Origin: an uncultured Rhodospirillales bacterium
Lineage (GTDB): Bacteria > Pseudomonadota > Alphaproteobacteria > Reyranellales > Reyranellaceae
Direction of reading: 5' to 3'
Assembly (NCBI GenBank): GCA_902825855.1
Contig: CADECW010000004.1
Coordinates: 1-64,000, forward strand
Length of the DNA stretch: 64,000 nucleotides
Made by a program: the position numbers and the translations under genes. Below the pieces are notes generated by a model that was not told where the DNA came from, did not search any database, and was given only the letters and a program-made list of their open reading frames with translations. Positions 1 through 64,000 of this stretch are shown here, piece after piece. Each line of letters begins with the position of its first letter. Position 1 is the first letter of the stretch.

Positions 1-1288
1 CGGCCGTCGCTCTCTGCTGTGCCTCGGCGGCCGCCTTCTGCCGGGCGTCGGCTTCCGCCTTCTGCTGAGCTTCGGCCGCCGCTTTCTGCCGTGCTTCTGC
101 TTCCGCCTGCTGTTTCGCGGTCTGGTCGCGATCGCTGGTCATCGCATTCTGCTGCTGCAAAGGCACGGCTGTCGTCTTGGGCGAGAACGCCCAATATCCG
201 CCTGCCGCGAGCACGAGAACGGCGAACGCTGCACCACCTATGAGCGTCATGCGGCCCTTGCCGGCAGCAGCGGGGCCGAGCGTGACGCCCAGCTTCGCTG
301 CCGGAGGCGGCTGAGGCCGGCCGGAACTTTTCGCTTCACTTTGGGGCTTGCGTCGCGTCCGGACTACGGTGGCGTCGTCGACCGCCGGCATCGCCCTCTG
401 CAGGTTGCCTCGCCAAGCCGCGATCGTTTGCGGGCGATCGTTGGGCCGCACGGCAAGACCAGCATCGATCATTTCCAGCAACGCGGGCGAGAAGGATTCC
501 GGCGCAAGCTCGGCGAGAGGCTTGTAGGTGTCGTTCAGCGCTCGTTCCAGGGAACTGGGCGGTGGGCGTCCGGCGATCGCATGATAGAGCGTCGCTGATA
601 TGGCGTAGATGTCGGTGTAAGGCCCCTGTCTGCCGGAAGTGAGCTGCTCTGCGGCGGCATAGCGCGGTGTGAAGACCGCCGTCAGCCCTGCAGTGCGACC
701 GGCAACCGAGGCCCGCGACGCGCCAAAATCGATCAATGTGGGATTGCCGTTGGCATCGAGAACGATGTTGGCCGGCTTGATATCGCGATGCAGGAAGCCG
801 GCCTTGTGGACTTCCTCCAGACCGTTGAGCAATCGTTCGAGAATCTGCTCGACGACCGCTGGCGGCAGCTGCTTGTCGCGGTTGAGCCGCTGCTCGAGCG
901 TGTCGCCACGCGCCAGCCCCATGACCATGTAGGCCGTTCCGTTGGCCTCGAGGAAGTCGTGGACGCGGACCACCGCGGGGACCCCTTCCAGGGAGGCGAG
1001 AATGCGCGCTTCTTCGAGGAAGCGCTCGCGGCCCCAGATGAAATCCTCGGCATGCTGCGTCGAGCGAGGGACGACCACGCTGCCGTCCTCACGCAGCGCC
1101 AGGGACGTGGGAAGGTATTCCTTGATCGCGACTTCCCTGCCGAGCGTCGTATCGCGCGCGTGATAGGTGATGCCGAACCCGCCTTGGCCGAGAACTGAAA
1201 CCAGCTCGTAGTTGCGCAAGCGCGTCCCCGGCGGAAGCGTGCCGCGCAGTCCGTCCTGACTGGCGTCTGTCGTGTTACCGGTGGCCAT
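1..1288 (-). CDS. Ser/Thr protein kinase, membrane-anchored (partial, C-terminus off the window)
   Basis: Eukaryotic-type Ser/Thr kinase reading leftward off the window. Translating from 1288 gives the glycine loop GQGGFG (about residues 33-38), the ATP-binding Lys in VAIKEY, the catalytic HRDIKPAN (about 167) and the metal-binding DFG (about 187), so the kinase core looks active. A Pro-rich linker and one transmembrane helix (about 349-366) follow. Beyond it starts an Ala/Glu/Gln/Lys-rich tail with a 16-residue repeat, probably coiled coil outside the membrane. ATG 1288 is chosen because it opens directly ahead of the glycine loop and sits about 45 nt downstream of a good promoter. A secreted TPR protein and a small membrane protein are encoded upstream on the same strand; a shared pathway is only inferred. 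Confidence 0.85.
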   Translation of the reverse strand, partial: MATGNTTDASQDGLRGTLPPGTRLRNYELVSVLGQGGFGITYHARDTTLGREVAIKEYLPTSLALREDGSVVVPRSTQHAEDFIWGRERFLEEARILASLEGVPAVVRVHDFLEANGTAYMVMGLARGDTLEQRLNRDKQLPPAVVEQILERLLNGLEEVHKAGFLHRDIKPANIVLDANGNPTLIDFGASRASVAGRTAGLTAVFTPRYAAAEQLTSGRQGPYTDIYAISATLYHAIAGRPPPSSLERALNDTYKPLAELAPESFSPALLEMIDAGLAVRPNDRPQTIAAWRGNLQRAMPAVDDATVVRTRRKPQSEAKSSGRPQPPPAAKLGVTLGPAAAGKGRMTLIGGAAFAVLVLAAGGYWAFSPKTTAVPLQQQNAMTSDRDQTAKQQAEAEARQKAAAEAQQKAEADARQKAAAEAQQRATA

Positions 1289-1338
1289 GCCTACCTGGCG
1301 CTTCCTGGGCGCATCAAACTCACGCTTTCAGCCAGTTC

Positions 1339-1366
1339 ATTATGTTCCGTCTCGCTGGAGGGTCAA
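1339..1366 (-). promoter_or_regulatory. Sigma-70-like promoter for the Ser/Thr kinase
   Basis: Reading the minus strand, TTGACC (1366-1361) and CATAAT (1344-1339) are separated by 16 nt. Each hexamer matches five of six consensus bases. The expected transcription start, about 1332, lies 44 nt before the kinase ATG at 1288. The rest of the 298-nt gap 1289-1586 shows no gene. The kinase can therefore be transcribed independently of the TPR gene. Confidence 0.55.
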
Positions 1367-1586
1367 GAAAGCCAGCAGGCGTCCGCAAACGACGCCAGCC
1401 GCGCGCACTGGGGGCTGGCCACGCGGGGCGTACGGGGATCGACAAGTTTCTGCCATTCCCGCTTCACACGCGCGACACAGTTCTTTGGATGGAGCGATCT
1501 GAGTGGCGCTCATGTTGGACGCAAGTCGATAGCGAGCGCGCGCCAACCGTCCAACAGGCACTGACGGTGAACAAGCGGCTTGAGTT

Positions 1587-3737
1587 CTACTGCTTGCTGG
1601 AGCGCAGCGAGATTTCCGTCTGTACCTCGTGTAAGTTCTCGCGAACGCTTTGCGGCCAGCCCGGCGGCCCTGAGACTTCAGCTACTCCCAGGCAAAGTTT
1701 TAGAGCCACAGCTGCTTCCTCCAGCCGCTTTGTCCCGGTTTCTCGCTTGCCTAGTGCCTGGAGCGCGTTTCCGAGGTTGTCTTGTGTCCGGGCCCAGTCG
1801 ATTGGCACACGCTCATGGGTTCGCTCCTCCAGTGCCAGACGGAAAGCTGCCACCGCCTCTTCCAGCCGCTCCGTTCCGCCTTCGCGCGCCCCAAGTGCAT
1901 GCAGCGCCGTGCCGAGGTTGTTCTGTGTCATGGCCCATTGGAGTGGCGCGCGTGCGCGCGTAAATTCCTCCAGGCCAGAGCGGTAAGCTGCTATCGCCTC
2001 TTCAAGCGATGCCGTACCGTGCTCGCGCTCCCCGAGTGCAGCAAGCGCGTTGCCGAGGTTGTTCTGCGCAGTAGCCCACTGGAACGGTACATGCTCACGA
2101 GTCCACTCCTTCAAGGCGGCACGAAAGGCACTGACGGCCTCCTCTAGCCGTGCCGTCCCCGTCTCGCGCCGCCCAAGTGTCCAAAGCACGCTGCCGAGGT
2201 TGCTCTGCGCCGTGGCCCAATCGAGCGGTGAACGATCGCGAGTAATTTCTTCCAAGGCGGCACGCAAAGACACCACCGCCTCTTCCAACCGCTCCGTGCC
2301 GCTCTCGCGCCCGCCGAGCGTCGTAAGCACGTTGCCAAGGTTGTTCTGGGTCGTAGCCCATTGGAGCGGTACCCGCTCGCGGGTCCATTCCTCCAAGGCG
2401 GCGCGGAAGGCCGCCACCGCCTCTTCCAGCCGCGCCGTGCCCGTTTCGCGCTGCCCAAGAGCCCAAAGTACGCTACCGAGGTTGTTCTGCGTCCTGGCCC
2501 AATCGCGCGGCGTTTTCACTCGGCTGAATTCTTGCAACGCTGCACGCAAGGCCGCTACAGCCTCCTCCAGCCGCTGAGTGCCACTTTCGCGCTGACCCAG
2601 GTGCCACAGCGCAATGGCAAGATTATTGTGGGTCAATGCCCAGTCGAGCGGCATCCGTTCGCGTGTCGCTTCCTCCAACGCCGCACGATAGGCCGCCACC
2701 GCCTCCTCTAGCCGTCCCGTGCCCCTCTCGCGTTCCCCGAGCGTTGTAAGTACCAGGCCGAGATTGTTTTGCGTCACCGCCCATTCAAAGGGCGTTTTTA
2801 TCCGATCGAATTCCTGGAGGGCACTACGATAGGCGGAGACCGCCGCGTCAAGATGGTCCGTCCTTCCTTCGCGCTCCCCAAGCGTGCCCAGCGCGATGCC
2901 GAGTTCATTCTGCGCCGCAGCCCAGCCGAGCGGCACCTGCTCTCGGTTTCGCTCCCTGAGAGCTGCGCGAAATGCGGCAATGCCACTTAGCAGCGCCGGA
3001 TTGTCACCGAAGTCCTGCCCCTGCCGGGTCCAGCTTTTACCAGCCGATACCCAGTCAGCGCTGCGCGCGTCGCCATCCTCCGTCGGCAGCAGTCTGGCAG
3101 CCTGTTCATAAAGTCCGGCCGCTTCGGCAAAGCGCAATCGCGCAGCCTCGACCTTGGCCTGCTCGCGCACCAGGCTCGCTTCCTCGCGCTGCTGATCGGC
3201 CAAAATTTTGGCCACCGCCTCGCGCTTGCTCCGCACGAGACCGCGCGCCTCCTCGAGCTTCGCCCGTGCAAGGTCGTGGTTGGGCGCCCCCTGCAGGGCC
3301 ACCGCCGCAGCCTCGCGCAGCGCCTGCACCTCCGGATCGGCGACACGGAAGGAGCGGATCTCCTGCAGCAGGCGCACATGCTCCTCGGCGATCTGCGCGA
3401 ACCGGTCGGCCAACTTGGAATCCGCGACCGGTTGCTCGCGCAGGATCTTCAGAAAGCGTGCCACCGCCTCTACAGGGAACCGGCTGTTGGAGGGAATGAT
3501 GGCACGCAGTTCGATCAGCAATGCCTCGCGGTCACCAGCACTGTTCGACGCCGCCAACTCCACCAGCCGCACGACCTTCTCGGGCGGCATGCCGCACATC
3601 ACGGTGATCGTGCTCTTCTCGACGTTTCGCGCAACCGACGAGCAGTCCGCATTCACCCGATCGCCGAGCACCTGTCCGGCGGTCGGACTGGCGGCAACCG
3701 TTGCGACCAAAAGCGCCAGAAGCCCGCTCCGATTCAT
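1587..3737 (-). CDS. Secreted tetratricopeptide-repeat protein, nine 47-residue repeats
   Basis: 716 residues. The N-terminus (MNRSGLLALLVATVAASPTAG) reads as a Sec signal peptide, so the protein is probably periplasmic. Residues about 100-220 are charged and helical, likely coiled coil. From about residue 272 to 695 nine consecutive units of exactly 47 residues follow, each carrying W-A-x-T-Q-N-N-L-G, then LGxRExGT and RLEEAVAAxRAALEE, typical of TPR helical pairs. The DNA correspondingly repeats every 141 bp. TPR arrays bind protein partners; no enzymatic domain is visible. The start lies 8 nt after the stop of the upstream membrane-protein gene, suggesting one transcript. The link to the kinase downstream is by neighbourhood only. 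Confidence 0.85.
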   Translation of the reverse strand: MNRSGLLALLVATVAASPTAGQVLGDRVNADCSSVARNVEKSTITVMCGMPPEKVVRLVELAASNSAGDREALLIELRAIIPSNSRFPVEAVARFLKILREQPVADSKLADRFAQIAEEHVRLLQEIRSFRVADPEVQALREAAAVALQGAPNHDLARAKLEEARGLVRSKREAVAKILADQQREEASLVREQAKVEAARLRFAEAAGLYEQAARLLPTEDGDARSADWVSAGKSWTRQGQDFGDNPALLSGIAAFRAALRERNREQVPLGWAAAQNELGIALGTLGEREGRTDHLDAAVSAYRSALQEFDRIKTPFEWAVTQNNLGLVLTTLGERERGTGRLEEAVAAYRAALEEATRERMPLDWALTHNNLAIALWHLGQRESGTQRLEEAVAALRAALQEFSRVKTPRDWARTQNNLGSVLWALGQRETGTARLEEAVAAFRAALEEWTRERVPLQWATTQNNLGNVLTTLGGRESGTERLEEAVVSLRAALEEITRDRSPLDWATAQSNLGSVLWTLGRRETGTARLEEAVSAFRAALKEWTREHVPFQWATAQNNLGNALAALGEREHGTASLEEAIAAYRSGLEEFTRARAPLQWAMTQNNLGTALHALGAREGGTERLEEAVAAFRLALEERTHERVPIDWARTQDNLGNALQALGKRETGTKRLEEAAVALKLCLGVAEVSGPPGWPQSVRENLHEVQTEISLRSSKQ

Positions 3738-3745
3738 GTCCCCAC

Positions 3746-4291
3746 CTATCTGGAGGGTGTCACCGAAATCGTGCTGTTGGTGACGTTGCCGCCGACCGCG
3801 GAGCCGTTGTTCACGGTGACCCGGCTGCCGCTGTTGACCACCATGTAGCCCAGCACGAGAAGACCGATTGCGACGAGCACCAGCGCGCCCCTCGGCATGC
3901 GATTGTGCTGGATGGTGACATTACCCTCGACCCGGACGTTGCCGGCGGCCGCAACCCCTGTGCCGGTCGAAACGGCGACCCCGGAGCCCGGCCCGGGCCC
4001 TTCCGATGACGCGGCCGCGTGCGAGGGCTGCCAGCGCTCCGGCGATCCCAGGGCAGACCGGGTGTCGCGGCGATCCAGCAGATAGCGTACGACCACCCAT
4101 CCGCCACCGGCTGCGGTTGCAGCGCCGCCGGCAAGCCAGCTCAGGATCTCGCGGTGCTGCTCAAGCCACTCAATCACCGGGGCAACCCATGTGATAGGAA
4201 ACGGATCATAAGCACAATTTTGTTGCCTGATCCATTGCCGATGGTCGCGGGCCAAGCGCGGTTCGACGCGAGGTCCGATCGGCAAAGACAT
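3746..4291 (-). CDS. Hypothetical membrane protein with Asn/Val/Thr-rich segments
   Basis: Not recognised as a named family. From ATG 4291 it is 181 residues; a GTG start nearer the first hydrophobic segment (near ITWVAPVIEWL) is also possible. A hydrophobic segment ILSWLAGGAATAAGGGWVVV lies near the middle and a second one, GALVLVAIGLLVLGYMVV, near the C-terminus. Low-complexity segments rich in Gly, Asn and Val flank the second one (for example GNVRVEGNVTIQHN before it and VTVNNGSAVGGNVT after it), perhaps short beta repeats. It directly precedes the TPR gene (8-nt gap), so the two are probably co-transcribed. The open frame continues upstream to 4510, but that part overlaps the regulator gene and is not protein-like. 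Confidence 0.6.
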   Translation of the reverse strand: MSLPIGPRVEPRLARDHRQWIRQQNCAYDPFPITWVAPVIEWLEQHREILSWLAGGAATAAGGGWVVVRYLLDRRDTRSALGSPERWQPSHAAASSEGPGPGSGVAVSTGTGVAAAGNVRVEGNVTIQHNRMPRGALVLVAIGLLVLGYMVVNSGSRVTVNNGSAVGGNVTNSTISVTPSR

Positions 4292-4336
4292 ATGAATACA
4301 GTGGCGACCCAAGGCGGGTTGCCAACCCTTCGAGAC

Positions 4337-4360
4337 GCACCTCGCAAACGAGCGAGGTGC
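4337..4360 (-). terminator. Hairpin directly after the WYL regulator stop codon
   Basis: GCACCTCGC (4337-4345) and GCGAGGTGC (4352-4360) form a perfect 9-bp stem with a 6-nt loop, beginning at the last base of the regulator's stop codon. On the minus strand the following bases are not U-rich, so this may be a weak terminator or an RNA-protecting 3' hairpin. On the plus strand a U-richer tail follows, but no plus-strand gene precedes it. Confidence 0.4.
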
Positions 4361-5058
4361 TATTTCTCGCTGGCTTCCTTGGTCCGCTCGCGCTCGCGCC
4401 ATTCCTTCAGCATGGCCTGGCGCCGACGCGGATAGCGCTTCTCTGTCATGTTCAGCACGACGATGCGGTCGGTGCGGAAGTGGCGGTAGTCCTCGCGCAG
4501 CTCGCACCACGCCACGACCACGCGCACCTTCTCGAAGAAGCTGAGCGCAAACGGCCAGATGGTGCGCTTGCTGTCGGCGCCGTTGGTGTCGCGGTAGGAG
4601 AGGCCGATCTTGCGCTCGGTGCGGATGGCCTGGCGGATCTTGGGCAGTTGCGCATCGCCCGCCGCGATGGGATCGCCCGGCCCGATCAGCAGGCCGGACT
4701 CGTCGAGCGTCTCACGCAGGTCCTTCGGCAGGACGGCGCCGATCTTGGCCAGGACATTGGCGGCAGCATCGGCCAGGGCGCGGTCGGCGCGCTGATGCAC
4801 CCAGCGCGAGCCCAGCACCAGCGCCTCGATCTCCTCCTCGCTGAACATCAGCGGCGGCAGCATGAATCCCGGCCGCAGCACGTAGCCCACGCCGGCCTCG
4901 CCATCGATGTGCGCGCCCTCGGCCTTCAGCAGTTCGATGTCGCGATAGAGCGTGCGCAGCGACACGCCGGTCGCTTCGGCAAGCGTGGCACCGCTCACCG
5001 GATGACGATGACGGCGCAGCACCTGGATCAGGTCGAGAAGACGTTGGGCGCGCGACAC
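4360..5058 (-). CDS. YafY-family transcriptional regulator (HTH + WYL)
   Basis: 232 residues. The N-terminal winged helix-turn-helix (about 1-60, with GVSLRTLYRDIELLKAEGA as recognition region) is typical of the HTH_11/DeoR-like class. The C-terminal half (about 140-215) is a WYL sensor domain, with KIGLSYRDTNG and VAWCELREDYRHFRTDRI. WYL regulators sense ligands or nucleic acid and commonly control a neighbouring or divergent gene. Here the divergent gene encodes a lipid kinase, and an imperfect palindrome lies in the gap between them. Start 5058 gives the canonical MSRAQRLLDLIQVLRRH beginning of this family. Confidence 0.9.
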   Translation of the reverse strand: MSRAQRLLDLIQVLRRHRHPVSGATLAEATGVSLRTLYRDIELLKAEGAHIDGEAGVGYVLRPGFMLPPLMFSEEEIEALVLGSRWVHQRADRALADAAANVLAKIGAVLPKDLRETLDESGLLIGPGDPIAAGDAQLPKIRQAIRTERKIGLSYRDTNGADSKRTIWPFALSFFEKVRVVVAWCELREDYRHFRTDRIVVLNMTEKRYPRRRQAMLKEWRERERTKEASEK

Positions 5059-5077
5059 GCTACCCTCTTACCTAGGT

Positions 5078-5100
5078 CTGCTGTCAGTTTATGGCAGTAG
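5078..5100. promoter_or_regulatory. Candidate operator palindrome for the WYL regulator
   Basis: CTGCTGTCA (5078-5086) and TGGCAGTAG (5092-5100) form an imperfect palindrome, 7 of 9 pairs matching, around a 5-bp centre. It sits in the short gap between the regulator start (5058, minus) and the lipid kinase start (5127, plus). That is where an autoregulatory operator would be expected. It swallows the alternative ATG at 5091, which favours 5127 as the kinase start. Confidence 0.35.
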
Positions 5101-5126
5101 CGCCAAAGCAACCAGACGTGAGCAGC

Positions 5127-6056
5127 ATGCGCGTCGCCGTGATCGTCAACCCGGCCGCCCGCAAGGGCAGGGCGCTGGCGCGCTGGCCGGCCATCCAGGC
5201 CGAACTGGCGACGCGCCTGGGCCCGGTCGAGCCGATGTTCACCGAGGCGCCTGGGCATGCAACCCATCTCGCCCGTAACGCCTTGGCCCGAGGCATACGC
5301 CGCTTCGTGGCCGTGGGCGGTGATGGCACGGCGAACGAGACCCTGAACGGCCTGCTCGACGCCTCCGGCCGCCTGATCTTCCCCGACGCCGTGCTCTGCC
5401 CGGTGCCGGCAGGCACGGCCAACGAGCTCAGCCGGGCGCTCGGCCACCTGGCGGCCGTCGGCCATGCCTTCGATGCCGCCGCGAGTTCGCGCACTCGACC
5501 CATCGACCTGATGCGGGTGCGCTGTACGGGTCTCGACGGCAGGCCGGTCGATCGATTCGGCTACCTGATCGTGGCCCTGGGGCTCGCGGCCACCGTCAGC
5601 CATCGCACCTCCCGATCGCGCTGGCTGAAGAAGCTGGGCGAGATCGCTTATCTCCTGATGACGCCAGTAGTGACGCTCGGCTACCGCCAGCGTGATATCT
5701 CGATAGAAATCGATGGCGTGCCCACCGGGACGCGGCAGCTGTTCACCGCCATGGTCGGAAACACCGAGAATGGCGGCGGCGGCATGAAGCTGCTGCCGGG
5801 CGCCCGTTTCGATGATGGGGTGCTCGACCTGATCGAGATGGGCGGCGTGTCGCGGCTCGAGGTCCTGACGAAGATTCTGCCCAAGCTCTACAGCGGCGCC
5901 CACGTCCGCCATCCCAAGGTAAGGATGGCCCGTGGCACGTCCTTTCGCTTCCACGCGGACGTGGAAATCCTGGTCGACCTCGACGGCGAGACGGTCGGAC
6001 GCTTGCCCCTGGAGGTCACCGTTCTGCCACAGGCCTTCAGGGTCGGTACGGTTTAA
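5127..6056 (+). CDS. Diacylglycerol kinase-family lipid kinase
   Basis: 309 residues from ATG 5127. Family members phosphorylate diacylglycerol, sphingosine or related lipids at the cytoplasmic membrane face using ATP. The DAGK catalytic domain is recognisable from MRVAVIVNPAARKG through the nucleotide-binding FVAVGGDGTANETLNGLL; the C-terminal beta domain contains MVGNTENGGGGMKLLPGA and ends in a YegS/BmrU-like DGETVG region. ATG 5127 is chosen over 5091 because family proteins begin at this motif, GTGAGC precedes it, and 5091 lies within the palindrome. Divergent from the WYL regulator. The exact lipid substrate cannot be read. Confidence 0.88.
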   Translation: MRVAVIVNPAARKGRALARWPAIQAELATRLGPVEPMFTEAPGHATHLARNALARGIRRFVAVGGDGTANETLNGLLDASGRLIFPDAVLCPVPAGTANELSRALGHLAAVGHAFDAAASSRTRPIDLMRVRCTGLDGRPVDRFGYLIVALGLAATVSHRTSRSRWLKKLGEIAYLLMTPVVTLGYRQRDISIEIDGVPTGTRQLFTAMVGNTENGGGGMKLLPGARFDDGVLDLIEMGGVSRLEVLTKILPKLYSGAHVRHPKVRMARGTSFRFHADVEILVDLDGETVGRLPLEVTVLPQAFRVGTV

Positions 6057-6108
6057 ACCCACGTTCAGGCAAGCGCCGCGTTCGAGATGGCGCAAGGAGG
6101 CTTTACTC

Positions 6109-6609
6109 ATGCGCCGTGCGCTGGCTCTGGTCGTCCCGGCCCTCCTGTTGGGGCTCGCGTCACCGGCCCTGGCCGACAAGGACAAAGACAAGGGTCACAA
6201 GGGCAAGCACGGCCATGGCAATCGCGGCCCGACCGTCGTCGTCCAGCCGGGCGTTGTGTTCGTTCCCGACCGGGACCGCGCCATCGTCTACCAGTACTAC
6301 CGCAACGAATTTGCCGCCGGCCGCTGCCCGCCTGGCTTGGCCAAGAAGGGCAATGGCTGCTTGCCCCCGGGGCAGGCCAACCTGCCCCCGCGACAATCCA
6401 AGAAGCCCTGGGTTGTGGGCCAGCCGCTGCCGCCCGCAGTCGTTTACCAGCCTGTGCCGCCCGCGGTGGTGCAGCAGCTAGCGCCCGTGCCGCCGGCCTA
6501 CGAGTACGTCCGCGTCGACGACGACGTGCTGCTGATGGACAGGACCAACCGCATGGTTGCCGACGTCGTCAACGACCTCAACGACTACGACAGCCTCGGC
6601 CTCGACTGA
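6109..6609 (+). CDS. RcnB-like small secreted protein
   Basis: 166 residues. ATG 6109 has an ideal ribosome site, AAGGAGG at 6094-6100. The first about 22 residues (MRRALALVVPALLLGLASPALA) are a clear Sec signal peptide. A Lys/His/Gly/Asp-rich stretch (DKDKDKGHKGKHGHG) that could bind metal follows, then a Pro/Val-rich linker. The C-terminus DDDVLLMDRTNRMVADVV resembles the end of RcnB/YohN-type periplasmic proteins. RcnB modulates nickel/cobalt homeostasis in E. coli; a metal role here is inferred. It lies 52 nt after the lipid kinase and converges with purH. Confidence 0.7.
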   Translation: MRRALALVVPALLLGLASPALADKDKDKGHKGKHGHGNRGPTVVVQPGVVFVPDRDRAIVYQYYRNEFAAGRCPPGLAKKGNGCLPPGQANLPPRQSKKPWVVGQPLPPAVVYQPVPPAVVQQLAPVPPAYEYVRVDDDVLLMDRTNRMVADVVNDLNDYDSLGLD

Positions 6610-6620
6610 CGCCTGTCCCC

Positions 6621-8234
6621 TCAGTGGCGGAAGTGGCGCATGCCGGTGAAGACCATCGCCAGGCCCTTCTCGTCGGCTGCTTCGATCACCTCTTTGTCGC
6701 GCATCGAGCCGCCCGGCTGGATGATCGCGGTCGCGCCGGCTTCGGCCGCGGCCAGAAGGCCATCGGCGAAGGGGAAGAAGGCGTCGGAGGCAACGACGCT
6801 GCCGATCGCCGGGCTCTGCGGCAGCTTGGCGAGTTCGCCTGATTCGGCGGCGCGGATGGCGGCGATGCGCGAGGAATCTCGGCGGTTCATCTGCCCCGCG
6901 CCGACGCCCACGGTGGCGCCGTCCTTGGCATAGACGATGGCGTTCGACTTCACGTGCTTGGCTACCGTGAAGGCGAACAGCAGGTCGTCGAGCTCCTTCG
7001 ACGTCGGTGCGCGCCTGGTGACGACCTTGAGATCGTTTTTGCCGAGATGGCCGTTGTCGCGGCTTTGCAGCAGGTAGCCGCCGCCGACGCTGCGCATGGT
7101 CATGCCAGGCGATAGTGGATCGGGCAGCGTGCCGGCCAACAGCACGCGCACGTTCTTCCTCCTGGCAAAGATTTCCAGCGCCTTCGGTGTGGCATCGGGC
7201 GCGATAACGACTTCGAGGAAGAGCTTCGCGAGATCCTCGGCCGTCTCGGCTTCCAGCGTCGTGTTGACGGCGACGATGCCGCCGAAGATCGACACCGGAT
7301 CGCAGGCATAGGCTTTCAGGTAGGCGCTGTACTGATCCTTGCCGATGGCGACGCCGCAGGGGTTGGCGTGCTTCACGACGACGACGGCCGGCTCCTTGAA
7401 CTCGGCGACGCATTCGTAGGCCGCCTCGGTGTCGCCGATGTTGTTGTAGGAAAGCTCCTTGCCCTGCACGATACGGGCCGTGGCGATCCCCGGCCGCATG
7501 CTGCCGTCGGAATAGAAGGCTGCCTGCTGATGCGGATTCTCGCCGTAGCGCAGGGTCTGCACGCGCTCGGCGGTGATGGTGAGGCGCTCGGGGAAGGCTT
7601 CGCCTTGCTGCTTGGCAAACCAGCTCGCGATCGCCGCGTCATACGATGCGGTGCGCGCATAGGCCTTGGCTGCGAGCTTGCGGCGCAGCGCCAGGTTCGT
7701 GGCGCCTTGCTGCGCCTTCATCTCGGCGATCACGGCGGCGTAGTCGGCCGGATCCACGATGATGGTCACGAAGTCGTGGTTTTTAGCCGCGGCGCGGATC
7801 AGCGCCGGCCCGCCGATGTCGATGTTCTCGACGCAAGTCGGCAAGTCCGCGCCGCGGGCCACCGTGGCCTCGAACGGATAGAGGTTCACCACGACGAGAT
7901 CGATGCCGGCGATCTTGTGGTCTTCCATCGCCTGCTTGTGTCCGGAGTCGGTGCGGCGCGCCAGGATGCCGCCGTGGATCGCGGGCTGCAGCGTCTTGAC
8001 CCGGCCGTCCATGATCTCGGGGAAGCCGGTGTGCTCGCTCACCTCGACGACCTTCAGGCCGGCGTCGCGCAGCGCCTTGGCCGAGCCGCCGGTCGACAGG
8101 ATCTCGACATTGTGGGCGGCCAGCGCCTTGCCCAGTTCGACCAGGCCCTGCTTGTCGGAAACCGAGATCAGCGCCCGCCCGATGCGCGCCAGATCGGGCG
8201 TGGGCGAGGGCACGTGTTGCGGGGAAGCAGACAT
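6621..8234 (-). CDS. purH: Bifunctional AICAR transformylase / IMP cyclohydrolase
   Basis: 537 residues; catalyses the last two steps of IMP synthesis in the cytoplasm. The N-terminal MGS-like cyclohydrolase domain begins [16 protein letters not shown] and contains [16 protein letters not shown]; the C-terminal transformylase has the conserved [13 protein letters not shown] and ends with [13 protein letters not shown] and the family-typical GMRHFRH. Start 8234 (MSASPQHV) is preferred over the in-frame ATG at 8267, which would add 11 unconserved residues. Length fits the family. Downstream of ilvA on the same strand with a 45-nt gap. Confidence 0.95.
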
Positions 8235-8279
8235 GGCGGGTCTTTTAGACCCCCGGCCGGTGGACACAAAGCGGCGGAT

Positions 8280-9506
8280 TTACGCGTCCGCCCCCTCCAG
8301 GACCCGGACCTTGAACCGCTCCGCAGACAGGGCCGCCACCAGCTCGCGGACATGGTCGGGGCCGCGGGTCTCGACCGTGACGTCGAGCTCGGTGCGCTTT
8401 GCCACGACACTGCCGAACAGCCGCTGGTGCTGGACCTCGACGATGTTGCCGCCCGCCTTGCCGATGAGGCCCGCGACTCGGGCGAGTTGGCCCGGCAGGT
8501 CGCTGATCATCAGCCGCAGGCGCACGATGCGACCGTCGCGTACCAGGCCACGCAGCAGCACCGAGGCCAGCAGGCGGGTATCGATGTTGCCGCCCGACAG
8601 CACCAGGCCGACCCTGCGGCCGACGAAATGCTGCGGATGGGACAGCAGCGCGGCAAGGCAGGCGGCGCCCGCGCCCTCGGCCACCGTCTTCTCGACCTCG
8701 AGGAAAAGGGCGATGGCGCGCTCGATCGCCACCTCGTCGACCACCAGAACCTGGTCGAGCAGCGCCTTCGCGATGGCAAGCGGAGTCTCGCCGATATCTC
8801 GAACTGCAATGCCCTCGGCGATGGTGTCGCCACCTGCCGTCACCGGCTCGCCGGCGAGAAGCTGGTGCATCGCCGGGAAGCTGGTGGTCTCGACGCCGAT
8901 CACCTTGATGTCGGGCTTCAGCGCGCGCGCCGCCACGGCGCAACCCCCGATCATGCCGCCGCCGCCGACCGGCGCGACCAGAGTGTCTATCTCCGGCGCG
9001 TCCTGCAGCATCTCGAGAGCGATCGTGCCCTGGCCCGCGATGATGCGCGGATCGTCATAGGGGTGGACGAAGCTGAACTCGTGGGCGTCGGCCAGGCGAT
9101 GCGCCTCGGTCGCCGCCTCGGCGAGCGTGTCGCCGTGCAGGACGACGCGCGCACCGTGGCCGCGCGTGTGCTCGACCTTGGTGTTGGGCGTGAAGGACGG
9201 CATGACGATGGTCGCGGGGATGCCCAACCGTCCGGCGTGATAGGCGACGCCCTGGGCATGGTTGCCGGCCGACATGGCGATGACGCCGCGCTTCTTCTCC
9301 TCGTCAGTGAGCTGCAGCAGCGTGTTCAGCGCCCCGCGCTCCTTGAACGATGCCGTGAACTGCAGGTTCTCGAACTTCACCCAGACATCGGCCTTGGCGA
9401 TGCGCGACAAGGTCTCGCTGCGCAGGCAGGGCGTGTGCACCACTGCATCGCCGATGCGCGCGGCGGCGAACTCGATGTCCTCGAGCGTGACGGGAAGCTC
9501 AGTCAT
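8280..9506 (-). CDS. ilvA: Threonine ammonia-lyase (threonine dehydratase) with ACT domain
   Basis: 408 residues. A PLP enzyme converting threonine to 2-oxobutanoate and ammonia. The PLP-lysine lies in SFKERGA (about residue 55), with the SAGNHAQG motif and the phosphate-binding glycine loop PVGGGGMIGG. The last about 80 residues form a small ACT domain (MISDLPGQLARVAGLIGKAGGN) for allosteric control. About 400 residues with one ACT domain is the shorter bacterial type rather than the about 500-residue E. coli IlvA. Its start overlaps the end of the enoyl-CoA hydratase gene by 8 nt, so the two are translationally coupled. Biosynthetic versus catabolic role is unsettled. Confidence 0.9.
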   Translation of the reverse strand: MTELPVTLEDIEFAAARIGDAVVHTPCLRSETLSRIAKADVWVKFENLQFTASFKERGALNTLLQLTDEEKKRGVIAMSAGNHAQGVAYHAGRLGIPATIVMPSFTPNTKVEHTRGHGARVVLHGDTLAEAATEAHRLADAHEFSFVHPYDDPRIIAGQGTIALEMLQDAPEIDTLVAPVGGGGMIGGCAVAARALKPDIKVIGVETTSFPAMHQLLAGEPVTAGGDTIAEGIAVRDIGETPLAIAKALLDQVLVVDEVAIERAIALFLEVEKTVAEGAGAACLAALLSHPQHFVGRRVGLVLSGGNIDTRLLASVLLRGLVRDGRIVRLRLMISDLPGQLARVAGLIGKAGGNIVEVQHQRLFGSVVAKRTELDVTVETRGPDHVRELVAALSAERFKVRVLEGADA

Positions 9507-10332
9507 CGCCGCGTTCGCGATAGTCGCCGAAGCTGGTGTCGCGTTCGCTCAGCAGGTCGGACACGCTCTTTCCGTCGCGGCGGAAGCGATTCATGTATTG
9601 CTTGCTGGGCTCGGTCTGGAAGGCGAGCGCCTGGATTTCCGTGCCGGCGCGGATGGCGGCGCGCAGGCCGGCGATCTCCATGGCGCGATGGACCGAGCGC
9701 TTGTTGATCTGGGCCAGCTCCGTCGGCAGCTTGGCGACGCGTTCGGCAATGGCCAGCACCTCGCGTTCGAGATCGGCTGCCGGATAGGAGCGCGTCGCCC
9801 AGCCCTTGGCGGCGGCATCGCGTCCCGACAGCGCATCGCCGGTCAGCATGGATTCCATCGCCTGGCGCATGCCCATCAGCCAGGGATGGAACTGCATGTC
9901 CGGAGGGCTCATCAACCGTACCGGCGGATAGCCGATCTGGGCGTCGTCGGCGACATAGACGAGGTCGCAGGCCGTCGCGAGCTCGGTGCCGCCGGCCAAA
10001 CAATAGCCATGCACCTGGGCAATCACCGGCTTGGCAAGGTCCCAGACGTGGAACCAGCCTTCGACCACATGGCGCGACCACTGCCCCAGCCCACCGGCCG
10101 AATGGTAGGGTTGGCCGACGCGATTGTCGGCCGACAGGTCGTATCCGGAGCAGAAGGCGGGGCCGGCGCCGCGGACGATCGTGACCTTGACCTCGCCGTC
10201 GCGGTCGTGCGCCTCGAGCGCGCTGAAGATCGCCCCGCGCAGCTCGTTGTTGAGGGCGTTGCGCTTTTCCGGTCGATTGAGGGTGAGACGACGCACGCCC
10301 GGCAGGGGCGTGTCGACCAACAGCACGGACAT
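9499..10332 (-). CDS. Enoyl-CoA hydratase/isomerase family protein
   Basis: 277 residues of the crotonase fold. The oxyanion-hole motifs are visible: GAGPAFCSGYDLS and HGYCLAGGTELATACDLV. The acidic catalytic positions are not the standard Glu pair, so the exact acyl-CoA reaction is open. ATG 10332 is preceded by GAGGAG at good spacing. It follows the FAD oxidase by 10 nt and overlaps ilvA by 8 nt, so oxidase, hydratase and threonine deaminase look like one operon. Confidence 0.88.
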   Translation of the reverse strand: MSVLLVDTPLPGVRRLTLNRPEKRNALNNELRGAIFSALEAHDRDGEVKVTIVRGAGPAFCSGYDLSADNRVGQPYHSAGGLGQWSRHVVEGWFHVWDLAKPVIAQVHGYCLAGGTELATACDLVYVADDAQIGYPPVRLMSPPDMQFHPWLMGMRQAMESMLTGDALSGRDAAAKGWATRSYPAADLEREVLAIAERVAKLPTELAQINKRSVHRAMEIAGLRAAIRAGTEIQALAFQTEPSKQYMNRFRRDGKSVSDLLSERDTSFGDYRERGDD

Positions 10333-10342
10333 GTCGGACTCC

Positions 10343-11674
10343 TCAGGCGGCGAAGCGGCGATCGATCCAGTCGCGCGTGCGGTACCAGGCGCCAACCATC
10401 GGCAGGAACCAGGGATCGCCGTTGTAAAGGGCGTGCTCGGGGAAATCGCGGCCATCCAGCGGATTGACCGGCGCGTTGCTGCCGCCGGCGATCTTCTTGG
10501 CGGTCTGGGTGCCGAGATAGGTCATCATCGCCACGCCGTTGCCGTTGCACGCCAGCAGGTAGTGCAGTCCCTGGTCGGTGCCCATGTGCGGCATGTAGTC
10601 GAGCGCGAAGGCGACGTTGCCCGTCCAGGCATGGGTGATGCGGATGCCTTTGAGCTGCGGGAAGCGGTCTGTCATGTACTGATAGAGCGCCGGCGCGCTG
10701 ACTTCCGGCGGCGCCGCCGTGAAGCGCGCGCGGCCGCCGAAGATCAGCCGCTTGCCGTCGGGCGAGGGCCGGTAATAGGTGAGCACGCGCTTGGTGTCGC
10801 CAATGGCGCGCATGCCGGGAATCAGGAGCTTGTCGGCGGGCTCGGGCAGGTCCTCGGTGGCGATGATGTGGCTCGCCACCGGCACGACGCGCCGCTTCAG
10901 CCGGGGCGTCAGATCGCCGGTGTAGCCGTTGGTCGCGACCACGACTTCCCTGGCTTCGATCGGCCCCTTGGCCGTCAGCACGCGCCAGCCGGTCGCCGTC
11001 TTCTCGGTGCGCTCGGCCTCGACGCGGGCGCACAGTACGGCGCCGGCGCGGTTGGCCGCTTCCAGCAGCCCCTTGTAGTAGAGCGCCGGATGCAGGTGCC
11101 CGGCGCGCGTGGCGTACATGCCGCCGTAGTAGTAGTCCGAGGCGATGTATTCGCGCTGACGCTCGCGCGGCACCATGCTCGAGCCGGCGTCGGCGTACTT
11201 GTTGTAGATCTCGACCTTGGTCGCGAGATCGTCGTAGTGGCGTGGCGTCCAGGCGCCGACGAAGCGGCCGTTGCGGTGCAGTCCGCACTCGATCTTCTCG
11301 CGGGCGATGATGTCCTCGAGCACGGTGAGCGAATCCGCGCCCGCGCCCATCAGCTCGGCCTTCTTGCGTTCGAACTCCTCGGCGATCGGGCTCTTGCCGC
11401 CCAATCCCTTGCCGAGATTGGTGCCGCCCGAGATCATGCCGCCGTTGCGCGTCGAGGCGCCGATGCCGAAATCGCCGCGCTCGAGCACTACGGCGCCGAT
11501 ACCGTTGCGCCTGAGCTCGAGTGCCGTCGACAGACCGCCGTATCCTGCACCGACGATCACCACGTCGGTCCTGGCCGGCGGGTCCTGCGAGAGTGCGTTG
11601 TTGGGCGTCCAGGCCTCCCACCACCAGGGTGCGGCCTTGAAATCGGGATGGAAGATTTCTTTTCCGGGACTCAT
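10343..11674 (-). CDS. FAD-dependent amino-acid/amine oxidoreductase (DAO family)
   Basis: 443 residues. The N-terminal Rossmann motif VVIVGAGYGGLSTALELRRNG (about 38-58) followed by VVLERGDFGIGASTRNGGM identifies the DAO superfamily. Relatives include D-amino-acid dehydrogenase, glycine/sarcosine oxidase and gamma-glutamylputrescine oxidase. The N-terminal PWWWEAWTP segment and the C-terminal GNGVAMMTYLG resemble the PuuB/ordL-like subgroup. The likely reaction is oxidative deamination of an amine or secondary amino acid. First gene of the presumed oxidase-hydratase-ilvA unit. The substrate is not readable. Confidence 0.88.
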   Translation of the reverse strand: MSPGKEIFHPDFKAAPWWWEAWTPNNALSQDPPARTDVVIVGAGYGGLSTALELRRNGIGAVVLERGDFGIGASTRNGGMISGGTNLGKGLGGKSPIAEEFERKKAELMGAGADSLTVLEDIIAREKIECGLHRNGRFVGAWTPRHYDDLATKVEIYNKYADAGSSMVPRERQREYIASDYYYGGMYATRAGHLHPALYYKGLLEAANRAGAVLCARVEAERTEKTATGWRVLTAKGPIEAREVVVATNGYTGDLTPRLKRRVVPVASHIIATEDLPEPADKLLIPGMRAIGDTKRVLTYYRPSPDGKRLIFGGRARFTAAPPEVSAPALYQYMTDRFPQLKGIRITHAWTGNVAFALDYMPHMGTDQGLHYLLACNGNGVAMMTYLGTQTAKKIAGGSNAPVNPLDGRDFPEHALYNGDPWFLPMVGAWYRTRDWIDRRFAA

Positions 11675-11770
11675 GTGAAACTCTCGTTCGCTCTGCCGTC
11701 CTGAGCGTAGTGAAGGAGCCCATCGCCGTTGATCGTCGATGAGAACCTTTGCTGCGATGGGATGACCGAC

Positions 11771-11944
11771 TTAGAAGTCGGTCACCTTGCCGTTGAACTG
11801 CCAGTCGCCGTAGCGCGTCGGCTCGGGACCCGGCGGACCGCCGATCTCCTCGACCTTTTTCGGCTGAGGCGGTGAAGTGGGCTTGGCCGGCTGGGGATAG
11901 GCCGTTTCGGCGGCGGGTTTCTTGCTGTCGGTCATGGTCCGCAT
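11771..11944 (-). CDS. DUF1674 protein, SdhAF4-like succinate dehydrogenase assembly factor
   Basis: 57 residues. The C-terminal half, [19 protein letters not shown], is the hallmark of the DUF1674/SDHAF4 family, which in eukaryotes assists flavinylated SdhA during complex II assembly. The N-terminus is a Pro/Lys-rich linker. ATG 11944 is chosen because GGGGAG lies 7 nt upstream; the ATG at 11935 lacks a well-placed ribosome site. Divergent from htpX, with 51 nt between starts. Confidence 0.85.
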
Positions 11945-11995
11945 GATGCCGCTCCCCGCCTTGATTCGCCACAGTTGCGGACCATCTTTCCGGCC

Positions 11996-12937
11996 ATGAA
12001 TTACTTTCGCACTGCCCTTCTTCTGGCGGCCCTGACCGGCTTCTTCCTGGTCGTCGGCTACCTCCTGGGTGGCCAGTCCGGCCTCATCCTGGCGCTCGTC
12101 GGGGCGCTGGGCATGAACCTGTTCGCCTACTGGAACAGCGACAAGATGGTCCTGCGCATGGCCAACGCGCAGGAGGTCGGCCCCAACGAGGCGCCCGAGC
12201 TCTACGGCATCGTGCAGGACCTCGCTCAGCGCGGCGGCCTGCCGATGCCGCGCGTCTACGTCATCGACGAGGAGCAGCCCAACGCCTTTGCGACGGGCCG
12301 CAATCCCGAGAACGCCGCCGTGGCCGCGACGACCGGCCTGCTGCGCCATCTGAGCCGCGACGAGGTCACCGGCGTGATGGCGCACGAGCTCAGTCACGTC
12401 CGCCATCGCGACACGCTCACCATGACGATCGCCGCCACGCTCGCCGGCGCCATCGGCATGCTCGCGAGCTTCGGTGGCCTGATGGGCGGCGGCCGCGACG
12501 AGAACGGCCGGCCGATGATGGGCGGGATCGCGGCCATCGCCATGATGATCCTGGCGCCGCTGGTTGCCTCGCTGGTCCAGATGGCGATCAGCCGCAGTCG
12601 CGAGTACGAGGCCGACCGCATGGGCGCGGAGATGTCCGGTCAGCCGCTGTGGCTCGCCTCGGCGCTGGCCAAGCTGCACGCCGGCACGCAGCAGATCCCC
12701 AACCAGGCGGCGGAGGCCAACCCGGCGACGGCGCATCTCTACATCGCCAACCCGTTGTCGGCCGGCGGCCTTCGCAGCCTGTTCTCGACCCATCCGCCGA
12801 TGGAAGAGCGTATCGCGCGTCTCGAGGCGATGGCCGGCCAGACGGCGGGCTTTGCCCGTGCGCGGCCGCAGATGTCGGCCAATGGACCGTGGACCAATCC
12901 CGCACCGCAGGCGCCGCGTCGCGGCCCCTGGGGGTGA
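11996..12937 (+). CDS. htpX: Membrane zinc metalloprotease HtpX
   Basis: 313 residues, M48B family. Two N-terminal transmembrane helices (about 7-45) are followed by the cytoplasmic protease domain with the zinc site [13 protein letters not shown] (HExxH, about residue 130), two further hydrophobic segments, and the third-ligand region [17 protein letters not shown]. It degrades misfolded membrane proteins as part of envelope quality control, overlapping with FtsH. ATG 11996 gives the canonical [14 protein letters not shown] start. It converges with rmuC. Confidence 0.95.
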
Positions 12938-12952
12938 TAGCTCGCGTAAGGC

Positions 12953-14038
12953 CTACTTCCTCGCCTTTCCGTTTTCCGTGAACGGCAGCGATGCTTCCTG
13001 AGATTTCGGCAGGCTCGGCTCGTCACCCAGGTCGACGTCGAGGATGCGCTGGCCGCGCCTGGTGATGCGATCGGCCGAAATATCGATCTCGCGCAGGTCC
13101 TTTTCGGTCTGTCCGAAATGCGTCTTGAGCCGGTCGATGCGGTCGCCGAGGCGCCGCACGTCCTCCATCAGGAGGCCGACAGTCTTCTGGATTTCACCGG
13201 CCTGCTCGCGCATGCGGACGTCCTTGAGCACGGCACGCACCGTGTTGAGCGTCGCCATCATGGTCGTCGGCGACACGATCCAGACGCGGGCGCGGTAGCT
13301 CTCTTCGACCAGCCCGGTGAAGTTGGCGTGCAGCTCGGCGTAGATCGCCTCCGATGGCAGGAACATCAGCGCTGATTCGGCGGTCTCGCCCGGGATGATG
13401 TACTTGTCGCGGATGTCGCCGATGTGCTTGCGCATGGCTTGCTGAAAGGCGCGCTGCGCCACCAGCAGCGCCGGGCCATCGCCCGCCGGCACGGCGCGCA
13501 GCGCACTGTAGCTTTCCAGCGGGAACTTGGCGTCGATGGCGATCGAGCCCGGCGGGTTGGGCAGCCGCAGTATGCAGTCGGCGCGCACGCCGGACGACAG
13601 CGTGCACTGGAATTCGTAGACCTGCGGCGGCAGCGCGCTCTGCACGAGATCGTTCAGCTGCACTTCGCCGAACGCTCCGCGCGCCTGCTTGTTCGACAGC
13701 ACCTCCTGCAGGCTCACCACCTGGGTCGAGAGATCGCCGATCTTCTTCTGCGCCTCGTCGATGCGTGCCAGCCGTTCGCGCAAATCGGTGACGATCTGGC
13801 CTGTGGCCTTCTCGGTGCGGTCGAGCCGCTCGCCGACCGCCTTGGCAAGCGCCTGCTCCTGCTCGCGCAGCGAACGCTCGACCCGCTGCACGGTCTCGGC
13901 CTGCTGGCTCAGCGCCAGACCGAGCTGCTGGCGCATTTGCTCGGCCTCGCGGCTGTTGCCCTGGCGCAGCATGAAGACGGCAAGAACCACGCCGAGCAGC
14001 ACGACGATGGCCAGAAGGATGATCGTCAAAAGATCCAT
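12953..14038 (-). CDS. rmuC: DNA recombination protein RmuC
   Basis: 361 residues. An N-terminal membrane anchor (LLTIILLAIVVLLGVVLAVF) precedes a long Gln/Glu/Arg-rich coiled coil (about 25-120), then the nuclease-like RmuC domain with VQLNDLVQSALPP, DAKFPLESY and the region around GETAESALMFLPSEAIYA. E. coli RmuC limits inversions between short repeats. ATG 14038 is used because the longer frame from 14074 adds only residues before the anchor. Divergent from the HAD nucleotidase gene. Confidence 0.92.
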   Translation of the reverse strand: MDLLTIILLAIVVLLGVVLAVFMLRQGNSREAEQMRQQLGLALSQQAETVQRVERSLREQEQALAKAVGERLDRTEKATGQIVTDLRERLARIDEAQKKIGDLSTQVVSLQEVLSNKQARGAFGEVQLNDLVQSALPPQVYEFQCTLSSGVRADCILRLPNPPGSIAIDAKFPLESYSALRAVPAGDGPALLVAQRAFQQAMRKHIGDIRDKYIIPGETAESALMFLPSEAIYAELHANFTGLVEESYRARVWIVSPTTMMATLNTVRAVLKDVRMREQAGEIQKTVGLLMEDVRRLGDRIDRLKTHFGQTEKDLREIDISADRITRRGQRILDVDLGDEPSLPKSQEASLPFTENGKARK

Positions 14039-14097
14039 TGCCGCTCTTATAAGCCCCCGGCTCGACAAGCGCACCGACGGCGGCTAATCCATCAACA

Positions 14098-14778
14098 ATG
14101 CCGCCAAAACAAGATCCCGACGTCTGGCTGTTCGACCTCGACAACACGCTCTACCCGGCGCGCTGCAACCTGTTTGCCCAGATCGACGTGCGCATCGGGC
14201 GCTATATCGCCGACCTGCTCAAGGTCGATGCCGACGAGGCGCGGCGCGTTCAGAAACAGTACTGGCGCGAGCACGGCACTTCCATGCGCGGGATGATGAC
14301 CCTGCACGGCGTCGATCCCACGCATTTCCTCGATTACGTGCACGACATCGACTACTCGCCGGTCGAGGCCAACCCCGCGCTCGAGGCTTCGCTCAAGGCG
14401 CTGCCCGGCCGCAAGCTCATCTTCACCGCGGGTGACGTGCCGCATGCCGAGCGGGTCATGGAGCGGCTCGGCGTGGCCCATCACTTCGAAGCGATCTTCG
14501 ACATCGCCGCCGGCGACTATTGGCCGAAGCCGCACAAGCAGATCTACGAGAAGCTGATCGTGAAGCACGGCGTCGATCCGACACGCGCCTGCATGGCCGA
14601 CGACATGGCCGTCAACCTGAAGCCTGCCGGCGACATGGGCATGCGCACGGTGTGGATCCGCACCGAGGAGAGCGTGAAGCGCGCGGCTGGAGTCGATCTC
14701 AGCCATATCCATCACGAGACCGACGATCTCGCGACCTGGCTGGTCGAATGGCTGGCTGAAAGGAAAGTCCAGAAGTGA
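14098..14778 (+). CDS. HAD-superfamily pyrimidine 5'-nucleotidase
   Basis: 226 residues. Motif I DLDNTLYP (about residues 12-19) supplies the nucleophilic aspartate; motif II is in KLIFTAGD, motif III the Lys of YWPKPHKQ, motif IV MADDMAVNLKPA. The cap between motifs I and II (DVRIGRYIADLLKVD) matches the SDT1/PhoG-type family that dephosphorylates pyrimidine nucleotides. Its stop codon overlaps the GTG start of the next gene (GTGA), so it is coupled to the reductase pair downstream. Confidence 0.88.
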   Translation: MPPKQDPDVWLFDLDNTLYPARCNLFAQIDVRIGRYIADLLKVDADEARRVQKQYWREHGTSMRGMMTLHGVDPTHFLDYVHDIDYSPVEANPALEASLKALPGRKLIFTAGDVPHAERVMERLGVAHHFEAIFDIAAGDYWPKPHKQIYEKLIVKHGVDPTRACMADDMAVNLKPAGDMGMRTVWIRTEESVKRAAGVDLSHIHHETDDLATWLVEWLAERKVQK

Positions 14779-15707
14779 AGATCCTGATTCTCGGCGCCGG
14801 CGCCGTCGGCGGCTATTGGGGCGCGCGCCTCAGCCAGGCCGCTATCGACACCACCTTCCTGCTGCGCGAAAAGCGCGCCGAACTGGTGCGGCGCAACGGC
14901 CTGGTGGTGAAAAGCCCGAAGGGCGACTTCACCGTACCGGTCAAGGTGGTGACGCGCGGCGACGAAGGCGGTCCGTATGACGTCGTGGTCCTGGCCTGCA
15001 AGGGCTACGACCTCGACTCGGCCATCGAATCGATTGCGCCGGCGGTCGGACCGGACACGACCATCGTGCCCATGCTGAATGGCCACGCCCATTTCGCCAC
15101 GTTGGACGCTCGCTTCGGTGCGGCCCGCGTCGCCGGCGGACTGGCGCGAATCTCCGGCATGTTGGGACCGAACGGCGAGATCCTCCACAGCGGCGCCTCG
15201 GGCGTGTCGTTCGGCGAGCGCGACGGCAAGCCGCCGCGCAAAGTCCTCGTCGCGCTCGATGCCGCCTGCAAGAAGGCCGGCATCGACGGCGGGATGAACC
15301 CCGACATCAACCAGGACCTTTGGGACAAGTGGGTGATGCTGGGGACGATCGCCTCGATGTGCGCAGCGATGCGCGGCACGGTGGGCGATATCGTCGCCGC
15401 CGAGGATGGCGCCGCGCTGATGCGCGAGACACTGGAGGAATGCTGCCGGGTCGCGGCGGCCGCCGGCCACGCGCCCAGCGACAAGGTGCGGACCGTCATC
15501 GAGAGCGGCCTGACCCAGCCGGGCGGCAAGGCGGTGGCCTCGATCCTGGGCGATATCGAGAAGGGCGGCGCGGTCGAGGCGCGTTCGATCGTGGGCGACA
15601 TGCTGATGCGGGCCCGCAAGGCCGGGCTGCCGGCGCCCAACCTGCGCTTCGCCTATGCCCATCTGCAGGCTTACGAGGCGCGTCGCGCAAGAGGAGCGTT
15701 GAAGTGA
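14775..15707 (+). CDS. Ketopantoate reductase-family NAD(P)-dependent dehydrogenase, copy 1
   Basis: 310 residues from GTG 14775 (VKILILGAGAVGGYWGARL). N-terminal Rossmann GxGxxG, then the C-terminal ApbA/PanE helical domain. The catalytic Lys is conserved in LWDKWVMLGTIASM, but the Asn residues that PanE uses to bind ketopantoate (KLAVNCVIN-type motif) are not present. It may therefore reduce another 2-oxo acid rather than supply pantothenate. It overlaps the HAD gene and the second copy by GTGA junctions on either side. Confidence 0.85.
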   Translation: MKILILGAGAVGGYWGARLSQAAIDTTFLLREKRAELVRRNGLVVKSPKGDFTVPVKVVTRGDEGGPYDVVVLACKGYDLDSAIESIAPAVGPDTTIVPMLNGHAHFATLDARFGAARVAGGLARISGMLGPNGEILHSGASGVSFGERDGKPPRKVLVALDAACKKAGIDGGMNPDINQDLWDKWVMLGTIASMCAAMRGTVGDIVAAEDGAALMRETLEECCRVAAAAGHAPSDKVRTVIESGLTQPGGKAVASILGDIEKGGAVEARSIVGDMLMRARKAGLPAPNLRFAYAHLQAYEARRARGALK

Positions 15708-16651
15708 AGATCCTGATCCTGGGCGCCGGCGCCATCGGCGGATATGTCGGCGGGCGCCTGCAGCAATGCGGCGCCGACGTCACCTTCCTGGTCCGTCCGG
15801 CGCGCCGCGAGCGGCTGGAGCGCGACGGCCTGGTGATCAAGAGCACCAAGGGCGACATCACCCAGAAGGTGAAGACCGTCTTGCGCGGCGCCGAAGGCGG
15901 CCCCTACGACATCGTGCTGCTGACGGCCAAGGCCTACGACTTGGACTCGGCCATCGAGGCGATCGCGCCGGCGGTCGGACCGAACACGACTTTGGTGCCG
16001 CTGCTCAACGGCATGCGCCACATCGACATGCTGGCGGCGAAGTTCGGCGATGCCAAGGTCGTTGGCGGCCTGGCGCGCGTCGGCGTCACGCTGTCGCCCG
16101 AGGGCGCGATCCTGCACACCAGTCCGTTCGCCGCGACCTCCTTCGGCGAGCGCGGGGCCACGCCGGCGCGGCCGGCGCTGGTCGAGCTCGATGCCGCGAT
16201 CAAGAAGAGCGGCATCGAAGGCGGCCTGCACAAGAACATCGTCCAGGATCTCTGGGACAAGTGGATCATGCTCTGCTCGCTGGCGGCGATGACCTGCCTG
16301 ATGCGCGGCACGGTCGGCGACATCCTCGAGGCGGTCGAAGGCGAGGCCATCATGCTCGAGACCGTCGAGGAATGCCGCAAGGTGGCGGCCGCCGCCGGCG
16401 GCGATCCCGGCGAAAAGGGCATGCAGAACGTCAAGGGCTACCTCACCCAGAAGGGCTCGCGCTTCGCCGCCTCGATGCTGCACGACCTCGAGAAGACCGC
16501 GATGGTCGAGGCCGACCACATCGTCGGCGACATGATCGAGCGCGCCAGGAAGGCGGGCATCGCCACGCCCAACCTGCGCATGGCCTATGCTCATTTGCAG
16601 GTCTATCTGGCCCGACGCGCCCGCGGCGGCATCGGCAAACCCGCCCTTTAG
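15704..16651 (+). CDS. Ketopantoate reductase-family NAD(P)-dependent dehydrogenase, copy 2
   Basis: 315 residues from GTG 15704, preceded by AGAGGAG and overlapping copy 1's stop (GTGA). It is a clear tandem paralogue: VKILILGAGAIGGYVGGRL, the shared DLDSAIEAIAPAVGPNTT region and LWDKWIMLCSLAAM with the same Lys kept and Asn lost. The pair most likely arose by local duplication and then diverged. They could form hetero- or homodimers, as family members often dimerise. Substrate unknown; a pantothenate role is not supported by the binding motif. Confidence 0.85.
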   Translation: MKILILGAGAIGGYVGGRLQQCGADVTFLVRPARRERLERDGLVIKSTKGDITQKVKTVLRGAEGGPYDIVLLTAKAYDLDSAIEAIAPAVGPNTTLVPLLNGMRHIDMLAAKFGDAKVVGGLARVGVTLSPEGAILHTSPFAATSFGERGATPARPALVELDAAIKKSGIEGGLHKNIVQDLWDKWIMLCSLAAMTCLMRGTVGDILEAVEGEAIMLETVEECRKVAAAAGGDPGEKGMQNVKGYLTQKGSRFAASMLHDLEKTAMVEADHIVGDMIERARKAGIATPNLRMAYAHLQVYLARRARGGIGKPAL

Positions 16652-16857
16652 GCTTGACCTTTCCGCGTCGTACCCCAACTCTTGGAGTATGAGGAAAGCC
16701 GCCGCGTATTCGTTGGTGGCGCTCCGGAACCAACCGGGCGCCGAAGCGTAACTCAAGGTCCGGCCCGCTTGCTGCGCCCGACCTTGGGGCGCACGCTTCG
16801 TCTTGGAACGAAGCCCAACCCTCTAAGACAATCGGAGTGCTTTTCAGGAGATCGTCC

Positions 16858-17256
16858 ATGCGCGACGTCGTTCGTACCCGCTCGGTTCCCCAGATCATCG
16901 TCAGCAATGCCGACTACGAACGGCTGACCGATCTCGCCACCGCGTCGCTCGAACGGCTTCCCGAGGTCGCGAACGAGCTCCTGTCGGAAATGGATCGCGC
17001 CAAGGTCGTGCAGGACGGCAGCGTGCCGGCCAACGTCGTGCGCATGGGCTCGACCGTCACCTTCCGCTCGGACGACGGCAACACCCGCACGTTCAAGCTG
17101 GTCTATCCCGCCGAGGAGAGCCTGGACGAGCATCGCATCTCGGTGATGACGCCGGTCGGCGCTGCCCTGATCGGCCTCGCCGAGGGCCAGTCGATCTCGT
17201 GGACGGCGCGCGACGGCCGGCGCCACGAACTCACCGTCCAGAAGGTGAAGAACTGA
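16858..17256 (+). CDS. rnk: Nucleoside diphosphate kinase regulator Rnk (GreA/GreB-like)
   Basis: 132 residues from ATG 16858, with AGGAGA 7 nt upstream. The N-terminus IIVSNADYERLTDLA is the Rnk coiled-coil start. The C-terminal FKBP-like GreA/B domain runs from VRMGSTVTFRSDDG through VMTPVGAALIGLAEGQSISW. Rnk binds RNA polymerase in the secondary channel, as Gre factors do, and affects nucleoside diphosphate kinase levels. It converges with the TRAP permease gene, with a 3-nt gap. The 206-nt upstream gap has two small hairpins and no gene. Confidence 0.92.
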   Translation: MRDVVRTRSVPQIIVSNADYERLTDLATASLERLPEVANELLSEMDRAKVVQDGSVPANVVRMGSTVTFRSDDGNTRTFKLVYPAEESLDEHRISVMTPVGAALIGLAEGQSISWTARDGRRHELTVQKVKN

Positions 17257-17259
17257 GCT

Positions 17260-18543
17260 CTACTTGATGAGTCCGGCGCTCTTGGGCAGGAAGAGCGAGA
17301 TCTGCGGGAACAGGATGATCAACATCAGCCCGACGAGCAGCGCCGCGACGTACGGCATGTAGGCGCGCCAGTGCTGGCCGACCGAGAGATTGGCGAAGCG
17401 CAATGCCATCAGAAGGCCGACGCCCATCGGCGGCAGGAACAGGCCGATGCCGACGGCGGCTGTCTGCACGATGTTGAAGTGGATGGGATCTATGCCCATC
17501 TCCTCGGCGATCGGAAACACCACCGGGATCAACACCACCGCGGCGGGCAGGCCTTCCAGCACCATGCCGAACATCATGGTGATGAGCGCCGTCGCGAGCA
17601 GGAACAGCCAGGGCGCGTCCTTCAGCGGGTGCAGCACCTCGGCCAGCAGCTTCGGCACTCCCGACACGCCCATCAGGTACTGGAACACCGACGCAACGGC
17701 GAGCAGGAACACCACGGCCGCCGTCAGGATGGCGCTGTCGTAGGCGAGCCGGGCCATCTGCCTGAAGCTGACGTTGCGGTAGTAAAGCCGCGCGGCGAGA
17801 AAGGCGTAGCCCGCCACCACCGCGCCCGCCTCGGTCGCGGTGAACACGCCGAGGAAGAAGCCGCCCAGGATGACGATGGGGATGACCAGCGGCACCGCGG
17901 CCCCGCGGCCGGTTTCCACTATACGCGTCATGCTCGGCCGCGAATCCACCGGCCAGTCGTATTTGCGGGCGCGGAACCACACCAGCACCATCAGGCAGAC
18001 CATGATGGTGGCGGCCGGAATGAAACCACCCAGGAACAGCGCCACCGCCGAAGTGTTGGTCACCTGGGCGATCACGATCATGAAGATGGCGGGCGGCACC
18101 AGCATGCCCATGGCCGTGCCTGACGCGATCAGGGACGCCGAATCCTCGCGTTTGTAGCCGGCCTTGGTGAGCGGTGGCATCAGGGTCGAGCCCAGCGCCG
18201 AGACCTCGGCCATCTTCGAGCCGCAGATGTCGGAGAAGAAGTAGGCGACGACGATCACCGACATGCCGAGTCCGCCCTTCACCCAGCCGACGAGGGCGCG
18301 TGCGAAGTCCACCAGGGCATGGCTCATGCCGCACTTCTCCATCAGGCCGCCGGCGAAGACGAAGGCCGGGATGGCGAGCAGCACCCAGCTCTGCGAGCCC
18401 GAGACCATGCTGGAGGACAGGACCTGCATGTCGTAGCCGCCGATCAGGAGACCGGCGACACCCGAGACGCCGAGCGCGAAGACGATCGGCATCGAGAACA
18501 GGATCAGGACGACGAAGATCGCCGCAACGGCAAGCAGCAACAT
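17260..18543 (-). CDS. TRAP transporter large permease (DctM family)
   Basis: 427 residues, almost entirely hydrophobic with about 12 membrane helices. DctM hallmarks include the N-terminal LFSMPIVFALGVSGVAGLL, the GGLMEKCGMSHALVDFA region and MSVIVVAYFFSDICGSKMAEV. It forms the ion-driven channel of a tripartite ATP-independent periplasmic transporter. Last gene of the DctP-DctQ-DctM order; DctQ lies 13 nt upstream. Confidence 0.93.
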   Translation of the reverse strand: MLLLAVAAIFVVLILFSMPIVFALGVSGVAGLLIGGYDMQVLSSSMVSGSQSWVLLAIPAFVFAGGLMEKCGMSHALVDFARALVGWVKGGLGMSVIVVAYFFSDICGSKMAEVSALGSTLMPPLTKAGYKREDSASLIASGTAMGMLVPPAIFMIVIAQVTNTSAVALFLGGFIPAATIMVCLMVLVWFRARKYDWPVDSRPSMTRIVETGRGAAVPLVIPIVILGGFFLGVFTATEAGAVVAGYAFLAARLYYRNVSFRQMARLAYDSAILTAAVVFLLAVASVFQYLMGVSGVPKLLAEVLHPLKDAPWLFLLATALITMMFGMVLEGLPAAVVLIPVVFPIAEEMGIDPIHFNIVQTAAVGIGLFLPPMGVGLLMALRFANLSVGQHWRAYMPYVAALLVGLMLIILFPQISLFLPKSAGLIK

Positions 18544-18556
18544 GGGTACGCGACTT

Positions 18557-19057
18557 TCAGTGCACGGCGTCGGGATCGATGGGCGGCGGCGCCACGATCA
18601 TGGAAATGGCGTAGATCACCAGCAGGATGCCGCCGACCACGACCGAGGCGTAGAGTACCGCGAGGTTGATCTCGAGGCCCGGCGTGGCGAGCGTGCGGTT
18701 GAGCAGGCAAAGCTTCCAGCCGTACCAGGCCGCAATGCCGCCGAAGACGGCGATCAGCACGTGGTGGCCGCGCTCGATCAGGCTCTGGGTGCGGGCCGAG
18801 TAGTTGTGCGTCAGCACGTGCAGGGTGAAGTGCGAGCGCTCGCGCACGCCGATCGCCGCCCCGATCAGGGTGAGCCAGGCCAGCATCATCTCGCCCACTT
18901 CCTCGACCCAGGTGAAGCGGATCGGATCGACGTCGAGCCAATCCGTCACCTCGATCATGACGTAACGCAGGAACACGCCGATCAGCAGGTTGACGATGGC
19001 GGCAACCAGCAGCAGGGCGACGACCACCTTGGGGATCGCCGTGATGTAGCGGGCCAC
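18557..19057 (-). CDS. TRAP transporter small permease (DctQ family)
   Basis: 166 residues from GTG 19057, four predicted membrane helices. The loop WVEEVGEMMLAWLTLIGAA with the following VRERSHFTLHVL is the conserved DctQ segment. It bridges the solute receptor and the large permease. GTG 19057 is chosen because the longer open frame to 19144 only reads antigene sequence over the end of dctP. The gap to dctP's stop is 7 nt. Confidence 0.9.
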   Translation of the reverse strand: MARYITAIPKVVVALLLVAAIVNLLIGVFLRYVMIEVTDWLDVDPIRFTWVEEVGEMMLAWLTLIGAAIGVRERSHFTLHVLTHNYSARTQSLIERGHHVLIAVFGGIAAWYGWKLCLLNRTLATPGLEINLAVLYASVVVGGILLVIYAISMIVAPPPIDPDAVH

Positions 19058-19064
19058 GGACCGC

Positions 19065-20096
19065 TTACGCCTTGAAGTTCGCGATCTCGTCCCACATCGC
19101 GGCGTACTGCGTCTTGTACGAAGGCCAGATCTTCTCCTGGGCAACCTTGCGGAAAGCGTCGACGTTGCCCTGCACGACAGTCATGCCCTTGGGCTCGAGT
19201 TCCTTCTTGGCCGCGGCGAGGTTGTCGACCGATTCGGTGGCCTGACGGATCTTCTCCTGGGCTTCGCGGCTGGTGTCGAGCATCAGCTTTTTCTGCGGGT
19301 CGCTGAGGCTCTCCCACACCGCGAGGTTCATGGTGTTCAGGGTCGGCCCGTAGTTGTGATAGGTCATCGAACAGAACTTCGAGACTTCGTAGATCTTGAG
19401 CGCGACCTGGTTGACGATCGGCAGGTCGCCGCCGTCGATGACGCCCTGCTTGGCGGCCGAGATCACCTCGCCCCACGCCATCGGCACGGCGTTGCCGCCC
19501 AGCCCATTGATGGTGTCGCCGTAGACCTTGGCCTGCTGCACGCGGATCTTTGCGCCGCGCAAGTCGCGTGGCTCGACGATCGGCTTCTTGTTGGTCCAGA
19601 AGTGGCGGAAGCCGTAGTCGAAGAAGCACAGGGTCTTCAGCTTGTACTTCTCCTGGAACTGCTTATCGAGCGCGTCACCGATCTTGCCGTTGAACATCTT
19701 GTAGGCCTGGTCGTAGCTCTGCACGAGGTAGGGCACCAGGAACACGCCCATCTCGGGGAACACCGTCGCCGCAGCACCGCCGGGATTGCCCATTGCGATG
19801 TTGCCCGACTTCACGGCGTTCATGATCTCGAGCTCCTTGCTGATCAACGTCGACCCGAAGAACTGCATGTCGAGTTCGCCGTTGGAACGCTTGCGCACCT
19901 CGGCGGCCTGCCAATCGAAGGCGACCGCGGCCGATTCGGGGATGGCGTTGAGATGCGCCATCACCAGCTTCTTCGCCTCGGCGCGCGCGAAGGTGGGGGC
20001 GAGGCCGCTGGCGATGATGCCGGCCATCCCGCCCTTCACGATCGCGCGGCGACGCACGAAAGCGAGATTGCGGCTGCTGATTTTCATGATCGTCAT
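19065..20096 (-). CDS. TRAP transporter solute receptor (DctP family)
   Basis: 343 residues. ATG 20096 is preceded by GGGAGG at close spacing; a longer in-frame start at 20126 lacks this. The N-terminus carries VRRRAIVKGGMAGIIASG and ends at TFARA, compatible with a Tat or Sec signal. The mature part has the DctP signature region DLRGAKIRVQQAKVYGDTI, with the conserved Arg that pairs with a substrate carboxylate. The ligand is therefore likely an organic anion. The gap of 147 nt to the amidohydrolase upstream is the largest in the cluster. Confidence 0.93.
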   Translation of the reverse strand: MTIMKISSRNLAFVRRRAIVKGGMAGIIASGLAPTFARAEAKKLVMAHLNAIPESAAVAFDWQAAEVRKRSNGELDMQFFGSTLISKELEIMNAVKSGNIAMGNPGGAAATVFPEMGVFLVPYLVQSYDQAYKMFNGKIGDALDKQFQEKYKLKTLCFFDYGFRHFWTNKKPIVEPRDLRGAKIRVQQAKVYGDTINGLGGNAVPMAWGEVISAAKQGVIDGGDLPIVNQVALKIYEVSKFCSMTYHNYGPTLNTMNLAVWESLSDPQKKLMLDTSREAQEKIRQATESVDNLAAAKKELEPKGMTVVQGNVDAFRKVAQEKIWPSYKTQYAAMWDEIANFKA

Positions 20097-20243
20097 GGCG
20101 CCCTCCCAGGCGTGTTCGATTGCCATGACTGTACGAAGCCCGACACCCGGCGTCGCGTTCTACGAATTCAGTCGCGATGAACCGAGATCGAAACGCGGTG
20201 CCGCTGGTCTCTCTCGAGCCAGCGAGCCGCGACGTCTGCTAGC

Positions 20244-21962
20244 TCACTGGGCGGCGAGCAGCGTGTGTCCGCCGGCCGACGCGTTGAAGCGCTCGAGCAC
20301 CTGGCCCGGCCCCTTGGCGTGCTTGACGTAATCCTTGCCGTCGAACGTCTTCACGCCGTTGCAGAACACGCCAAGCACCCCGGTCGGGCGGCGGATGGTG
20401 CGGCGGCCGCCACCGGGAAGATCGGCGACACGCTCGGCCGGGCTGATGCCCACGGTCGCGGGATCGAACAGCAGCATGTCAGCCTGCGCGCCGACCGCGA
20501 GCCGGCCGCGGTTCTGGATGCCGTACAGGTCGGCGGGATGGCTGGTCAGGCGGCGGATGCCCTCCTGCAGCGTGAAGTCCCCTCGTTCGCGCACCCAGCG
20601 CGCCAGGAAGTGCAGGCCGAAGCCGGCGTCGCACATATAGATGAGATGAGCGCCTGCGTCGGAGAGCGCAACCACTCCGGCCTCGTGCTTCAGCAGGCGC
20701 GCCACGCCATCGTCGCCGACATTGAGGAAGCGGCCGAGGAAGGCGGTCTCCAGCTCCTCGTCGAGTGCCAGGTCGAGCATGACATCGAGCGGATCGCGAT
20801 GCTCGGTCTTGGCGATTTCGGCGGCATACCGGTTGACGTACTTGGCGTTGCGCTCCTTCTGCGCCACCGCCACCATCACGCGATCCCAGTTGCCCTGGAA
20901 GATCATGCCCGGCTTGGGGTTCCTGGCGTTGTCGCGGAACTTCTCGCGCCACGAATGATCACGGTACACCGTCTTCAGCTGCTCGGGGGAGTAGGCCTTG
21001 ATCGGGTCGAAGGCCGAGTGGCTGTAGAACGGATAGGCGTTGGCCATCGTGAAGTCGAACGACAGCGGCTGGCAGGGGATCTGCACATAGAGGCCGTTGC
21101 CGCGGCGGATGGCGGCGGCGCAATCCTCGAAGATCTTGAGCGCGCGCGTCGGCTCCTGCTCGTTGTACATCGCCATGCCGGTGCCCTGGAAAAACGGCCG
21201 GCCATGCTTGGCGGCCATCGGCTCCAACTCCTGCGGCGTCTTCACGCCCGAGGCGATGGCGATCACGCCCCTGCCGCGCGGCCCCATCGCGCCGACCAGC
21301 GCGTCGAGCTCGGACATCGGTGCGATGGTCGACGGCATCGGCACGCCGCCATAGCCCGAATGGTTCAGCGAATACGAGGCGCCGAGCCCGATCGCGCCGT
21401 TCTGCATGGCGTCGGCCACCATGGCCTTCATCTTCGCGAGCTCTTCCGGCGTCGCGTCCTTCCTCTGCGAGGCGTCCTCGCCCATCACCGCCGTGCGGAT
21501 GGTCGAATGGCCGGCCAGTACCGCGAGGTTGGCGTAGGCGCCCTTCCTCCGCAGCATGCCCATGTAGTCGCTGAAGCTCTCGAAGTCCCAGTTGATGCCG
21601 GTGCGCAGCGCATCGAGGTCCATGCCCTCGACGACCGAGAGATTGCGGATCACGAGGTCGCGCACCGCGGCCGGCGCCGGCACGATGCCGAAGCCGCAAT
21701 TGCCGATCACTGCCGTGGTGACACCGAGCGACGGCGAGGGCGAGAGCGTGGCGTCCCACGTGACCTGAGCATCGTAGTGCGTATGCACGTCGACGATGCC
21801 GGGCGACAGCACCAGCCCGTCGGCATCGACGGTCTCGTTGCCCTTGTCCGACACCGAGCCGATGGCGACGATCCTGCCGTCCTTGACGGCGACGTCGGCG
21901 CGCTTCGGATCGTTGCCAAGGCCGTCGACGACGGTGGCGCCGCGAATGACGAGATCGACCAT
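20244..21962 (-). CDS. N-acyl-D-amino-acid deacylase-family amidohydrolase
   Basis: 572 residues. The metal-dependent amidohydrolase fold starts with MVDLVIRGATVVDGLG and has the HxH metal motif GIVDVHTHYDAQVTWD. The GVTTAVIGNCGFGIVPA and LSDAGAHLIYMCDAGF segments are typical of D-aminoacylase relatives. Family members hydrolyse N-acyl-D-amino acids; the exact substrate here is inferred only. It starts 2 nt after the malic enzyme stop with GGAGG ahead of the ATG, so the two are co-transcribed. The TRAP transporter follows on the same strand. Confidence 0.88.
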   Translation of the reverse strand: MVDLVIRGATVVDGLGNDPKRADVAVKDGRIVAIGSVSDKGNETVDADGLVLSPGIVDVHTHYDAQVTWDATLSPSPSLGVTTAVIGNCGFGIVPAPAAVRDLVIRNLSVVEGMDLDALRTGINWDFESFSDYMGMLRRKGAYANLAVLAGHSTIRTAVMGEDASQRKDATPEELAKMKAMVADAMQNGAIGLGASYSLNHSGYGGVPMPSTIAPMSELDALVGAMGPRGRGVIAIASGVKTPQELEPMAAKHGRPFFQGTGMAMYNEQEPTRALKIFEDCAAAIRRGNGLYVQIPCQPLSFDFTMANAYPFYSHSAFDPIKAYSPEQLKTVYRDHSWREKFRDNARNPKPGMIFQGNWDRVMVAVAQKERNAKYVNRYAAEIAKTEHRDPLDVMLDLALDEELETAFLGRFLNVGDDGVARLLKHEAGVVALSDAGAHLIYMCDAGFGLHFLARWVRERGDFTLQEGIRRLTSHPADLYGIQNRGRLAVGAQADMLLFDPATVGISPAERVADLPGGGRRTIRRPTGVLGVFCNGVKTFDGKDYVKHAKGPGQVLERFNASAGGHTLLAAQ

Positions 21963-21964
21963 CC

Positions 21965-24268
21965 TTACCTCCGTCCGTTCTTGAGCGCGCCATAAGCGGC
22001 GAGCGCTGCGTGGTTCACCAGGTCGCTGACCGTGGCGCCCATCTGGACGATCTGCATGGGCTTCTGCAGGCCGTCGATGACAGGACCTATCACCGTAACG
22101 CCGCCCAGTCTCTGCATCAGGCGCGAGGATATATGCGCCGAGTGCAGGCCCGGCATGACCAGCACGTTGGCCGGGCCGGTCAGGCGGCAGAACGGATAGG
22201 TCTCGCGCAACAGCTCATAGTCGAGTGCCATGTCGGCCTGCATCTCGCCGTCATACTCGAAGTCCACCTTCTCGGCGTCGAGCAGGCGGATCGCCTTACG
22301 GATGCGGTCGATGCGCTCGATCTCGCGGCTGCCGAAATTGGAGAAGGAGAGAAAGGCGACGCGTGCCTCATGGCCCATCGTGCGGGCGTTGCGAACCATC
22401 TGCTTGGCGATCGTGGCGAGCTGCTCGGGGGTCGGCGTCTCGTTGATCGAGGTGTCGGCCAGGAACACGGTGCCCTGGCGCGCCACCACGATCGAATAGC
22501 CGATCGGCACCTTGCCAGGCTCCTGGTCGACTACCCGCTGGATGTCGCCATAGCATTCGGGAAAGCGCCGCGTGATGCCGGTCACCATACCGTCCGCATC
22601 GCCCATCGCCACCATGCAGGCGCCGAACACGTTGCGGCCCTGGTTTACCATGCGCTGCACGTCGCGGCGCAGGAAGCCGTCGCGCTGCAGGCGCTTGTAG
22701 ACCAGGTCGGTGTAGGGCGCGTTGCGCGTGCTCAGCCGCGCATTGTGGATCTCCATGCCGGCCGTATCGGTGATGCCCAGCCCCTTCATCATCTCGCGCA
22801 CCAGCTCCTCGCGGCCGATCAGGATCGGCGTGCCGTAGCCGTTGTCGCGGAACACCACGGCGGCGCGGATGATGCGCTCCTCTTCGCCCTCGGCGAACAC
22901 GATGCGCTGCGGGTTGGCCTTGACCTGCTCGAACAGGCTCTGCAGCCAATGGCTGGTCGGGTCGAGGCGGCCGGCGAGCGCCCGGCGGTACTCCGCCATG
23001 TCGGGGATCTTCGCGCGGGCCACGCCTGAATCCATCGCTGCCTGCGCCACCGCCGCCGAAACCGTCGAGATCAGGCGCGGATCGAACGGCACCGGCACGA
23101 CATATTCCGGCCCGTAGCGCAGCCGGCGGCCGGAGTAGGCGCGATCGACCTCGTCGGGCACGTCCTCGCGCGCCAGCTTGGCCAGCGCCTCGGCGGCAGC
23201 CACCTTCATCTCCTCGTTGATGGTGCGGGCGCGCACGTCGAGCGCGCCGCGGAAGATATAGGGAAAGCCCAGCACGTTGTTGATCTGGTTGGGATAGTCC
23301 GAGCGGCCGGTGGCGATGATGGCGTCCTTGCGCACCGAGCGCACATCCTCGGGCGTGATCTCGGGATCGGGATTGGCCATGGCGAAGATGATCGGCTTGT
23401 CGGCCATCGATTTGACCATCGCCTTGGTCACCGCACCCTTGACCGAGAGACCGAAGAACACGTCGGCTCCCTTCATCGCCTCTTCCAGGGTGCGCGCCTT
23501 GGTGCGCACGGCGTGGGCGCTCTTCCACTGGTTCATGCCCTCGGTGCGGCCCTGCCACAGCACGCCCTTGGTGTCGCACAGGATGGCGTTCTCGTGCGGC
23601 ATGCCCATCGCCTTGACGAGCTCGATGCAGGCGATCGACGCCGCCCCCGCACCGTTCACCACCATCTTGATGTCCTTGATGGAGCGGCCCGTGAGATGCA
23701 GCGCGTTGATCAGGCCGGCGGCCGAGACGATGGCCGTGCCGTGCTGGTCGTCGTGGAAGATCGGAATGTCCATCAGCTCGCGCAGGCGCTGCTCGATGAT
23801 GAAGCACTCGGGCGCCTTGATGTCCTCGAGGTTGATGCCGCCGAAGGTCGGCCCGAGGAAGCGTACGCAGTTGATGAATTCGTCGGTGTCCTTGGTGCCG
23901 ACCTCGATGTCCATGCAGTCGACATCGGCGAAGCGTTTGAACAGGACGGCCTTGCCCTCCATCACCGGCTTGCTGGCAAGCGCGCCGATGTCGCCCAGCC
24001 CGAGCACGGCCGTGCCGTTGGAGATCACCGCCACCAGATTGCCGCGCGCGGTATAGTCGTAGGCGGTATTGGGGTCCTTGGCGATCTCGAGGCAGGGGGC
24101 GGCGACGCCGGGCGAATAGGCAAGCGCGAGGTCCCTTTGGGTGACCAGGGGCTTCGTCGCGATGATCTCGATCTTTCCCGGCCGGCCGGTGCGATGCATG
24201 ACCAGCGAATCGCCGTCCAGATCGCCCATCTCGTTGCTGACCATTGCTTCCGAGCCGCTGCTCGCCAT
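21965..24268 (-). CDS. maeB: NADP-dependent malic enzyme with C-terminal phosphotransacetylase-like domain
   Basis: 767 residues, matching the long MaeB type. Residues about 20-430 are the malic enzyme (LALAYSPGVAAPCLEI, IFHDDQHGTAIVSAAG, VVNGAGAASIAC). From about 440 a phosphotransacetylase-like domain follows (RIVFAEGEEERIIRAA, VIGPVIDGLQKPMQIV), which in this family is regulatory rather than catalytic. It decarboxylates malate to pyruvate with NADPH formation. GGGAGAG precedes ATG 24268. The 114-nt gap to the upstream gene holds no gene. Confidence 0.95.
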   Translation of the reverse strand: MASSGSEAMVSNEMGDLDGDSLVMHRTGRPGKIEIIATKPLVTQRDLALAYSPGVAAPCLEIAKDPNTAYDYTARGNLVAVISNGTAVLGLGDIGALASKPVMEGKAVLFKRFADVDCMDIEVGTKDTDEFINCVRFLGPTFGGINLEDIKAPECFIIEQRLRELMDIPIFHDDQHGTAIVSAAGLINALHLTGRSIKDIKMVVNGAGAASIACIELVKAMGMPHENAILCDTKGVLWQGRTEGMNQWKSAHAVRTKARTLEEAMKGADVFFGLSVKGAVTKAMVKSMADKPIIFAMANPDPEITPEDVRSVRKDAIIATGRSDYPNQINNVLGFPYIFRGALDVRARTINEEMKVAAAEALAKLAREDVPDEVDRAYSGRRLRYGPEYVVPVPFDPRLISTVSAAVAQAAMDSGVARAKIPDMAEYRRALAGRLDPTSHWLQSLFEQVKANPQRIVFAEGEEERIIRAAVVFRDNGYGTPILIGREELVREMMKGLGITDTAGMEIHNARLSTRNAPYTDLVYKRLQRDGFLRRDVQRMVNQGRNVFGACMVAMGDADGMVTGITRRFPECYGDIQRVVDQEPGKVPIGYSIVVARQGTVFLADTSINETPTPEQLATIAKQMVRNARTMGHEARVAFLSFSNFGSREIERIDRIRKAIRLLDAEKVDFEYDGEMQADMALDYELLRETYPFCRLTGPANVLVMPGLHSAHISSRLMQRLGGVTVIGPVIDGLQKPMQIVQMGATVSDLVNHAALAAYGALKNGRR

Positions 24269-24382
24269 GCGTTACTCTCCCAATTGAAGAGGCATATTGG
24301 CGGCATTCATGCAACGGGGCCAGACGGTCATGCCGCGCTGCAACGCACAGAAGAGGGGGAGACGGCCTGTTCGAACGGGCCT

Positions 24383-24805
24383 CTACTGCGCGCCGCCGGC
24401 CCGTTGGAATTCTTCCCAACGCTGGTCGAGGATCTTGGCGACGACCTCGTAGTTCGCCTGGCTGTCCTCGACGTGATATTCGGATTTCAAACCCTTGCCG
24501 AGCAGACGTCCGAAATCGGCCAGATAGGGTTCGTAGTGCTGCGTCGCGAAGGCTGCGCCGGCCGAACTGAAGAATTCCGAAAGCAGCCTGCCGTAGTACT
24601 GCTCCAGCACGAATTCACGTCCCGATACCTCCCCGGTGCGGACGGCTTCGACGGCCTCCTGCGAAGCGTCGGGACTGGCGAACAGGCCCTTCCGGATCGC
24701 CCATGTAATGAACATCCCGATATGGGTGGCGCCGTTCTCCTCCGGTACATCGTCCGGAAAATCATCGGCGCCCATATGAAAGGAGGCGTCATCGAGCTTT
24801 GCCAT
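24383..24805 (-). CDS. DUF7832-like small protein of unknown function
   Basis: 140 residues, acidic and soluble, without signal peptide or membrane helices. The N-terminal block AKLDDASFHMGADDFP, then THIGMFITWAIRKGL and EFVLEQYYGRLLSEFF, matches what I recall as DUF7832; no function is established. ATG 24805 has GGGGAA about 6 nt before it; the ATGs at 24811 and 24850 are poorly placed. It precedes maeB on the same strand and is divergent from mutS. Confidence 0.75.
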   Translation of the reverse strand: MAKLDDASFHMGADDFPDDVPEENGATHIGMFITWAIRKGLFASPDASQEAVEAVRTGEVSGREFVLEQYYGRLLSEFFSSAGAAFATQHYEPYLADFGRLLGKGLKSEYHVEDSQANYEVVAKILDQRWEEFQRAGGAQ

Positions 24806-24879
24806 TCTCATTTCCCCAATTGGCCCCCAAGTGGTCGGAGGCCCCGACATGCTAAACCTGCTCCGTGCCCGACAGTAGC

Positions 24880-27546
24880 ATGACCACCGCCACCATCCCG
24901 GCCGATGCCACGCCCATGATGCGCCAGTACCTGGCGATCAAGGCGGTGCATCCCGGTCATCTGGTGTTCTACCGGATGGGCGATTTCTACGAGCTGTTTT
25001 TTGATGACGCAGTGAAAGCTTCGGCGGCGCTCGACATCGCCCTCACCAAGCGTGGCCAGCACCTGGGCGACGACATCAAGATGTGCGGCGTGCCGGTGCA
25101 CAGCCACGAGGCCTACCTGTCGCGGCTGATCCGGCAGGGCTTCAAGGTCGCCGTCTGCGAGCAGGTCGAGGACCCGGCCGAGGCCAAGAAACGCGGCGCC
25201 AAGTCGGTGGTCGAGCGCGCCGTGGTGCGGGTCATCACGCCCGGCACCTTGACCGAAGACTCCCTGCTCGATGCGCGCAGTCACAATTACCTCGCCGCGC
25301 TGGCCGAGGCGCAGGGTGAGCTGGCGCTGGCCTGGCTCGACCTCTCGACCGCCGACTTCGCCGCCCAGCCGCTCGAGGCCGGCCAGCTCGCGGCAGCGCT
25401 GGCACGGCTGGCGCCGGGCGAGCTTCTGGTGGCCGACCGTCTGCTGGCACGCGAACCACTGAAGGCCGCGCTGGAAGAGTGGAACGCCGTGCTGACGCCG
25501 TTGCCCTCGGCGCGCTTCGACAGCGACAATGCCCGCAAGCGCCTGCAGTCCGCGTTCAAGGTCGCCGCGCTCGACAGCTTTGGCGCTTTCTCGCGCGCCG
25601 AGGTCGCGGCCTGCGGCGTCCTGCTCGACTACGTCGAGCTGACGCAGGCCGGCAAGCTGCCGGCACTCGCGCCGCCGCATCGCGTGCGCGCCGACGGGAC
25701 GATGGAGATCGATCCCGCGACGCGCCGCAATCTCGAACTGGTGCGCGGGCTCGACGGACGGCGCGACGGCAGCCTTCTCGCCACCATCGACCGCACCCTC
25801 ACCGGTCCCGGTGCGCGTCTTCTGGCCGAGCGGATCGCGGCGCCCCTGACGGACCGGGCCGAGATCGAGCGCCGCCTCGACCTGGTGCAGCTCTTCGTCG
25901 AACGGGCGATTGTGCGCGAGCGCGTGCGCGAAGCCCTGCGCCGCACGCCCGACATCGAGCGGGCCCTGCAGCGCCTGTCGGTCGGCCGTGGCGGTCCGCG
26001 CGATCTTCTGGCCCTTCGCGACGGCCTCGAGTCGGCCGAGGCGCTGGCCGCGATGCTGCGCGCCGAGCCGGAAGCGCTGGCGCCGCCGCCGGCGCCGCTT
26101 GCCGCCATCGTCGCCGCCTGCATGGGCCATCGGTCATTGATTGCGGCGCTCGCCGAGGCGCTGGCCGATGAACCGCCGCTATTTGCGCGCGACGGCGGCT
26201 TCATCCGCCAGGGCTATCGCAGCGAGCTCGATGAGCAGCGCACCTTGCGCGACGACAGCCGCAAGACCGTGGCGGCACTCGAAGCCAAGTACCGGACCTC
26301 TACCGGCGTGCCGTCGCTGAAGATCAGGCACAACAACATGATCGGCTACCACATCGAGGTGACGGCGACGCACGCCGACAAACTCGATCTGGCGAAGCTC
26401 GGCTTCACCCGCCGCCAGTCGATGGCCAACGCCACGCGCTTCAGCACGGCCGAGCTCGCGGATCTCGAAACCCGCATCGGCCGCGCCGCCGACCGCGCGC
26501 TGGCGCTGGAGCTCGCGATCTTCGACGAGCTGGTCGCAAAGGTGATGGAAGTTTCGACCAACGTCGCTGCGGCCGGCCGCGCGCTCGCCGGCCTCGATGT
26601 CGCCGCGGCCCTCGCCGAGCTTGCCGCGGGAGAGAACTACGCGCGGCCGGCGCTGAGCGACGAACCCGCCTTTGCCATCGAAGGCGGCCGCCATCCCGTC
26701 GTCGAAGCAGCGCTCATCCGCCAGGGCGGCGCAGGGTTCGTTCCCAACGATTGCGAACTCGGCGAGGCACGGCGGCTCTGGCTGCTGACTGGGCCCAACA
26801 TGGCCGGAAAGTCGACCTTCCTGCGCCAGAATGCGCTGATCGCTGTCATGGCGCAGGCGGGATCGTTCGTGCCGGCCAAAGCCGCGACCGTCGGCATCGT
26901 CGATCGCCTGTTCAGCCGTGTCGGCGCGGCCGACGATCTGGCGCGTGGCCGTTCGACCTTCATGGTCGAGATGGTCGAGACCGCTGCGATCCTGAACCAG
27001 GCGACCGCCAGAAGCCTGGTCATCCTGGACGAGATCGGCCGCGGCACGGCGACTTTCGACGGCCTGTCGATCGCCTGGGCGACCCTCGAGCATCTGCACG
27101 ACGTCAACCGCTGCCGCGCCCTGTTCGCCACGCACTTCCATGAGCTGGGCGCACTCAAGGAGCGCCTGGCGGCGCTCGCGCCCTACACCATGCGCGTCAA
27201 GGAATGGCAGAACGAAGTCGTGTTCCTGCACGAGGTGGCGCCGGGCGCGGCCGATCGCTCCTACGGCATCCACGTCGCCCAGCTCGCCGGTCTCCCGGCT
27301 GCCGTCGTGACGCGTGCCGAACAGGTGCTGGCGGCTCTCGAGAAGGGCGAGCAGTCGGGCGCGGTGACGCGGCTTGCCGACGACCTGCCGCTCTTTGCCG
27401 CCGCCCCGGCGCGTCCAGTCGGCGCTGTCGCCGGCCAGAAAGAATCGGAAGTCGAGAAGGCGCTCGGCGAGATCAATCCCGACGAGCTCTCGCCGCGCGA
27501 AGCGCTCGAACTGCTCTACAGCCTGAGGCAGCGCCTCAAGCCTTAA
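24880..27546 (+). CDS. mutS: DNA mismatch repair ATPase MutS
   Basis: 888 residues. The mismatch-binding domain begins [29 protein letters not shown], with the F-x-E wedge represented by FYELFFDDA. Connector, core and clamp domains follow, then the ATPase with Walker [11 protein letters not shown] (about 638), the [18 protein letters not shown] segment and Walker [13 protein letters not shown] 24880 is preferred to a GTG at 24865 on codon grounds; neither has a strong ribosome site. Initiates methyl-directed repair with MutL. Monocistronic by position, converging with the MetE-like gene. Confidence 0.96.
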
Positions 27547-27552
27547 AACTGG

Positions 27553-28569
27553 CTACAGCGTCTTTCGCGCCAGTGCCGCACCCTCGGCGAGCGCGCGCAG
27601 CTTCGCGTACGCCGTCGCCAGCGTCATCGGCGCCATGCCGCAGTTGGTGCAGGCCTGGATGCGCTCGGGATCGACATACTTCGTCGCGAGCTTCAGGGTC
27701 GCCGCCACTTCCTCCGGCGTCTCGACCTTGTCGGATGCGACGTCGATCGCGCCGACCAGCACGGTCTTGCTGGGCAGCAGCTTCATCAGCTCGGGCGGCA
27801 CGTGGCTCTCGCGGCATTCCAGCGAGACCTGCTGGATCCTGCTGCGGTCGAGCGCCGGGAAGGTCTTCTCATATTGCCGCCAGCTCTCGCCGAGCGTCTC
27901 CTTCCACTTGATGTTGGCCTCGATGCCGTAGCCGTAGCAGATGTGGACCGCTGTCGTGCACTTCAGCCCCTCGGCCGCCTTCTCCAGCGCCGGCACGCCC
28001 CATTCCACGGTCTCGTCGAGATAGACATTGAAGGCGGGCTCGTCGAACTGCACGACGTCGACGCCGAGCTTCTCGAGGTCCTTCGCCTCCTGGTTCAAGA
28101 GCTCGGCGAAGGCGAATGCCATCTTCACCCGGTCGCCATAGAAGCCGTCGGCCAGCGTGTCGATCAATGTCATTGGTCCCGGCAGGGTGAACTTGAGCCT
28201 GCGGCTGGTCGCGGCGCGGGCGATGCGCGCCTCGCGCTCGTGCACGAATTTGCGCCGCTTCAGCGCCGACGTGACGGTCGGACAATCTGCATCGTATCGA
28301 TTGTTGCGGATGCCCATGCGCACTTTCTTGTCGAAGTCGACTCCGTCGACCTCGGCCAGGAAGCCGTGCACGAAGTGCTGCCGCGCCTGCTCGCCGTCGC
28401 TCACGATGTCCAACCCGGCTTCTTCCTGGCGGCGGATGGCGAGCGCCGTCGCGTCGTCCTTGGCTTCGAGCAGCGGCGCGCCGGTGAGCGTCCACGGCGC
28501 CCACAAGACGTTGGGCGTGGCGAGCCACGAGGGTTTCGGCAGGCTGCCTGCCAGCGTCGTCTCGAACAT
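27553..28569 (-). CDS. MetE C-terminal-like, cobalamin-independent methionine synthase-family protein
   Basis: 338 residues, corresponding to the catalytic barrel of MetE without its N-terminal half. Zinc-ligand motifs are in place: HICYGYG, SLECRES and ACTNCGMAPM. TLAGSLPKPSWL and FDEPAFNVYL are typical of the stand-alone MetE-like group. Such proteins transfer a methyl group to homocysteine or a related thiol; the donor used by short forms is often not methyltetrahydrofolate. GGGAGG lies ahead of ATG 28569, next to the end of a dispersed repeat. Confidence 0.88.
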   Translation of the reverse strand: MFETTLAGSLPKPSWLATPNVLWAPWTLTGAPLLEAKDDATALAIRRQEEAGLDIVSDGEQARQHFVHGFLAEVDGVDFDKKVRMGIRNNRYDADCPTVTSALKRRKFVHEREARIARAATSRRLKFTLPGPMTLIDTLADGFYGDRVKMAFAFAELLNQEAKDLEKLGVDVVQFDEPAFNVYLDETVEWGVPALEKAAEGLKCTTAVHICYGYGIEANIKWKETLGESWRQYEKTFPALDRSRIQQVSLECRESHVPPELMKLLPSKTVLVGAIDVASDKVETPEEVAATLKLATKYVDPERIQACTNCGMAPMTLATAYAKLRALAEGAALARKTL

Positions 28570-28586
28570 CGCTTTTCCTCCCTACT

Positions 28587-28706
28587 CCGTCATCCCGACC
28601 GGAGCCGAGCGCAGCGAGGCGGAGTGGGACCTATTCTGTTGCTCCGTCGACAAGAAGAGGTCCCTCGACTGCGCCGCCCTTCGGGCGGCTTCGCTCGGGA
28701 TGACGG
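28587..28706. repeat. 120-bp MITE-like element with perfect 12-bp terminal inverted repeats
   Basis: CCGTCATCCCGA (28587-28598) is exactly inverted at the other end, TCGGGATGACGG (28695-28706). The interior is GC-rich and contains smaller hairpins such as CCGCCCTTCGGGCGG. It fills nearly all of the gap between hemY and the MetE-like gene and codes for nothing. A diverged copy lies at 35831-35925 and a fragment near 47444. No flanking target duplication is obvious. Confidence 0.75.
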
Positions 28707-28714
28707 GAAATTGG

Positions 28715-30064
28715 TCATTTGTCGCTGAATTCGAGTTCTGCCCGCGTCTCGGGCGGCAAGACATGGCCGAACGTCCCGGGTGCGCGCCATTGCAGGGTGC
28801 CGAAGGCACCGCAGCTCTCGCACACCGAGCGCCAGGTCTCGTGCTGGGCGGCGCAGGCGGTGCAGCGCCAGGCACGATCGGCCGGCGCGTCGGCGGCGCG
28901 GGCCAGCCAGTCGTGCACCTTGGCCTGAGCGGCGCCCGATCGCTCCTCGACCTCGGCCATCAGGCGGCAGACGCGTACCGGCGGGCTGGTGCCGCCGGCG
29001 ATCTCGAGATGCCGCCGCGCCTCGCCCCACAGGCTTGCCTCGAGCGAGGCCTGGGCCAGCGCCAACTGGCTTTCGATGTCGTTCTCGTTGTGCGTCACCA
29101 GCCGACGGATGACGCCGATGCGCTTCAGCGGATCGTTCTCGCCCGACGCTTCGAGGTAGAGCAGGGCGAGATCGGGGTGCGGCGCCAGCGCCCATCCGCG
29201 TTCCAGGGTCTTCTGCGCGCGCCTGCCATCGCCGGCCTTGATCTGCAGTCCGGCGAGGCGCTGGGTGACGGCGATGCGCTCGGGCGCCAAAGTAAAGGCT
29301 TCGCGCGCCAGCGTGAGCGCCTCGGCGGCATTGCCGTCGCGCTCGGCGGCGCGGCTGCGCTCGACCAGCAGCAAGGCCTTCAACGTGCGGCCCCTGTCGT
29401 TGGTGACGACCTTGCGGCGCTCGCCGGTCTCCAGCGTCTCCTGTGCCGCCTTCCACTGGCCGGTCTGCGCCTGCATGTCGAACAGCGAATGCACCACCCA
29501 GGGCGTCTGCGGCTTCAATTGGAAAGCGCGCTGGGCATAGGCCAGCGCCTTGGCCTGGTCGCCCTCGCGCAAGGCCTGGCCGATCAGGCCGCGCAAGCCG
29601 AGGAAAGCGGTGTGCTCGTCCTCCAGCATAGCGGTGAAGGCGCGGTTGGCGCCGTCGCGGTCGCCGGCAAGCTGGGCGGCCTGCGCCGACAGCAGGAGCG
29701 TGACCGGCGGCTCGGCCAGAAGCTGCTCGGCCTTCCTGGCGTATCTCTGCGCCTCGGCGCCGTCGCCGGCGGCGACGGCGGCTAGTCCCTGCGTCAGCGC
29801 GCGATAGCCGCGCTGCTTGCGGCTCTCGCCCCAACCTTCAAGCAGGGCGAACGGCGCGCCGACGATCCAGCGATAGAGCAGCCAGCCGCCGATGCAAAGC
29901 CCGACCAGGACGATCAGCGCAACCAGCAGCACGCCGACGCTGCTGTCGAGCCGCCAGCCCTGCCATTCAGCAGTGACCGTGCCCGGCCGCTCGGCGAGCC
30001 ACACGGCGCCAAGCATCGCCACGGCGGCGACGGCGAACCAGACCAGGACGCGTAGCGTGGTCAT
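28715..30064 (-). CDS. hemY: HemY-type TPR membrane protein of the heme gene cluster
   Basis: 449 residues. Two N-terminal membrane helices (about 5-25 and 43-67) precede a cytosolic TPR-like helical domain with the HemY signature FALLEGWGESRKQRGYRALTQGLAAVAAGD. The C-terminus holds two CxxC pairs (CTAC and CESC), a likely zinc ribbon seen in alphaproteobacterial members. HemY is linked to heme biosynthesis by operon context; it is not the HemY protoporphyrinogen oxidase of Bacillus. It follows the hemD-COG4223 gene by 42 nt. Confidence 0.9.
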   Translation of the reverse strand: MTTLRVLVWFAVAAVAMLGAVWLAERPGTVTAEWQGWRLDSSVGVLLVALIVLVGLCIGGWLLYRWIVGAPFALLEGWGESRKQRGYRALTQGLAAVAAGDGAEAQRYARKAEQLLAEPPVTLLLSAQAAQLAGDRDGANRAFTAMLEDEHTAFLGLRGLIGQALREGDQAKALAYAQRAFQLKPQTPWVVHSLFDMQAQTGQWKAAQETLETGERRKVVTNDRGRTLKALLLVERSRAAERDGNAAEALTLAREAFTLAPERIAVTQRLAGLQIKAGDGRRAQKTLERGWALAPHPDLALLYLEASGENDPLKRIGVIRRLVTHNENDIESQLALAQASLEASLWGEARRHLEIAGGTSPPVRVCRLMAEVEERSGAAQAKVHDWLARAADAPADRAWRCTACAAQHETWRSVCESCGAFGTLQWRAPGTFGHVLPPETRAELEFSDK

Positions 30065-30106
30065 CGGATCAGCGCGGCCTTCGACGGGACGGGTGGCGGC
30101 ACATCG

Positions 30107-32017
30107 TCAGCGCGCCGCGCCCAGAAGGTTGACGGCGTAGACGGCGAGCTGGTCGAGACTGCGCTTGGCGGCGAGATGGGCGTCGGCCCTGGCGAGCCAG
30201 GGCGACGTCGCCTGGCTGGTCTGCGGCGGCAGCGATTTCACCAGTTCGACTGCCTTGGCGACGTCGCCGGCATGCAGGGCCTGTTCGGCGCGCGCCAGCT
30301 TGGCTTCGGTGGTGTCGCCCGGCATGTCGCCGACGCGGCGCAGCGACACGAGCCCGCGCAGCTTGCTCATCAGCCGCTCGCCATAGGAATCGTCGGCCAG
30401 GTCCTCGGCCAGGGCCGCCTTGGCGACGGCGGGAAACGCCGCATCGAGCGCGGCGCGCGAGGCGACGCCGGTCTGCGCATGGGGCTGCAGGGCGATCACG
30501 AACTCGCCGAGTTTGGCGTCGCCCTGCGCCAGCGGCTGCAGCAGGTTGAGTTCGGGAGCAAACGGCATGCCGGCATCGATCGACGCCGCGAGCCGCGCCG
30601 TCAGGCCGATCAGCATCGAAGCCCGCGCCGCCGTCATCGCCTTCTGCTCGCCGTTGCTCCGCTGGCCGACAGCATCGCTCAGTGCCTTGGCCTGGTCGCG
30701 CTGGCTGGAAACGGCTTGATCGAGCGCGCCGAGCGTGGCGCGCAGGGACGCGATCTCGCGCGTCAGCACGGCAATCTCTTTTTCGGCCTCGACGTTGCTT
30801 GGCGTCGGAGCCGGTGTCGGCGGCGGTGCCGCGCTGGCCGCGGGGCGCTGCTCCAGCGCTTCGACGCGGCTGCGCAAGTCGCGGATCGAGGGATCAGGAC
30901 CGGCGGGAGCCGTCGTCGGCCGCTCGGCAGCCGTGGCGGACACCGCGCGCAGGCGCTTCTCGAGATCGTCCAGACGCGCCGTCAGTTCCTTGCGTGCCGT
31001 ATCGACGGCGGCGTTGGCGACGGTGGTGACGTCGGCCCTCACTGCCTGCAGATCGACGCCGGGTGGCGTCGGCGCGGCAACTTGGCCGCGCCACAAGTCG
31101 CGCACCTGGGGCGGCCAGTACGGGAGCGAGATCAAGGCTGCGGCCAGCACGAGCACCGCGGCGAGCACGCCGACCACGAAGGCGCCGACCACGCCCAGGC
31201 CACGCCGCACCATGACGGGCGGGGCAGGCGGCGGCGCCGCGGGTTCGTCGGGGGCGGGAGTAGTGTCGCTCATCGTCGCCGGTCCTTGTACAGGGGCTTC
31301 GGCCAGTCGGTCGATCTCGTCGAGCACGGCCTGGCGGCTGGGTCGCTTTGCCGCCGCCGCCGACTTGAACGGCAGGCCCGCCGCCGGCACGAGAGCGGCC
31401 GGGCTGATGGCAACGGCGGTGACGTCGCGCAGGTTGGCAGCCAGGCCCGCATCCTCGACCATGCTGGCGAACACCGACGCCGCACGTGGCGAGAAGAAGG
31501 TGACGACATCGAGCGCGCGCGCCTCGAGCGCGGCACGCGCCGAGTCGGGCAGGCTGGTTTCCTCGCGGGCGTCGTAGAGCGCGAAGCGCTTCACCTCGAA
31601 GCCGGCCGGTTGCAGCAGCGCGCCTAGATCGACTGCAACCTCGCGGCCCGACACGTGCAGCAACGGGCCGTCCTTGGGATCGAGTCGCTGGCGCGCCAGC
31701 TCGGCCAGGGCCGCGCCGTCGCCCGCCGCCGAAGTGACGGCGCTGAAGCCCAGCCCTTCAGCCGTGCTGGCGGTGGTGTCGCCGACGGCCAGGATCGCCC
31801 GGCCGCGCTGTTCGCTCGCCTCGGCCAGCGCGCGCGCGCCGTTGGCGCTGGTCAGCAGCACCGCCTGGCAATCCGCCAGGGCGGCGGAGAACTCCGCCGG
31901 GGGATGCAGGTACTCCAGCCGGAACAACGGCGCGATGACCGGCGTGTGGCCACGCTCTGTCAGCGCTGCGGCCAGCGCCGTCGCCTCGCGTTCCGGCCTT
32001 ATGATCAGCACGCGCAT
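30107..32017 (-). CDS. hemD: HemD-COG4223 fusion: uroporphyrinogen-III synthase plus mitofilin-like membrane protein
   Basis: 636 residues in one uninterrupted frame. Residues 1 to about 240 are HemD (MRVLIIRPEREATALAAAL, VLLTSANGARAL, VVTFFSPRAASVF), which closes and inverts ring D to make uroporphyrinogen III. A Pro-rich linker leads to a membrane helix (about 273-296) and a long Ala/Gln-rich coiled coil of the COG4223/mitofilin-like type. An internal ATG at 31273 with AAGGA 9 nt upstream could separately start the membrane part. GGAGA precedes ATG 32017. hemC is not adjacent; an alkyltransferase gene lies upstream instead. Confidence 0.85.
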   Translation of the reverse strand: MRVLIIRPEREATALAAALTERGHTPVIAPLFRLEYLHPPAEFSAALADCQAVLLTSANGARALAEASEQRGRAILAVGDTTASTAEGLGFSAVTSAAGDGAALAELARQRLDPKDGPLLHVSGREVAVDLGALLQPAGFEVKRFALYDAREETSLPDSARAALEARALDVVTFFSPRAASVFASMVEDAGLAANLRDVTAVAISPAALVPAAGLPFKSAAAAKRPSRQAVLDEIDRLAEAPVQGPATMSDTTPAPDEPAAPPPAPPVMVRRGLGVVGAFVVGVLAAVLVLAAALISLPYWPPQVRDLWRGQVAAPTPPGVDLQAVRADVTTVANAAVDTARKELTARLDDLEKRLRAVSATAAERPTTAPAGPDPSIRDLRSRVEALEQRPAASAAPPPTPAPTPSNVEAEKEIAVLTREIASLRATLGALDQAVSSQRDQAKALSDAVGQRSNGEQKAMTAARASMLIGLTARLAASIDAGMPFAPELNLLQPLAQGDAKLGEFVIALQPHAQTGVASRAALDAAFPAVAKAALAEDLADDSYGERLMSKLRGLVSLRRVGDMPGDTTEAKLARAEQALHAGDVAKAVELVKSLPPQTSQATSPWLARADAHLAAKRSLDQLAVYAVNLLGAAR

Positions 32018-32074
32018 CGGCTCTCCGTAGCGGGCGGCGTCAGCCGACGCAACGCCCTCCGTCACGTCGGGAAG

Positions 32075-32539
32075 CTAGAGAAGAATGACGCCCTCGAGCG
32101 CCAGCAATTGCCGCTTGGTCGGCAAACCCTTGCCGCCGGAGAAGCCGCCTTCCCTGCCGCCGGCACCCCGCACGCGATGGCAGGGCTGGATGATCGGAAT
32201 CGGATTGCGACCGCAGGCCATGCCGATCGGCCGCGGTCCCGAGCCCACGATCATCGCCAGGCCGCCATAGGTCGCGGTCTCGCCATAGGGGATGTCGTTC
32301 ATCGCCGACCACACGCGCTTCTGGAAGTCGGTGCCGTGGGCGGCGAGCGGCAGGTCGAAGCGCTTGAGCTTTCTGGCGAAGTAGCGATCGAGTTGGCGCG
32401 CCGCATCCTTCAGCACCGGACTGGCTGCTTCGTCGCGCGAACGCTCGCCTGCGGTGGCCCAACGCACGGCGGTCACGGCGTCGTGATCGGCTTCGATTGC
32501 CAGCCGGCCGACCGGGCTGTCGACGTAACAAATCGTCAT
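32075..32539 (-). CDS. ogt: Methylated-DNA--protein-cysteine methyltransferase
   Basis: 154 residues. The acceptor motif PIIQPCHRVRGAGG carries the reactive Cys, with the helix-turn-helix region TDFQKRVWSAMNDIPYGETATYGGLA before it and ALEGVILL closing the domain. It repairs O6-methylguanine by irreversible transfer to Cys. Length fits Ogt/MGMT without an AdaA regulatory domain. Start 32539 is the only ATG that begins the domain (MTICYVDSPVGRLAIE). 57 nt upstream of hemD on the same strand; divergent from the hydrolase gene. Confidence 0.93.
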   Translation of the reverse strand: MTICYVDSPVGRLAIEADHDAVTAVRWATAGERSRDEAASPVLKDAARQLDRYFARKLKRFDLPLAAHGTDFQKRVWSAMNDIPYGETATYGGLAMIVGSGPRPIGMACGRNPIPIIQPCHRVRGAGGREGGFSGGKGLPTKRQLLALEGVILL

Positions 32540-32614
32540 GAACCGAGCGTAGCGTCGGCCGTCGGCTTTTGCCAATCTAGGAGCCAGTATGTGTGGGGGA
32601 GAAAGAGAGCGTCG

Positions 32615-34030
32615 GTGACGTCGTGGATCACAAGACGCGCCCTGCTCGGCGGTGCCGCCGCACTGGTGCCGGTGACGACGCTCGCCCAGCAGCAATCGCC
32701 ACCACCGCCACCGCGCCAGACGCCACCGCCTCCGCGCCAGCCTCCGCCGCGCCCACCGGCCACCGATACCGGTCCGGTCGTGATCTTCGTCCATGGCAAC
32801 GGCGATTCGAGCGCGCTCTGGATCAACAACCTCTGGCGTTTCGAGGCCAACGGGTTCAAGCGCAACCAGCTCTTCGCCATCGACTTCGCCTATCCCAGTG
32901 CACGACGCGAGGACGCCAAGCCCGAGCTCTTCTGTTCCTCGGCCGAGGAGCAGATGAAGGAGCTCGCCATTTTCGTCGAGCAGGTGCTGAAGGCGACGGG
33001 TCGGCGCAAGGTGGCACTGGTCGGTTCCGCGCGTGGCGGCAACTCCATCCGCTCTTACCTGAAGGACGGCGGCGGCGCCCAGTTCGTGAGTCACGCGGTG
33101 CTGTGCGGCACGCCCAACAAGGGTGTCGTCAATTCCGACAGCCTGCTGGTCGGCAGCGAGTTCAATGGCGCCTATGCCTTCCTCAGGCATCTCAACGCAG
33201 GCCCGGACGATCTCATCCTGGGCGTCGCGATGATGGCGATCCGGTCGGACACCAACGACAAGTTCTCGCAGCCCGACGGGCGCTTCGTCGGTGCGCCAGG
33301 CAAGCCCACGGGCGTGGGCTACGACTCGTCCGGGCTGCGCGGCGCCAGGAACGTCATCCTCGACGGCCTCGACCATCGCGAGGTGGCGTTCAACAAGCTC
33401 GCCTTCGGCGCCATGTTCGAGTTCATCACGGGCAAGCCGCCCGGCAACCTGTTCATCACCCAGGAGCCGCTGCCGGTGTTGAACGGCAAGGTGACCGGCG
33501 TCGCCGACGGTGGCGTATACACCAATCTTCCGGTGGCCGAGGCCGAGGTCGAGGTCTTCGAGATCGACGGCAGGACCGGCGAGCGCAGGACGACCACGCC
33601 GGCGCATCGCAAGCTGACTGGCAAGGACGGCGTTTGGGGTCCGTTCATCGGCCGCGCCGATACCTGCTACGAGTTCGTGCTGCACGTGGCGGCGCAGCCC
33701 ATTACCCACACCTATCGCTCGCCCTTCCTGCGCTCGAGCGACGTGGTGCATCTCAGGCCCGGCATCTTTGCCAAGGGTGACGAGCAGGCGGCGGCCGTCG
33801 TCACCATGAGCCGGCCCAGAGGCTATTTCGGCGTTGGCCGCGACAAGTTCAGTCTCGACGGCAAGGTGCCGCCCGGCATCAACGACGGCGTGCCCGGCGT
33901 CTCGACCGGCAAGCTCGCTTTCGAGGCCGGCCCGCGCACCGTACTGGCGGTGTTCAACAACGAGATCATCGCGGCCCGCACCTGGCCGGTGAAGGAAAAC
34001 CACCTGGTGGTGGCCGAGTTTCTCAATTGA
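32615..34030 (+). CDS. Tat-exported alpha/beta-hydrolase-fold protein with degenerate nucleophile motif
   Basis: 471 residues from GTG 32615, preceded by GAAAGAGAG. The N-terminus TRRALLGGAAALVP is a Tat-type signal, followed by a Pro/Gln-rich linker. The hydrolase fold begins with VVIFVHGNGDSS (oxyanion region). At the nucleophile elbow, where family members have G-x-S-x-G, the sequence is G137-S-A139-R-G-G, so Ala stands at the usual serine position. About 200 C-terminal residues form an additional beta-rich region. Relatives act on lipids or polyesters. Catalysis must use a shifted residue or be lost. Confidence 0.8.
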   Translation: MTSWITRRALLGGAAALVPVTTLAQQQSPPPPPRQTPPPPRQPPPRPPATDTGPVVIFVHGNGDSSALWINNLWRFEANGFKRNQLFAIDFAYPSARREDAKPELFCSSAEEQMKELAIFVEQVLKATGRRKVALVGSARGGNSIRSYLKDGGGAQFVSHAVLCGTPNKGVVNSDSLLVGSEFNGAYAFLRHLNAGPDDLILGVAMMAIRSDTNDKFSQPDGRFVGAPGKPTGVGYDSSGLRGARNVILDGLDHREVAFNKLAFGAMFEFITGKPPGNLFITQEPLPVLNGKVTGVADGGVYTNLPVAEAEVEVFEIDGRTGERRTTTPAHRKLTGKDGVWGPFIGRADTCYEFVLHVAAQPITHTYRSPFLRSSDVVHLRPGIFAKGDEQAAAVVTMSRPRGYFGVGRDKFSLDGKVPPGINDGVPGVSTGKLAFEAGPRTVLAVFNNEIIAARTWPVKENHLVVAEFLN

Positions 34031-34054
34031 CTCTTTCCGGCCGCCGACTCGTCG

Positions 34055-34564
34055 TCACTTGTCGTACGTGTACCGGAAATTGCAGTGGCTTGCGCCCTGC
34101 ATGATGGTCTGCGTGCGTTCGAGCTTGAGCTTGGGGTCGTAGCCCTCGCAGAACGCGCCGTCGCGATTGCACGACAGCAGATGGCCGATCTCGCCGAGGC
34201 CCATCGCCTTGTAGGTCTCGGCGTAGCGGCAGCGGACGACGTCGAAAGTGAAGGTCGTGTCGCTCTGCTCCTTGACCTCGATCTCGAGCGCGCCGCCCTT
34301 GGTCCACAGCGGCATCACGTCCTGGAACGCCTTCAGGGACGTGCCGCCCGGCGCCGCGGCGGCGAAGGCGCGCGCCTGCTCGATGGCCGAGCGGCGTACG
34401 GATTCTGCAATCGTCGTCTTCGCGACCGCCTCGCCGTGGCTCTCCTTCAGGGTGACATACACCTCCTTCAGGATCTCGGCCTCGATCTTGCGTTTCTCCA
34501 GCATCGAGAGGCCTTCGGGGTGGGCGGACGTCGTGGCGCTCTGGGTCGCGGGGCTCTGGCTCAT
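34055..34564 (-). CDS. L-2-amino-thiazoline-4-carboxylic acid hydrolase-family protein
   Basis: 169 residues. The C-terminal half carries the family core: VVRCRYAETYKAMGL, then GHLLSCNRDGAFCEGY and MQGASHCNFRYTY, with conserved Cys and His suited to catalysis. Named after the enzyme that opens 2-amino-thiazoline-4-carboxylate in the cysteine pathway; most genomic members have unknown substrates. ATG 34564 begins MSQSPATQ; the open frame upstream to 34837 is not protein-like. Divergent from argC and convergent with the Tat hydrolase. Confidence 0.78.
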   Translation of the reverse strand: MSQSPATQSATTSAHPEGLSMLEKRKIEAEILKEVYVTLKESHGEAVAKTTIAESVRRSAIEQARAFAAAAPGGTSLKAFQDVMPLWTKGGALEIEVKEQSDTTFTFDVVRCRYAETYKAMGLGEIGHLLSCNRDGAFCEGYDPKLKLERTQTIMQGASHCNFRYTYDK

Positions 34565-34866
34565 GGCTGGCTCGCTGCTTCGGTAAGGTGCGGAACGATC
34601 CGCGGCGATCCTATCAGGCCGGGAATGCCGAGTATGCAACGACGGATGGTCTTGACATCGGCCTTCTGCGATGAAATATCCGCCCACCATGACGCTGTTC
34701 GCTCCTTTCCGGTCGCGACGCCGCCGCTCACGAGAGCGGTGTGAAGACGCGCGCGCGTAACAGACGCGCCGTATCGAAGCCGCTGGAGAGACCGGGCGGC
34801 TTCCATCCTTCCCTCTTCTCCAGTCGGCCCCTCCCAAAGGCCTAGAAGTTCGCGAGAGAGAAGACC
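34565..34866. other. 302-nt intergenic region between divergent ATC-hydrolase and argC genes
   Basis: No gene is seen. It contains a perfect -35 hexamer with a weak extended -10 for argC (34652-34680), then a roughly 180-nt leader with the hairpin CCGCTC/GAGCGG (34724-34739). No known riboswitch is recognised in the leader. Confidence 0.5.
34652..34680 (+). promoter_or_regulatory. Candidate sigma-70 promoter for argC
   Basis: TTGACA (34652-34657) is a perfect -35. After 17 nt comes AATATC (34675-34680), a weak -10 match, but it is preceded by TG one base upstream (34672-34673), an extended -10 feature. Transcription from about 34688 would give a leader near 180 nt before the argC ATG at 34867. 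Confidence 0.4.
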
Positions 34867-35829
34867 ATGACCAGCAACAAGACCAAGATCTTCATCGACG
34901 GCCAGCACGGCACCACCGGGCTGCAGATCCTCGACCGGCTGAAGGACCGGCCCGACATCGAGCTGCTCGAGCTGCCGATGGCCGACCGCAAGGACCTCGG
35001 CAAGCGAGCCGAGATCGCGAAGGCAGCCGACATCGCCGTGCTCTGCCTGCCCGACGCCGCGGCAAAGGAGCTGGTCGCAGCCTTGGGCGACTCCGACACC
35101 GTCGTGATCGACGCCAGCACTGCCCATCGCGTGGCCGACGGCTGGACCTACGGCTTCCCCGAGATGGCCAAGGACCATCGCAAGAAGCTGCTCGCCTCCA
35201 ATCGCATCTCCAATCCGGGATGCTATCCGACGGGCGCCATCGCCATCCTCCGTCCGCTGGTCGATGCCGGCATCGTGCGTGCCGATTCGACGCCCGCCGT
35301 GTTCGGTGTCTCGGGCTACACCGGCGGCGGCAAGGAGCTGATCGCCGTCCACGAGCAGCCCGGCGTCGAGCCGTTCGGCCTCTACGGGCTGGAACTGACG
35401 CACAAGCATGTGCCCGAGATGAAGAAGTACTCTCATCTCCAGCATGCCCCGATGTTCGTGCCGTCGGTCGGCCACTACGCCCAGGGCATGCTGGTGATGG
35501 TGCCGCTGACGCGCGACATCGTGACGAAGAAGGTGAGCGCCAAGGACGTGCACGGCGTGCTGGCCGACTACTATGCCGGCGAGACCTTCGTGCCGGTGCG
35601 GCCGCTCGCGGACCGCAAGTGGCTGGAGCGCGACCGCTTCCTGCGGGCCGACCGGCTGGTCGATACCAACACCATGGAACTCGCCGTCTATGGCAACGAG
35701 GCCGAGGAGCAGATCCTGGCAGTCGCCTCGCTCGACAACCTCGGCAAGGGCGCGTCGGGTGCGGCGGTGCAGTGCATCAACCTGAAGACGGGGGTCGACG
35801 AGACGACCGGACTCACGGTCGCAGCGTGA
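34867..35829 (+). CDS. argC: N-acetyl-gamma-glutamyl-phosphate reductase
   Basis: 320 residues, the short type 2 ArgC. The nucleotide-binding start KIFIDGQHGTTGLQIL and the active-site SNPGCYPTGAIA with the reactive Cys (about residue 119) are clear, as is the His-containing GLELTHKHVPEM. It reduces N-acetylglutamyl-phosphate to the semialdehyde in arginine biosynthesis. GAGAGAGAAG lies just upstream of ATG 34867. No other arg genes are in the window. A dispersed repeat begins within 3 nt of its stop. Confidence 0.95.
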   Translation: MTSNKTKIFIDGQHGTTGLQILDRLKDRPDIELLELPMADRKDLGKRAEIAKAADIAVLCLPDAAAKELVAALGDSDTVVIDASTAHRVADGWTYGFPEMAKDHRKKLLASNRISNPGCYPTGAIAILRPLVDAGIVRADSTPAVFGVSGYTGGGKELIAVHEQPGVEPFGLYGLELTHKHVPEMKKYSHLQHAPMFVPSVGHYAQGMLVMVPLTRDIVTKKVSAKDVHGVLADYYAGETFVPVRPLADRKWLERDRFLRADRLVDTNTMELAVYGNEAEEQILAVASLDNLGKGASGAAVQCINLKTGVDETTGLTVAA

Positions 35830-36188
35830 TTCCCGTTTTCCCGACCGGAGCCGAACGCAGCGAGGCGAAGCGGAAGGATCTGTTCTGTTGCCGCACCGCC
35901 CTTGGGCGGCCTTGCTCGGATGACGCTCTCACAGCGGCTTTTTCAGCTGCGCTGCCATCTGCAAAATCAGGCCCGTGAGATTGCTCACGTGCAATGCGTG
36001 CAATCGCCTTGCGGCTGTGATTGGTGCGTGACGTCGCGCTGAGCCGTGTCACCGTCTGCCTGACCCGGCGTTTATACTCCGACATGGTGTGGTGTTCCGC
36101 AGCGCCGCGCCGCGAGGCTGCCGGTGCGATGCCGGCTGCCGGCACAGGGGTGTGTCGCCGGGCTGCGGCGCGAGAAGAGACGTAACGC
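35830..36188. other. 359-nt intergenic region after argC
   Basis: The first about 95 nt are a diverged copy of the dispersed repeat. The remainder has no convincing gene on either strand. It contains TATACT near 36071, a possible -10 without a good -35, and ATGCCGGCTGCCGGCA (36129-36144), which recurs upstream of the oxidase at 39821-39836. Confidence 0.5.
35831..35925. repeat. Diverged copy of the 120-bp dispersed repeat
   Basis: Shares CCCGACCGGAGCCGA, CGCAGCGAGGCG and TGTTCTGTTGC-type segments in the same order and orientation as 28587-28706, and ends in GCTCGGATGACG. The left terminal repeat is degraded (CCGTTTTCCCGA instead of CCGTCATCCCGA) and the interior is about 25 nt shorter. Confidence 0.65.
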
Positions 36189-37616
36189 ATGCTCATGGGT
36201 TCAGGGCTGCGGCGCCCGATGATGCGCCCCATCGGCAGTGCGCCGGATGTTGCCACAGTGTGGATCGGTGACGGCGGCGTGGCGCGCGCCCGGACGTGGG
36301 CGCCTGCAACCGCCGGCCTGGGCTGGTTCGACCTGCTGCTGATCTGCATCTTTCTCGTCGGCCTCTACACGAACTACACCATTATGCTGTCCGACAAGGT
36401 GCCCCTGCCGTCGGCGCCGGCGGGCATCGCCGGACTGATCCTGCTATGGCGGCGACGCAACGACATTACGTCGCGCGCACTCGTGGGCTTCTGCGCGATC
36501 ATCGTCCTCTACCTGCTGTCGGTGATCTCGGCGCCCGGCATCTCCTGGCTGCCGCGGCGGACGAACGGCCTGATCCAGCTCACATACTCCTTGGTCGCAG
36601 GCTACGGTCTGTTCCTTACGGTGCGGGCGGCCGACCGGCGCCAGATCGCCACCTTGTTCCTCTCCTTCTCGCTCGTGATCGTCGTGGGATGCCTGCTCGA
36701 GGCCTATGGCGGCCTGCGCCCGATCAGCGATGCCGTGCGCAACGTGCTCTATCGCAAGGGTGTCTACGAGAACGACCTACGTGACCTGCTGTTCTACAAC
36801 CGCGTGCGCCCGAAATTCTTTGCGTCCGAGCCGGCCAGCGTCACGTTCTGCTACACGCTTTTCACCTTCACCTGGTTCGTGGCGAGCCCGTGGCGCTGGA
36901 AACTGCCCCTCTACCTCGCCCTGGTCGCCGTTGGACTGTTCGCCATGCCAGGGCCGACCTTGCTGCTGATGCTGTTCCTGCTGCTGCCCTACCTGCTGTT
37001 CCTCGACAGCCGGCGCAACGGCCGTATCGACGCGACGCGCTTCCTAGTCGTTGCGCTGGTCGCGGCGCTGTTCGGCCTGGCGGCGATCTTCCTCGGCAAG
37101 ACACTGTTCGCCGAGCGCCTGGAGTCGATCACTTCCGGCAACGATCCCAGCTTCTTCTATCGCGTGCAGGGCCCCGCGCTCGCCGGGCTCGACATCATGG
37201 GCCGCTATCCGATCACCGGAGCCGGCCTGACAGGCGAGCCCGTCATCGAACGCGAGATCACCAACCTGTATCTGCGCTCGCGCTTCTACTCCGCAGGCTG
37301 GCAGATCGTCTCGCCCGCGACCGAGCTCTTGATCAACTATTTCTGGCTGCACTGGATCTACCTCGGCTTCGTCTGGGGCGTCGTCATGATCGGAGTCATC
37401 ACCGCATGGCTGCGTGTGCTCGGTGTGCCCAGCGCCGCTTTCTGCTGGGTGACCTGGGCGATCCTGGGCCAAGCCTCCGGCGCGTATGTCGGCCCGACCT
37501 GCTGGGCCGTGCTGTTCCTGGCCGCCGCCGCTTCCTTGCTGTATCAGCGGACTGGCACTGCTTCCCCCGTGCCGCTGGCGACGGCTCGGCGACCGTTGCA
37601 TCTGCGAGAGGTGTGA
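36189..37616 (+). CDS. O-antigen ligase-like polytopic membrane protein
   Basis: 475 residues with about 10-11 hydrophobic helices, the first being WFDLLLICIFLVGLYTNYTIML and a pair near ATRFLVVALVAALFGLAAIF. A large periplasmic-type loop with RVQGPALAGLDIMGRYPITGAGLTG lies between late helices, an arrangement and motif style seen in Wzy/WaaL polymerase and ligase proteins. No glycosyltransferase or other polysaccharide gene is adjacent, so substrate and role are open. ATG 36189 follows GAAGAGA. A receiver protein gene starts 13 nt after its stop. Confidence 0.65.
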   Translation: MLMGSGLRRPMMRPIGSAPDVATVWIGDGGVARARTWAPATAGLGWFDLLLICIFLVGLYTNYTIMLSDKVPLPSAPAGIAGLILLWRRRNDITSRALVGFCAIIVLYLLSVISAPGISWLPRRTNGLIQLTYSLVAGYGLFLTVRAADRRQIATLFLSFSLVIVVGCLLEAYGGLRPISDAVRNVLYRKGVYENDLRDLLFYNRVRPKFFASEPASVTFCYTLFTFTWFVASPWRWKLPLYLALVAVGLFAMPGPTLLLMLFLLLPYLLFLDSRRNGRIDATRFLVVALVAALFGLAAIFLGKTLFAERLESITSGNDPSFFYRVQGPALAGLDIMGRYPITGAGLTGEPVIEREITNLYLRSRFYSAGWQIVSPATELLINYFWLHWIYLGFVWGVVMIGVITAWLRVLGVPSAAFCWVTWAILGQASGAYVGPTCWAVLFLAAAASLLYQRTGTASPVPLATARRPLHLREV

Positions 37617-37629
37617 GTGCGATCGGCAC

Positions 37630-37998
37630 ATGCCAATCCCGATCCTCCTGGTCGATGACGACGCTCTCTATCGCGAGGTGATGACCGGCGACCTCGAGGA
37701 TCGCGGCTTTGCCGTGGCCGCTTTCGCCGATGGTCCTGCCCTGCTCACCAAGCTCGACGGGCGCATCGAGGCGGCGGTGGTGCTGGTCGACTGGACCCTG
37801 CCGCATCTCTCGGGCCTCGACCTGCTGCGCGCGATGCGCCAGCGCGGCTGCGGGCTCCCCGTCGTCTTCCTGACCGGGCGGTCGGGCGTCGAGCACATCG
37901 AGCAGGCGCTGGTGGCCGGCGCCGTCGACTTCATCGACAAGGCCTGCGATATCGACGAGCTGGTGCTGCGGCTGCGCCGCATCGTCGTCGGCCGCTGA
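37630..37998 (+). CDS. Stand-alone response regulator receiver protein
   Basis: 122 residues, one complete REC domain. All phosphorylation residues are present: acidic pocket DDD (9-11), phospho-acceptor D54 in VLVDWTLP, T82 in VFLTGR and K104 in FIDKACD. No output domain follows, so it would act like CheY/Spo0F, through protein partners. It follows the O-antigen-ligase-like gene closely and probably shares its transcript. No histidine kinase is in the window. Confidence 0.9.
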   Translation: MPIPILLVDDDALYREVMTGDLEDRGFAVAAFADGPALLTKLDGRIEAAVVLVDWTLPHLSGLDLLRAMRQRGCGLPVVFLTGRSGVEHIEQALVAGAVDFIDKACDIDELVLRLRRIVVGR

Positions 37999-38007
37999 GC
38001 GCCCGTT

Positions 38008-38520
38008 TCACATGGTGCGGCTATCGTAGGCCCATTGCAGCAGGGCCTGCCGCTGGCGTGGCCGGCAAAAGGGATCGCCCGGCTCGCAGTTCGCCCGCAC
38101 CTGGGCGGCGTGGCGTCGGAATGCCTTCCAACGCCGAATCTGCCGACTGTCCTCGTCCGCCAGGCGGCGACCCATGTAGTAGCGACAATACCATTGGAAC
38201 CAGCCGCGCGGGTCGTCGGGGTGGATCCAGCCCTTGCGTCGCCATTCCGACAGCTTCTGGCTGGCATCGACGCCGAAGTAGTTCAGCGAGCAGTCGCGGC
38301 GGCGTGGCGACAGCTTGGCGCTCTTGAACCAGCTGGCCGGAAATTCCTTGCGGCAGTCCGTCATGTACTTGCCGCAGAAGACGCCGAGCGCGAGCATTTC
38401 CTTGGGAGTCAGGTCGGGCGAGAAACCGGGATCGAAGCTGCGTCCGACGGGCGCCGACAGACGATACCTGTACCCCCTCTGCATGCGGTCGTTGACGACG
38501 ATGATCTTGTGCACGGACAT
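38008..38520 (-). CDS. Conserved hypothetical basic protein
   Basis: 170 residues, soluble, rich in Arg, Trp, Tyr and Cys, with no family I can name confidently. Notable pieces are DLTPKEMLALGVFCGKYM, FPASWFKSAKLSP and GWFQWYCRYYMGRRLADED; the C-terminus has Cys-rich NCEPGDPFCRPRQRQAL. The clustering of Arg and aromatic residues would suit nucleic-acid binding, but this is speculative. Coding potential is supported by a long uninterrupted frame with protein-like composition. It converges with the receiver gene and lies downstream of the atypical regulator on the same strand. Confidence 0.7.
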   Translation of the reverse strand: MSVHKIIVVNDRMQRGYRYRLSAPVGRSFDPGFSPDLTPKEMLALGVFCGKYMTDCRKEFPASWFKSAKLSPRRRDCSLNYFGVDASQKLSEWRRKGWIHPDDPRGWFQWYCRYYMGRRLADEDSRQIRRWKAFRRHAAQVRANCEPGDPFCRPRQRQALLQWAYDSRTM

Positions 38521-38586
38521 GTGGCGTAGCCTATCCGTACCACTACCGAAGTCCGCAGGCAGAAAAAAGCTTCGGGACGGTCCAGA

Positions 38587-39588
38587 TCACGAAGGTGTGC
38601 GCCAGCGATAGCCGAAGGCGCGGGCGTTCTCGAGTTCGGTGAAGCTGCTGTCGATCGCCCTGAACTTGTTGCGGATGCGCCGGATGGCGCTGCGAACGTT
38701 CACCCAGAAGCCCTTCTCCCCGTGGCCCGACAGGAAGCCCTTGTAGTGCAGCCTGTCGTAGACGGTCCGGTTGTCGACGCAGCTGCCGGCATGGCTGACG
38801 AGCAGCACCACGATCGCGAGTTCGCCGGCGGTCAGGCGGACCTCGACGCCGTCCCACCATGCACGTCGCTGCGACAGGTCGATGACCAGCCTGCCGCAGA
38901 CGATCTGCTCCGTCGGCGCGGCGCCGTCGCGGGCCGGGTTCGCCGCGCGCTGCAGGGGCGGATCGGCGTCGAAGCTCTGCACGTCGAAGCCCTGCCTCGC
39001 CAGCACCGCCGCAAGTCTTGCCCGCGTCTCGGGGTCGCCCTCGACCAGAAGGACGCGGACCCGGGAGGAAGTCGAGGGGGACTTCACTTGCGCGTTGCCG
39101 GCATGGGCACGCTGGGCCAGCATGCAGGCGACGGCTTCGGTGAGGACGGCGGCCTGCATCGGCATGGCGATCCACGCTGCTGGTTGGACGGCTGGAGGCC
39201 TCAGGCCCGGCGGATAGCCCGTCACGATGACGAACGGAATGCCGCGCGCTTTCAGCAGCATGGCGATCGGCAGGCAAAGGTCGTCCTCGCCCGGTTTCAG
39301 TTTCAGGACGGCGCCAGCGAGCTCTGCTGTCCACGCGAGAGCACAAGCCTCCTGGGGCGAGTCGGTCGGACCAACCACGGTGTAGCCGTGCCCCTGCAGC
39401 GTGTCGCAGATCGAGTCGGCCATCAGAAGAGAACCCTCGACGACCAGGATGCGAGGACCTCGCAGCTTCGCCGAAGATGCCGTGATGTTCCAGGCAACGC
39501 CGACCGCCGACGTGTGCTCCGCGCGTCTTGTGAGGGTACGCGCGCCTTCACCCTCTGAGATGTCGAACACCCAACGCTCCCACTCCAC
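38587..39588 (-). CDS. Atypical regulator: pseudo-receiver, partial second receiver, OmpR-type winged helix
   Basis: 333 residues. A receiver fold spans about 45-150 (PRILVVEGSLLMADSICDTL, GIPFVIVTGYPPG), but the acidic pair is reduced to E51-G52, the phospho-acceptor position is K96 in GAVLKLKPG, and the Lys is replaced (AMPM). It cannot be phosphorylated in the usual way. A second receiver beginning VRVLLVEGDPETRARLAAVL stops after about 35 residues. The C-terminal winged helix (about 228-330: LTAGELAIVVLLVSHAG, GYRW) is of the Trans_reg_C class. The first about 40 residues are of unclear origin and the true start may be later. Confidence 0.8.
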   Translation of the reverse strand: MEWERWVFDISEGEGARTLTRRAEHTSAVGVAWNITASSAKLRGPRILVVEGSLLMADSICDTLQGHGYTVVGPTDSPQEACALAWTAELAGAVLKLKPGEDDLCLPIAMLLKARGIPFVIVTGYPPGLRPPAVQPAAWIAMPMQAAVLTEAVACMLAQRAHAGNAQVKSPSTSSRVRVLLVEGDPETRARLAAVLARQGFDVQSFDADPPLQRAANPARDGAAPTEQIVCGRLVIDLSQRRAWWDGVEVRLTAGELAIVVLLVSHAGSCVDNRTVYDRLHYKGFLSGHGEKGFWVNVRSAIRRIRNKFRAIDSSFTELENARAFGYRWRTPS

Positions 39589-39943
39589 GGCGCCGATGGA
39601 TCCGCCGAACGGGTACCCCTACCTGCTCGGCGACCGACGCCGTCCCAATGAGCCGTCACGATGCATCCATAGAGAGAAGCAGGCAATCCAGGCTGTGTGG
39701 TGAACACGTGGAAGTCACGTCTATTACAACCCTCTGACAGCCACTGAATGCCGCGGGAAGTTGCCGAAAGGGCACACCGCGGAAGATGACTAGCGTTTCA
39801 ACGCGTTGGCGAGGGTTGTTTATGCCGGCTGCCGGCAAGGGCTGAGCCCGCTCGCATCAGGGTGCTGCGAGTTTCTTGCCAACCGCAGCCCATCAAGAGC
39901 ACGCTTCCCGTCATTCGACAGTGACTGCCGAAAGGGGGCGCCA
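39589..39943. other. 355-nt divergent intergenic region
   Basis: No gene is supported. It separates the minus-strand atypical regulator from the plus-strand flavin oxidase, so it should carry both promoters, but no strong hexamer pair was found. It contains the near-palindrome ATGCCGGCTGCCGGCA (39821-39836), also found upstream of the O-antigen-ligase-like gene. Confidence 0.4.
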
Positions 39944-41320
39944 ATGGTTGCAACAGCATCGTTGCTCAATGCCGTGGATGAGCTCGCCAAATCATTCAAC
40001 GGCCAGCTGCTCAAGCCGAACGACCTCGAGTACGAGACTGCACGAAAGGTGCACAACGGTCTCGTCGACAAGCGGCCCGTCGTGATCGCTCGCTGTCGCG
40101 GCGTGGCCGACGTCGTCGACGCGGTCAGGTTGGCGCGCGACGAGGGCCTGCGTGTCGCCGTGCGCGGCGGCGGCCACAACGTGGCCGGACGTTCGACGAT
40201 CGACGACGGCATCATGATCGATCTGTCGCAGATGAAGGGCGTCCATGTCGATCCTCGCGCGCGCACCGCTCGCGCCCAGGGCGGCTCGACGTGGAACGTG
40301 TTCAACCGCGAGACCCAGCTGCACGGCCTTGCCTCGACGGGCGGCGTCGTGTCGTCCACCGGCATCGCCGGCCTCACCCTGGGAGGAGGGCTGGGCTGGC
40401 TGATGGGCAAGCATGCGCTCGCCCTCGACAACCTTCTCTCGGTCGAACTGGTGCTCGCGGACGGCCGGGTCGTGCGGGCAAGCGAGGGCGAGAACGACGA
40501 CCTGTTCTGGGCATTGCGCGGCGGCGGCGGCAATTTCGGCGTCGCCACCACCCTGGAATATCGCCTGCACCAGGTCGGTCCCACGATCACCGGCGGACTG
40601 ATCGCCTGGCCGTTCCAGGATGCATGGGACGTGCTGCGCCGGTTCCGTGACGTCACAGCCGGGCTGCCCGACGAATTCACCGTCTTCGGCGGCCTGGTGC
40701 ATGCGCCGGATGGCTCGGGCACGAAGCTCGCAGCGATCGTGCTCTGCCATTGCGGACCGCGGGCCGACGGCGAGAAGGCGGTGCAGCCGATCAAGGCGTT
40801 CGGCACGCCGGCCGTGGATGCGATCGGTCCGATGCCGTACGCGGCGATGAACGCCATGCTCGATGCGGCGTACCCGGCGGGAGCCTTGAATTACTGGAAG
40901 TCCAACTTCCTCGGCGCGCTGTCGGATGACGCCATCCGCACCATGATCGACTGCTTCGCCGAGTGCCCGACCGCGATGGGCCAGATGCTGCTCGAGAACT
41001 TCCACGGCGCCGTTACCCGTGTCGATCCGACGGCCACCGCCTTCCCGCATCGCACGCCCGGCTACAACTTCCTGGTGCTCGGGGAATGGATGGATCGCGC
41101 GCAGAACGACATCTGCATCAAGTGGGCGCGCGATTCCTATGCGGCCATGCAGCCGTTCATGGGAGGCGGCCGATACGTCAACTACATCGGCGACGATGAG
41201 CAAGGCGACGCGGTGATGACCGCCTATGGGCCGAACTATCACCGGCTGCAGCAGGTCAAGGCGGCCTATGATCCGGAGAATTTCTTCCGCATGAACCAGA
41301 ACATCCCGCCACGTTCCTGA
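39944..41320 (+). CDS. FAD-linked oxidase with berberine-bridge C-terminal segment
   Basis: 458 residues from ATG 39944, preceded by AAGGGGG. The PCMH-type FAD domain shows VRGGGHNVAGRS, whose His is the usual covalent flavin attachment, and GGVVSSTGIAGLTLGGGLGWL. The Cys used for a second covalent link in plant berberine-bridge enzymes is absent, so single-bond attachment is expected. The C-terminal YVNYIGDDEQ and YDPENFFRMNQNIPP form the BBE segment. Family members oxidise sugars, alcohols or alkaloid-like compounds. A longer frame to 39806 lacks a ribosome site. Confidence 0.9.
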   Translation: MVATASLLNAVDELAKSFNGQLLKPNDLEYETARKVHNGLVDKRPVVIARCRGVADVVDAVRLARDEGLRVAVRGGGHNVAGRSTIDDGIMIDLSQMKGVHVDPRARTARAQGGSTWNVFNRETQLHGLASTGGVVSSTGIAGLTLGGGLGWLMGKHALALDNLLSVELVLADGRVVRASEGENDDLFWALRGGGGNFGVATTLEYRLHQVGPTITGGLIAWPFQDAWDVLRRFRDVTAGLPDEFTVFGGLVHAPDGSGTKLAAIVLCHCGPRADGEKAVQPIKAFGTPAVDAIGPMPYAAMNAMLDAAYPAGALNYWKSNFLGALSDDAIRTMIDCFAECPTAMGQMLLENFHGAVTRVDPTATAFPHRTPGYNFLVLGEWMDRAQNDICIKWARDSYAAMQPFMGGGRYVNYIGDDEQGDAVMTAYGPNYHRLQQVKAAYDPENFFRMNQNIPPRS

Positions 41321-41338
41321 GGCCGACCTTGTATTGGT

Positions 41339-41387
41339 CCGCCTCGGGAGCAGGTCCGCCGTGCGGCGGTCGTTTCTCCCGAGGCGG
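41339..41387. terminator. Long hairpin between convergent genes
   Basis: CCGCCTCGGGAG (41339-41350) pairs perfectly with CTCCCGAGGCGG (41376-41387). Inside the loop a second perfect hairpin CCGCCG/CGGCGG (41356-41369) occurs. It lies between the stops of the flavin oxidase and vanZ-like genes, the place for a bidirectional terminator. No clear U-tract follows on either side, so function as an intrinsic terminator is uncertain. Confidence 0.5.
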
Positions 41388-41404
41388 TGGTTCGGCCAAG
41401 AAGA

Positions 41405-41764
41405 TCACCGCTGGACACGGGTCCCGCTTCTCGGCCAACACCGGAGCGCGATCCAGGCCAGGGCTGCACCGAGCAGCACGCCGCCGGCACTGAATGCGAA
41501 ATCGTTGAAGGAGGCCTGGCGGCCTGGGGCAAAGGCCTGACCGCATTCGAGGACGGCGGCATAGCCCGTCAGGAGAAGACACTGCGTGGCAAGTACCGGT
41601 GGTGACCTTCGCGACGTCAGGCCGAGAACCAGGGCAGTGCCGAGGTAGGCAAGAAGGTGTTCGGCGTGGCCGCCCAGCGGCGTCCGGGTCATGGCCTGCG
41701 CCGGCGCCCAGGCAAGAACGGCAAGGGCTAAGACGCAAATGATCGATGCTGTTCTGGCAAACAT
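41405..41764 (-). CDS. VanZ-like membrane protein
   Basis: 119 residues with about four hydrophobic helices. The VanZ pattern is visible: HAEHLLAYLGTALVLGL (the His/Glu-containing helix) and ECGQAFAPGRQASFNDFAFSAGGVLLG. VanZ homologues are small membrane proteins, one of which contributes to teicoplanin resistance, but most have unknown roles. ATG 41764 is the start directly before the first helix; longer frames to 41908 add non-conserved residues. No vancomycin-type cluster is nearby. Confidence 0.8.
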   Translation of the reverse strand: MFARTASIICVLALAVLAWAPAQAMTRTPLGGHAEHLLAYLGTALVLGLTSRRSPPVLATQCLLLTGYAAVLECGQAFAPGRQASFNDFAFSAGGVLLGAALAWIALRCWPRSGTRVQR

Positions 41765-42122
41765 GAAAAACGCACTTCGCTCCGTGAGTCTGCACGGTCC
41801 CAGCCGCGTTGTTGGCCGCAGCAGACAACGCAATGGCGCGGACTTCCAATGACCAAGCTGGGGCGCTGCTCCCGCCCTTGCCAAAAAATCTTCAAACGCG
41901 CGTGACATTTTGAGGGCGTAGCCCGCCGGCCATTGCGACTTGCGCGATTACGCCGCACGCTTCTCCATGCGGCGGCATGTCGACCGCAAATCTGGTCCGA
42001 GTCACAGGGAGGAAAAAGAGTGGGGGCACGGAGGCAGCAAATACTCCTCAGTGCCCCCGCCTCCTTGTTCCGAGAGTTATGAGCCGATCGCAACGAGGGC
42101 TCGTCTTGAAATCCAACGCCGG
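41765..42122. other. 358-nt intergenic region between CBS and vanZ-like genes
   Basis: No gene is supported. It holds the intrinsic terminator of the CBS-domain gene (42011-42058) and presumably the promoter of the vanZ-like gene on the minus strand, which I could not place. Confidence 0.5.
42011..42058 (-). terminator. Rho-independent terminator of the CBS-domain gene
   Basis: GGGGGCAC (42022-42029) pairs with GTGCCCCC (42051-42058), extended by AGG/CCT after an internal mismatch. Read on the minus strand, the stem is followed at once by CTCTTTTTCC (42020-42011). It sits 64 nt beyond the CBS gene stop. Confidence 0.75.
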
Positions 42123-42629
42123 TTACACGCGAGGAAAGCCGCGGCTGCTATCGCCGTAGGGCGGCCATGGCGCGTCGACGTCGCCCTCGCGCGATGAGCG
42201 GCCAGACCGGTCCGGCTCCGACGGTTCGGAGATCCGCCGCAGTGCATCGCCGGCGCCAGGGGCGCGGTCGGTCGCGAGATCACCCAGGGTGATCATACCG
42301 ACCAGGCGCTTGCCCTGGTCGACAACCGGCATTCGCCTGATCTGGCGTCGCGCCATCGCATCCTCGATCTTCTCGACGGAGTCGTTTTCAAAGCACCAGC
42401 ATACATCATCGGTCATCACGGCGTGCACCGGCGTCGTGTCCGGACGCATTCCATCTGCGGTGGACCTGACCACGATGTCGCGGTCGGTGATGATGCCGAG
42501 CAGTCGACGGCCGTCGCACACCGGCAGCGCGCCGACGTTGAGATCGTCCATCAACCGCGCCGCCTCGCGGATCATCGCGTCGGGTCGCACCGTGACTACA
42601 TCGCGTGTCATGACTTCGCCTGCGCGCAT
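42123..42629 (-). CDS. Two-CBS-domain protein
   Basis: 168 residues from ATG 42629, with AAGGAG at ideal spacing. Two CBS motifs are visible: MRAGEVMTRDVVTVRPDAMI through LLGIITDRDIVVRS, and VHAVMTDDVCWCFENDSVEKI through RLVGMITLGDLATDRA. CBS pairs bind adenosine nucleotides and sense energy state. No catalytic or DNA-binding domain is attached; the C-terminal about 40 residues are charged and disordered-looking. Stand-alone proteins of this kind are common in stress-related gene groups of alphaproteobacteria. A strong terminator follows. Confidence 0.9.
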   Translation of the reverse strand: MRAGEVMTRDVVTVRPDAMIREAARLMDDLNVGALPVCDGRRLLGIITDRDIVVRSTADGMRPDTTPVHAVMTDDVCWCFENDSVEKIEDAMARRQIRRMPVVDQGKRLVGMITLGDLATDRAPGAGDALRRISEPSEPDRSGRSSREGDVDAPWPPYGDSSRGFPRV

Positions 42630-42717
42630 GATTTTCTCCTTTTCGATTGCGGGCTTGCGCCATGAATTCAAGGTTCCAGCGATCGGATCGGTTGCGCGGT
42701 CTCTGCGTGCAAGATCC

Positions 42718-42939
42718 TCACCGGGTTTCGGGGAACGCATCCGGATAGAGACGGCGCGCCGCTTCAACGAGCCAGGATCCTGCCGATCCCATACTCTGTG
42801 GCGGCAGTGTCGTCTCGGCCTTGCGGCCGTTGACGTCGTCTCCCAGCCATACGGTCATTCCGCCGTCCCAAAGTGTCTGGTGACCGCAATTGATCTTCCG
42901 GCTGTAGAGTGCGGCGATCGCGTCGTCGAGGTCGAGCAT
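42718..42939 (-). CDS. Small conserved hypothetical protein
   Basis: 73 residues from ATG 42939 (MLDLDDAIAALYSRKINCG); an in-frame start at 42993 would give 91. The sequence has an ordered, protein-like pattern: TLWDGGMTVWLGDDVNGRKAE and a C-terminal amphipathic helix SWLVEAARRLYPDAF. I recall similar short proteins in rhizobial genomes, all without function. It is transcribed toward the CBS gene, 88 nt upstream of it. Confidence 0.6.
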   Translation of the reverse strand: MLDLDDAIAALYSRKINCGHQTLWDGGMTVWLGDDVNGRKAETTLPPQSMGSAGSWLVEAARRLYPDAFPETR

Positions 42940-43055
42940 TGGTGTCACTACGCGAGCCGGCGCCGCTGGTTCCACCCTGCTGCCATCGGCCAATCGGCAA
43001 CCGGACCACGGTCCGCAGGTTTCACTCTTCGGTAGAAACTGAACGGAGGCCGCCC

Positions 43056-43361
43056 GTGGAGCGAACCATCGTCGCCAAGTTCGACACCCGTCGCGATGCC
43101 GAGATCGCCGTCGAGCACCTCGTCCAGGAGCACGGCATCGACCGCGCCGATATCTTCGTTCGCGCGCCAGGCGCGGCGAATACCGCCGGCACCCGGGCCG
43201 CCGGAGCCGATGTCGAAAGCGGCCATCCCGGTGTCGAGAAGCGAGGCCAACCCGAGCTCGCGGGACCGATCGAGGTCTCGGTCGAATGCGAGGCAGGCCG
43301 CGCCACCCTTGTAAAATCGACGCTGGAAAAAGACGGCGCGACCGCGCTGCGGATGGAATAG
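43056..43361 (+). CDS. Small hypothetical protein with GTG start
   Basis: 101 residues from GTG 43056, preceded by ACGGAGG at 7 nt, which settles the start. The N-terminus ERTIVAKFDTRRDAEIAVEHLVQEHGID looks like a ferredoxin-like or stress-protein fold that begins with a beta strand and a helix. The middle is Gly/Ala-rich and the end SVECEAGRATLVKSTLEKDGA returns to an ordered pattern. No function can be assigned. Divergent from the small gene at 42718-42939. Confidence 0.7.
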   Translation: MERTIVAKFDTRRDAEIAVEHLVQEHGIDRADIFVRAPGAANTAGTRAAGADVESGHPGVEKRGQPELAGPIEVSVECEAGRATLVKSTLEKDGATALRME

Positions 43362-43434
43362 GCCCTAGGCCGTCCGACGCATGGTCCTTCGCTCGGTAAC
43401 TCAGCGTGGCTTGGCGCTCTCGCGCAAGCGGGTG

Positions 43435-43584
43435 ACGTGGTCGAGATGGCTCTGCGCTCGACGCCGCGATCTACGCCGGCGGCCACGTCCGCGATTCCCG
43501 CGGCAACCTCTACCCCGGTCGCTTCGGCAGCGACCGAGCCTGGGAAGGCAATGCCGGCCTTGCGATACTGACAGTCGGCGGTTA
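43435..43584 (+). pseudogene. Possible remnant of a coding sequence
   Basis: In one plus frame the DNA reads AIYAGGHVRDSRGNLYPGRF, continuing through SDRAWEGNAGLAILTVGG to a TAG near 43584. This is an ordered, Gly/aromatic-rich, protein-like C-terminus. Upstream the frame closes at a TGA after about 12 more codons, with no usable start. It may be the tail of a decayed gene, or chance. Confidence 0.3.
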
Positions 43585-43974
43585 GTTCGACGCGTATTTG
43601 AACGAAGGCAGGTCCTTCAGCGCGTCCTTCGTTGCGCCCGGCATCACGATCTTGCGATCCATCGTCTTGAGCTGCTCGTAAGGCAAGACGACCAGTTTCT
43701 CGCCGATACCGAGGAATCCGCCCACTGACAGCACGACATAAGGTGACTTGCCGCTCTCCGCGATGATGATGTCGTCCACCTTGCCGACCGTGTCATCGGC
43801 TTCATTGACCACCGAGGATCCGATGACCTTGCTGGCACGAAAACCGGTAGCCATCTTGACCACATCGACCTTCGTGAGCTGGACGGTCTGGGGCGTACCC
43901 TGCGCCAGCACGAACATGGGCGTCGCCAGCGCGGTTGCTGTAGCAATGGCGGCGGCACTGAGCATGAAGCGCAT
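43582..43974 (-). CDS. Secreted PRC-barrel domain protein
   Basis: 130 residues. A signal peptide (MRFMLSAAAIATATALATPMFVLAQ) directs it to the periplasm. The mature part is a PRC-barrel: ASKVIGSSVVNEADDTVGKVDDIII, then YVVLSVGGFLGIGEKLVVLPYEQL. Secreted PRC-barrel proteins are frequent in the alphaproteobacterial general stress regulon; their biochemical role is unknown. ATG 43974 has GAGAGG 7 nt upstream. A consensus EcfG promoter lies 33-57 nt upstream, supporting stress control. Confidence 0.88.
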   Translation of the reverse strand: MRFMLSAAAIATATALATPMFVLAQGTPQTVQLTKVDVVKMATGFRASKVIGSSVVNEADDTVGKVDDIIIAESGKSPYVVLSVGGFLGIGEKLVVLPYEQLKTMDRKIVMPGATKDALKDLPSFKYASN

Positions 43975-44006
43975 GGCAAGACCTCTCAGTTCGGCTGTGG
44001 CGCCTC

Positions 44007-44031
44007 AACGTCGGGTCATCGCGGTCGTTCC
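44007..44031 (-). promoter_or_regulatory. EcfG-type general stress promoter for the PRC-barrel gene
   Basis: On the minus strand, GGAAC (44031-44027) and CGTT (44010-44007) are separated by exactly 16 nt. This is the consensus for the alphaproteobacterial general stress sigma factor EcfG (GGAAC-N16/17-CGTT). The expected start of transcription is near 44000, giving a 5' leader of about 26 nt with GAGAGG before ATG 43974. Confidence 0.65.
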
Positions 44032-44079
44032 GCTTTTTCGCCACGACATGTAACCGACCGGAAGTCTTGACGTTGTTCC

Positions 44080-44160
44080 GCTAGAGTGCGGCCGCGCCCT
44101 TCGGGTTTTCCCCGCACTTCAAGCCCACCCGACGGAGGCATTGCGGGTGGGCTTTCTCTT
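44080..44160 (+). ncRNA. Candidate small RNA with intrinsic terminator
   Basis: Three consecutive hairpins: AGTGCGG (44085-44091) with CCGCACT (44112-44118), enclosing a small CCC-TTC-GGG hairpin, then AAGCCCACCCG (44121-44131) with CGGGTGGGCTT (44144-44154), a perfect 11-bp stem followed by TCTCTT. No plus-strand protein gene lies upstream, so the terminator must end a short transcript starting inside the gap. TTGACG at 44067 is a possible -35, but no good -10 accompanies it. Confidence 0.4.
44121..44160 (+). terminator. Intrinsic terminator in the 44 kb intergenic gap
   Basis: A perfect 11-bp GC-rich stem (44121-44131 with 44144-44154), 12-nt loop, and the T-rich tail TCTCTT (44155-44160). 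Only the plus strand has the U-tract. Confidence 0.7.
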
Positions 44161-44539
44161 GCCTAATGGCCTTCCGGATCTAGGTGCCATTCCCTGACCC
44201 AAGCCAACCCTGTCGGCTGGAGATCCCGCAACGTGTCCGTCGCGGATCCCGCGAGAAGTCCCGTGGGGATCCCAAGGGACAGGGAGATGCAGCAGCGGCG
44301 GCGGCGCTCGAGTGGTGGGTGTCCCGCGAAGACGTTTGCAGTCGGCCAGACCGCCTCGAGTAAGGCAGACGGCGTGCTGGCGCGATCGACCGGGTCGGGC
44401 GAGATGCGCCCGAGCGCCGCTCCGCAACTTGCCCGGCGCGGCTGGCCGCCGCTGCGACGGCAGGTCAAGCCCGCCCGCCACTGCCTGCCGCGAGGGGGCG
44501 GCGCAAGATTCGGAAATCATTGTTTGGACAGCAGGCCTG

Positions 44540-45775
44540 ATGACATCTCGTGCTGCATCGGGCATGTCTCATCGCGCCGAAACTCCCGGAGGCGTCTTCC
44601 CCTCGATGGCTGCGACTGGCCGCAATTTTTTGCTTGCAGCCTTGATGCTCGCCCTGGTCGCTGTCGCGGCGTTCGCCCTGCCATCGGCCATGTGGGCCTG
44701 CCTGGTGGCGGCCCTCCTGGGACTCGCAGGCATCGTGCTGTTTCGTGGCAACGGCTGGCGCACAGGTTCGCTGCTGGCGGCGGCGCTGGCGCTGAGCCTT
44801 GCCCTGCTGGATGGCTTCGTCGGCCTGCTCACGCCCACGGCACACGGCGCCGGCCTGGTGCGCAAGGTCGAGCCGCGCTGGTGGCCCCAGCCGCATCCCG
44901 TTCTGGGTTTTCGGCCGGCGCCCGACAGCACCGCGGTGGCGGACGCCACGTTCAACGGCCAGCCGATCTACCACCAGACCTATCACATCGATTCCGAAGG
45001 CAGCCGCGTCACGCCCAAGGCGCCGGCGGGCGCCGATCTCTATCTCTTCCTCGGCGATTCCTTCATGTTCGGCCAGGGCATCGCCGACAACGAGACGCTG
45101 CCCTGGCTGTTCGCTACTGCCAACGACGGCAAGATACGCACCTTGAACCTGAGCGCGCCGGGCAACGCGCCAAACCACCTGGTGCGCGCCTTCGAGGCGG
45201 GCCTGCTCGATCGCTATGTCGGCCAGCCGGTGAAGGCCGTGATCGTCTGGATCATCCCGGCCCAGCTCGCGCGCACTACCGGCGACGGCTCGTGGCTCGG
45301 CTCCTCGCCGCGTTATGAGCTGGTGGACGGCAAGCTCGTGCATACGGGCTCGTTCACCGAGTACCGGTTGAGCCATCCGCTCGACGGCGCGAAGTACTAC
45401 CTGGGCGAGCTCTTCCCCTTCATCGGCGCGATCGGCGAGAAGCAGCGGCAGGAGCAGCAGCTGAAGCTGTTCGTCGTGATGATGGCGAGGCTGCAGCAGT
45501 ATGCGCGCGAAAAGTTCAACGCACCGCTGGTCGTGATCTATTCCTGGCCCGACGAGAGGTCCACCGGGCGTCATGGCGATTCGGAGATCGACCAGTCGGA
45601 ACTGGTCAAGGTGATCACCCAGCTGCGCAAGCTCGGCATCGAGCTGATCCGCGTCGACGACGTCACCTCGGACCAGCCCACCGAGAAACTCATGATCCCG
45701 CACGACGGACATCCGACCATCGTCACCAACGAGCGGGTCGCCGCCGAGTTGAAGAAGCGTCTGATCAAGCCGTAG
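44540..45775 (+). CDS. SGNH/GDSL-like membrane-anchored protein
   Basis: 411 residues from ATG 44540; later in-frame ATGs (for example MAATGRNFLLAAL) are also possible starts. Three N-terminal hydrophobic helices (about 30-100) anchor it. The periplasmic part begins with HPVLGFRPAPDS and carries the SGNH block I motif LFLGDSFMFGQGI, a block with LNLSAPGNAPN, and the C-terminal D-x-x-H in PHDGHPT, so the Ser-Asp-His triad is plausible. Relatives include sugar O-acetyl esterases and AlgX/DltD-like proteins. The only polysaccharide-like gene nearby is the O-antigen-ligase-like one 8 kb away. Confidence 0.75.
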   Translation: MTSRAASGMSHRAETPGGVFPSMAATGRNFLLAALMLALVAVAAFALPSAMWACLVAALLGLAGIVLFRGNGWRTGSLLAAALALSLALLDGFVGLLTPTAHGAGLVRKVEPRWWPQPHPVLGFRPAPDSTAVADATFNGQPIYHQTYHIDSEGSRVTPKAPAGADLYLFLGDSFMFGQGIADNETLPWLFATANDGKIRTLNLSAPGNAPNHLVRAFEAGLLDRYVGQPVKAVIVWIIPAQLARTTGDGSWLGSSPRYELVDGKLVHTGSFTEYRLSHPLDGAKYYLGELFPFIGAIGEKQRQEQQLKLFVVMMARLQQYAREKFNAPLVVIYSWPDERSTGRHGDSEIDQSELVKVITQLRKLGIELIRVDDVTSDQPTEKLMIPHDGHPTIVTNERVAAELKKRLIKP

Positions 45776-45899
45776 GCGAGTGCCGGCTCTGCCCGGCATC
45801 GCAGGCGCGCATTCTCGGCCGGTGGACGGCTTCGCATCACCCCGTCTACAGTGCCAAACTTAAGAAGCGGCAAACGCCGCGCGTTCTGGGAGGAACACC

Positions 45900-47435
45900 A
45901 TGTCGTCGATCCATTCGCGTCTCGCGAAGATCATGCTTCCGCTGGCCGTCGCCGCCGGCCTGTCGGCGGCGCCGGCGCTGGCCCAGAAGAAGGGCGGCAC
46001 GCTCACGGTCGGCGTCGAGCTCGACATCGCGGGTTTCGATCCGCTCAAGGTCGGCGTCTACGACACCTCGCCCAATATCGCCGCCAGCCTGTTCCTCGAG
46101 CAGCTCACCAGGCTCGGTGATGACGGCAAGCCCAAGCCCAGCCTCGCGCTGTCGTGGTCCCATTCCGACGACTTCAGGACCTGGACCTTCAAGCTCCGGC
46201 CCGACGTGAAATTCTCGGACGGCACGCCGTTCAACGCCCAGGCCGTGGCCTTCAATTTCCAGCGCCAGAAGGATCCCAAGAACAACTGCCGCTGTGCCTT
46301 CTATATCGCCAACATCCTGAGCGTCGAACCCAAGGACGACCTGACGGTCGTCTATACGCTGAAGGACCCGTCGGTGAACTTTCCGGCGCTGCTGACGCGA
46401 CCTGACCAGAACAGCACCGTTCATTCGCCGACGGCGATTCAGACCAAGGGCGACGACTACAACCGCAACCCCGTCGGCACCGGGCCCTTCGTCATCAAGT
46501 CGTGGACGGCGGGCGACCGCATGGTGCTGGAGCGCAACCCCGACTACTGGGACAAGAGCAAGCCCAACCTCGACCGCGTCGTGCTGCGGCCCTTGCCGGA
46601 CGCGCAGTCGCGCTTCGCAAGCCTGGTTTCCGGCGAGACCGACGTGGTGTGGGCCGACGAGTACGAAGCCGACAACATCGCCCGGGCGCGCAAGAACAAC
46701 GCGCTGAAGGTGCTCGAGTATGTCGGCTCGGGCGCCGGCGTCGCCGCCATCAACACCAAGGTGCCGCCGCTCGACGACGTGCGCGTGCGCCAGGCGCTGA
46801 TCATGGCGATTGATCGTGCGAAGCTGTCGCAGGCCATGACCAACGGCCTCGCCCGGCCGGCCACCAACCCCTACGGCGAGGGCTCGTGGGTCAAGTGCAA
46901 GGACGACGGCGCGCTCAAGACCGACGCCAAGAAGGCGGCCGAACTGATCAAGGAGTACGGCAAGCCCGTACAGTTCAAGATGCTTTTCACGGCGACGCCG
47001 CGCGGTCGCGCCAACTCGCAGGTGCTGCAGCAGTTCTGGAAGCAGATCGGCGCCGACATGGAGATCGAGCTGGTCGACCAGGCGACTTTCCCGCCGCGCG
47101 CCTTCCAGCGCAAGTTCGACATCATCGGCTGGCGCATCGTCGATTTCCCCGACCCCGACGTGCAGATGTTCGCCAATTTCTACTCGAAGAGCCCGCTCAA
47201 CCTCGCCAACTACTCCAACCCCGAACTCGACAAGCTGCTCGAGGAGTCGCGTGTCACGGCCGACGAGGGCAAGCGTACCGAGGCCTACTGCGCGATCAGC
47301 CGCCTGCTCAACAAGGAAGCGACCTGGATGTGGTTCTTCCAGAATACCTACTACGCCATGACCAAGGCCAAGGTGAAGGGCATCCCCAAGCTGTACGGCG
47401 GCGTCATCGACGTCTCCGACGCCTGGCTGGAATAG
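45900..47435 (+). CDS. ABC transporter substrate-binding protein, peptide/nickel family 5 (system 1)
   Basis: 511 residues. A strong GGGAGGA lies before ATG 45900. A Sec signal peptide ends at APALAQ, and the mature protein opens KKGGTLTVGVELDIAGFDPL, the usual SBP_bac_5 start. YNRNPVGTGPFVIKSW and VLERNPDYWDKSKPNLD are family hallmarks. It captures peptides, opines or other solutes in the periplasm for the permease pair that follows. No lipobox Cys, so it is soluble. The 61-nt gap to the permease contains a fragment of the dispersed repeat. Confidence 0.93.
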   Translation: MSSIHSRLAKIMLPLAVAAGLSAAPALAQKKGGTLTVGVELDIAGFDPLKVGVYDTSPNIAASLFLEQLTRLGDDGKPKPSLALSWSHSDDFRTWTFKLRPDVKFSDGTPFNAQAVAFNFQRQKDPKNNCRCAFYIANILSVEPKDDLTVVYTLKDPSVNFPALLTRPDQNSTVHSPTAIQTKGDDYNRNPVGTGPFVIKSWTAGDRMVLERNPDYWDKSKPNLDRVVLRPLPDAQSRFASLVSGETDVVWADEYEADNIARARKNNALKVLEYVGSGAGVAAINTKVPPLDDVRVRQALIMAIDRAKLSQAMTNGLARPATNPYGEGSWVKCKDDGALKTDAKKAAELIKEYGKPVQFKMLFTATPRGRANSQVLQQFWKQIGADMEIELVDQATFPPRAFQRKFDIIGWRIVDFPDPDVQMFANFYSKSPLNLANYSNPELDKLLEESRVTADEGKRTEAYCAISRLLNKEATWMWFFQNTYYAMTKAKVKGIPKLYGGVIDVSDAWLE

Positions 47436-47443
47436 ATGAATGT

Positions 47444-47491
47444 CCTCCGAGTCGCAGTGCTTCGCACTGCTGCGGTCGGAATGACGGTGTA
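47444..47491. repeat. Fragment of the dispersed repeat
   Basis: A hairpin GCAGTGC-TTC-GCACTGC is flanked by TCCGAGTC on one side and CGGTCGGAATGACGG on the other, the latter resembling the right end TCGGGATGACGG of the 28587-28706 element. It sits between substrate-binding protein and permease genes and could act as a transcript-stability or attenuation hairpin. Confidence 0.4.
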
Positions 47492-47496
47492 GCGTC

Positions 47497-48447
47497 ATGG
47501 CGAAATTCCTCGGCCGGCGGCTGCTCTACCTGCTGCCGGTCCTGCTTGCCGTCACGCTGCTCACCTTCCTGGTGGCTTCGCTGCTGCCGGGCGATCTCGC
47601 CACCACGATCCTGGGCGATCAGGCGACGCCCGAGAAGGTCGCTGCGCTGCGCGCCGAGATGGGGCTCGATCTGCCGATCTGGCAGCGCTACGGGATCTGG
47701 CTGTGGGACGTGCTGCACGGCGATCTCGGCCGCTCCTTCCGCACCGGCGAGACGGTGTGGGGCGCGGTGACCGCGCGCCTGCCGGTGTCGCTCGAGCTCA
47801 TGGTCATCGGCGTGGTGCTGGCGCTGGTGATCTCGATCCCGCTCGCCATCCTGTGCGCGGTGAAGAGCGGCAGCGGCGTCGACCGCTTCTTCACCGGCCT
47901 CGCCTTCGGCAAGCTGTCGCTGCCCAACTACATGGTGGCCATCCTGCTGATCTACCTGTTCGCCGTGGAGCTGAACTGGCTGCCGGCGACCGGCTGGGTG
48001 CCGTTCCACGAGGATCCGCTGGCCAACCTCAGGAGCTTCATCCTGCCGGCCGTGACCCTGGCCTTCGCCGAATGGCCGGTGCTGATGCGGGTGCTGCGGT
48101 CGGACATGATCGCCACCCTGCAGGAAGACTACATCGCGATGGCCAAGGCCAAGGGCCTGCGGCCGGCACGCATCCTGCTGGTGCATGCGCTGAAGCCCAG
48201 CTCGCTCACCCTGGTGACGGTGGCCGGAATCAATATCGGCCGTCTGATCGGCGGCGCGCTGATCGTCGAAACCATCTTCGCCCTGCCGGGCATCGGCCGC
48301 CTGCTGGTCGGCGCCATCTACGCCCGCGACTTCATCATCCTGCAGGGCGTCGTGCTGTTCGTCGCCACAGGCTTCGTGGTCGTGAACTTCATCGTCGACA
48401 TGCTCTACGCCGTGCTCGATCCGAGGATCCGCCATGGCCGTGCTTGA
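47497..48447 (+). CDS. ABC transporter permease, DppB type (system 1)
   Basis: 316 residues, six membrane helices. N-terminal GRRLLYLLPVLLAVTLLTFLV and the following TTILGDQATPEKVAALRAEMGLD are the DppB-type start. The EAA coupling loop EDYIAMAKAKGLRPARIL contacts the ATPase. First permease of system 1. It overlaps the DppC-type gene by 14 nt. Confidence 0.93.
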   Translation: MAKFLGRRLLYLLPVLLAVTLLTFLVASLLPGDLATTILGDQATPEKVAALRAEMGLDLPIWQRYGIWLWDVLHGDLGRSFRTGETVWGAVTARLPVSLELMVIGVVLALVISIPLAILCAVKSGSGVDRFFTGLAFGKLSLPNYMVAILLIYLFAVELNWLPATGWVPFHEDPLANLRSFILPAVTLAFAEWPVLMRVLRSDMIATLQEDYIAMAKAKGLRPARILLVHALKPSSLTLVTVAGINIGRLIGGALIVETIFALPGIGRLLVGAIYARDFIILQGVVLFVATGFVVVNFIVDMLYAVLDPRIRHGRA

Positions 48448-49306
48448 ACTCGAAAGCGATGTCGCCACCGCCGCACCGCTGCGCCGCCAGCGTCGCGTCG
48501 GCGTCCTGTTCATCTGCTCCGTCGCCTGGATCGCGCTGATCGGCTTGGCCGCCATCTTCGCCGACTGGCTGCCGCTTCAAAGTCCTACCGACATGGACCT
48601 CCTGGCCAAGCGGGCCGCGCCCTTCAGCCCCGGGCACATCCTCGGCGCCGACCATCTCGGCCGCGACGAGCTCTCGCGCCTGATTCACGGCGGCCGCGTG
48701 TCGCTCACGGTCGGGCTTCTCGCGCCGGTGATCGGCGTCACGATCGGCGGCTGCCTCGGCATGCTGGCCGGCTACTTCCGCGGCCGGCTGGAAACATTCG
48801 CCGTCGGCGGCGTCGACGTGCTGCTGGCGTTTCCGCCGCTGGTCTTCGTGCTGGCGGTGACCGCCTTCATGGGCCAGTCGGTCGCCAACATCACCATCGT
48901 GATCGGCGTGCTGGGCATTCCCGCCTTCACCCGCGTCGCCCGCGCCGTCACCTTGACCTTGAGCGAGCGCGAGTTCGTCACGGCCGCCCGCGCACTCGGC
49001 GCGACGCACTCGCGCATCCTGATCCGCGAGCTCCTGCCCAACGTGGCGCTGCCGTTGCTCGCCTTCTTCCTGCTGGTCGTCGCCATCACCATCGTCGTCG
49101 AGGGCGCGCTCTCCTTCCTCGGGCTCGGCGTGCCGCCGCCGACCGCGAGCTGGGGCAGCATGATCGGCGAAGGCCGCGAGAACCTCGACATCGCGCCCTG
49201 GCTCGCTTTCCTGCCGGCCGGATTCATGTTCCTCACGGTGCTCGCCTTCAACGTCATCGGCGACACGCTGCGCGCGCTCACCGATCCGAGGCCTGGCGCT
49301 CTATGA
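48434..49306 (+). CDS. ABC transporter permease, DppC type (system 1)
   Basis: 290 residues. Typical DppC features: N-terminal helix [17 protein letters not shown], then [24 protein letters not shown], and the EAA loop [17 protein letters not shown]. The C-terminal [20 protein letters not shown] is invariant in the family. It overlaps the preceding gene by 14 nt and the following ATPase by ATGA, indicating strict co-translation. Confidence 0.93.
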
Positions 49307-50271
49307 GCGCACCGTTGCTGTCGGTCGAGGGCATCACCGTCGACCTGCCGACGCCGCGCGGTCCGCTGCGCGCGGTCGACGGCGTCGATCTCACGCTGGC
49401 GCCCGGCAGCACGCTCGGTATCGTGGGCGAGTCGGGCTGTGGCAAGACCATGCTGTCGCGCGCCGTCCTGCAACTGCTGCCCAAGCGCGCGAAACTCGGC
49501 GGCCGCATCATGTTCGCCGGCCGTGACCTCGTGACGTTGCCGGCCGAGGAATTGCGCCGTCTGCGCGGGCCCGAACTCGCCGTCATCTTCCAGGATCCGA
49601 TGACCTCGCTCAATCCGGTGCTCACCATCGGCACGCAGATCGTCGAGACCCTGCAGGCCCATCTCGGCATGGACAGCGCCACCGCCATGCGCCGCGGCGC
49701 CGAGCTTCTCGCCGCCGTCGGCATCCCCGCGCCCGAGCAGCGCCTGCGCCAGTATCCGCACCAGCTGTCCGGCGGCATGCGCCAGCGCGTGGCCATCGCC
49801 ATCGCGCTCAGCTGCGAGCCCAGGCTGCTGATTGCCGACGAGCCGACGACGGCGCTCGACGTCACGGTGCAGGCGCAGATCCTCGACCTGCTGGCGCGCG
49901 AGCAGCAGCGCCGTCACATGGCGATGATCCTGATCACCCACGATCTCGGCGTCGTCGCCGGCCGCACCGACGAGGTGGCGGTCATGTATGCCGGCCGGGT
50001 CGTCGAGCGGGCGCCGACGCCCAAGCTCTTCACGCGCATGCGCATGCCCTATACCGAGGCCCTGCTGGCGGCGATCCCCAAGCTCGATTCACCGCCGCAC
50101 ACGCCCCTGCCCGCCATCGCCGGCCGGCCGCCCGACCAGACCCGGCCGCTGAAAGGCTGCTCGTTCGAGCCGCGCTGCCGCTATGCCGACGATCACTGCC
50201 GGTCCGCCAAGCCGCCGCTTGCCGATCCCGAGCGCGCCGGCGGACTCTTTGCCTGCTGGCATCCGCTATGA
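49303..50271 (+). CDS. ABC transporter ATPase, DppD type (system 1)
   Basis: 322 residues. Walker A GESGCGKT (42-49), signature LSGGMRQR (about 155-162), Walker B LLIADEP (about 174-180), H-loop ITHDLG. The C-terminal oligopeptide-transporter extension with [15 protein letters not shown] holds the Cys cluster typical of this ATPase group. Drives import together with the DppF-type partner, which it overlaps by ATGA. Confidence 0.93.
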
Positions 50272-51224
50272 CCCCGCTGCTTTCCGTCGAGAACCTGGTC
50301 GTCGAGTACCCCGTCGGCGGCAAGACGCTGTCGGCGGTGGCCGATGTCAGCCTTCAGGTCGGCAAGGGCGAGACCTTGGGCCTTGTGGGCGAATCGGGCT
50401 GTGGCAAGTCGACCCTGGGCCGCGCCGTCCTGCAGCTGCGCCGGCCGACGGCGGGCAGGGTGGTGTTCGATGGCACCGAGCTCACCGGGCTCGCGGCCGA
50501 GAAGATGCGCATGATGCGGCGGCGCCTGCAGCTGATCTTCCAGGACCCGATCGCCTCGCTCAATCCGCGTCGCTGCATCGGCGACATCGTCGCCGAGCCG
50601 CTGATCATCGCCGGCGTCACCGACAAGGGCGAACGCGACCGCCGCGTCCGCGAGGTCTTGACCGCAGTCGGCCTCGACGCCGACCTGGTGTCGGGCCGCC
50701 TGCCGCACGAGTTCTCCGGTGGCCAGTGCCAGCGGGTCTGCATCGCCCGCGCCCTGATCCTCGAGCCCGAGCTCGTGATCTGCGACGAGCCGGTATCGGC
50801 GCTGGACGTCTCGATCCGCGCCCAGATCCTGAACCTGCTCGAGGACATGAAGCGGCGCTATGGGCTGACGCTGCTGTTCATCGCCCACGACCTCGCCGTG
50901 GTGAAGGCGGTCAGCGACCGCATCGCCGTCATGTATCTCGGCAGGTTGTGCGAGGTCGGCCCGACCGAACGGCTGTTCTCGCAGCCGGCGCACCCCTACA
51001 CGGCGCTGCTGCTCGAAGCGATCCCGGTGCCCGACCCGGCGGTGAAACCCGCCACCAATCTGTCGATCGGCGAGCCGCCGTCGCCGCTGGCGCCTCCCTC
51101 GGGCTGCCGCTTCCGCACCCGCTGCCCGCGTGCCGACACCGTCTGTGCCGAAGTCGTGCCGCCGCTCGAGGAGATCGCCGACGGCCAGTTCGCCGCCTGT
51201 CATCATCCTTTGACCGATCGCTGA
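50268..51224 (+). CDS. ABC transporter ATPase, DppF type (system 1)
   Basis: 318 residues. Walker A GESGCGKS (41-48), Walker [16 protein letters not shown]-loop IAHDLA. The signature is FSGGQCQR rather than the usual SGGQRQR: a Cys replaces the first Arg after Gln. C-terminal GCRFRTRCPRADTVC is the expected Cys-containing extension. It begins in an ATGA overlap with its partner and closes the first transporter; a 75-nt gap precedes the CoA ligase. Confidence 0.92.
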   Translation: MTPLLSVENLVVEYPVGGKTLSAVADVSLQVGKGETLGLVGESGCGKSTLGRAVLQLRRPTAGRVVFDGTELTGLAAEKMRMMRRRLQLIFQDPIASLNPRRCIGDIVAEPLIIAGVTDKGERDRRVREVLTAVGLDADLVSGRLPHEFSGGQCQRVCIARALILEPELVICDEPVSALDVSIRAQILNLLEDMKRRYGLTLLFIAHDLAVVKAVSDRIAVMYLGRLCEVGPTERLFSQPAHPYTALLLEAIPVPDPAVKPATNLSIGEPPSPLAPPSGCRFRTRCPRADTVCAEVVPPLEEIADGQFAACHHPLTDR

Positions 51225-51299
51225 CCGGAATCATGTGCCACGGTCTTGCGCAGGGTCTGCAATACCGGCAGCCTGCATCCAACAAGGAACTATGAGGGG

Positions 51300-53117
51300 A
51301 TGGAGCGGGTGAGCCACGTCGCACCCATGCGTGTGCTCAATCGGCCCAAGCCGACGGTCGACGTCGAGCGGCGCGCCGACGGCACCGTGATTCTCTCCGC
51401 CGGCCGCTCCCTGCCAGCCGACTTGCCGCTCGTCATCGACCTTCTGCAGCGCGCTGCCGAGCGCCGGCCCGATGTCACCTTTCTCGCCGAGCGACGCGGT
51501 TCGGATCGGGCGTGGCAGCGGCTGACCTACGGCGAGGCCTGGGCCCGCACCGGCGCCGTCGCCTCGTGGCTGATCGCGCAAGGCTTCGGACCGGACGGCA
51601 AGCCGATCGCCATCCTGTCCGACAACAGTCTCGAGAACGCGCTGATGGTGTTCGGGGCGCTGCGCGCCGGCGCGCTGCTGGCGCCGATCTCGCCCAGCTA
51701 TTCGCTGTCCGGCGACTTCGCGCGCCTCGACCACGCGCTGTCGATCGTCGAGCCCGGGCTGGTCTTCGCGCAGGATTCCACGCGTTTCGCCGCTGCCCTC
51801 GACCGCACGCAGGCGCGCGTGGTCACGGTCGACGGCAAGCGCGGCCTCGCCTTCGGCGCGTTGGCAGGCTGCTCGGTCGACGCATCGGTGTCCGAGCGCC
51901 GTCTGCGCATCACGACCGCGACTCCGGCCAAGATCCTGTTCACCTCCGGTTCGACCGGATCGCCCAAGGGCGTGCTCAATACGCACGGCAATCTCGCATC
52001 GGCGGCGGAGATGAACCGCTCGCTGGGCGAGCCACTCGACGAGAACCGCATCGGTGTGTCGCTCGACTGGCTGCCCTGGCATCACACCTGGGGCGGCAAC
52101 TCCAATCTCAACGGCGCCGTCCGCTCGGCCAGCTCCTTATATATAGACGGTGGCCGCCCCTTGCCGGGCCGCTTCGAGGAAACGCTGGAGAACCTGCGCG
52201 AGCTTTCGCCCTCGGGGTTCGCGACGGTTCCCGCCGCCTACCCTTTGCTGCTCGAGGCCCTCGAACGCGACGAGGATCTGCGCGCCAGGTTCTTCAAGAA
52301 CCTGCGCGGCCTCGGCTACGGTGGCGCGCTGCTGCCGCAGGAAAGCTTCGACCGCTTGCAGAGCCTTGCCGCCGGACAGCTCGGCGAGCGGCTTCCCTTC
52401 AGCTGCGGGTGGGGCATGACCGAGACGACCAGTGTCGGTCTCATGGTCTACTGGAACGTCGACCGTTCCGGCCTTTTGGGCCTGCCGCCGCCCAGCGCGG
52501 TCGCCAAGCTGGTGCCGGCGGGCGATCGTTGCGAGCTGCGCGTCAAAGGCCCGCATGTCATGGCGGGCTACTATGGCGATGCCGCAGCAACCGAAGCGTC
52601 GTTCGACGAAGAAGGCTTCTTCAGGACCGGCGACGCCGCGCGCTGGGTCGACGAGGACAATCCCGCGGCCGGCATCGCCTTCGCCGGTCGCCTGTCGGAG
52701 GAATTCAAGCTCGCCTCCGGCACGTGGGTGCGCGCCACGACTCTGCGCTCGCAGTTGATCGACGCGCTGCAGCCTTACGTGCGCGACCTCGTGGTCGCCG
52801 CACCGGATCGTCCGTTCCTCGGCGCACTGGTGTGGCTCGATGCAAATGCGTGCCGCGAGGCCGGCGGACCTTCCGCTTGGAAGCCCGCGCTGGCCCGCCT
52901 GCTTGCGGCATTCAACGGCCGTCCTGCTGGCAGCGGCTCCAGCAATCGTGTGCAGCGTCTGCTGGTGCTCGACGAGCCGCCGTCGGTGACGGCGGGCGAA
53001 GTCACCGACAAGCGCTCGCTGAACAGCCGGCGCGTGCTCGAACGGCGATCGGCCGACGTGGCGCGGCTCTATGCCGAGGCGGTCGGTCCGGACGTCATCG
53101 TCACGGGGGCCGGGTGA
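51300..53117 (+). CDS. AMP-dependent acyl-CoA synthetase, feruloyl-CoA synthase-like
   Basis: 605 residues from ATG 51300, with AAGGAA about 10 nt upstream. The AMP-binding P-loop ILFTSGSTGSPKGVLNTHGN, the A5 motif WGMTETTS and the A8 region FFRTGDAARWVDE mark the adenylate-forming superfamily. The SPSYSLSGDFARLDHAL and SLDWLPWHHTWGGNSNLN segments resemble feruloyl-CoA synthases, which activate hydroxycinnamates for side-chain removal. The A10 lysine position reads TDKRSLNSRR. It is joined to the next permease gene by a TGATG overlap, so it belongs to the second transporter's operon. The substrate is inferred from resemblance only. Confidence 0.85.
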   Translation: MERVSHVAPMRVLNRPKPTVDVERRADGTVILSAGRSLPADLPLVIDLLQRAAERRPDVTFLAERRGSDRAWQRLTYGEAWARTGAVASWLIAQGFGPDGKPIAILSDNSLENALMVFGALRAGALLAPISPSYSLSGDFARLDHALSIVEPGLVFAQDSTRFAAALDRTQARVVTVDGKRGLAFGALAGCSVDASVSERRLRITTATPAKILFTSGSTGSPKGVLNTHGNLASAAEMNRSLGEPLDENRIGVSLDWLPWHHTWGGNSNLNGAVRSASSLYIDGGRPLPGRFEETLENLRELSPSGFATVPAAYPLLLEALERDEDLRARFFKNLRGLGYGGALLPQESFDRLQSLAAGQLGERLPFSCGWGMTETTSVGLMVYWNVDRSGLLGLPPPSAVAKLVPAGDRCELRVKGPHVMAGYYGDAAATEASFDEEGFFRTGDAARWVDEDNPAAGIAFAGRLSEEFKLASGTWVRATTLRSQLIDALQPYVRDLVVAAPDRPFLGALVWLDANACREAGGPSAWKPALARLLAAFNGRPAGSGSSNRVQRLLVLDEPPSVTAGEVTDKRSLNSRRVLERRSADVARLYAEAVGPDVIVTGAG

Positions 53118-54073
53118 TGCAGGCCTACATCATCCGCCGCCTGCTGGCGATGATCCCGACGCTGCTGTTCGCCAGCCTGATCGTGTTCGTCACCGTGCGG
53201 CTGATCCCGGGCGACATCATCGACCTGATGCTCTCGTCCAACGACATCGGCGCTGACAAGAAGAGCCGCGCCCAGCTCGAGGCGGCGCTCGGCCTCGACC
53301 AGCCGATGTTCACCCAGTACTTCCGCTGGCTGGGCGCCATCCTGTTCGAGGGCAGCCTGGGCAGGTCGCTGTGGCAGAACACGCCGGTGATGCAGGAGGT
53401 GCTGCATCGCCTGCCCATCACCTTCGAGCTTGGCCTGATGGCGCTGATCGTGGCGCTGATTGTCGGCATCCCGATCGGCGTCTACTCGGCGGTGCGCCAG
53501 GACACGGTGGGCGACTACGTTACGCGCTCTTTCGCCATCCTCGCCCTGGCATTGCCCGGCTTCTGGGTCGGCACGCTGGTGATCGTGTTTCCGTCGATCT
53601 GGTGGGGCTGGTCGCCGGACGTGAAGTTCACTTCGTTCAGCCAGGATCCGCTGAAGAACCTGGCGCAGATGGTGATTCCGGCGCTGATCCTGGGCAAGGC
53701 GTTCTCGGCCGTCGTGATGCGGCTGACCCGCACCATGATGCTGGAGGTGATGCGCCAGGACTATATCCGCACCGCACTTGCCAAGGGGCTGGCGACGCGC
53801 ACCACCATCACCCGGCATGCCCTGCGCAATGCCCTGATCCCGGTCGTGACCCTGGTCGGCCTGCAGGCGCCGGTACTGGTCGGCGGCGCCGTCATCATGG
53901 AGCAGATCTTCGTCATTCCCGGCATGGGCCTGCTGCTGCTCGAGGCGGTAAGCCAGCGCGACTATCCCATCATCACCGGCGTGTTCCTGATCGTCGGCGT
54001 CGCCGTGGTGGTGATCAACCTGCTGGTCGATCTCAGCTACGGACTGCTCGATCCCAAGGTGAGGTACCGCTGA
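53117..54073 (+). CDS. ABC transporter permease, DppB type (system 2)
   Basis: 318 residues; ATG 53117 overlaps the ligase stop as TGATG. N-terminal MQAYIIRRLLAMIPTLLFAS, LRLIPGDI-type motif (VRLIPGDIIDLML) and the EAA loop QDYIRTALAKGLATRTTI are clear. An insertion after helix 3 contains PSIWWGWSPDVKFTSFSQDP, longer than in system 1. It passes to the DppC-type gene by another TGATG overlap. Confidence 0.93.
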   Translation: MQAYIIRRLLAMIPTLLFASLIVFVTVRLIPGDIIDLMLSSNDIGADKKSRAQLEAALGLDQPMFTQYFRWLGAILFEGSLGRSLWQNTPVMQEVLHRLPITFELGLMALIVALIVGIPIGVYSAVRQDTVGDYVTRSFAILALALPGFWVGTLVIVFPSIWWGWSPDVKFTSFSQDPLKNLAQMVIPALILGKAFSAVVMRLTRTMMLEVMRQDYIRTALAKGLATRTTITRHALRNALIPVVTLVGLQAPVLVGGAVIMEQIFVIPGMGLLLLEAVSQRDYPIITGVFLIVGVAVVVINLLVDLSYGLLDPKVRYR

Positions 54074-54975
54074 TGGTCGCCGTCGCCGAGAGCGTCCGTG
54101 CGACGCGCCGCCGCCGGCTTCCCGGCAGCGGCACGCTCACCTTCGTTGGCCGCCTGTTCCGCGACAAGCCGCTCGGCGCCTTCGGCTTCGTGATCTGCGT
54201 GCTGTTCCTGTTCGCCGGTATCTTCGCCGACGTCCTGGCGCCCTACGGCTACAACCAGATCAACCCCATCAACCGCCTGAAGCCGCCGTCGGAGAAATTC
54301 TGGCTGGGCACCGACAATCTCGGTCGCGACATGCTCTCGCGCTGCCTCTACGGCGCGCAGCTCTCGGTGATCATCGGGCTCTCCGCCGCGGCGCTGGCGA
54401 CCGTGGTGTCGGTCCTGATCGGGATCGTGTCGGGCTATCTCGGCGGCAAGTTCGACATGGTCATGCAGCGCTTCGTCGATGCCTGGATGAGCTTTCCCGA
54501 TCTCATCATCCTGATCGTGGTGGTGTCGGTCGTGGGCCCGGGCATGGGGCCGGTGATCGTGATCCTGGGCCTGCTCTACGGCATCGGCGGCAGCCGCATC
54601 ATCAGGGGCGCCGTTCTGAGCGTGCGCGAGAATGCCTATGTCCATGCCGCGCAATCGACCGGCGCCTCGATGCCGCGCATCCTGTGGAAGCACATCCTGC
54701 CCAACGTCATGGCGCCGGTGATCGTGCTCTTCACCACGCGCGTCGGCGCCGTGATCCTGGCCGAATCCGGCCTGGCGTTCCTCGGCCTCGGCGTGCCGCC
54801 GCCGGCGCCGACCTGGGGCGGCATGCTGTCGGGCTCGGGCCGCTCGTACATGTACATGGCGCCGTGGCTTGCCTTGGCGCCCGGCCTCTGCATCACCATC
54901 GTGGTCTATGCCATCAACATCTTCGGCGATGCGTTGCGCGATCTGCTCGATCCGCGCATGCGCGGCAGCCGATAA
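54073..54975 (+). CDS. ABC transporter permease, DppC type (system 2)
   Basis: 300 residues. KFWLGTDNLGRDMLSRCLYGAQ, the EAA loop ENAYVHAAQSTGASMPRIL and [18 protein letters not shown] match DppC. The N-terminus has a basic patch RATRRRRLPG before the first helix. Start in a TGATG overlap with the upstream permease; 25 nt to the next gene. It pairs with the preceding DppB-type protein. Confidence 0.93.
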   Translation: MVAVAESVRATRRRRLPGSGTLTFVGRLFRDKPLGAFGFVICVLFLFAGIFADVLAPYGYNQINPINRLKPPSEKFWLGTDNLGRDMLSRCLYGAQLSVIIGLSAAALATVVSVLIGIVSGYLGGKFDMVMQRFVDAWMSFPDLIILIVVVSVVGPGMGPVIVILGLLYGIGGSRIIRGAVLSVRENAYVHAAQSTGASMPRILWKHILPNVMAPVIVLFTTRVGAVILAESGLAFLGLGVPPPAPTWGGMLSGSGRSYMYMAPWLALAPGLCITIVVYAINIFGDALRDLLDPRMRGSR

Positions 54976-55000
54976 GGCATCGGGGAAAGGGAGGAGTGAC

Positions 55001-56695
55001 ATGAGGACTTTGCGAGGAGCATTGCTCGCCGGCGCCATGATGGTGGCGGCAGGCGGAGCATCGGCGGAGAACGGCGTCAAGCCGCAGTACGGCGGCCAGC
55101 TCGAGATCGGCACGGTCTATGTGACGCTCTCGGCATTGTCGTGGGACCCGGCCGACTTCAACTGGAAGCTCAACCACGACACCGGCCTGTTCTACGAGCA
55201 GCTGTTTGCCGGCGACCTCTCGAAGAGCAAGAAGGCGGGAGGGCCCTACAACTACATTCCCGACGCCTGGCTGCCGACCGATTCCATCCGCGGCGAGCTG
55301 GTCGAGAGCTGGGAATGGAAGCAGGACCCGCTGCGCGTCGAGATGAAGGTGCGCAAGGGCATCATGTATCCCGAGAAGCCGGGCGTGATGAAGAAGCGCG
55401 AATTCACCTCGGACGACATCCTGTTCACCTTCAATCGCCTGAAGAGCAGCCCCAAGAAGCTGCTCGGCTACTTCGACCATGTCGACAGGGTCGAGACGCC
55501 CGACAGCCACACGGTCGTCTTCCATATGAAGCACTACTTCGCCGAATGGGATTACCAGTTCGGCTGGGGTTACTACTCCGCGATCCATCCCAAGGAAGTG
55601 GCCGACGCCGGCGCCACCAACTGGAAGAACGTCAACGGCACCGGGCCTTACATGCTGACGGACTTCGTCGCCGGCAACTCCAATGTCTATACGAAAAACC
55701 CCGACTACTGGGACAAGGAGAAGATCGGCGGCCAGGAATACAAGCTGCCGTTCGTCGACAAGATCACTTATCGCACGATCAAGGACGAGGCGACCTTCAT
55801 CACCGCGCTGCGCACCGGCAAGCTCGACATGCTGGAGGCGATTCGCTGGCAGAATGTCGACTCGTTGAAGAAGAGTGCGCCGCAGCTGCAGTGGAACCGC
55901 TGGCTGAACCAGTCCGGCACGTTCATGGCGATGCGCGTCGACGTCGACGGTCCGTTCAAGGATGTCCGCGTGCGCCGCGCGCTCAATTTCGCGGTCAACA
56001 AGGACGAGATCGTCAAGGCGTACTACAACGGCAACGCCGAGCTGTTCTCGTATCCGCAGCACCCCGACTATGTCGGCTACTTCGAGCCGCTCGACAAGCA
56101 GCCGGCCTCGGTGCAGGAGCTGTTCAAGTACGATCCGGCCAAGGCCAAGAAGCTGCTGGCGGAGGCAGGCTTTCCCAAGGGCTTCACCACCAAGGTCCAG
56201 GTCTGCTCGTGCAGCCCCGACCACATGGACCTGCTGCCCCTGGTCGCGGGCTATCTCGAGCAGGTCGGCGTGAAGCTCGAGATCGTGCCGATGGAGTACG
56301 GCGCCTTCCTGTCGGCGATGACCTCGCGGACCATGACTCCCGCCTACTTCATGAACAACGGTCACACCAACCCGATCACCACGATCCGCAAGAGCTTCGG
56401 AACCAAACAGACGTGGAATCCCTCGGGCTGGTCGGACCCCGAGTACGACAAGAAGATCGAGGAGATCTATCGCGAGCCCGACGAGGCCAAGCGCCAGAAG
56501 ATGCTGCGCGAGCTGACCACCGAGATCCTCGACAAGGCGCCCTATATCTGGCTGCCGACGCCGTACATCTATTCGGCGTGGTGGCCGTGGGTGAAGAACT
56601 ATCAGGGCGAGCTGCGTGCCGGCGCGGTTCGTCCGGGCCCGATCTACGCGCGCATCTGGGTCGACCAGGAGCTGAAGAAGAAGATGGGGTACTGA
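55001..56695 (+). CDS. ABC transporter substrate-binding protein, peptide family 5 (system 2)
   Basis: 564 residues. GGGAGGAG (54989-54996) sets ATG 55001. A signal peptide ends around GGASAENG. It is longer than system 1's receptor, with an extended region carrying [32 protein letters not shown] and [16 protein letters not shown] are SBP_bac_5 motifs. The receptor gene lies after its permeases rather than before, the reverse of system 1. No lipobox. Ligand unknown; its operon-mate CoA ligase suggests an organic acid or acyl compound. Confidence 0.92.
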
Positions 56696-56714
56696 TCACG
56701 CCTCGGGGTGGCGC

Positions 56715-57698
56715 ATGAGCCGGCCACTTCTCAGCGTAAAAGGTCTCTCCACCGAGTTCCGGACCGAGCACGGCGTCGTCAGGGCGGTTGACGACGTCTC
56801 GTTCGATCTGGCGGCCGGCGAGACGCTCGCCATCGTGGGTGAGTCGGGCTCGGGCAAGAGCGTGACTGCCATGTCTATCCTGCGCCTGATCCCCAATCCG
56901 CCGGGAAGGATCCTGGCCGGCGAGGTCGTGTTCGACGGCAAGAACCTGCTGGAACTTTCGGACGCGGAGATCCGGGCGATCCGCGGCGACCGCATCGCCA
57001 TGATATTCCAGGAGCCGATGAGCTCGCTCAATCCGTCGCTGACGGTCGGCCTGCAGATCGCCGAGCCCATCAACTTGCATCGCAGGACTCCGTGGGGGGC
57101 AGCCATGGACAAGGCAGCCGAGCTTCTGGCGCGTGTCCGCCTGCCCGACGCCAGGAGCCGCGTGAAGGCTTACCCGCACCAGTTCTCCGGCGGCATGCGC
57201 CAGCGCGCCATGATCGCGATGGCGCTCGCCTGCCAGCCGCAGCTCATCATCGCCGACGAGCCGACGACGGCCCTCGATGTCACCGTGCAGGCGCAGATCC
57301 TGGCGCTCCTCAAGGAGGTGACGCGGGCGGCCAACTCGGCGCTGATCCTGATCACCCACGACCTTGGCGTGGTCGCGCGCTACGCCGACCGCGTCTGCGT
57401 CATGTACGGCGGTCGTATCGTCGAGGCCGGGCCGGCGCGCGAAATCTACGCCCGGCCCCGGCATCCCTACACGATCGGCCTTATGGCGTCGGTGCCGCGG
57501 CTCGACCAGGAGGCGGGCTCGCGGCTGGTGCCGATCGAGGGCGCCCCGCCCAATCTCGCCAACCTGCCGCCGGGCTGCGCCTTCGCCCCGCGCTGCGGGC
57601 GGGCCGCCGAGCTCTGTCGCGGCGAGCGGCCGCCGCTCGTCACGAGTGCCGCCGATCACCTTTCCGCCTGTCATTTCCATGCCCAGCTCGGCGCCTGA
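56715..57698 (+). CDS. ABC transporter ATPase, DppD type (system 2)
   Basis: 327 residues. Walker A GESGSGKS (42-49), signature FSGGMRQR, Walker [15 protein letters not shown]-loop ITHDLG, and a C-terminal [15 protein letters not shown] extension. It begins 19 nt after the receptor gene and overlaps the next ATPase by 20 nt, so translation is coupled. Confidence 0.93.
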
Positions 57699-58674
57699 AA
57701 CCGTCCTCGAGGTCAGGGACCTCAAGGTCCACTTCCCGGTCATGGCGGGCGCCATCGTGCGCAAGCAGGTCGGCAGCGTGAAGGCGGTCGACGGCGTGTC
57801 GTTCGAGGTGCGCCGCGGCGAGACCCTGGGCCTGGTTGGCGAATCGGGCTGCGGCAAGAGCACCACCGGTCTCGCGATCCTGAAGATGATCGACATCACC
57901 GCGGGCGAGGTGAGGTTCGAGGGCGAGGACATCTCGGCTTACGACCGCTCCCGCATGCGCCCGATCCGGCGGCGGATGCAGATGGTCTACCAGGATCCGT
58001 TCGGCTCGCTGAACCCGCGCATGAAGGTGTCGGAGATCGTCGGCGAGCCGCTCGAGGTGCATGGTCTCGCCTCCGATCGCGCCGCCTACCATACGCGCGT
58101 CGCCTCGCTGCTCGACATGGTGGGCCTGCTGCCCGACATGGCCGACCGTTATCCGCACGAATTCTCCGGCGGCCAGCGCCAGAGGATCGGCATCGCCCGG
58201 GCGCTGGCGCTGGAGCCGTCGCTGATCATCTGCGATGAGCCGGTGTCGGCGCTCGACGTGTCGATCCAGGCGCAGGTCGTGAACCTGTTCCAGGAGCTTC
58301 AGGAGCGGCTGGGGCTCACTTACATCTTCATTGCCCACGACCTCGCGGTGGTGCGCCACATCAGCCATCGCATTGCCGTGATGTACCTCGGCCGCATCGT
58401 CGAGATAGCGCCGCGCGGCGCGCTCTACGCCAAGCCGCTGCATCCTTATACACAGGCGCTGCTGGCCGCGATCCCGATCCCCGATCCCGAAGTGGAGGCG
58501 GCGCGGCCGCAGCAGATCATCACCGGCGAGGTGCCCTCGGCCATGCGCCCGCCGCCCGGCTGTCGCTTTCACACGCGCTGTCCCAAGGTGATGGACGTCT
58601 GCAAGACCGTCGACCCGCCGATGCGCGACATGGACGGTGGCCGTGCCGTCGCCTGTCATTTATACGAAACGTGA
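57679..58674 (+). CDS. ABC transporter ATPase, DppF type (system 2)
   Basis: 331 residues from ATG 57679. Walker A GESGCGKS (54-61), signature FSGGQRQR, Walker [15 protein letters not shown], and the C-terminal [15 protein letters not shown] extension. Unlike its system 1 counterpart, the signature motif is standard. The stop codon overlaps the following phosphatase start (GTGATG), extending the operon by one gene. Confidence 0.93.
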
Positions 58675-59378
58675 TGGCTCTGAGGCGTCGTGCCCTCGTT
58701 CTGCTGGTGTTTGCCGCGCTGTCGGCCTCGCCGGCGAGCGCGCGCGAGCAGCCCTATCTCACCGCCCAGGAGCTCGACCTGGTCGCGATCCTGCCGCCGC
58801 CGGTCGCCAACGGCAGCGACGCCGACCGCGAACAGCAGGCGGTGGTGCTGGCGGCGCAGCGCTCCGCTAGCCCCGAGCGCATCGAGCGGGCCAGGCGCGA
58901 CGTCGACGAATCGCTTGATGTCATGTTTGGCGCAGTCCTGGGCAAGGCCTTGCCGGCCGCCAGCCTGCCCGCCACGACGCGGCTGTTCGAGCGCATCGGC
59001 GAGACCGAGGAGGTCGTCGTCGCACCGGCCAAGAAGGCGTTCCAGCGGCTGCGTCCCTATCTCAGCAACCCGGAGATCAAGCCGCTGGTGCGGCCGTCGG
59101 TCAGCGGCTCCTATCCGTCGGGCCACACGACGCACGTCAACGTGGCGGCCATCGTGCTGGGCAGCATTGTTCCCGAGAAGCGCGACGCGATCTGGCTGCG
59201 GGTCAGGGACTACGCCTGGAGTCGCGTGATCGGCGGCATGCACTATCCCAACGACCTCGACGGCGGCGCTCGCGCCGGCACCGCGATCGCGGTCGCGCTG
59301 CAGAGCCGGCCCGAGTTCCGGGCAGACTTCGAGGCAGCGCGGCGTGAGCTCAGGCAATATCTCGGGCTATCGCCCTGA
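58674..59378 (+). CDS. Class A non-specific acid phosphatase (PAP2 superfamily), periplasmic
   Basis: 234 residues from ATG 58674; a GTG at 58671 would add one residue. A signal peptide ends near SPASA. The full class A signature is present with permitted spacings: K-x6-RP in KKAFQRLRP, PSGH in SGSYPSGHTT 19 residues later, and SR-x5-H-x3-D in SRVIGGMHYPND after 31 more. These bacterial enzymes release phosphate from organic phosphoesters in the periplasm. Coupled to the last ABC ATPase by the overlap, it may dephosphorylate the substrate before uptake; this is inferred. Confidence 0.9.
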   Translation: MALRRRALVLLVFAALSASPASAREQPYLTAQELDLVAILPPPVANGSDADREQQAVVLAAQRSASPERIERARRDVDESLDVMFGAVLGKALPAASLPATTRLFERIGETEEVVVAPAKKAFQRLRPYLSNPEIKPLVRPSVSGSYPSGHTTHVNVAAIVLGSIVPEKRDAIWLRVRDYAWSRVIGGMHYPNDLDGGARAGTAIAVALQSRPEFRADFEAARRELRQYLGLSP

Positions 59379-59399
59379 ACTTGCGACGTTTGCCGCCGA

Positions 59400-60578
59400 C
59401 TACATCTTGCCCGAGACGATGCGTGCACCGAGCGCCCAGCGATGGACCTCGGACGGACCGTCGTAGATGCGGAAGGCCCTGGTGTCGCGGAAGATCCGCT
59501 CGACCACCGTGTCGCGCGTCATGCCCATGCCGCCCAGGATCTGCATGGAACGATCGGCGACGCGGGCGATCGCCTCGGAGCACACGACCTTGGCCATCGA
59601 GCTCTCGTTCGATGCCCGCTCGCCTTTGTCGAGAAGCCACGCGGTGTGCAGGATCGAAAGCCGCGCCTGGTGGATGTCCATGTGGTTGTCGGCCAGCATG
59701 AAGGAGACGCCCTCGTGCTCGCCCAGCGTCTTGCCGAAGGCGACACGGGTGCGCGCGTAGTCGGCGGCGATCTCCTGCGCGCGCACCGCCGAGCCCAGCC
59801 AGCGCATGCAATGGCTGAGCCGCGCCGGCGCCAGTCGCACCTGGGCGTAGCGGAAGCCCTTGCCGACCTCGCCCAGCACGGCGTCGGCCGGCAGGCGCAG
59901 GTCCTTGATCCCGATTACGGCATGGCCTCCGGTGAAGCTCGAATCGATCGTGTCCAGGGTGCGCTCGATCGTGATCGCGGGATCGGGCAGGTCGGCCAGG
60001 AACAAGGTGGCATGACCGTCGTGCGGGCCGCCGTCGACCTTGGCCATGATGATGACGAAGCCGGCGCCCTCGGCGCCGGTGATCAGCCACTTGCGGCCGT
60101 TGATCACCCATTCGTTGCCGTCGAGCCGCGCGGTGGCCTGCAGCATGCCGGGATCGGAGCCCGCACCGCCCGGCTCGGTCATGGCGAAGCAGGAGCGGAT
60201 CCTGCCCTCGGCCAATGGCTTGAGGAAATGCGCGCGCTGATCGGGCCGCGCCACGACGTCGAGAAGATGGATGTTGCCCTCGTCGGGCGAGGCGCAATGG
60301 ATCGCCGTCGGGCCCAGGATGGAATAGCCGGCCGCCTCGAACACGAAGGCGCGGCCGACCTGGTTGAGGGCGATGCCGCCATATTCCCTGGACACATGCG
60401 GCGCGAACACGCCGGCCGAGCGCGCGAGATCGTTCATCTCCACGCGCAGTTCGTCGGTCGGTCCGTGCGGCGTCCAGCGCGGGTCCTTCTCGTAGGGCAC
60501 GATCTTGCTCTTGACGAAGTCGGTAACCCGACGCGCGAGGTCGCTCACCTCGGCAGGCGGCGCAAAGTTCAGGTCCAC
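59400..60578 (-). CDS. Acyl-CoA dehydrogenase
   Basis: 392 residues from GTG 60578, chosen because GGGAGAG lies 5 nt ahead; the open frame to 60686 runs over the upstream gene. FAD-binding motifs CFAMTEPGGAGSDPG and WLITGAEGAGF, the QILGGMGMTRD motif and IYDGPSEVHR at the C-terminus are typical. It introduces the alpha-beta double bond in acyl-CoA esters, passing electrons to ETF. The catalytic base may be the Glu in GPSEV or a residue in the GMTRDT region; chain-length class unassigned. Last of three minus-strand genes with the monooxygenase and Bug receptor. Confidence 0.92.
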   Translation of the reverse strand: MDLNFAPPAEVSDLARRVTDFVKSKIVPYEKDPRWTPHGPTDELRVEMNDLARSAGVFAPHVSREYGGIALNQVGRAFVFEAAGYSILGPTAIHCASPDEGNIHLLDVVARPDQRAHFLKPLAEGRIRSCFAMTEPGGAGSDPGMLQATARLDGNEWVINGRKWLITGAEGAGFVIIMAKVDGGPHDGHATLFLADLPDPAITIERTLDTIDSSFTGGHAVIGIKDLRLPADAVLGEVGKGFRYAQVRLAPARLSHCMRWLGSAVRAQEIAADYARTRVAFGKTLGEHEGVSFMLADNHMDIHQARLSILHTAWLLDKGERASNESSMAKVVCSEAIARVADRSMQILGGMGMTRDTVVERIFRDTRAFRIYDGPSEVHRWALGARIVSGKM

Positions 60579-60636
60579 GGTTACTCTCCCGATCGAGAAC
60601 GAGCCTGACATCGGTGGGCTCGGCAGAAACCCAGAG

Positions 60637-61884
60637 CTAGACGAAGCTCGGCCGCGTCCGCAAGGACTCGCGGTCGAAGCCGGCAACCTTCTTGTAGCGG
60701 TCGGAGATCGCCTGCAGCTCGCTGGCCGAGATCACGTCGTCGATGCGCTCGAATCGCCGCCCGCCGGAGCGCTGCCAGACCTCGCGCAGGATGGCGTCGG
60801 GCGGATCGCTGCGGTTGGTCAGCACGACCTTGGCCGTTGCCGGTCCGCGCACGGCCTCGTAGCTCTGCAGCGCCTCGGCGGTGGCGCCCAGCGTCTTGAT
60901 CCGACCGGTGAGGTAGCGCGCATCGACGATCGCCTGGCCCGCGCCGTTGGAGCCGCGCGGGTACATCGGATGGGCCGCGTCGCCGAGAAGGGTGATGCGG
61001 CCGAAGGTCCAGCGCGGCAGCGGATCGCGATCGACCATGGGATATTCGAGGATCTCCTCGGTGCTCTCGATCATGCCGCTGATGTCGAGCCAGTCGAATT
61101 TCAGGCCGGCGAAGGCCGGCATCATGTCGGCAAGCCGGCCGCGGCCGGTCCAGTCCTGGCGCACGGCTTCCGGCCGCTCGATCTCGGCCACCCAGTTGAT
61201 CAGCGGCTTGCCATCGGTCTCGGGCGTGCCCGGCCGCACGGGATAGATCACCGTCTTCCCGACCGTCATCCAGCCGGTCGAGACCATGGTGTCGCCGCCG
61301 AGGAACGCCGGCCAACGCACCGCGCCACGCCACATGTTGACGCCGGAATAGCTGGGCGGCCCCTGGTCCGGATAGAGCTGCCGGCGCAAGGCCGAATGGA
61401 TACCGTCGCAGCCGACCACGACCCTCCCACGCTGCGGCTCGGCATTGTCGAAATGGAGGGTGATCTCGGCGCCGTCCTGCTCGGCCTCGACGCAGCGGCG
61501 ATCGAGCAGCACCGCGTCGCGGCCCAGGCGCTGCAGCGTGGCGTCCAGAAGCACCTTGTGCAGATCGGCGCGATGGATCGAAAGCTGCGGCCAGTCGTAA
61601 CCGGCATAGCGGCCGCGTGGCTCCTTGTAGATGAACTGGCCGTGCCGGCTGTAAAAGGCGAGCTCGCGCGTCTCGATCGCCATCGCCGTCAGCGCGTCCT
61701 GCAGTCCGAGCTCGCAGAGCTCGCGCATGCCATGCGGCAGGATGTTGATGCCGACACCGAGCGGTTGAATGTCGGGCGCGGCCTCGAACACGCGGCATGA
61801 GATGCCGGCCTGGTGGAGGCTGAGCGCCAGCGTCAGCCCGCCGATGCCGCCGCCGACGATCAGGACATCGGGATTGCTGCTCAC
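60637..61884 (-). CDS. FAD-dependent aromatic-ring monooxygenase (salicylate hydroxylase-like)
   Basis: 415 residues. N-terminal DVLIVGGGIGGLTLALSLHQAG (GxGxxG), the mid-region VVVGCDGIHSALRRQLYP (DG motif) and ITLLGDAAHPMYPRGSNGAG (GD motif) define class A flavoprotein monooxygenases. These hydroxylate aromatic or related compounds using NAD(P)H and oxygen. The nearest relatives by motif are salicylate hydroxylase and UbiH-like proteins. It starts 7 nt after the Bug receptor gene, so receptor and enzyme are co-transcribed. Confidence 0.88.
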   Translation of the reverse strand: MSSNPDVLIVGGGIGGLTLALSLHQAGISCRVFEAAPDIQPLGVGINILPHGMRELCELGLQDALTAMAIETRELAFYSRHGQFIYKEPRGRYAGYDWPQLSIHRADLHKVLLDATLQRLGRDAVLLDRRCVEAEQDGAEITLHFDNAEPQRGRVVVGCDGIHSALRRQLYPDQGPPSYSGVNMWRGAVRWPAFLGGDTMVSTGWMTVGKTVIYPVRPGTPETDGKPLINWVAEIERPEAVRQDWTGRGRLADMMPAFAGLKFDWLDISGMIESTEEILEYPMVDRDPLPRWTFGRITLLGDAAHPMYPRGSNGAGQAIVDARYLTGRIKTLGATAEALQSYEAVRGPATAKVVLTNRSDPPDAILREVWQRSGGRRFERIDDVISASELQAISDRYKKVAGFDRESLRTRPSFV

Positions 61885-61891
61885 TCTGGCC

Positions 61892-62842
61892 CTATTCCGG
61901 CTGGATCCCGCGCTTGGCCACGACGTCGGCCCAGCGCGTCCTGTCTCGTGCCACGATCTCGGCCAGCGCCGCCGACGTAGAGGTGGCGGGGATCAAACCC
62001 TGCGCTTCGAACACGGACTTCGCTTCGGGTGACTTGAGGATGGTCGAGACTTCCTTGTTCAGCCGCTCGACCAGCTCCGGCGCCGTACCCTTGGGCGCGA
62101 AGAACCCGTACCACATGTCGACGTCGACGCCCTTCAGGCCGCTCTCGGCCAGGGTCGGCACGTCGGGCAGTTGCGGCAGGCGCTGCGGGCTGCCGGCTGC
62201 GATCGCCTGCAGCTTGCCGGCGCGGATGTGCTGGGCCGAGACATGCACCGGCAGGAACATGTAGCCGATCTGGCCGCCGAGAAGATCCTGCACCGCGCCC
62301 GCCGTGCCCTTGTAGGGCACATGCACCATCTCGATGCCGGCGGAAGTCTCGACCAGCGCCATCGACAGGTGATGAGGTGTGCCGATGCCGGGACTGCCGT
62401 AGGTCAGCGTCCTGGGCGAGGCCTTGGCCGCCGCGATCAGCTCGGCGAGGGTGCGGGCCTTCTGATCGGGGTGCGCCACCAGGACCAGCGAACCCCAGGC
62501 CGTCAGGCCGATCGGCACGAAGTCGGCGACCGGATCGTAGGGCAGGTTCTTGTAGAGACTGGCGTTCATCACCAGCGTGTTCACCGACGACATCAGCGTG
62601 TGGCCGTCGGCCCTGGCGCGCGCCACCTGCTGGCTGCCGATGTTGCCCGAGGCGCCGGCGACGTTCTCGACCACCACGGGCTGGCCGAGCTTCAAGCGCT
62701 CGGCGATGAAGCGGGCGATGATATCCGGCCCGGTGCCGGGGGTGAACGGCACGACGAGCTTCACCGGCTGGTCGGGCCAGGCAAAGGCTGAGCTGGCGGC
62801 CATCGTGGCCGCAACGAAGGTCATGATCCGACGGCGTCGCAT
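61892..62842 (-). CDS. Tripartite tricarboxylate transporter receptor (Bug family)
   Basis: 316 residues. Signal peptide ending near AFAWPDQP, then the Bug signature KLVVPFTPGTGPDIIARFIAE and VVVENVAGASGNIGSQQVARA. GTPHHLSMALVETSAG and HVPYKGTAGAVQDLLGGQI are also typical. Bug receptors bind small organic anions for TctAB permeases; none is next to it, as is common for Bug genes. First gene of the receptor-monooxygenase-dehydrogenase group. Confidence 0.93.
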   Translation of the reverse strand: MRRRRIMTFVAATMAASSAFAWPDQPVKLVVPFTPGTGPDIIARFIAERLKLGQPVVVENVAGASGNIGSQQVARARADGHTLMSSVNTLVMNASLYKNLPYDPVADFVPIGLTAWGSLVLVAHPDQKARTLAELIAAAKASPRTLTYGSPGIGTPHHLSMALVETSAGIEMVHVPYKGTAGAVQDLLGGQIGYMFLPVHVSAQHIRAGKLQAIAAGSPQRLPQLPDVPTLAESGLKGVDVDMWYGFFAPKGTAPELVERLNKEVSTILKSPEAKSVFEAQGLIPATSTSAALAEIVARDRTRWADVVAKRGIQPE

Positions 62843-62893
62843 GGGGTCATTGAAGCAGCCGCGACGTGATCCGTCGATACAACTTACGCGAGA

Positions 62894-62921
62894 TTTACAT
62901 GGATTGAATTCGATCTATACT
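62894..62921 (+). promoter_or_regulatory. Sigma-70-like promoter for comM
   Basis: TTTACA (62894-62899) and TATACT (62916-62921) are separated by 16 nt; each matches five of six consensus bases. Transcription would start near 62928, about 22 nt before ATG 62950. The AT-rich character stands out in this GC-rich window. Confidence 0.55.
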
Positions 62922-62949
62922 TGTTCGCGATTTCGGACCGGGGAACGAC

Positions 62950-64000
62950 ATGCAGGCAAAGGTGCGCAGCGTAGCTTTCCAGGGCATCGACGTACTGTCC
63001 GTCGATGTCCAGGTGCTGATCGCGCCGGGCCAGCTTGCCTTCGTCATGGTAGGTCTCGCCGACAAGGCGGTCGGCGAGAGCCGCGAGCGCGTGCGCGCCA
63101 CGTTTCGCGCGCTGGGCCTTTCCCTGCCGCCGCAGCGCATCACCGTCAACCTCTCGCCGGCCGACCTCACCAAGGAGGGCAGCCACTACGACCTGCCGAT
63201 CGCGCTTGGCCTGCTGGCGGCCATGGGCGTGGTGCCGCGCGAAAGCATCGCGGGCTACGTCGTGCTGGGCGAATTGGCGCTCGACGGAACGCTGACCCGG
63301 GTTCCGGGGGTGCTCCCGGCGGCGATCGGCGCCCGTGCGTCGGGGCGCGGCGTGATCTGCCCCGCCGTGTGCGGCGGCGAGGCCGCATGGGCCGGCTTCG
63401 ACACCGCGGATAGCGACCGGGCGCCGATCATCGCCGCACCTTCGCTGCTCGCCCTGATCAATCACCTGCGTGGCCAGCAGAAGCTCGCCGCCCCCGAAGC
63501 GCTGGTCGCCGACGATCGCGCGACCTATCCCGACCTCGCCGAAATCAAGGGCCAGGAGAGCGCCAAGCGCGTTCTCGAGCTGGCGGCGGCAGGCGGTCAC
63601 AACCTGCTGATGATCGGCCCGCCTGGCTCGGGCAAGTCGATGCTGGCGTCGCGCCTGCCCGGCATCCTGCCACCCCTGGAACCGGAGGAGGCGCTCGAAG
63701 CCTCGATGGTGCGCTCGCTGGCTGGCGATCTCGGCGAAGGCAAGCTCAGCCGCCGCCGCACTTTCCGCGATCCCCACCATTCGGCGACCCTACAGGCGCT
63801 GGTCGGCGGAGGTCTGCGCGCCCGGCCGGGAGAAGTTTCGCTCGCCCATCACGGCGTGCTGTTCCTCGACGAGTTGCCGGAGTTCAACCGCGCCTCGCTC
63901 GAGGCGCTGCGCCAGCCGCTGGAATCTGGCCGCGTCACCGTGGCGCGCGCCAACGCCCATGTCACCTATCCCGCGCGCTTCCAGCTCGTGGCGGCGATGA
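62950..64000 (+). CDS. comM: Magnesium chelatase-like AAA ATPase ComM/YifB (partial, runs off the window)
   Basis: The first 350 residues are present. The Lon-protease-like ChlI domain ([22 protein letters not shown], then [22 protein letters not shown]) is followed by the AAA core: [15 protein letters not shown] Walker A (about residue 220) and [14 protein letters not shown] Walker B. The [15 protein letters not shown] segment is diagnostic of the family. ComM is a hexameric helicase that extends recombination joints during natural transformation. Start 62950 has GGGGAA just upstream. Confidence 0.95.

Follow-up and report, generated by a model that had tools for sequence, protein, structure and literature searches.

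A probable ISAs1-mobilised MITE family with REP-like cargo in Reyranella, and its shell-less derivative beside a HemY-like gene

A 120-bp palindrome lies between two minus-strand genes in the 64,000-nucleotide stretch of Reyranellaceae DNA that was analysed here (the window), and it raises the question of whether such a sequence is a transposon derivative bounded by its own inverted repeats, or a repeat of another kind. A preliminary description took its 12-bp inverted ends for element termini, suggested a MITE or REP-like family spread across the genome and perhaps mobilised by a transposase that is absent, and named as checks a genome-wide search for copies, an alignment of insertion sites with relatives and a search for a transposase with matching ends. 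The inverted ends proved exact, with CCGTCATCCCGA found at 28587-28598 on the plus strand and at 28695-28706 on the minus strand and at no third exact site in the window, while 28 window sites matched with up to two mismatches against 11.6 expected. The features of the locus and of two further copies in the window were as follows.

27553..28569, minus strand: downstream gene with a cobalamin-independent methionine synthase domain (PF01717)
28587..28706, plus strand: core, a head-to-head pair of CGTC-tagged REP-like hairpins (inverted arms, folding and 180 genome-wide left ends)
28587..28632, plus strand: left arm, CGTC...CCGGAGCC type, with GGGACCT at its end (sequence; arm types and folds)
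28658..28706, minus strand: right arm, CGTC...GCGAAGCCGCCC type, whose plus strand starts AGGTCCC (sequence; pattern match at 28661-28705, minus strand)
28707..28717, plus strand: right linker GAAATTGGTCA, overlapping the HemY stop codon (flank comparison with shell-bearing copies)
28715..30064, minus strand: upstream gene, HemY-like (PF07219)
35833..35925, plus strand: decayed copy after an argC-like gene, in the same orientation, with the middle deleted (letter comparison)
47444..47487, minus strand: single arm (monomer) with a perfect GCAGTGC-GAA-GCACTGC tip (sequence)

The core is a head-to-head heterodimer, its two halves being of different arm type. The inverted arms exceed the 12 bp first described, being 39 nt long with 79% complementarity; an inner stem of 12 nt has 92% complementarity, and the core strand folds as a single long hairpin with z scores of -5.89 (RNA) and -6.14 (DNA), each equalled by 0 of 200 shuffles. 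The folds also make each half a hairpin of its own, with the CGTC tag unpaired, a TCCC/GGGA stem and a nested tip. The tips vary among arms yet remain complementary (GCCGCCC-GAA-GGGCGGC, GCGC-GAA-GCGC, GGCCC-GAA-GGGCC and others). Among 126 distinct arms no longer than 50 nt, 60 have a perfect tip stem of at least 4 bp, where shuffling gave 13.8 on average and 24 at most; the arms are mutually related, so that the events are not independent. A perfect tip stem of just 2 bp was found in 49 of the 126. It is these REP-like arms that end in the 12-bp inverted repeats, which are not transposon termini. In some arms, seen among those of 65 nt and at locus L299, a further palindrome occupies the tip (e.g., around CCCTCGACTTCGCTCGGGG), so that nesting continues within arms.

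Both additional window copies of the preliminary description are real. The diverged copy which it gave as 35831-35925 does follow an argC-like gene in the same orientation and is better bounded at 35833-35925, the gene upstream of it matching semialdehyde dehydrogenase families, and the fragment near 47444 is a single minus-strand arm between a solute-binding-protein gene (SBP_bac_5) and an ABC permease gene (BPD_transp_1_N). In the source genome, a 7.79-Mb draft of 396 contigs, the 24-bp left end was matched 93+87 times when 3 mismatches were allowed and the reversed control 0 times, which gives at least 180 left ends and bears out the expectation of many copies. Many contigs of this genome stop no more than roughly 100 bp from a copy (e.g., C32, C33, C57, C72, C89, C119, and C270); the repeat thus probably breaks the assembly, and the copy numbers are lower bounds. 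The core was matched in 35 of 37 genomes of the same genus that were searched and in 0 of 24 of other genera. In named genomes the core pattern was found in 56 stretches, 49 of them titled Reyranella and seven otherwise (four 'Rhodospirillales bacterium', one 'Proteobacteria bacterium', one Enhydrobacter and one Asaia MAG), which points to the soil bacterium Reyranella as the genus of the window.

The true outer boundary was indicated by those copies that sit in a larger palindrome, with 17-bp termini YAGGGCTATCGCATATG and with flanks outside the core reading GGGCTATCGCATATG...CATATGCGATAGCCC. These outer termini lie about 25 bp beyond the core ends on each side, so that the mobile unit of the relatives ends that much further out than the 12-bp repeats which had been taken for its ends. 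The full-length elements are mostly 160-200 bp in all, and one from a relative folds with a z score of -14.2 (DNA). An exact 15-mer of the terminus was present in 19 of 61 genus genomes, with 0 matches to the reversed control in each. One terminus type encloses different palindromes in different Reyranella species, and four cargo classes were distinguished inside the shell, namely two CGTC types, an inverted TGTCAT type and a C-rich type.

To describe the flanks, we used full-length loci that chanced to be retrieved, many of them via the exact terminus; 47 raw elements were reduced to 43 by requiring distinct flanks of 20 nt and a minimum length of 120 bp, and to 41 by dropping a longer overlapping call at L233 and a composite at L234. 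The two bases next to the 15-mer were mostly CA or TA (left, CA 25/43 and TA 12/43; right, CA 29/43 and TA 10/43), and when they are counted as part of the terminus the flanks form direct repeats of exactly 10 bp. The flank identity for the 43 elements peaked at length 10, with a mean of 0.71 in comparison to 0.30 to 0.45 at lengths 7 to 9, 11 and 12. The duplication was perfect in 13 of the 41 elements and had 9 to 10 matches in 20 of the 41, while pairing the flanks of different elements gave a mean of 0.36 and a maximum of 3.2 for perfect duplications, and a mean of 0.64 and a maximum of 5.1 for those with at least 9 of 10 matches. The duplicated sites prefer CCC-N4-GGG, and duplications occurred in all four cargo classes (13/23, 3/7, 3/8 and 1/3). 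The complementary stems outside the outer terminus were at first read as a palindrome split by the insertion, a reading that was rejected because direct repeats fit better: at length 10 the direct flank similarity had a mean of 7.88 against a null of 5.36, and the inverted similarity was 6.44 against 5.60 (reached in 0 of 2000 shuffles). The inverted similarity is taken to reflect a palindromic target preference.

These termini and duplications lead to the ISAs1 family, for which the accessible part of a published account gives an inverted repeat of 14-22 bp starting CAGGG and a 10-bp direct repeat (PMC11946415). R. soli NBRC 108950 (G011) carries an intact ISAs1-family IS of 1193 bp (L248:1396-2588) with the ends CAGGGGAATCGCATGTGGCT and CAGGGCTATCGCATGTGTCC and with CCCGTATAAC on both sides, a perfect 10-bp duplication. 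Its right end CAGGGCTATCGCATGTG equals 16 of the 17 bases of the shell terminus, and its protein scored 320.6 bits against the ISAs1 transposase model, for which the cut-off is 70. The full-length copies in the genus thus have a CAGGG-type terminal inverted repeat, a 10-bp duplication and an autonomous relative with the same ends. As far as the partial family account allows, it is the terminus, the CAGGG start and the 10-bp repeat which the Reyranella element shares with an ISAs1 IS, from which it differs in having no transposase gene.

We consider it probable that the repeats constitute a MITE family which is mobilised by ISAs1, carries REP-like cargo and includes many derivatives without a shell; the 120-bp sequence is its core. 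In its complete form the core is enclosed by the YAGGGCTATCGCATATG terminal inverted repeats, and an ISAs1-family transposase may recognise these termini in trans, as the observed termini, the duplications and the matching R. soli IS suggest; insertion would then generate the 10-bp target duplication, with a preference for CCC-N4-GGG-like sites. Such a family is a variation on a known type of mobile element. The proposal of a genome-wide MITE or REP-like family holds as to its spread through the genome and the genus and as to a MITE form within the genus, but not for the window copy as a MITE.

Several results count against the ISAs1-type MITE reading. PF13808 was matched in just 8 of 61 genus genomes, with no match in the source genome, and the R. 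soli transposase protein as a query matched in 9 of 65 genomes, again with none in the source genome. Genome G071 has a contig-truncated relative of this transposase (56% identical over 210 residues) with one end CAGGGGAATCGCATATG, and two of its contig ends carry single, CAGGG-AATCGGGTGAG-like ends; the ISAs1 locus of G087 has a different perfect end pair without a duplication, and the remaining ISAs1 loci examined gave no convincing end pair. Among the loci examined, an end pair matching the shell was found only in R. soli (one case), and the suspected absence of a transposase agrees with the lack of PF13808 matches in the source genome, while the likely family persists intact in R. soli. 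In addition, a duplication with at least 9 of 10 matches at the exact offset was found in 0 of 5 full-length elements of the source genome (2, 3, 5, 5 and 6 of 10 matches), L148 having CCATAAGGGG on either side but shifted by one base.

As for the window copy, no outer terminus was found on either side (class 'linker') and no target duplication is visible in its flanks, and its right linker GAAATTGGTCA resembles that of shell-bearing copies (right score 11 to position 16). Under the MITE reading, this copy between the HemY-like and the methionine-synthase-like genes would be one of the derivatives that have no shell; with neither outer termini nor a target duplication, it is a shell-less derivative which is not an ISAs1-type MITE by itself. 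Among 52 classified copies of the source genome, drawn from 61 rows of low-divergence matches with flanks of 150 bp or more, so that the fractions are not valid for old copies, the outer terminus was found on both sides in 5 and on one side in 9, linker traces only in 17 and neither in 21. The shell is absent in 38 of these 52 copies, the window copy included, which also counts against the ISAs1-type MITE reading. In this genome the shell is largely gone, and most copies in the sample are palindromes without it, usually a short distance 3' of a gene. Ageing alone does not account for this, since shell-less cores are as near to the consensus as shell-bearing ones (medians of 0.943 for inner-only and 0.943 for shell-bearing copies, p=0.32; the inner-only rows L032 and L113 were read in the opposite orientation and hence score low, at 0.764).

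The alignment of the window site with relatives pointed in the direction expected of an insertion. Of 30 loci, 13 were usable (12 relatives and the source genome) and 17 were without a usable alignment, some of them being stored in reverse orientation, and the core was absent in all 12 comparable relatives. The gap measured 24 bp in G011, 27 bp in G032 and 40 bp in G071 in comparison to 145 bp here; it was 18-65 bp in G012, G083, G034, G082, and G027, and G081, G076, G019, and G024 held other palindromes. The window copy thus most likely arrived in its own lineage. When 30 copies were queried for orthologous sites, a gap was readable for part of them. L103 measures 32-33 bp in three relatives and 183 bp in the source genome, while at L129 G078 is empty, the source genome has a shell-less core and G011 and G032 have other palindromes; the inserts at both sites have neither shell nor duplication, a further point against the ISAs1-type MITE reading. 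A shell-less copy at L109 is common to the source genome and R. soli, and at L035 G032 has a shell-less core where the copy of the source genome has one terminus. Since inserts without a shell occur at orthologous sites, the core seems to arrive shell-free in some cases, either truncated while it moved or brought in along another route.

A second route would exist if the core moved or was copied alone through an activity on its hairpins, with the ISAs1 shell as a secondary home in which cores insert or replace one another, an explanation which is compatible with the ISAs1-type MITE reading. It draws on the 38 copies with linker traces only or with neither shell nor linker, on the consensus comparison, on L129 and L035, and on the unrelated cores held by the same termini in different species. 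We nevertheless find it rather doubtful, as a transposase for the core was not found, inserts without a shell showed no clear duplication, some half of the 21 'inner' copies adjoin other copies so that their flanks are hard to read, and no core-free shell was recognised among the loci retrieved for the terminus. An independent outer palindrome may have served as a target for core insertion. Within the ISAs1-type MITE reading, it is conceivable, though we advance it tentatively, that REP-like palindromes are interchangeable passengers of one ISAs1 shell, and that the cores then persist and multiply shell-free; if this is true, the missing mobiliser of CGTC-tagged repeats would be supplied.

At the window site and at L021, L105, and L129, the same gaps hold different palindrome families across Reyranella species (the CGTC type, the GTCATCCTGAGCGC type, and the C-rich CCTCCCC and CTCTCCCCCGCTAG types). 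It looks as though a small number of permissive gaps were filled repeatedly.

The paired inverted REPs, extragenic location and many copies also recall REPINs, from which the Reyranella core differs in its tag. Mobilisation of a REP/REPIN family by a RAYT (Y1 tyrosine transposase) would account for extragenic REP-like hairpins in head-to-head pairs; Y1_Tnp was matched in 31 of 61 genus genomes. We regard this as highly improbable, because the source genome had 0 Y1_Tnp matches and 10 Y1 loci of relatives showed the shell terminus in none and a CGTCATCCCGA-like motif only in L348 and L351, one each, while the four Y1 loci checked for inverted repeats were flanked by other repeats. The Y1-type genes at L343, L344, L346, and L350 lie between different inverted repeats (e.g., GGAGCGCGCAACTCCAGTTGCGCTC) and form a separate family bearing terminal inverted repeats.

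The gene context was examined with gene calls from a simple codon-score script. Of the 52 copies, 11 were dropped (7 called 'inside' a gene and 4 without a gene on one side), and the gaps holding the 41 classifiable copies were tandem in 28, convergent in 11 and divergent in 2, in comparison to 16, 4 and 10, respectively, for 30 window gaps. Divergent gaps are thus avoided (2/41 against 10/30, Fisher p=0.0027), and the median distance of a copy was 25 bp to the stop side and 53 bp to the start side. Both results, together with tips that vary yet stay complementary, would suit a mainly selected regulatory element, such as a transcript-end or mRNA-stability hairpin whose spread is incidental. 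We think this unlikely: gaps that lack the core in relatives and the duplications demonstrate movement, avoidance of promoters is likewise expected of tolerated insertions, and no terminator-like site was found at the window copy, where a promoter scan was likewise empty. Rfam gave 0 matches in the window at the gathering score, the window copy included, and two weak miRNA-family matches far under their cut-offs. Under the ISAs1-type MITE reading, the shell-less palindromes 3' of genes would be either tolerated or acting on transcript ends.

Among known systems, the nearest precedent in the accessible text of PMC5896051 is QMITE2 of Coxiella burnetii. This MITE measures 150-190 bp, has direct repeats that vary in sequence and encloses a REP; its shorter copies without terminal inverted repeats or direct repeats resemble plain REPs, and it lies mainly 3' of genes. 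There the REP is of GTAG type and is used as a target by IS1111, with repeats of 7-11 nt (PMC5896051). So far as that text goes, the Reyranella family resembles QMITE2 in a MITE that encloses a REP or REP-like unit, in direct repeats, in shorter copies without terminal repeats and in location 3' of genes, and differs in its CGTC-tagged cargo, the 10-bp duplication, the matching ISAs1 element and the several cargoes per terminus. To that extent it supports the idea, put forward for QMITE2, that transposons reduced to a remnant account for some of the plain REPs (PMC5896051).

CGTC-tagged REPs, in the available portion of Di Nocera 2013 (PMC3733652), have an unpaired outer CGTC tag and form head-to-head dimers, heterodimers being common; they are extragenic and mostly alphaproteobacterial, and that portion reports that an association with a transposase was not found. 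All H. neapolitanus CGTC-1 dimers are there said to lie inside a 41-bp palindrome and never alone, and the definition requires a stem of 8-9 bp starting with a paired AT, a loop of 4-5 nt and a CCA-like tail (PMC3733652). Judged by this partial account, the Reyranella core shares the unpaired CGTC tag and the head-to-head dimers but has common arms of 37-47 nt, a nested tip, an unpaired A and a TCCC/GGGA stem; as its stem, loop and tail fall outside the definition, we call it REP-like. The occurrence of CGTC-tagged REP-like dimers inside an ISAs1-type transposon with target duplications, together with the intact R. soli IS, makes their mobilisation testable. The dRS3/NIME repeats of Neisseria presumably resemble the Reyranella repeat in sequence. 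The same available portion equates dRS3 with CGTC-1 REPs, found in clusters (Di Nocera 2013, PMC3733652). No prior Reyranella repeat family and no REP-enclosing ISAs1 MITE was found in the literature searched, which was largely that outside subscription.

One further observation concerns transporter genes. At L105, whose genes were read from the sequence only, as at 47444-47487 in the window, a palindrome stands between a transporter gene and the next permease gene. The REPs between the E. coli transporter genes malE and malF are placed comparably to the 47444-47487 arm, and by this analogy copies of the family may have an effect on transcripts.
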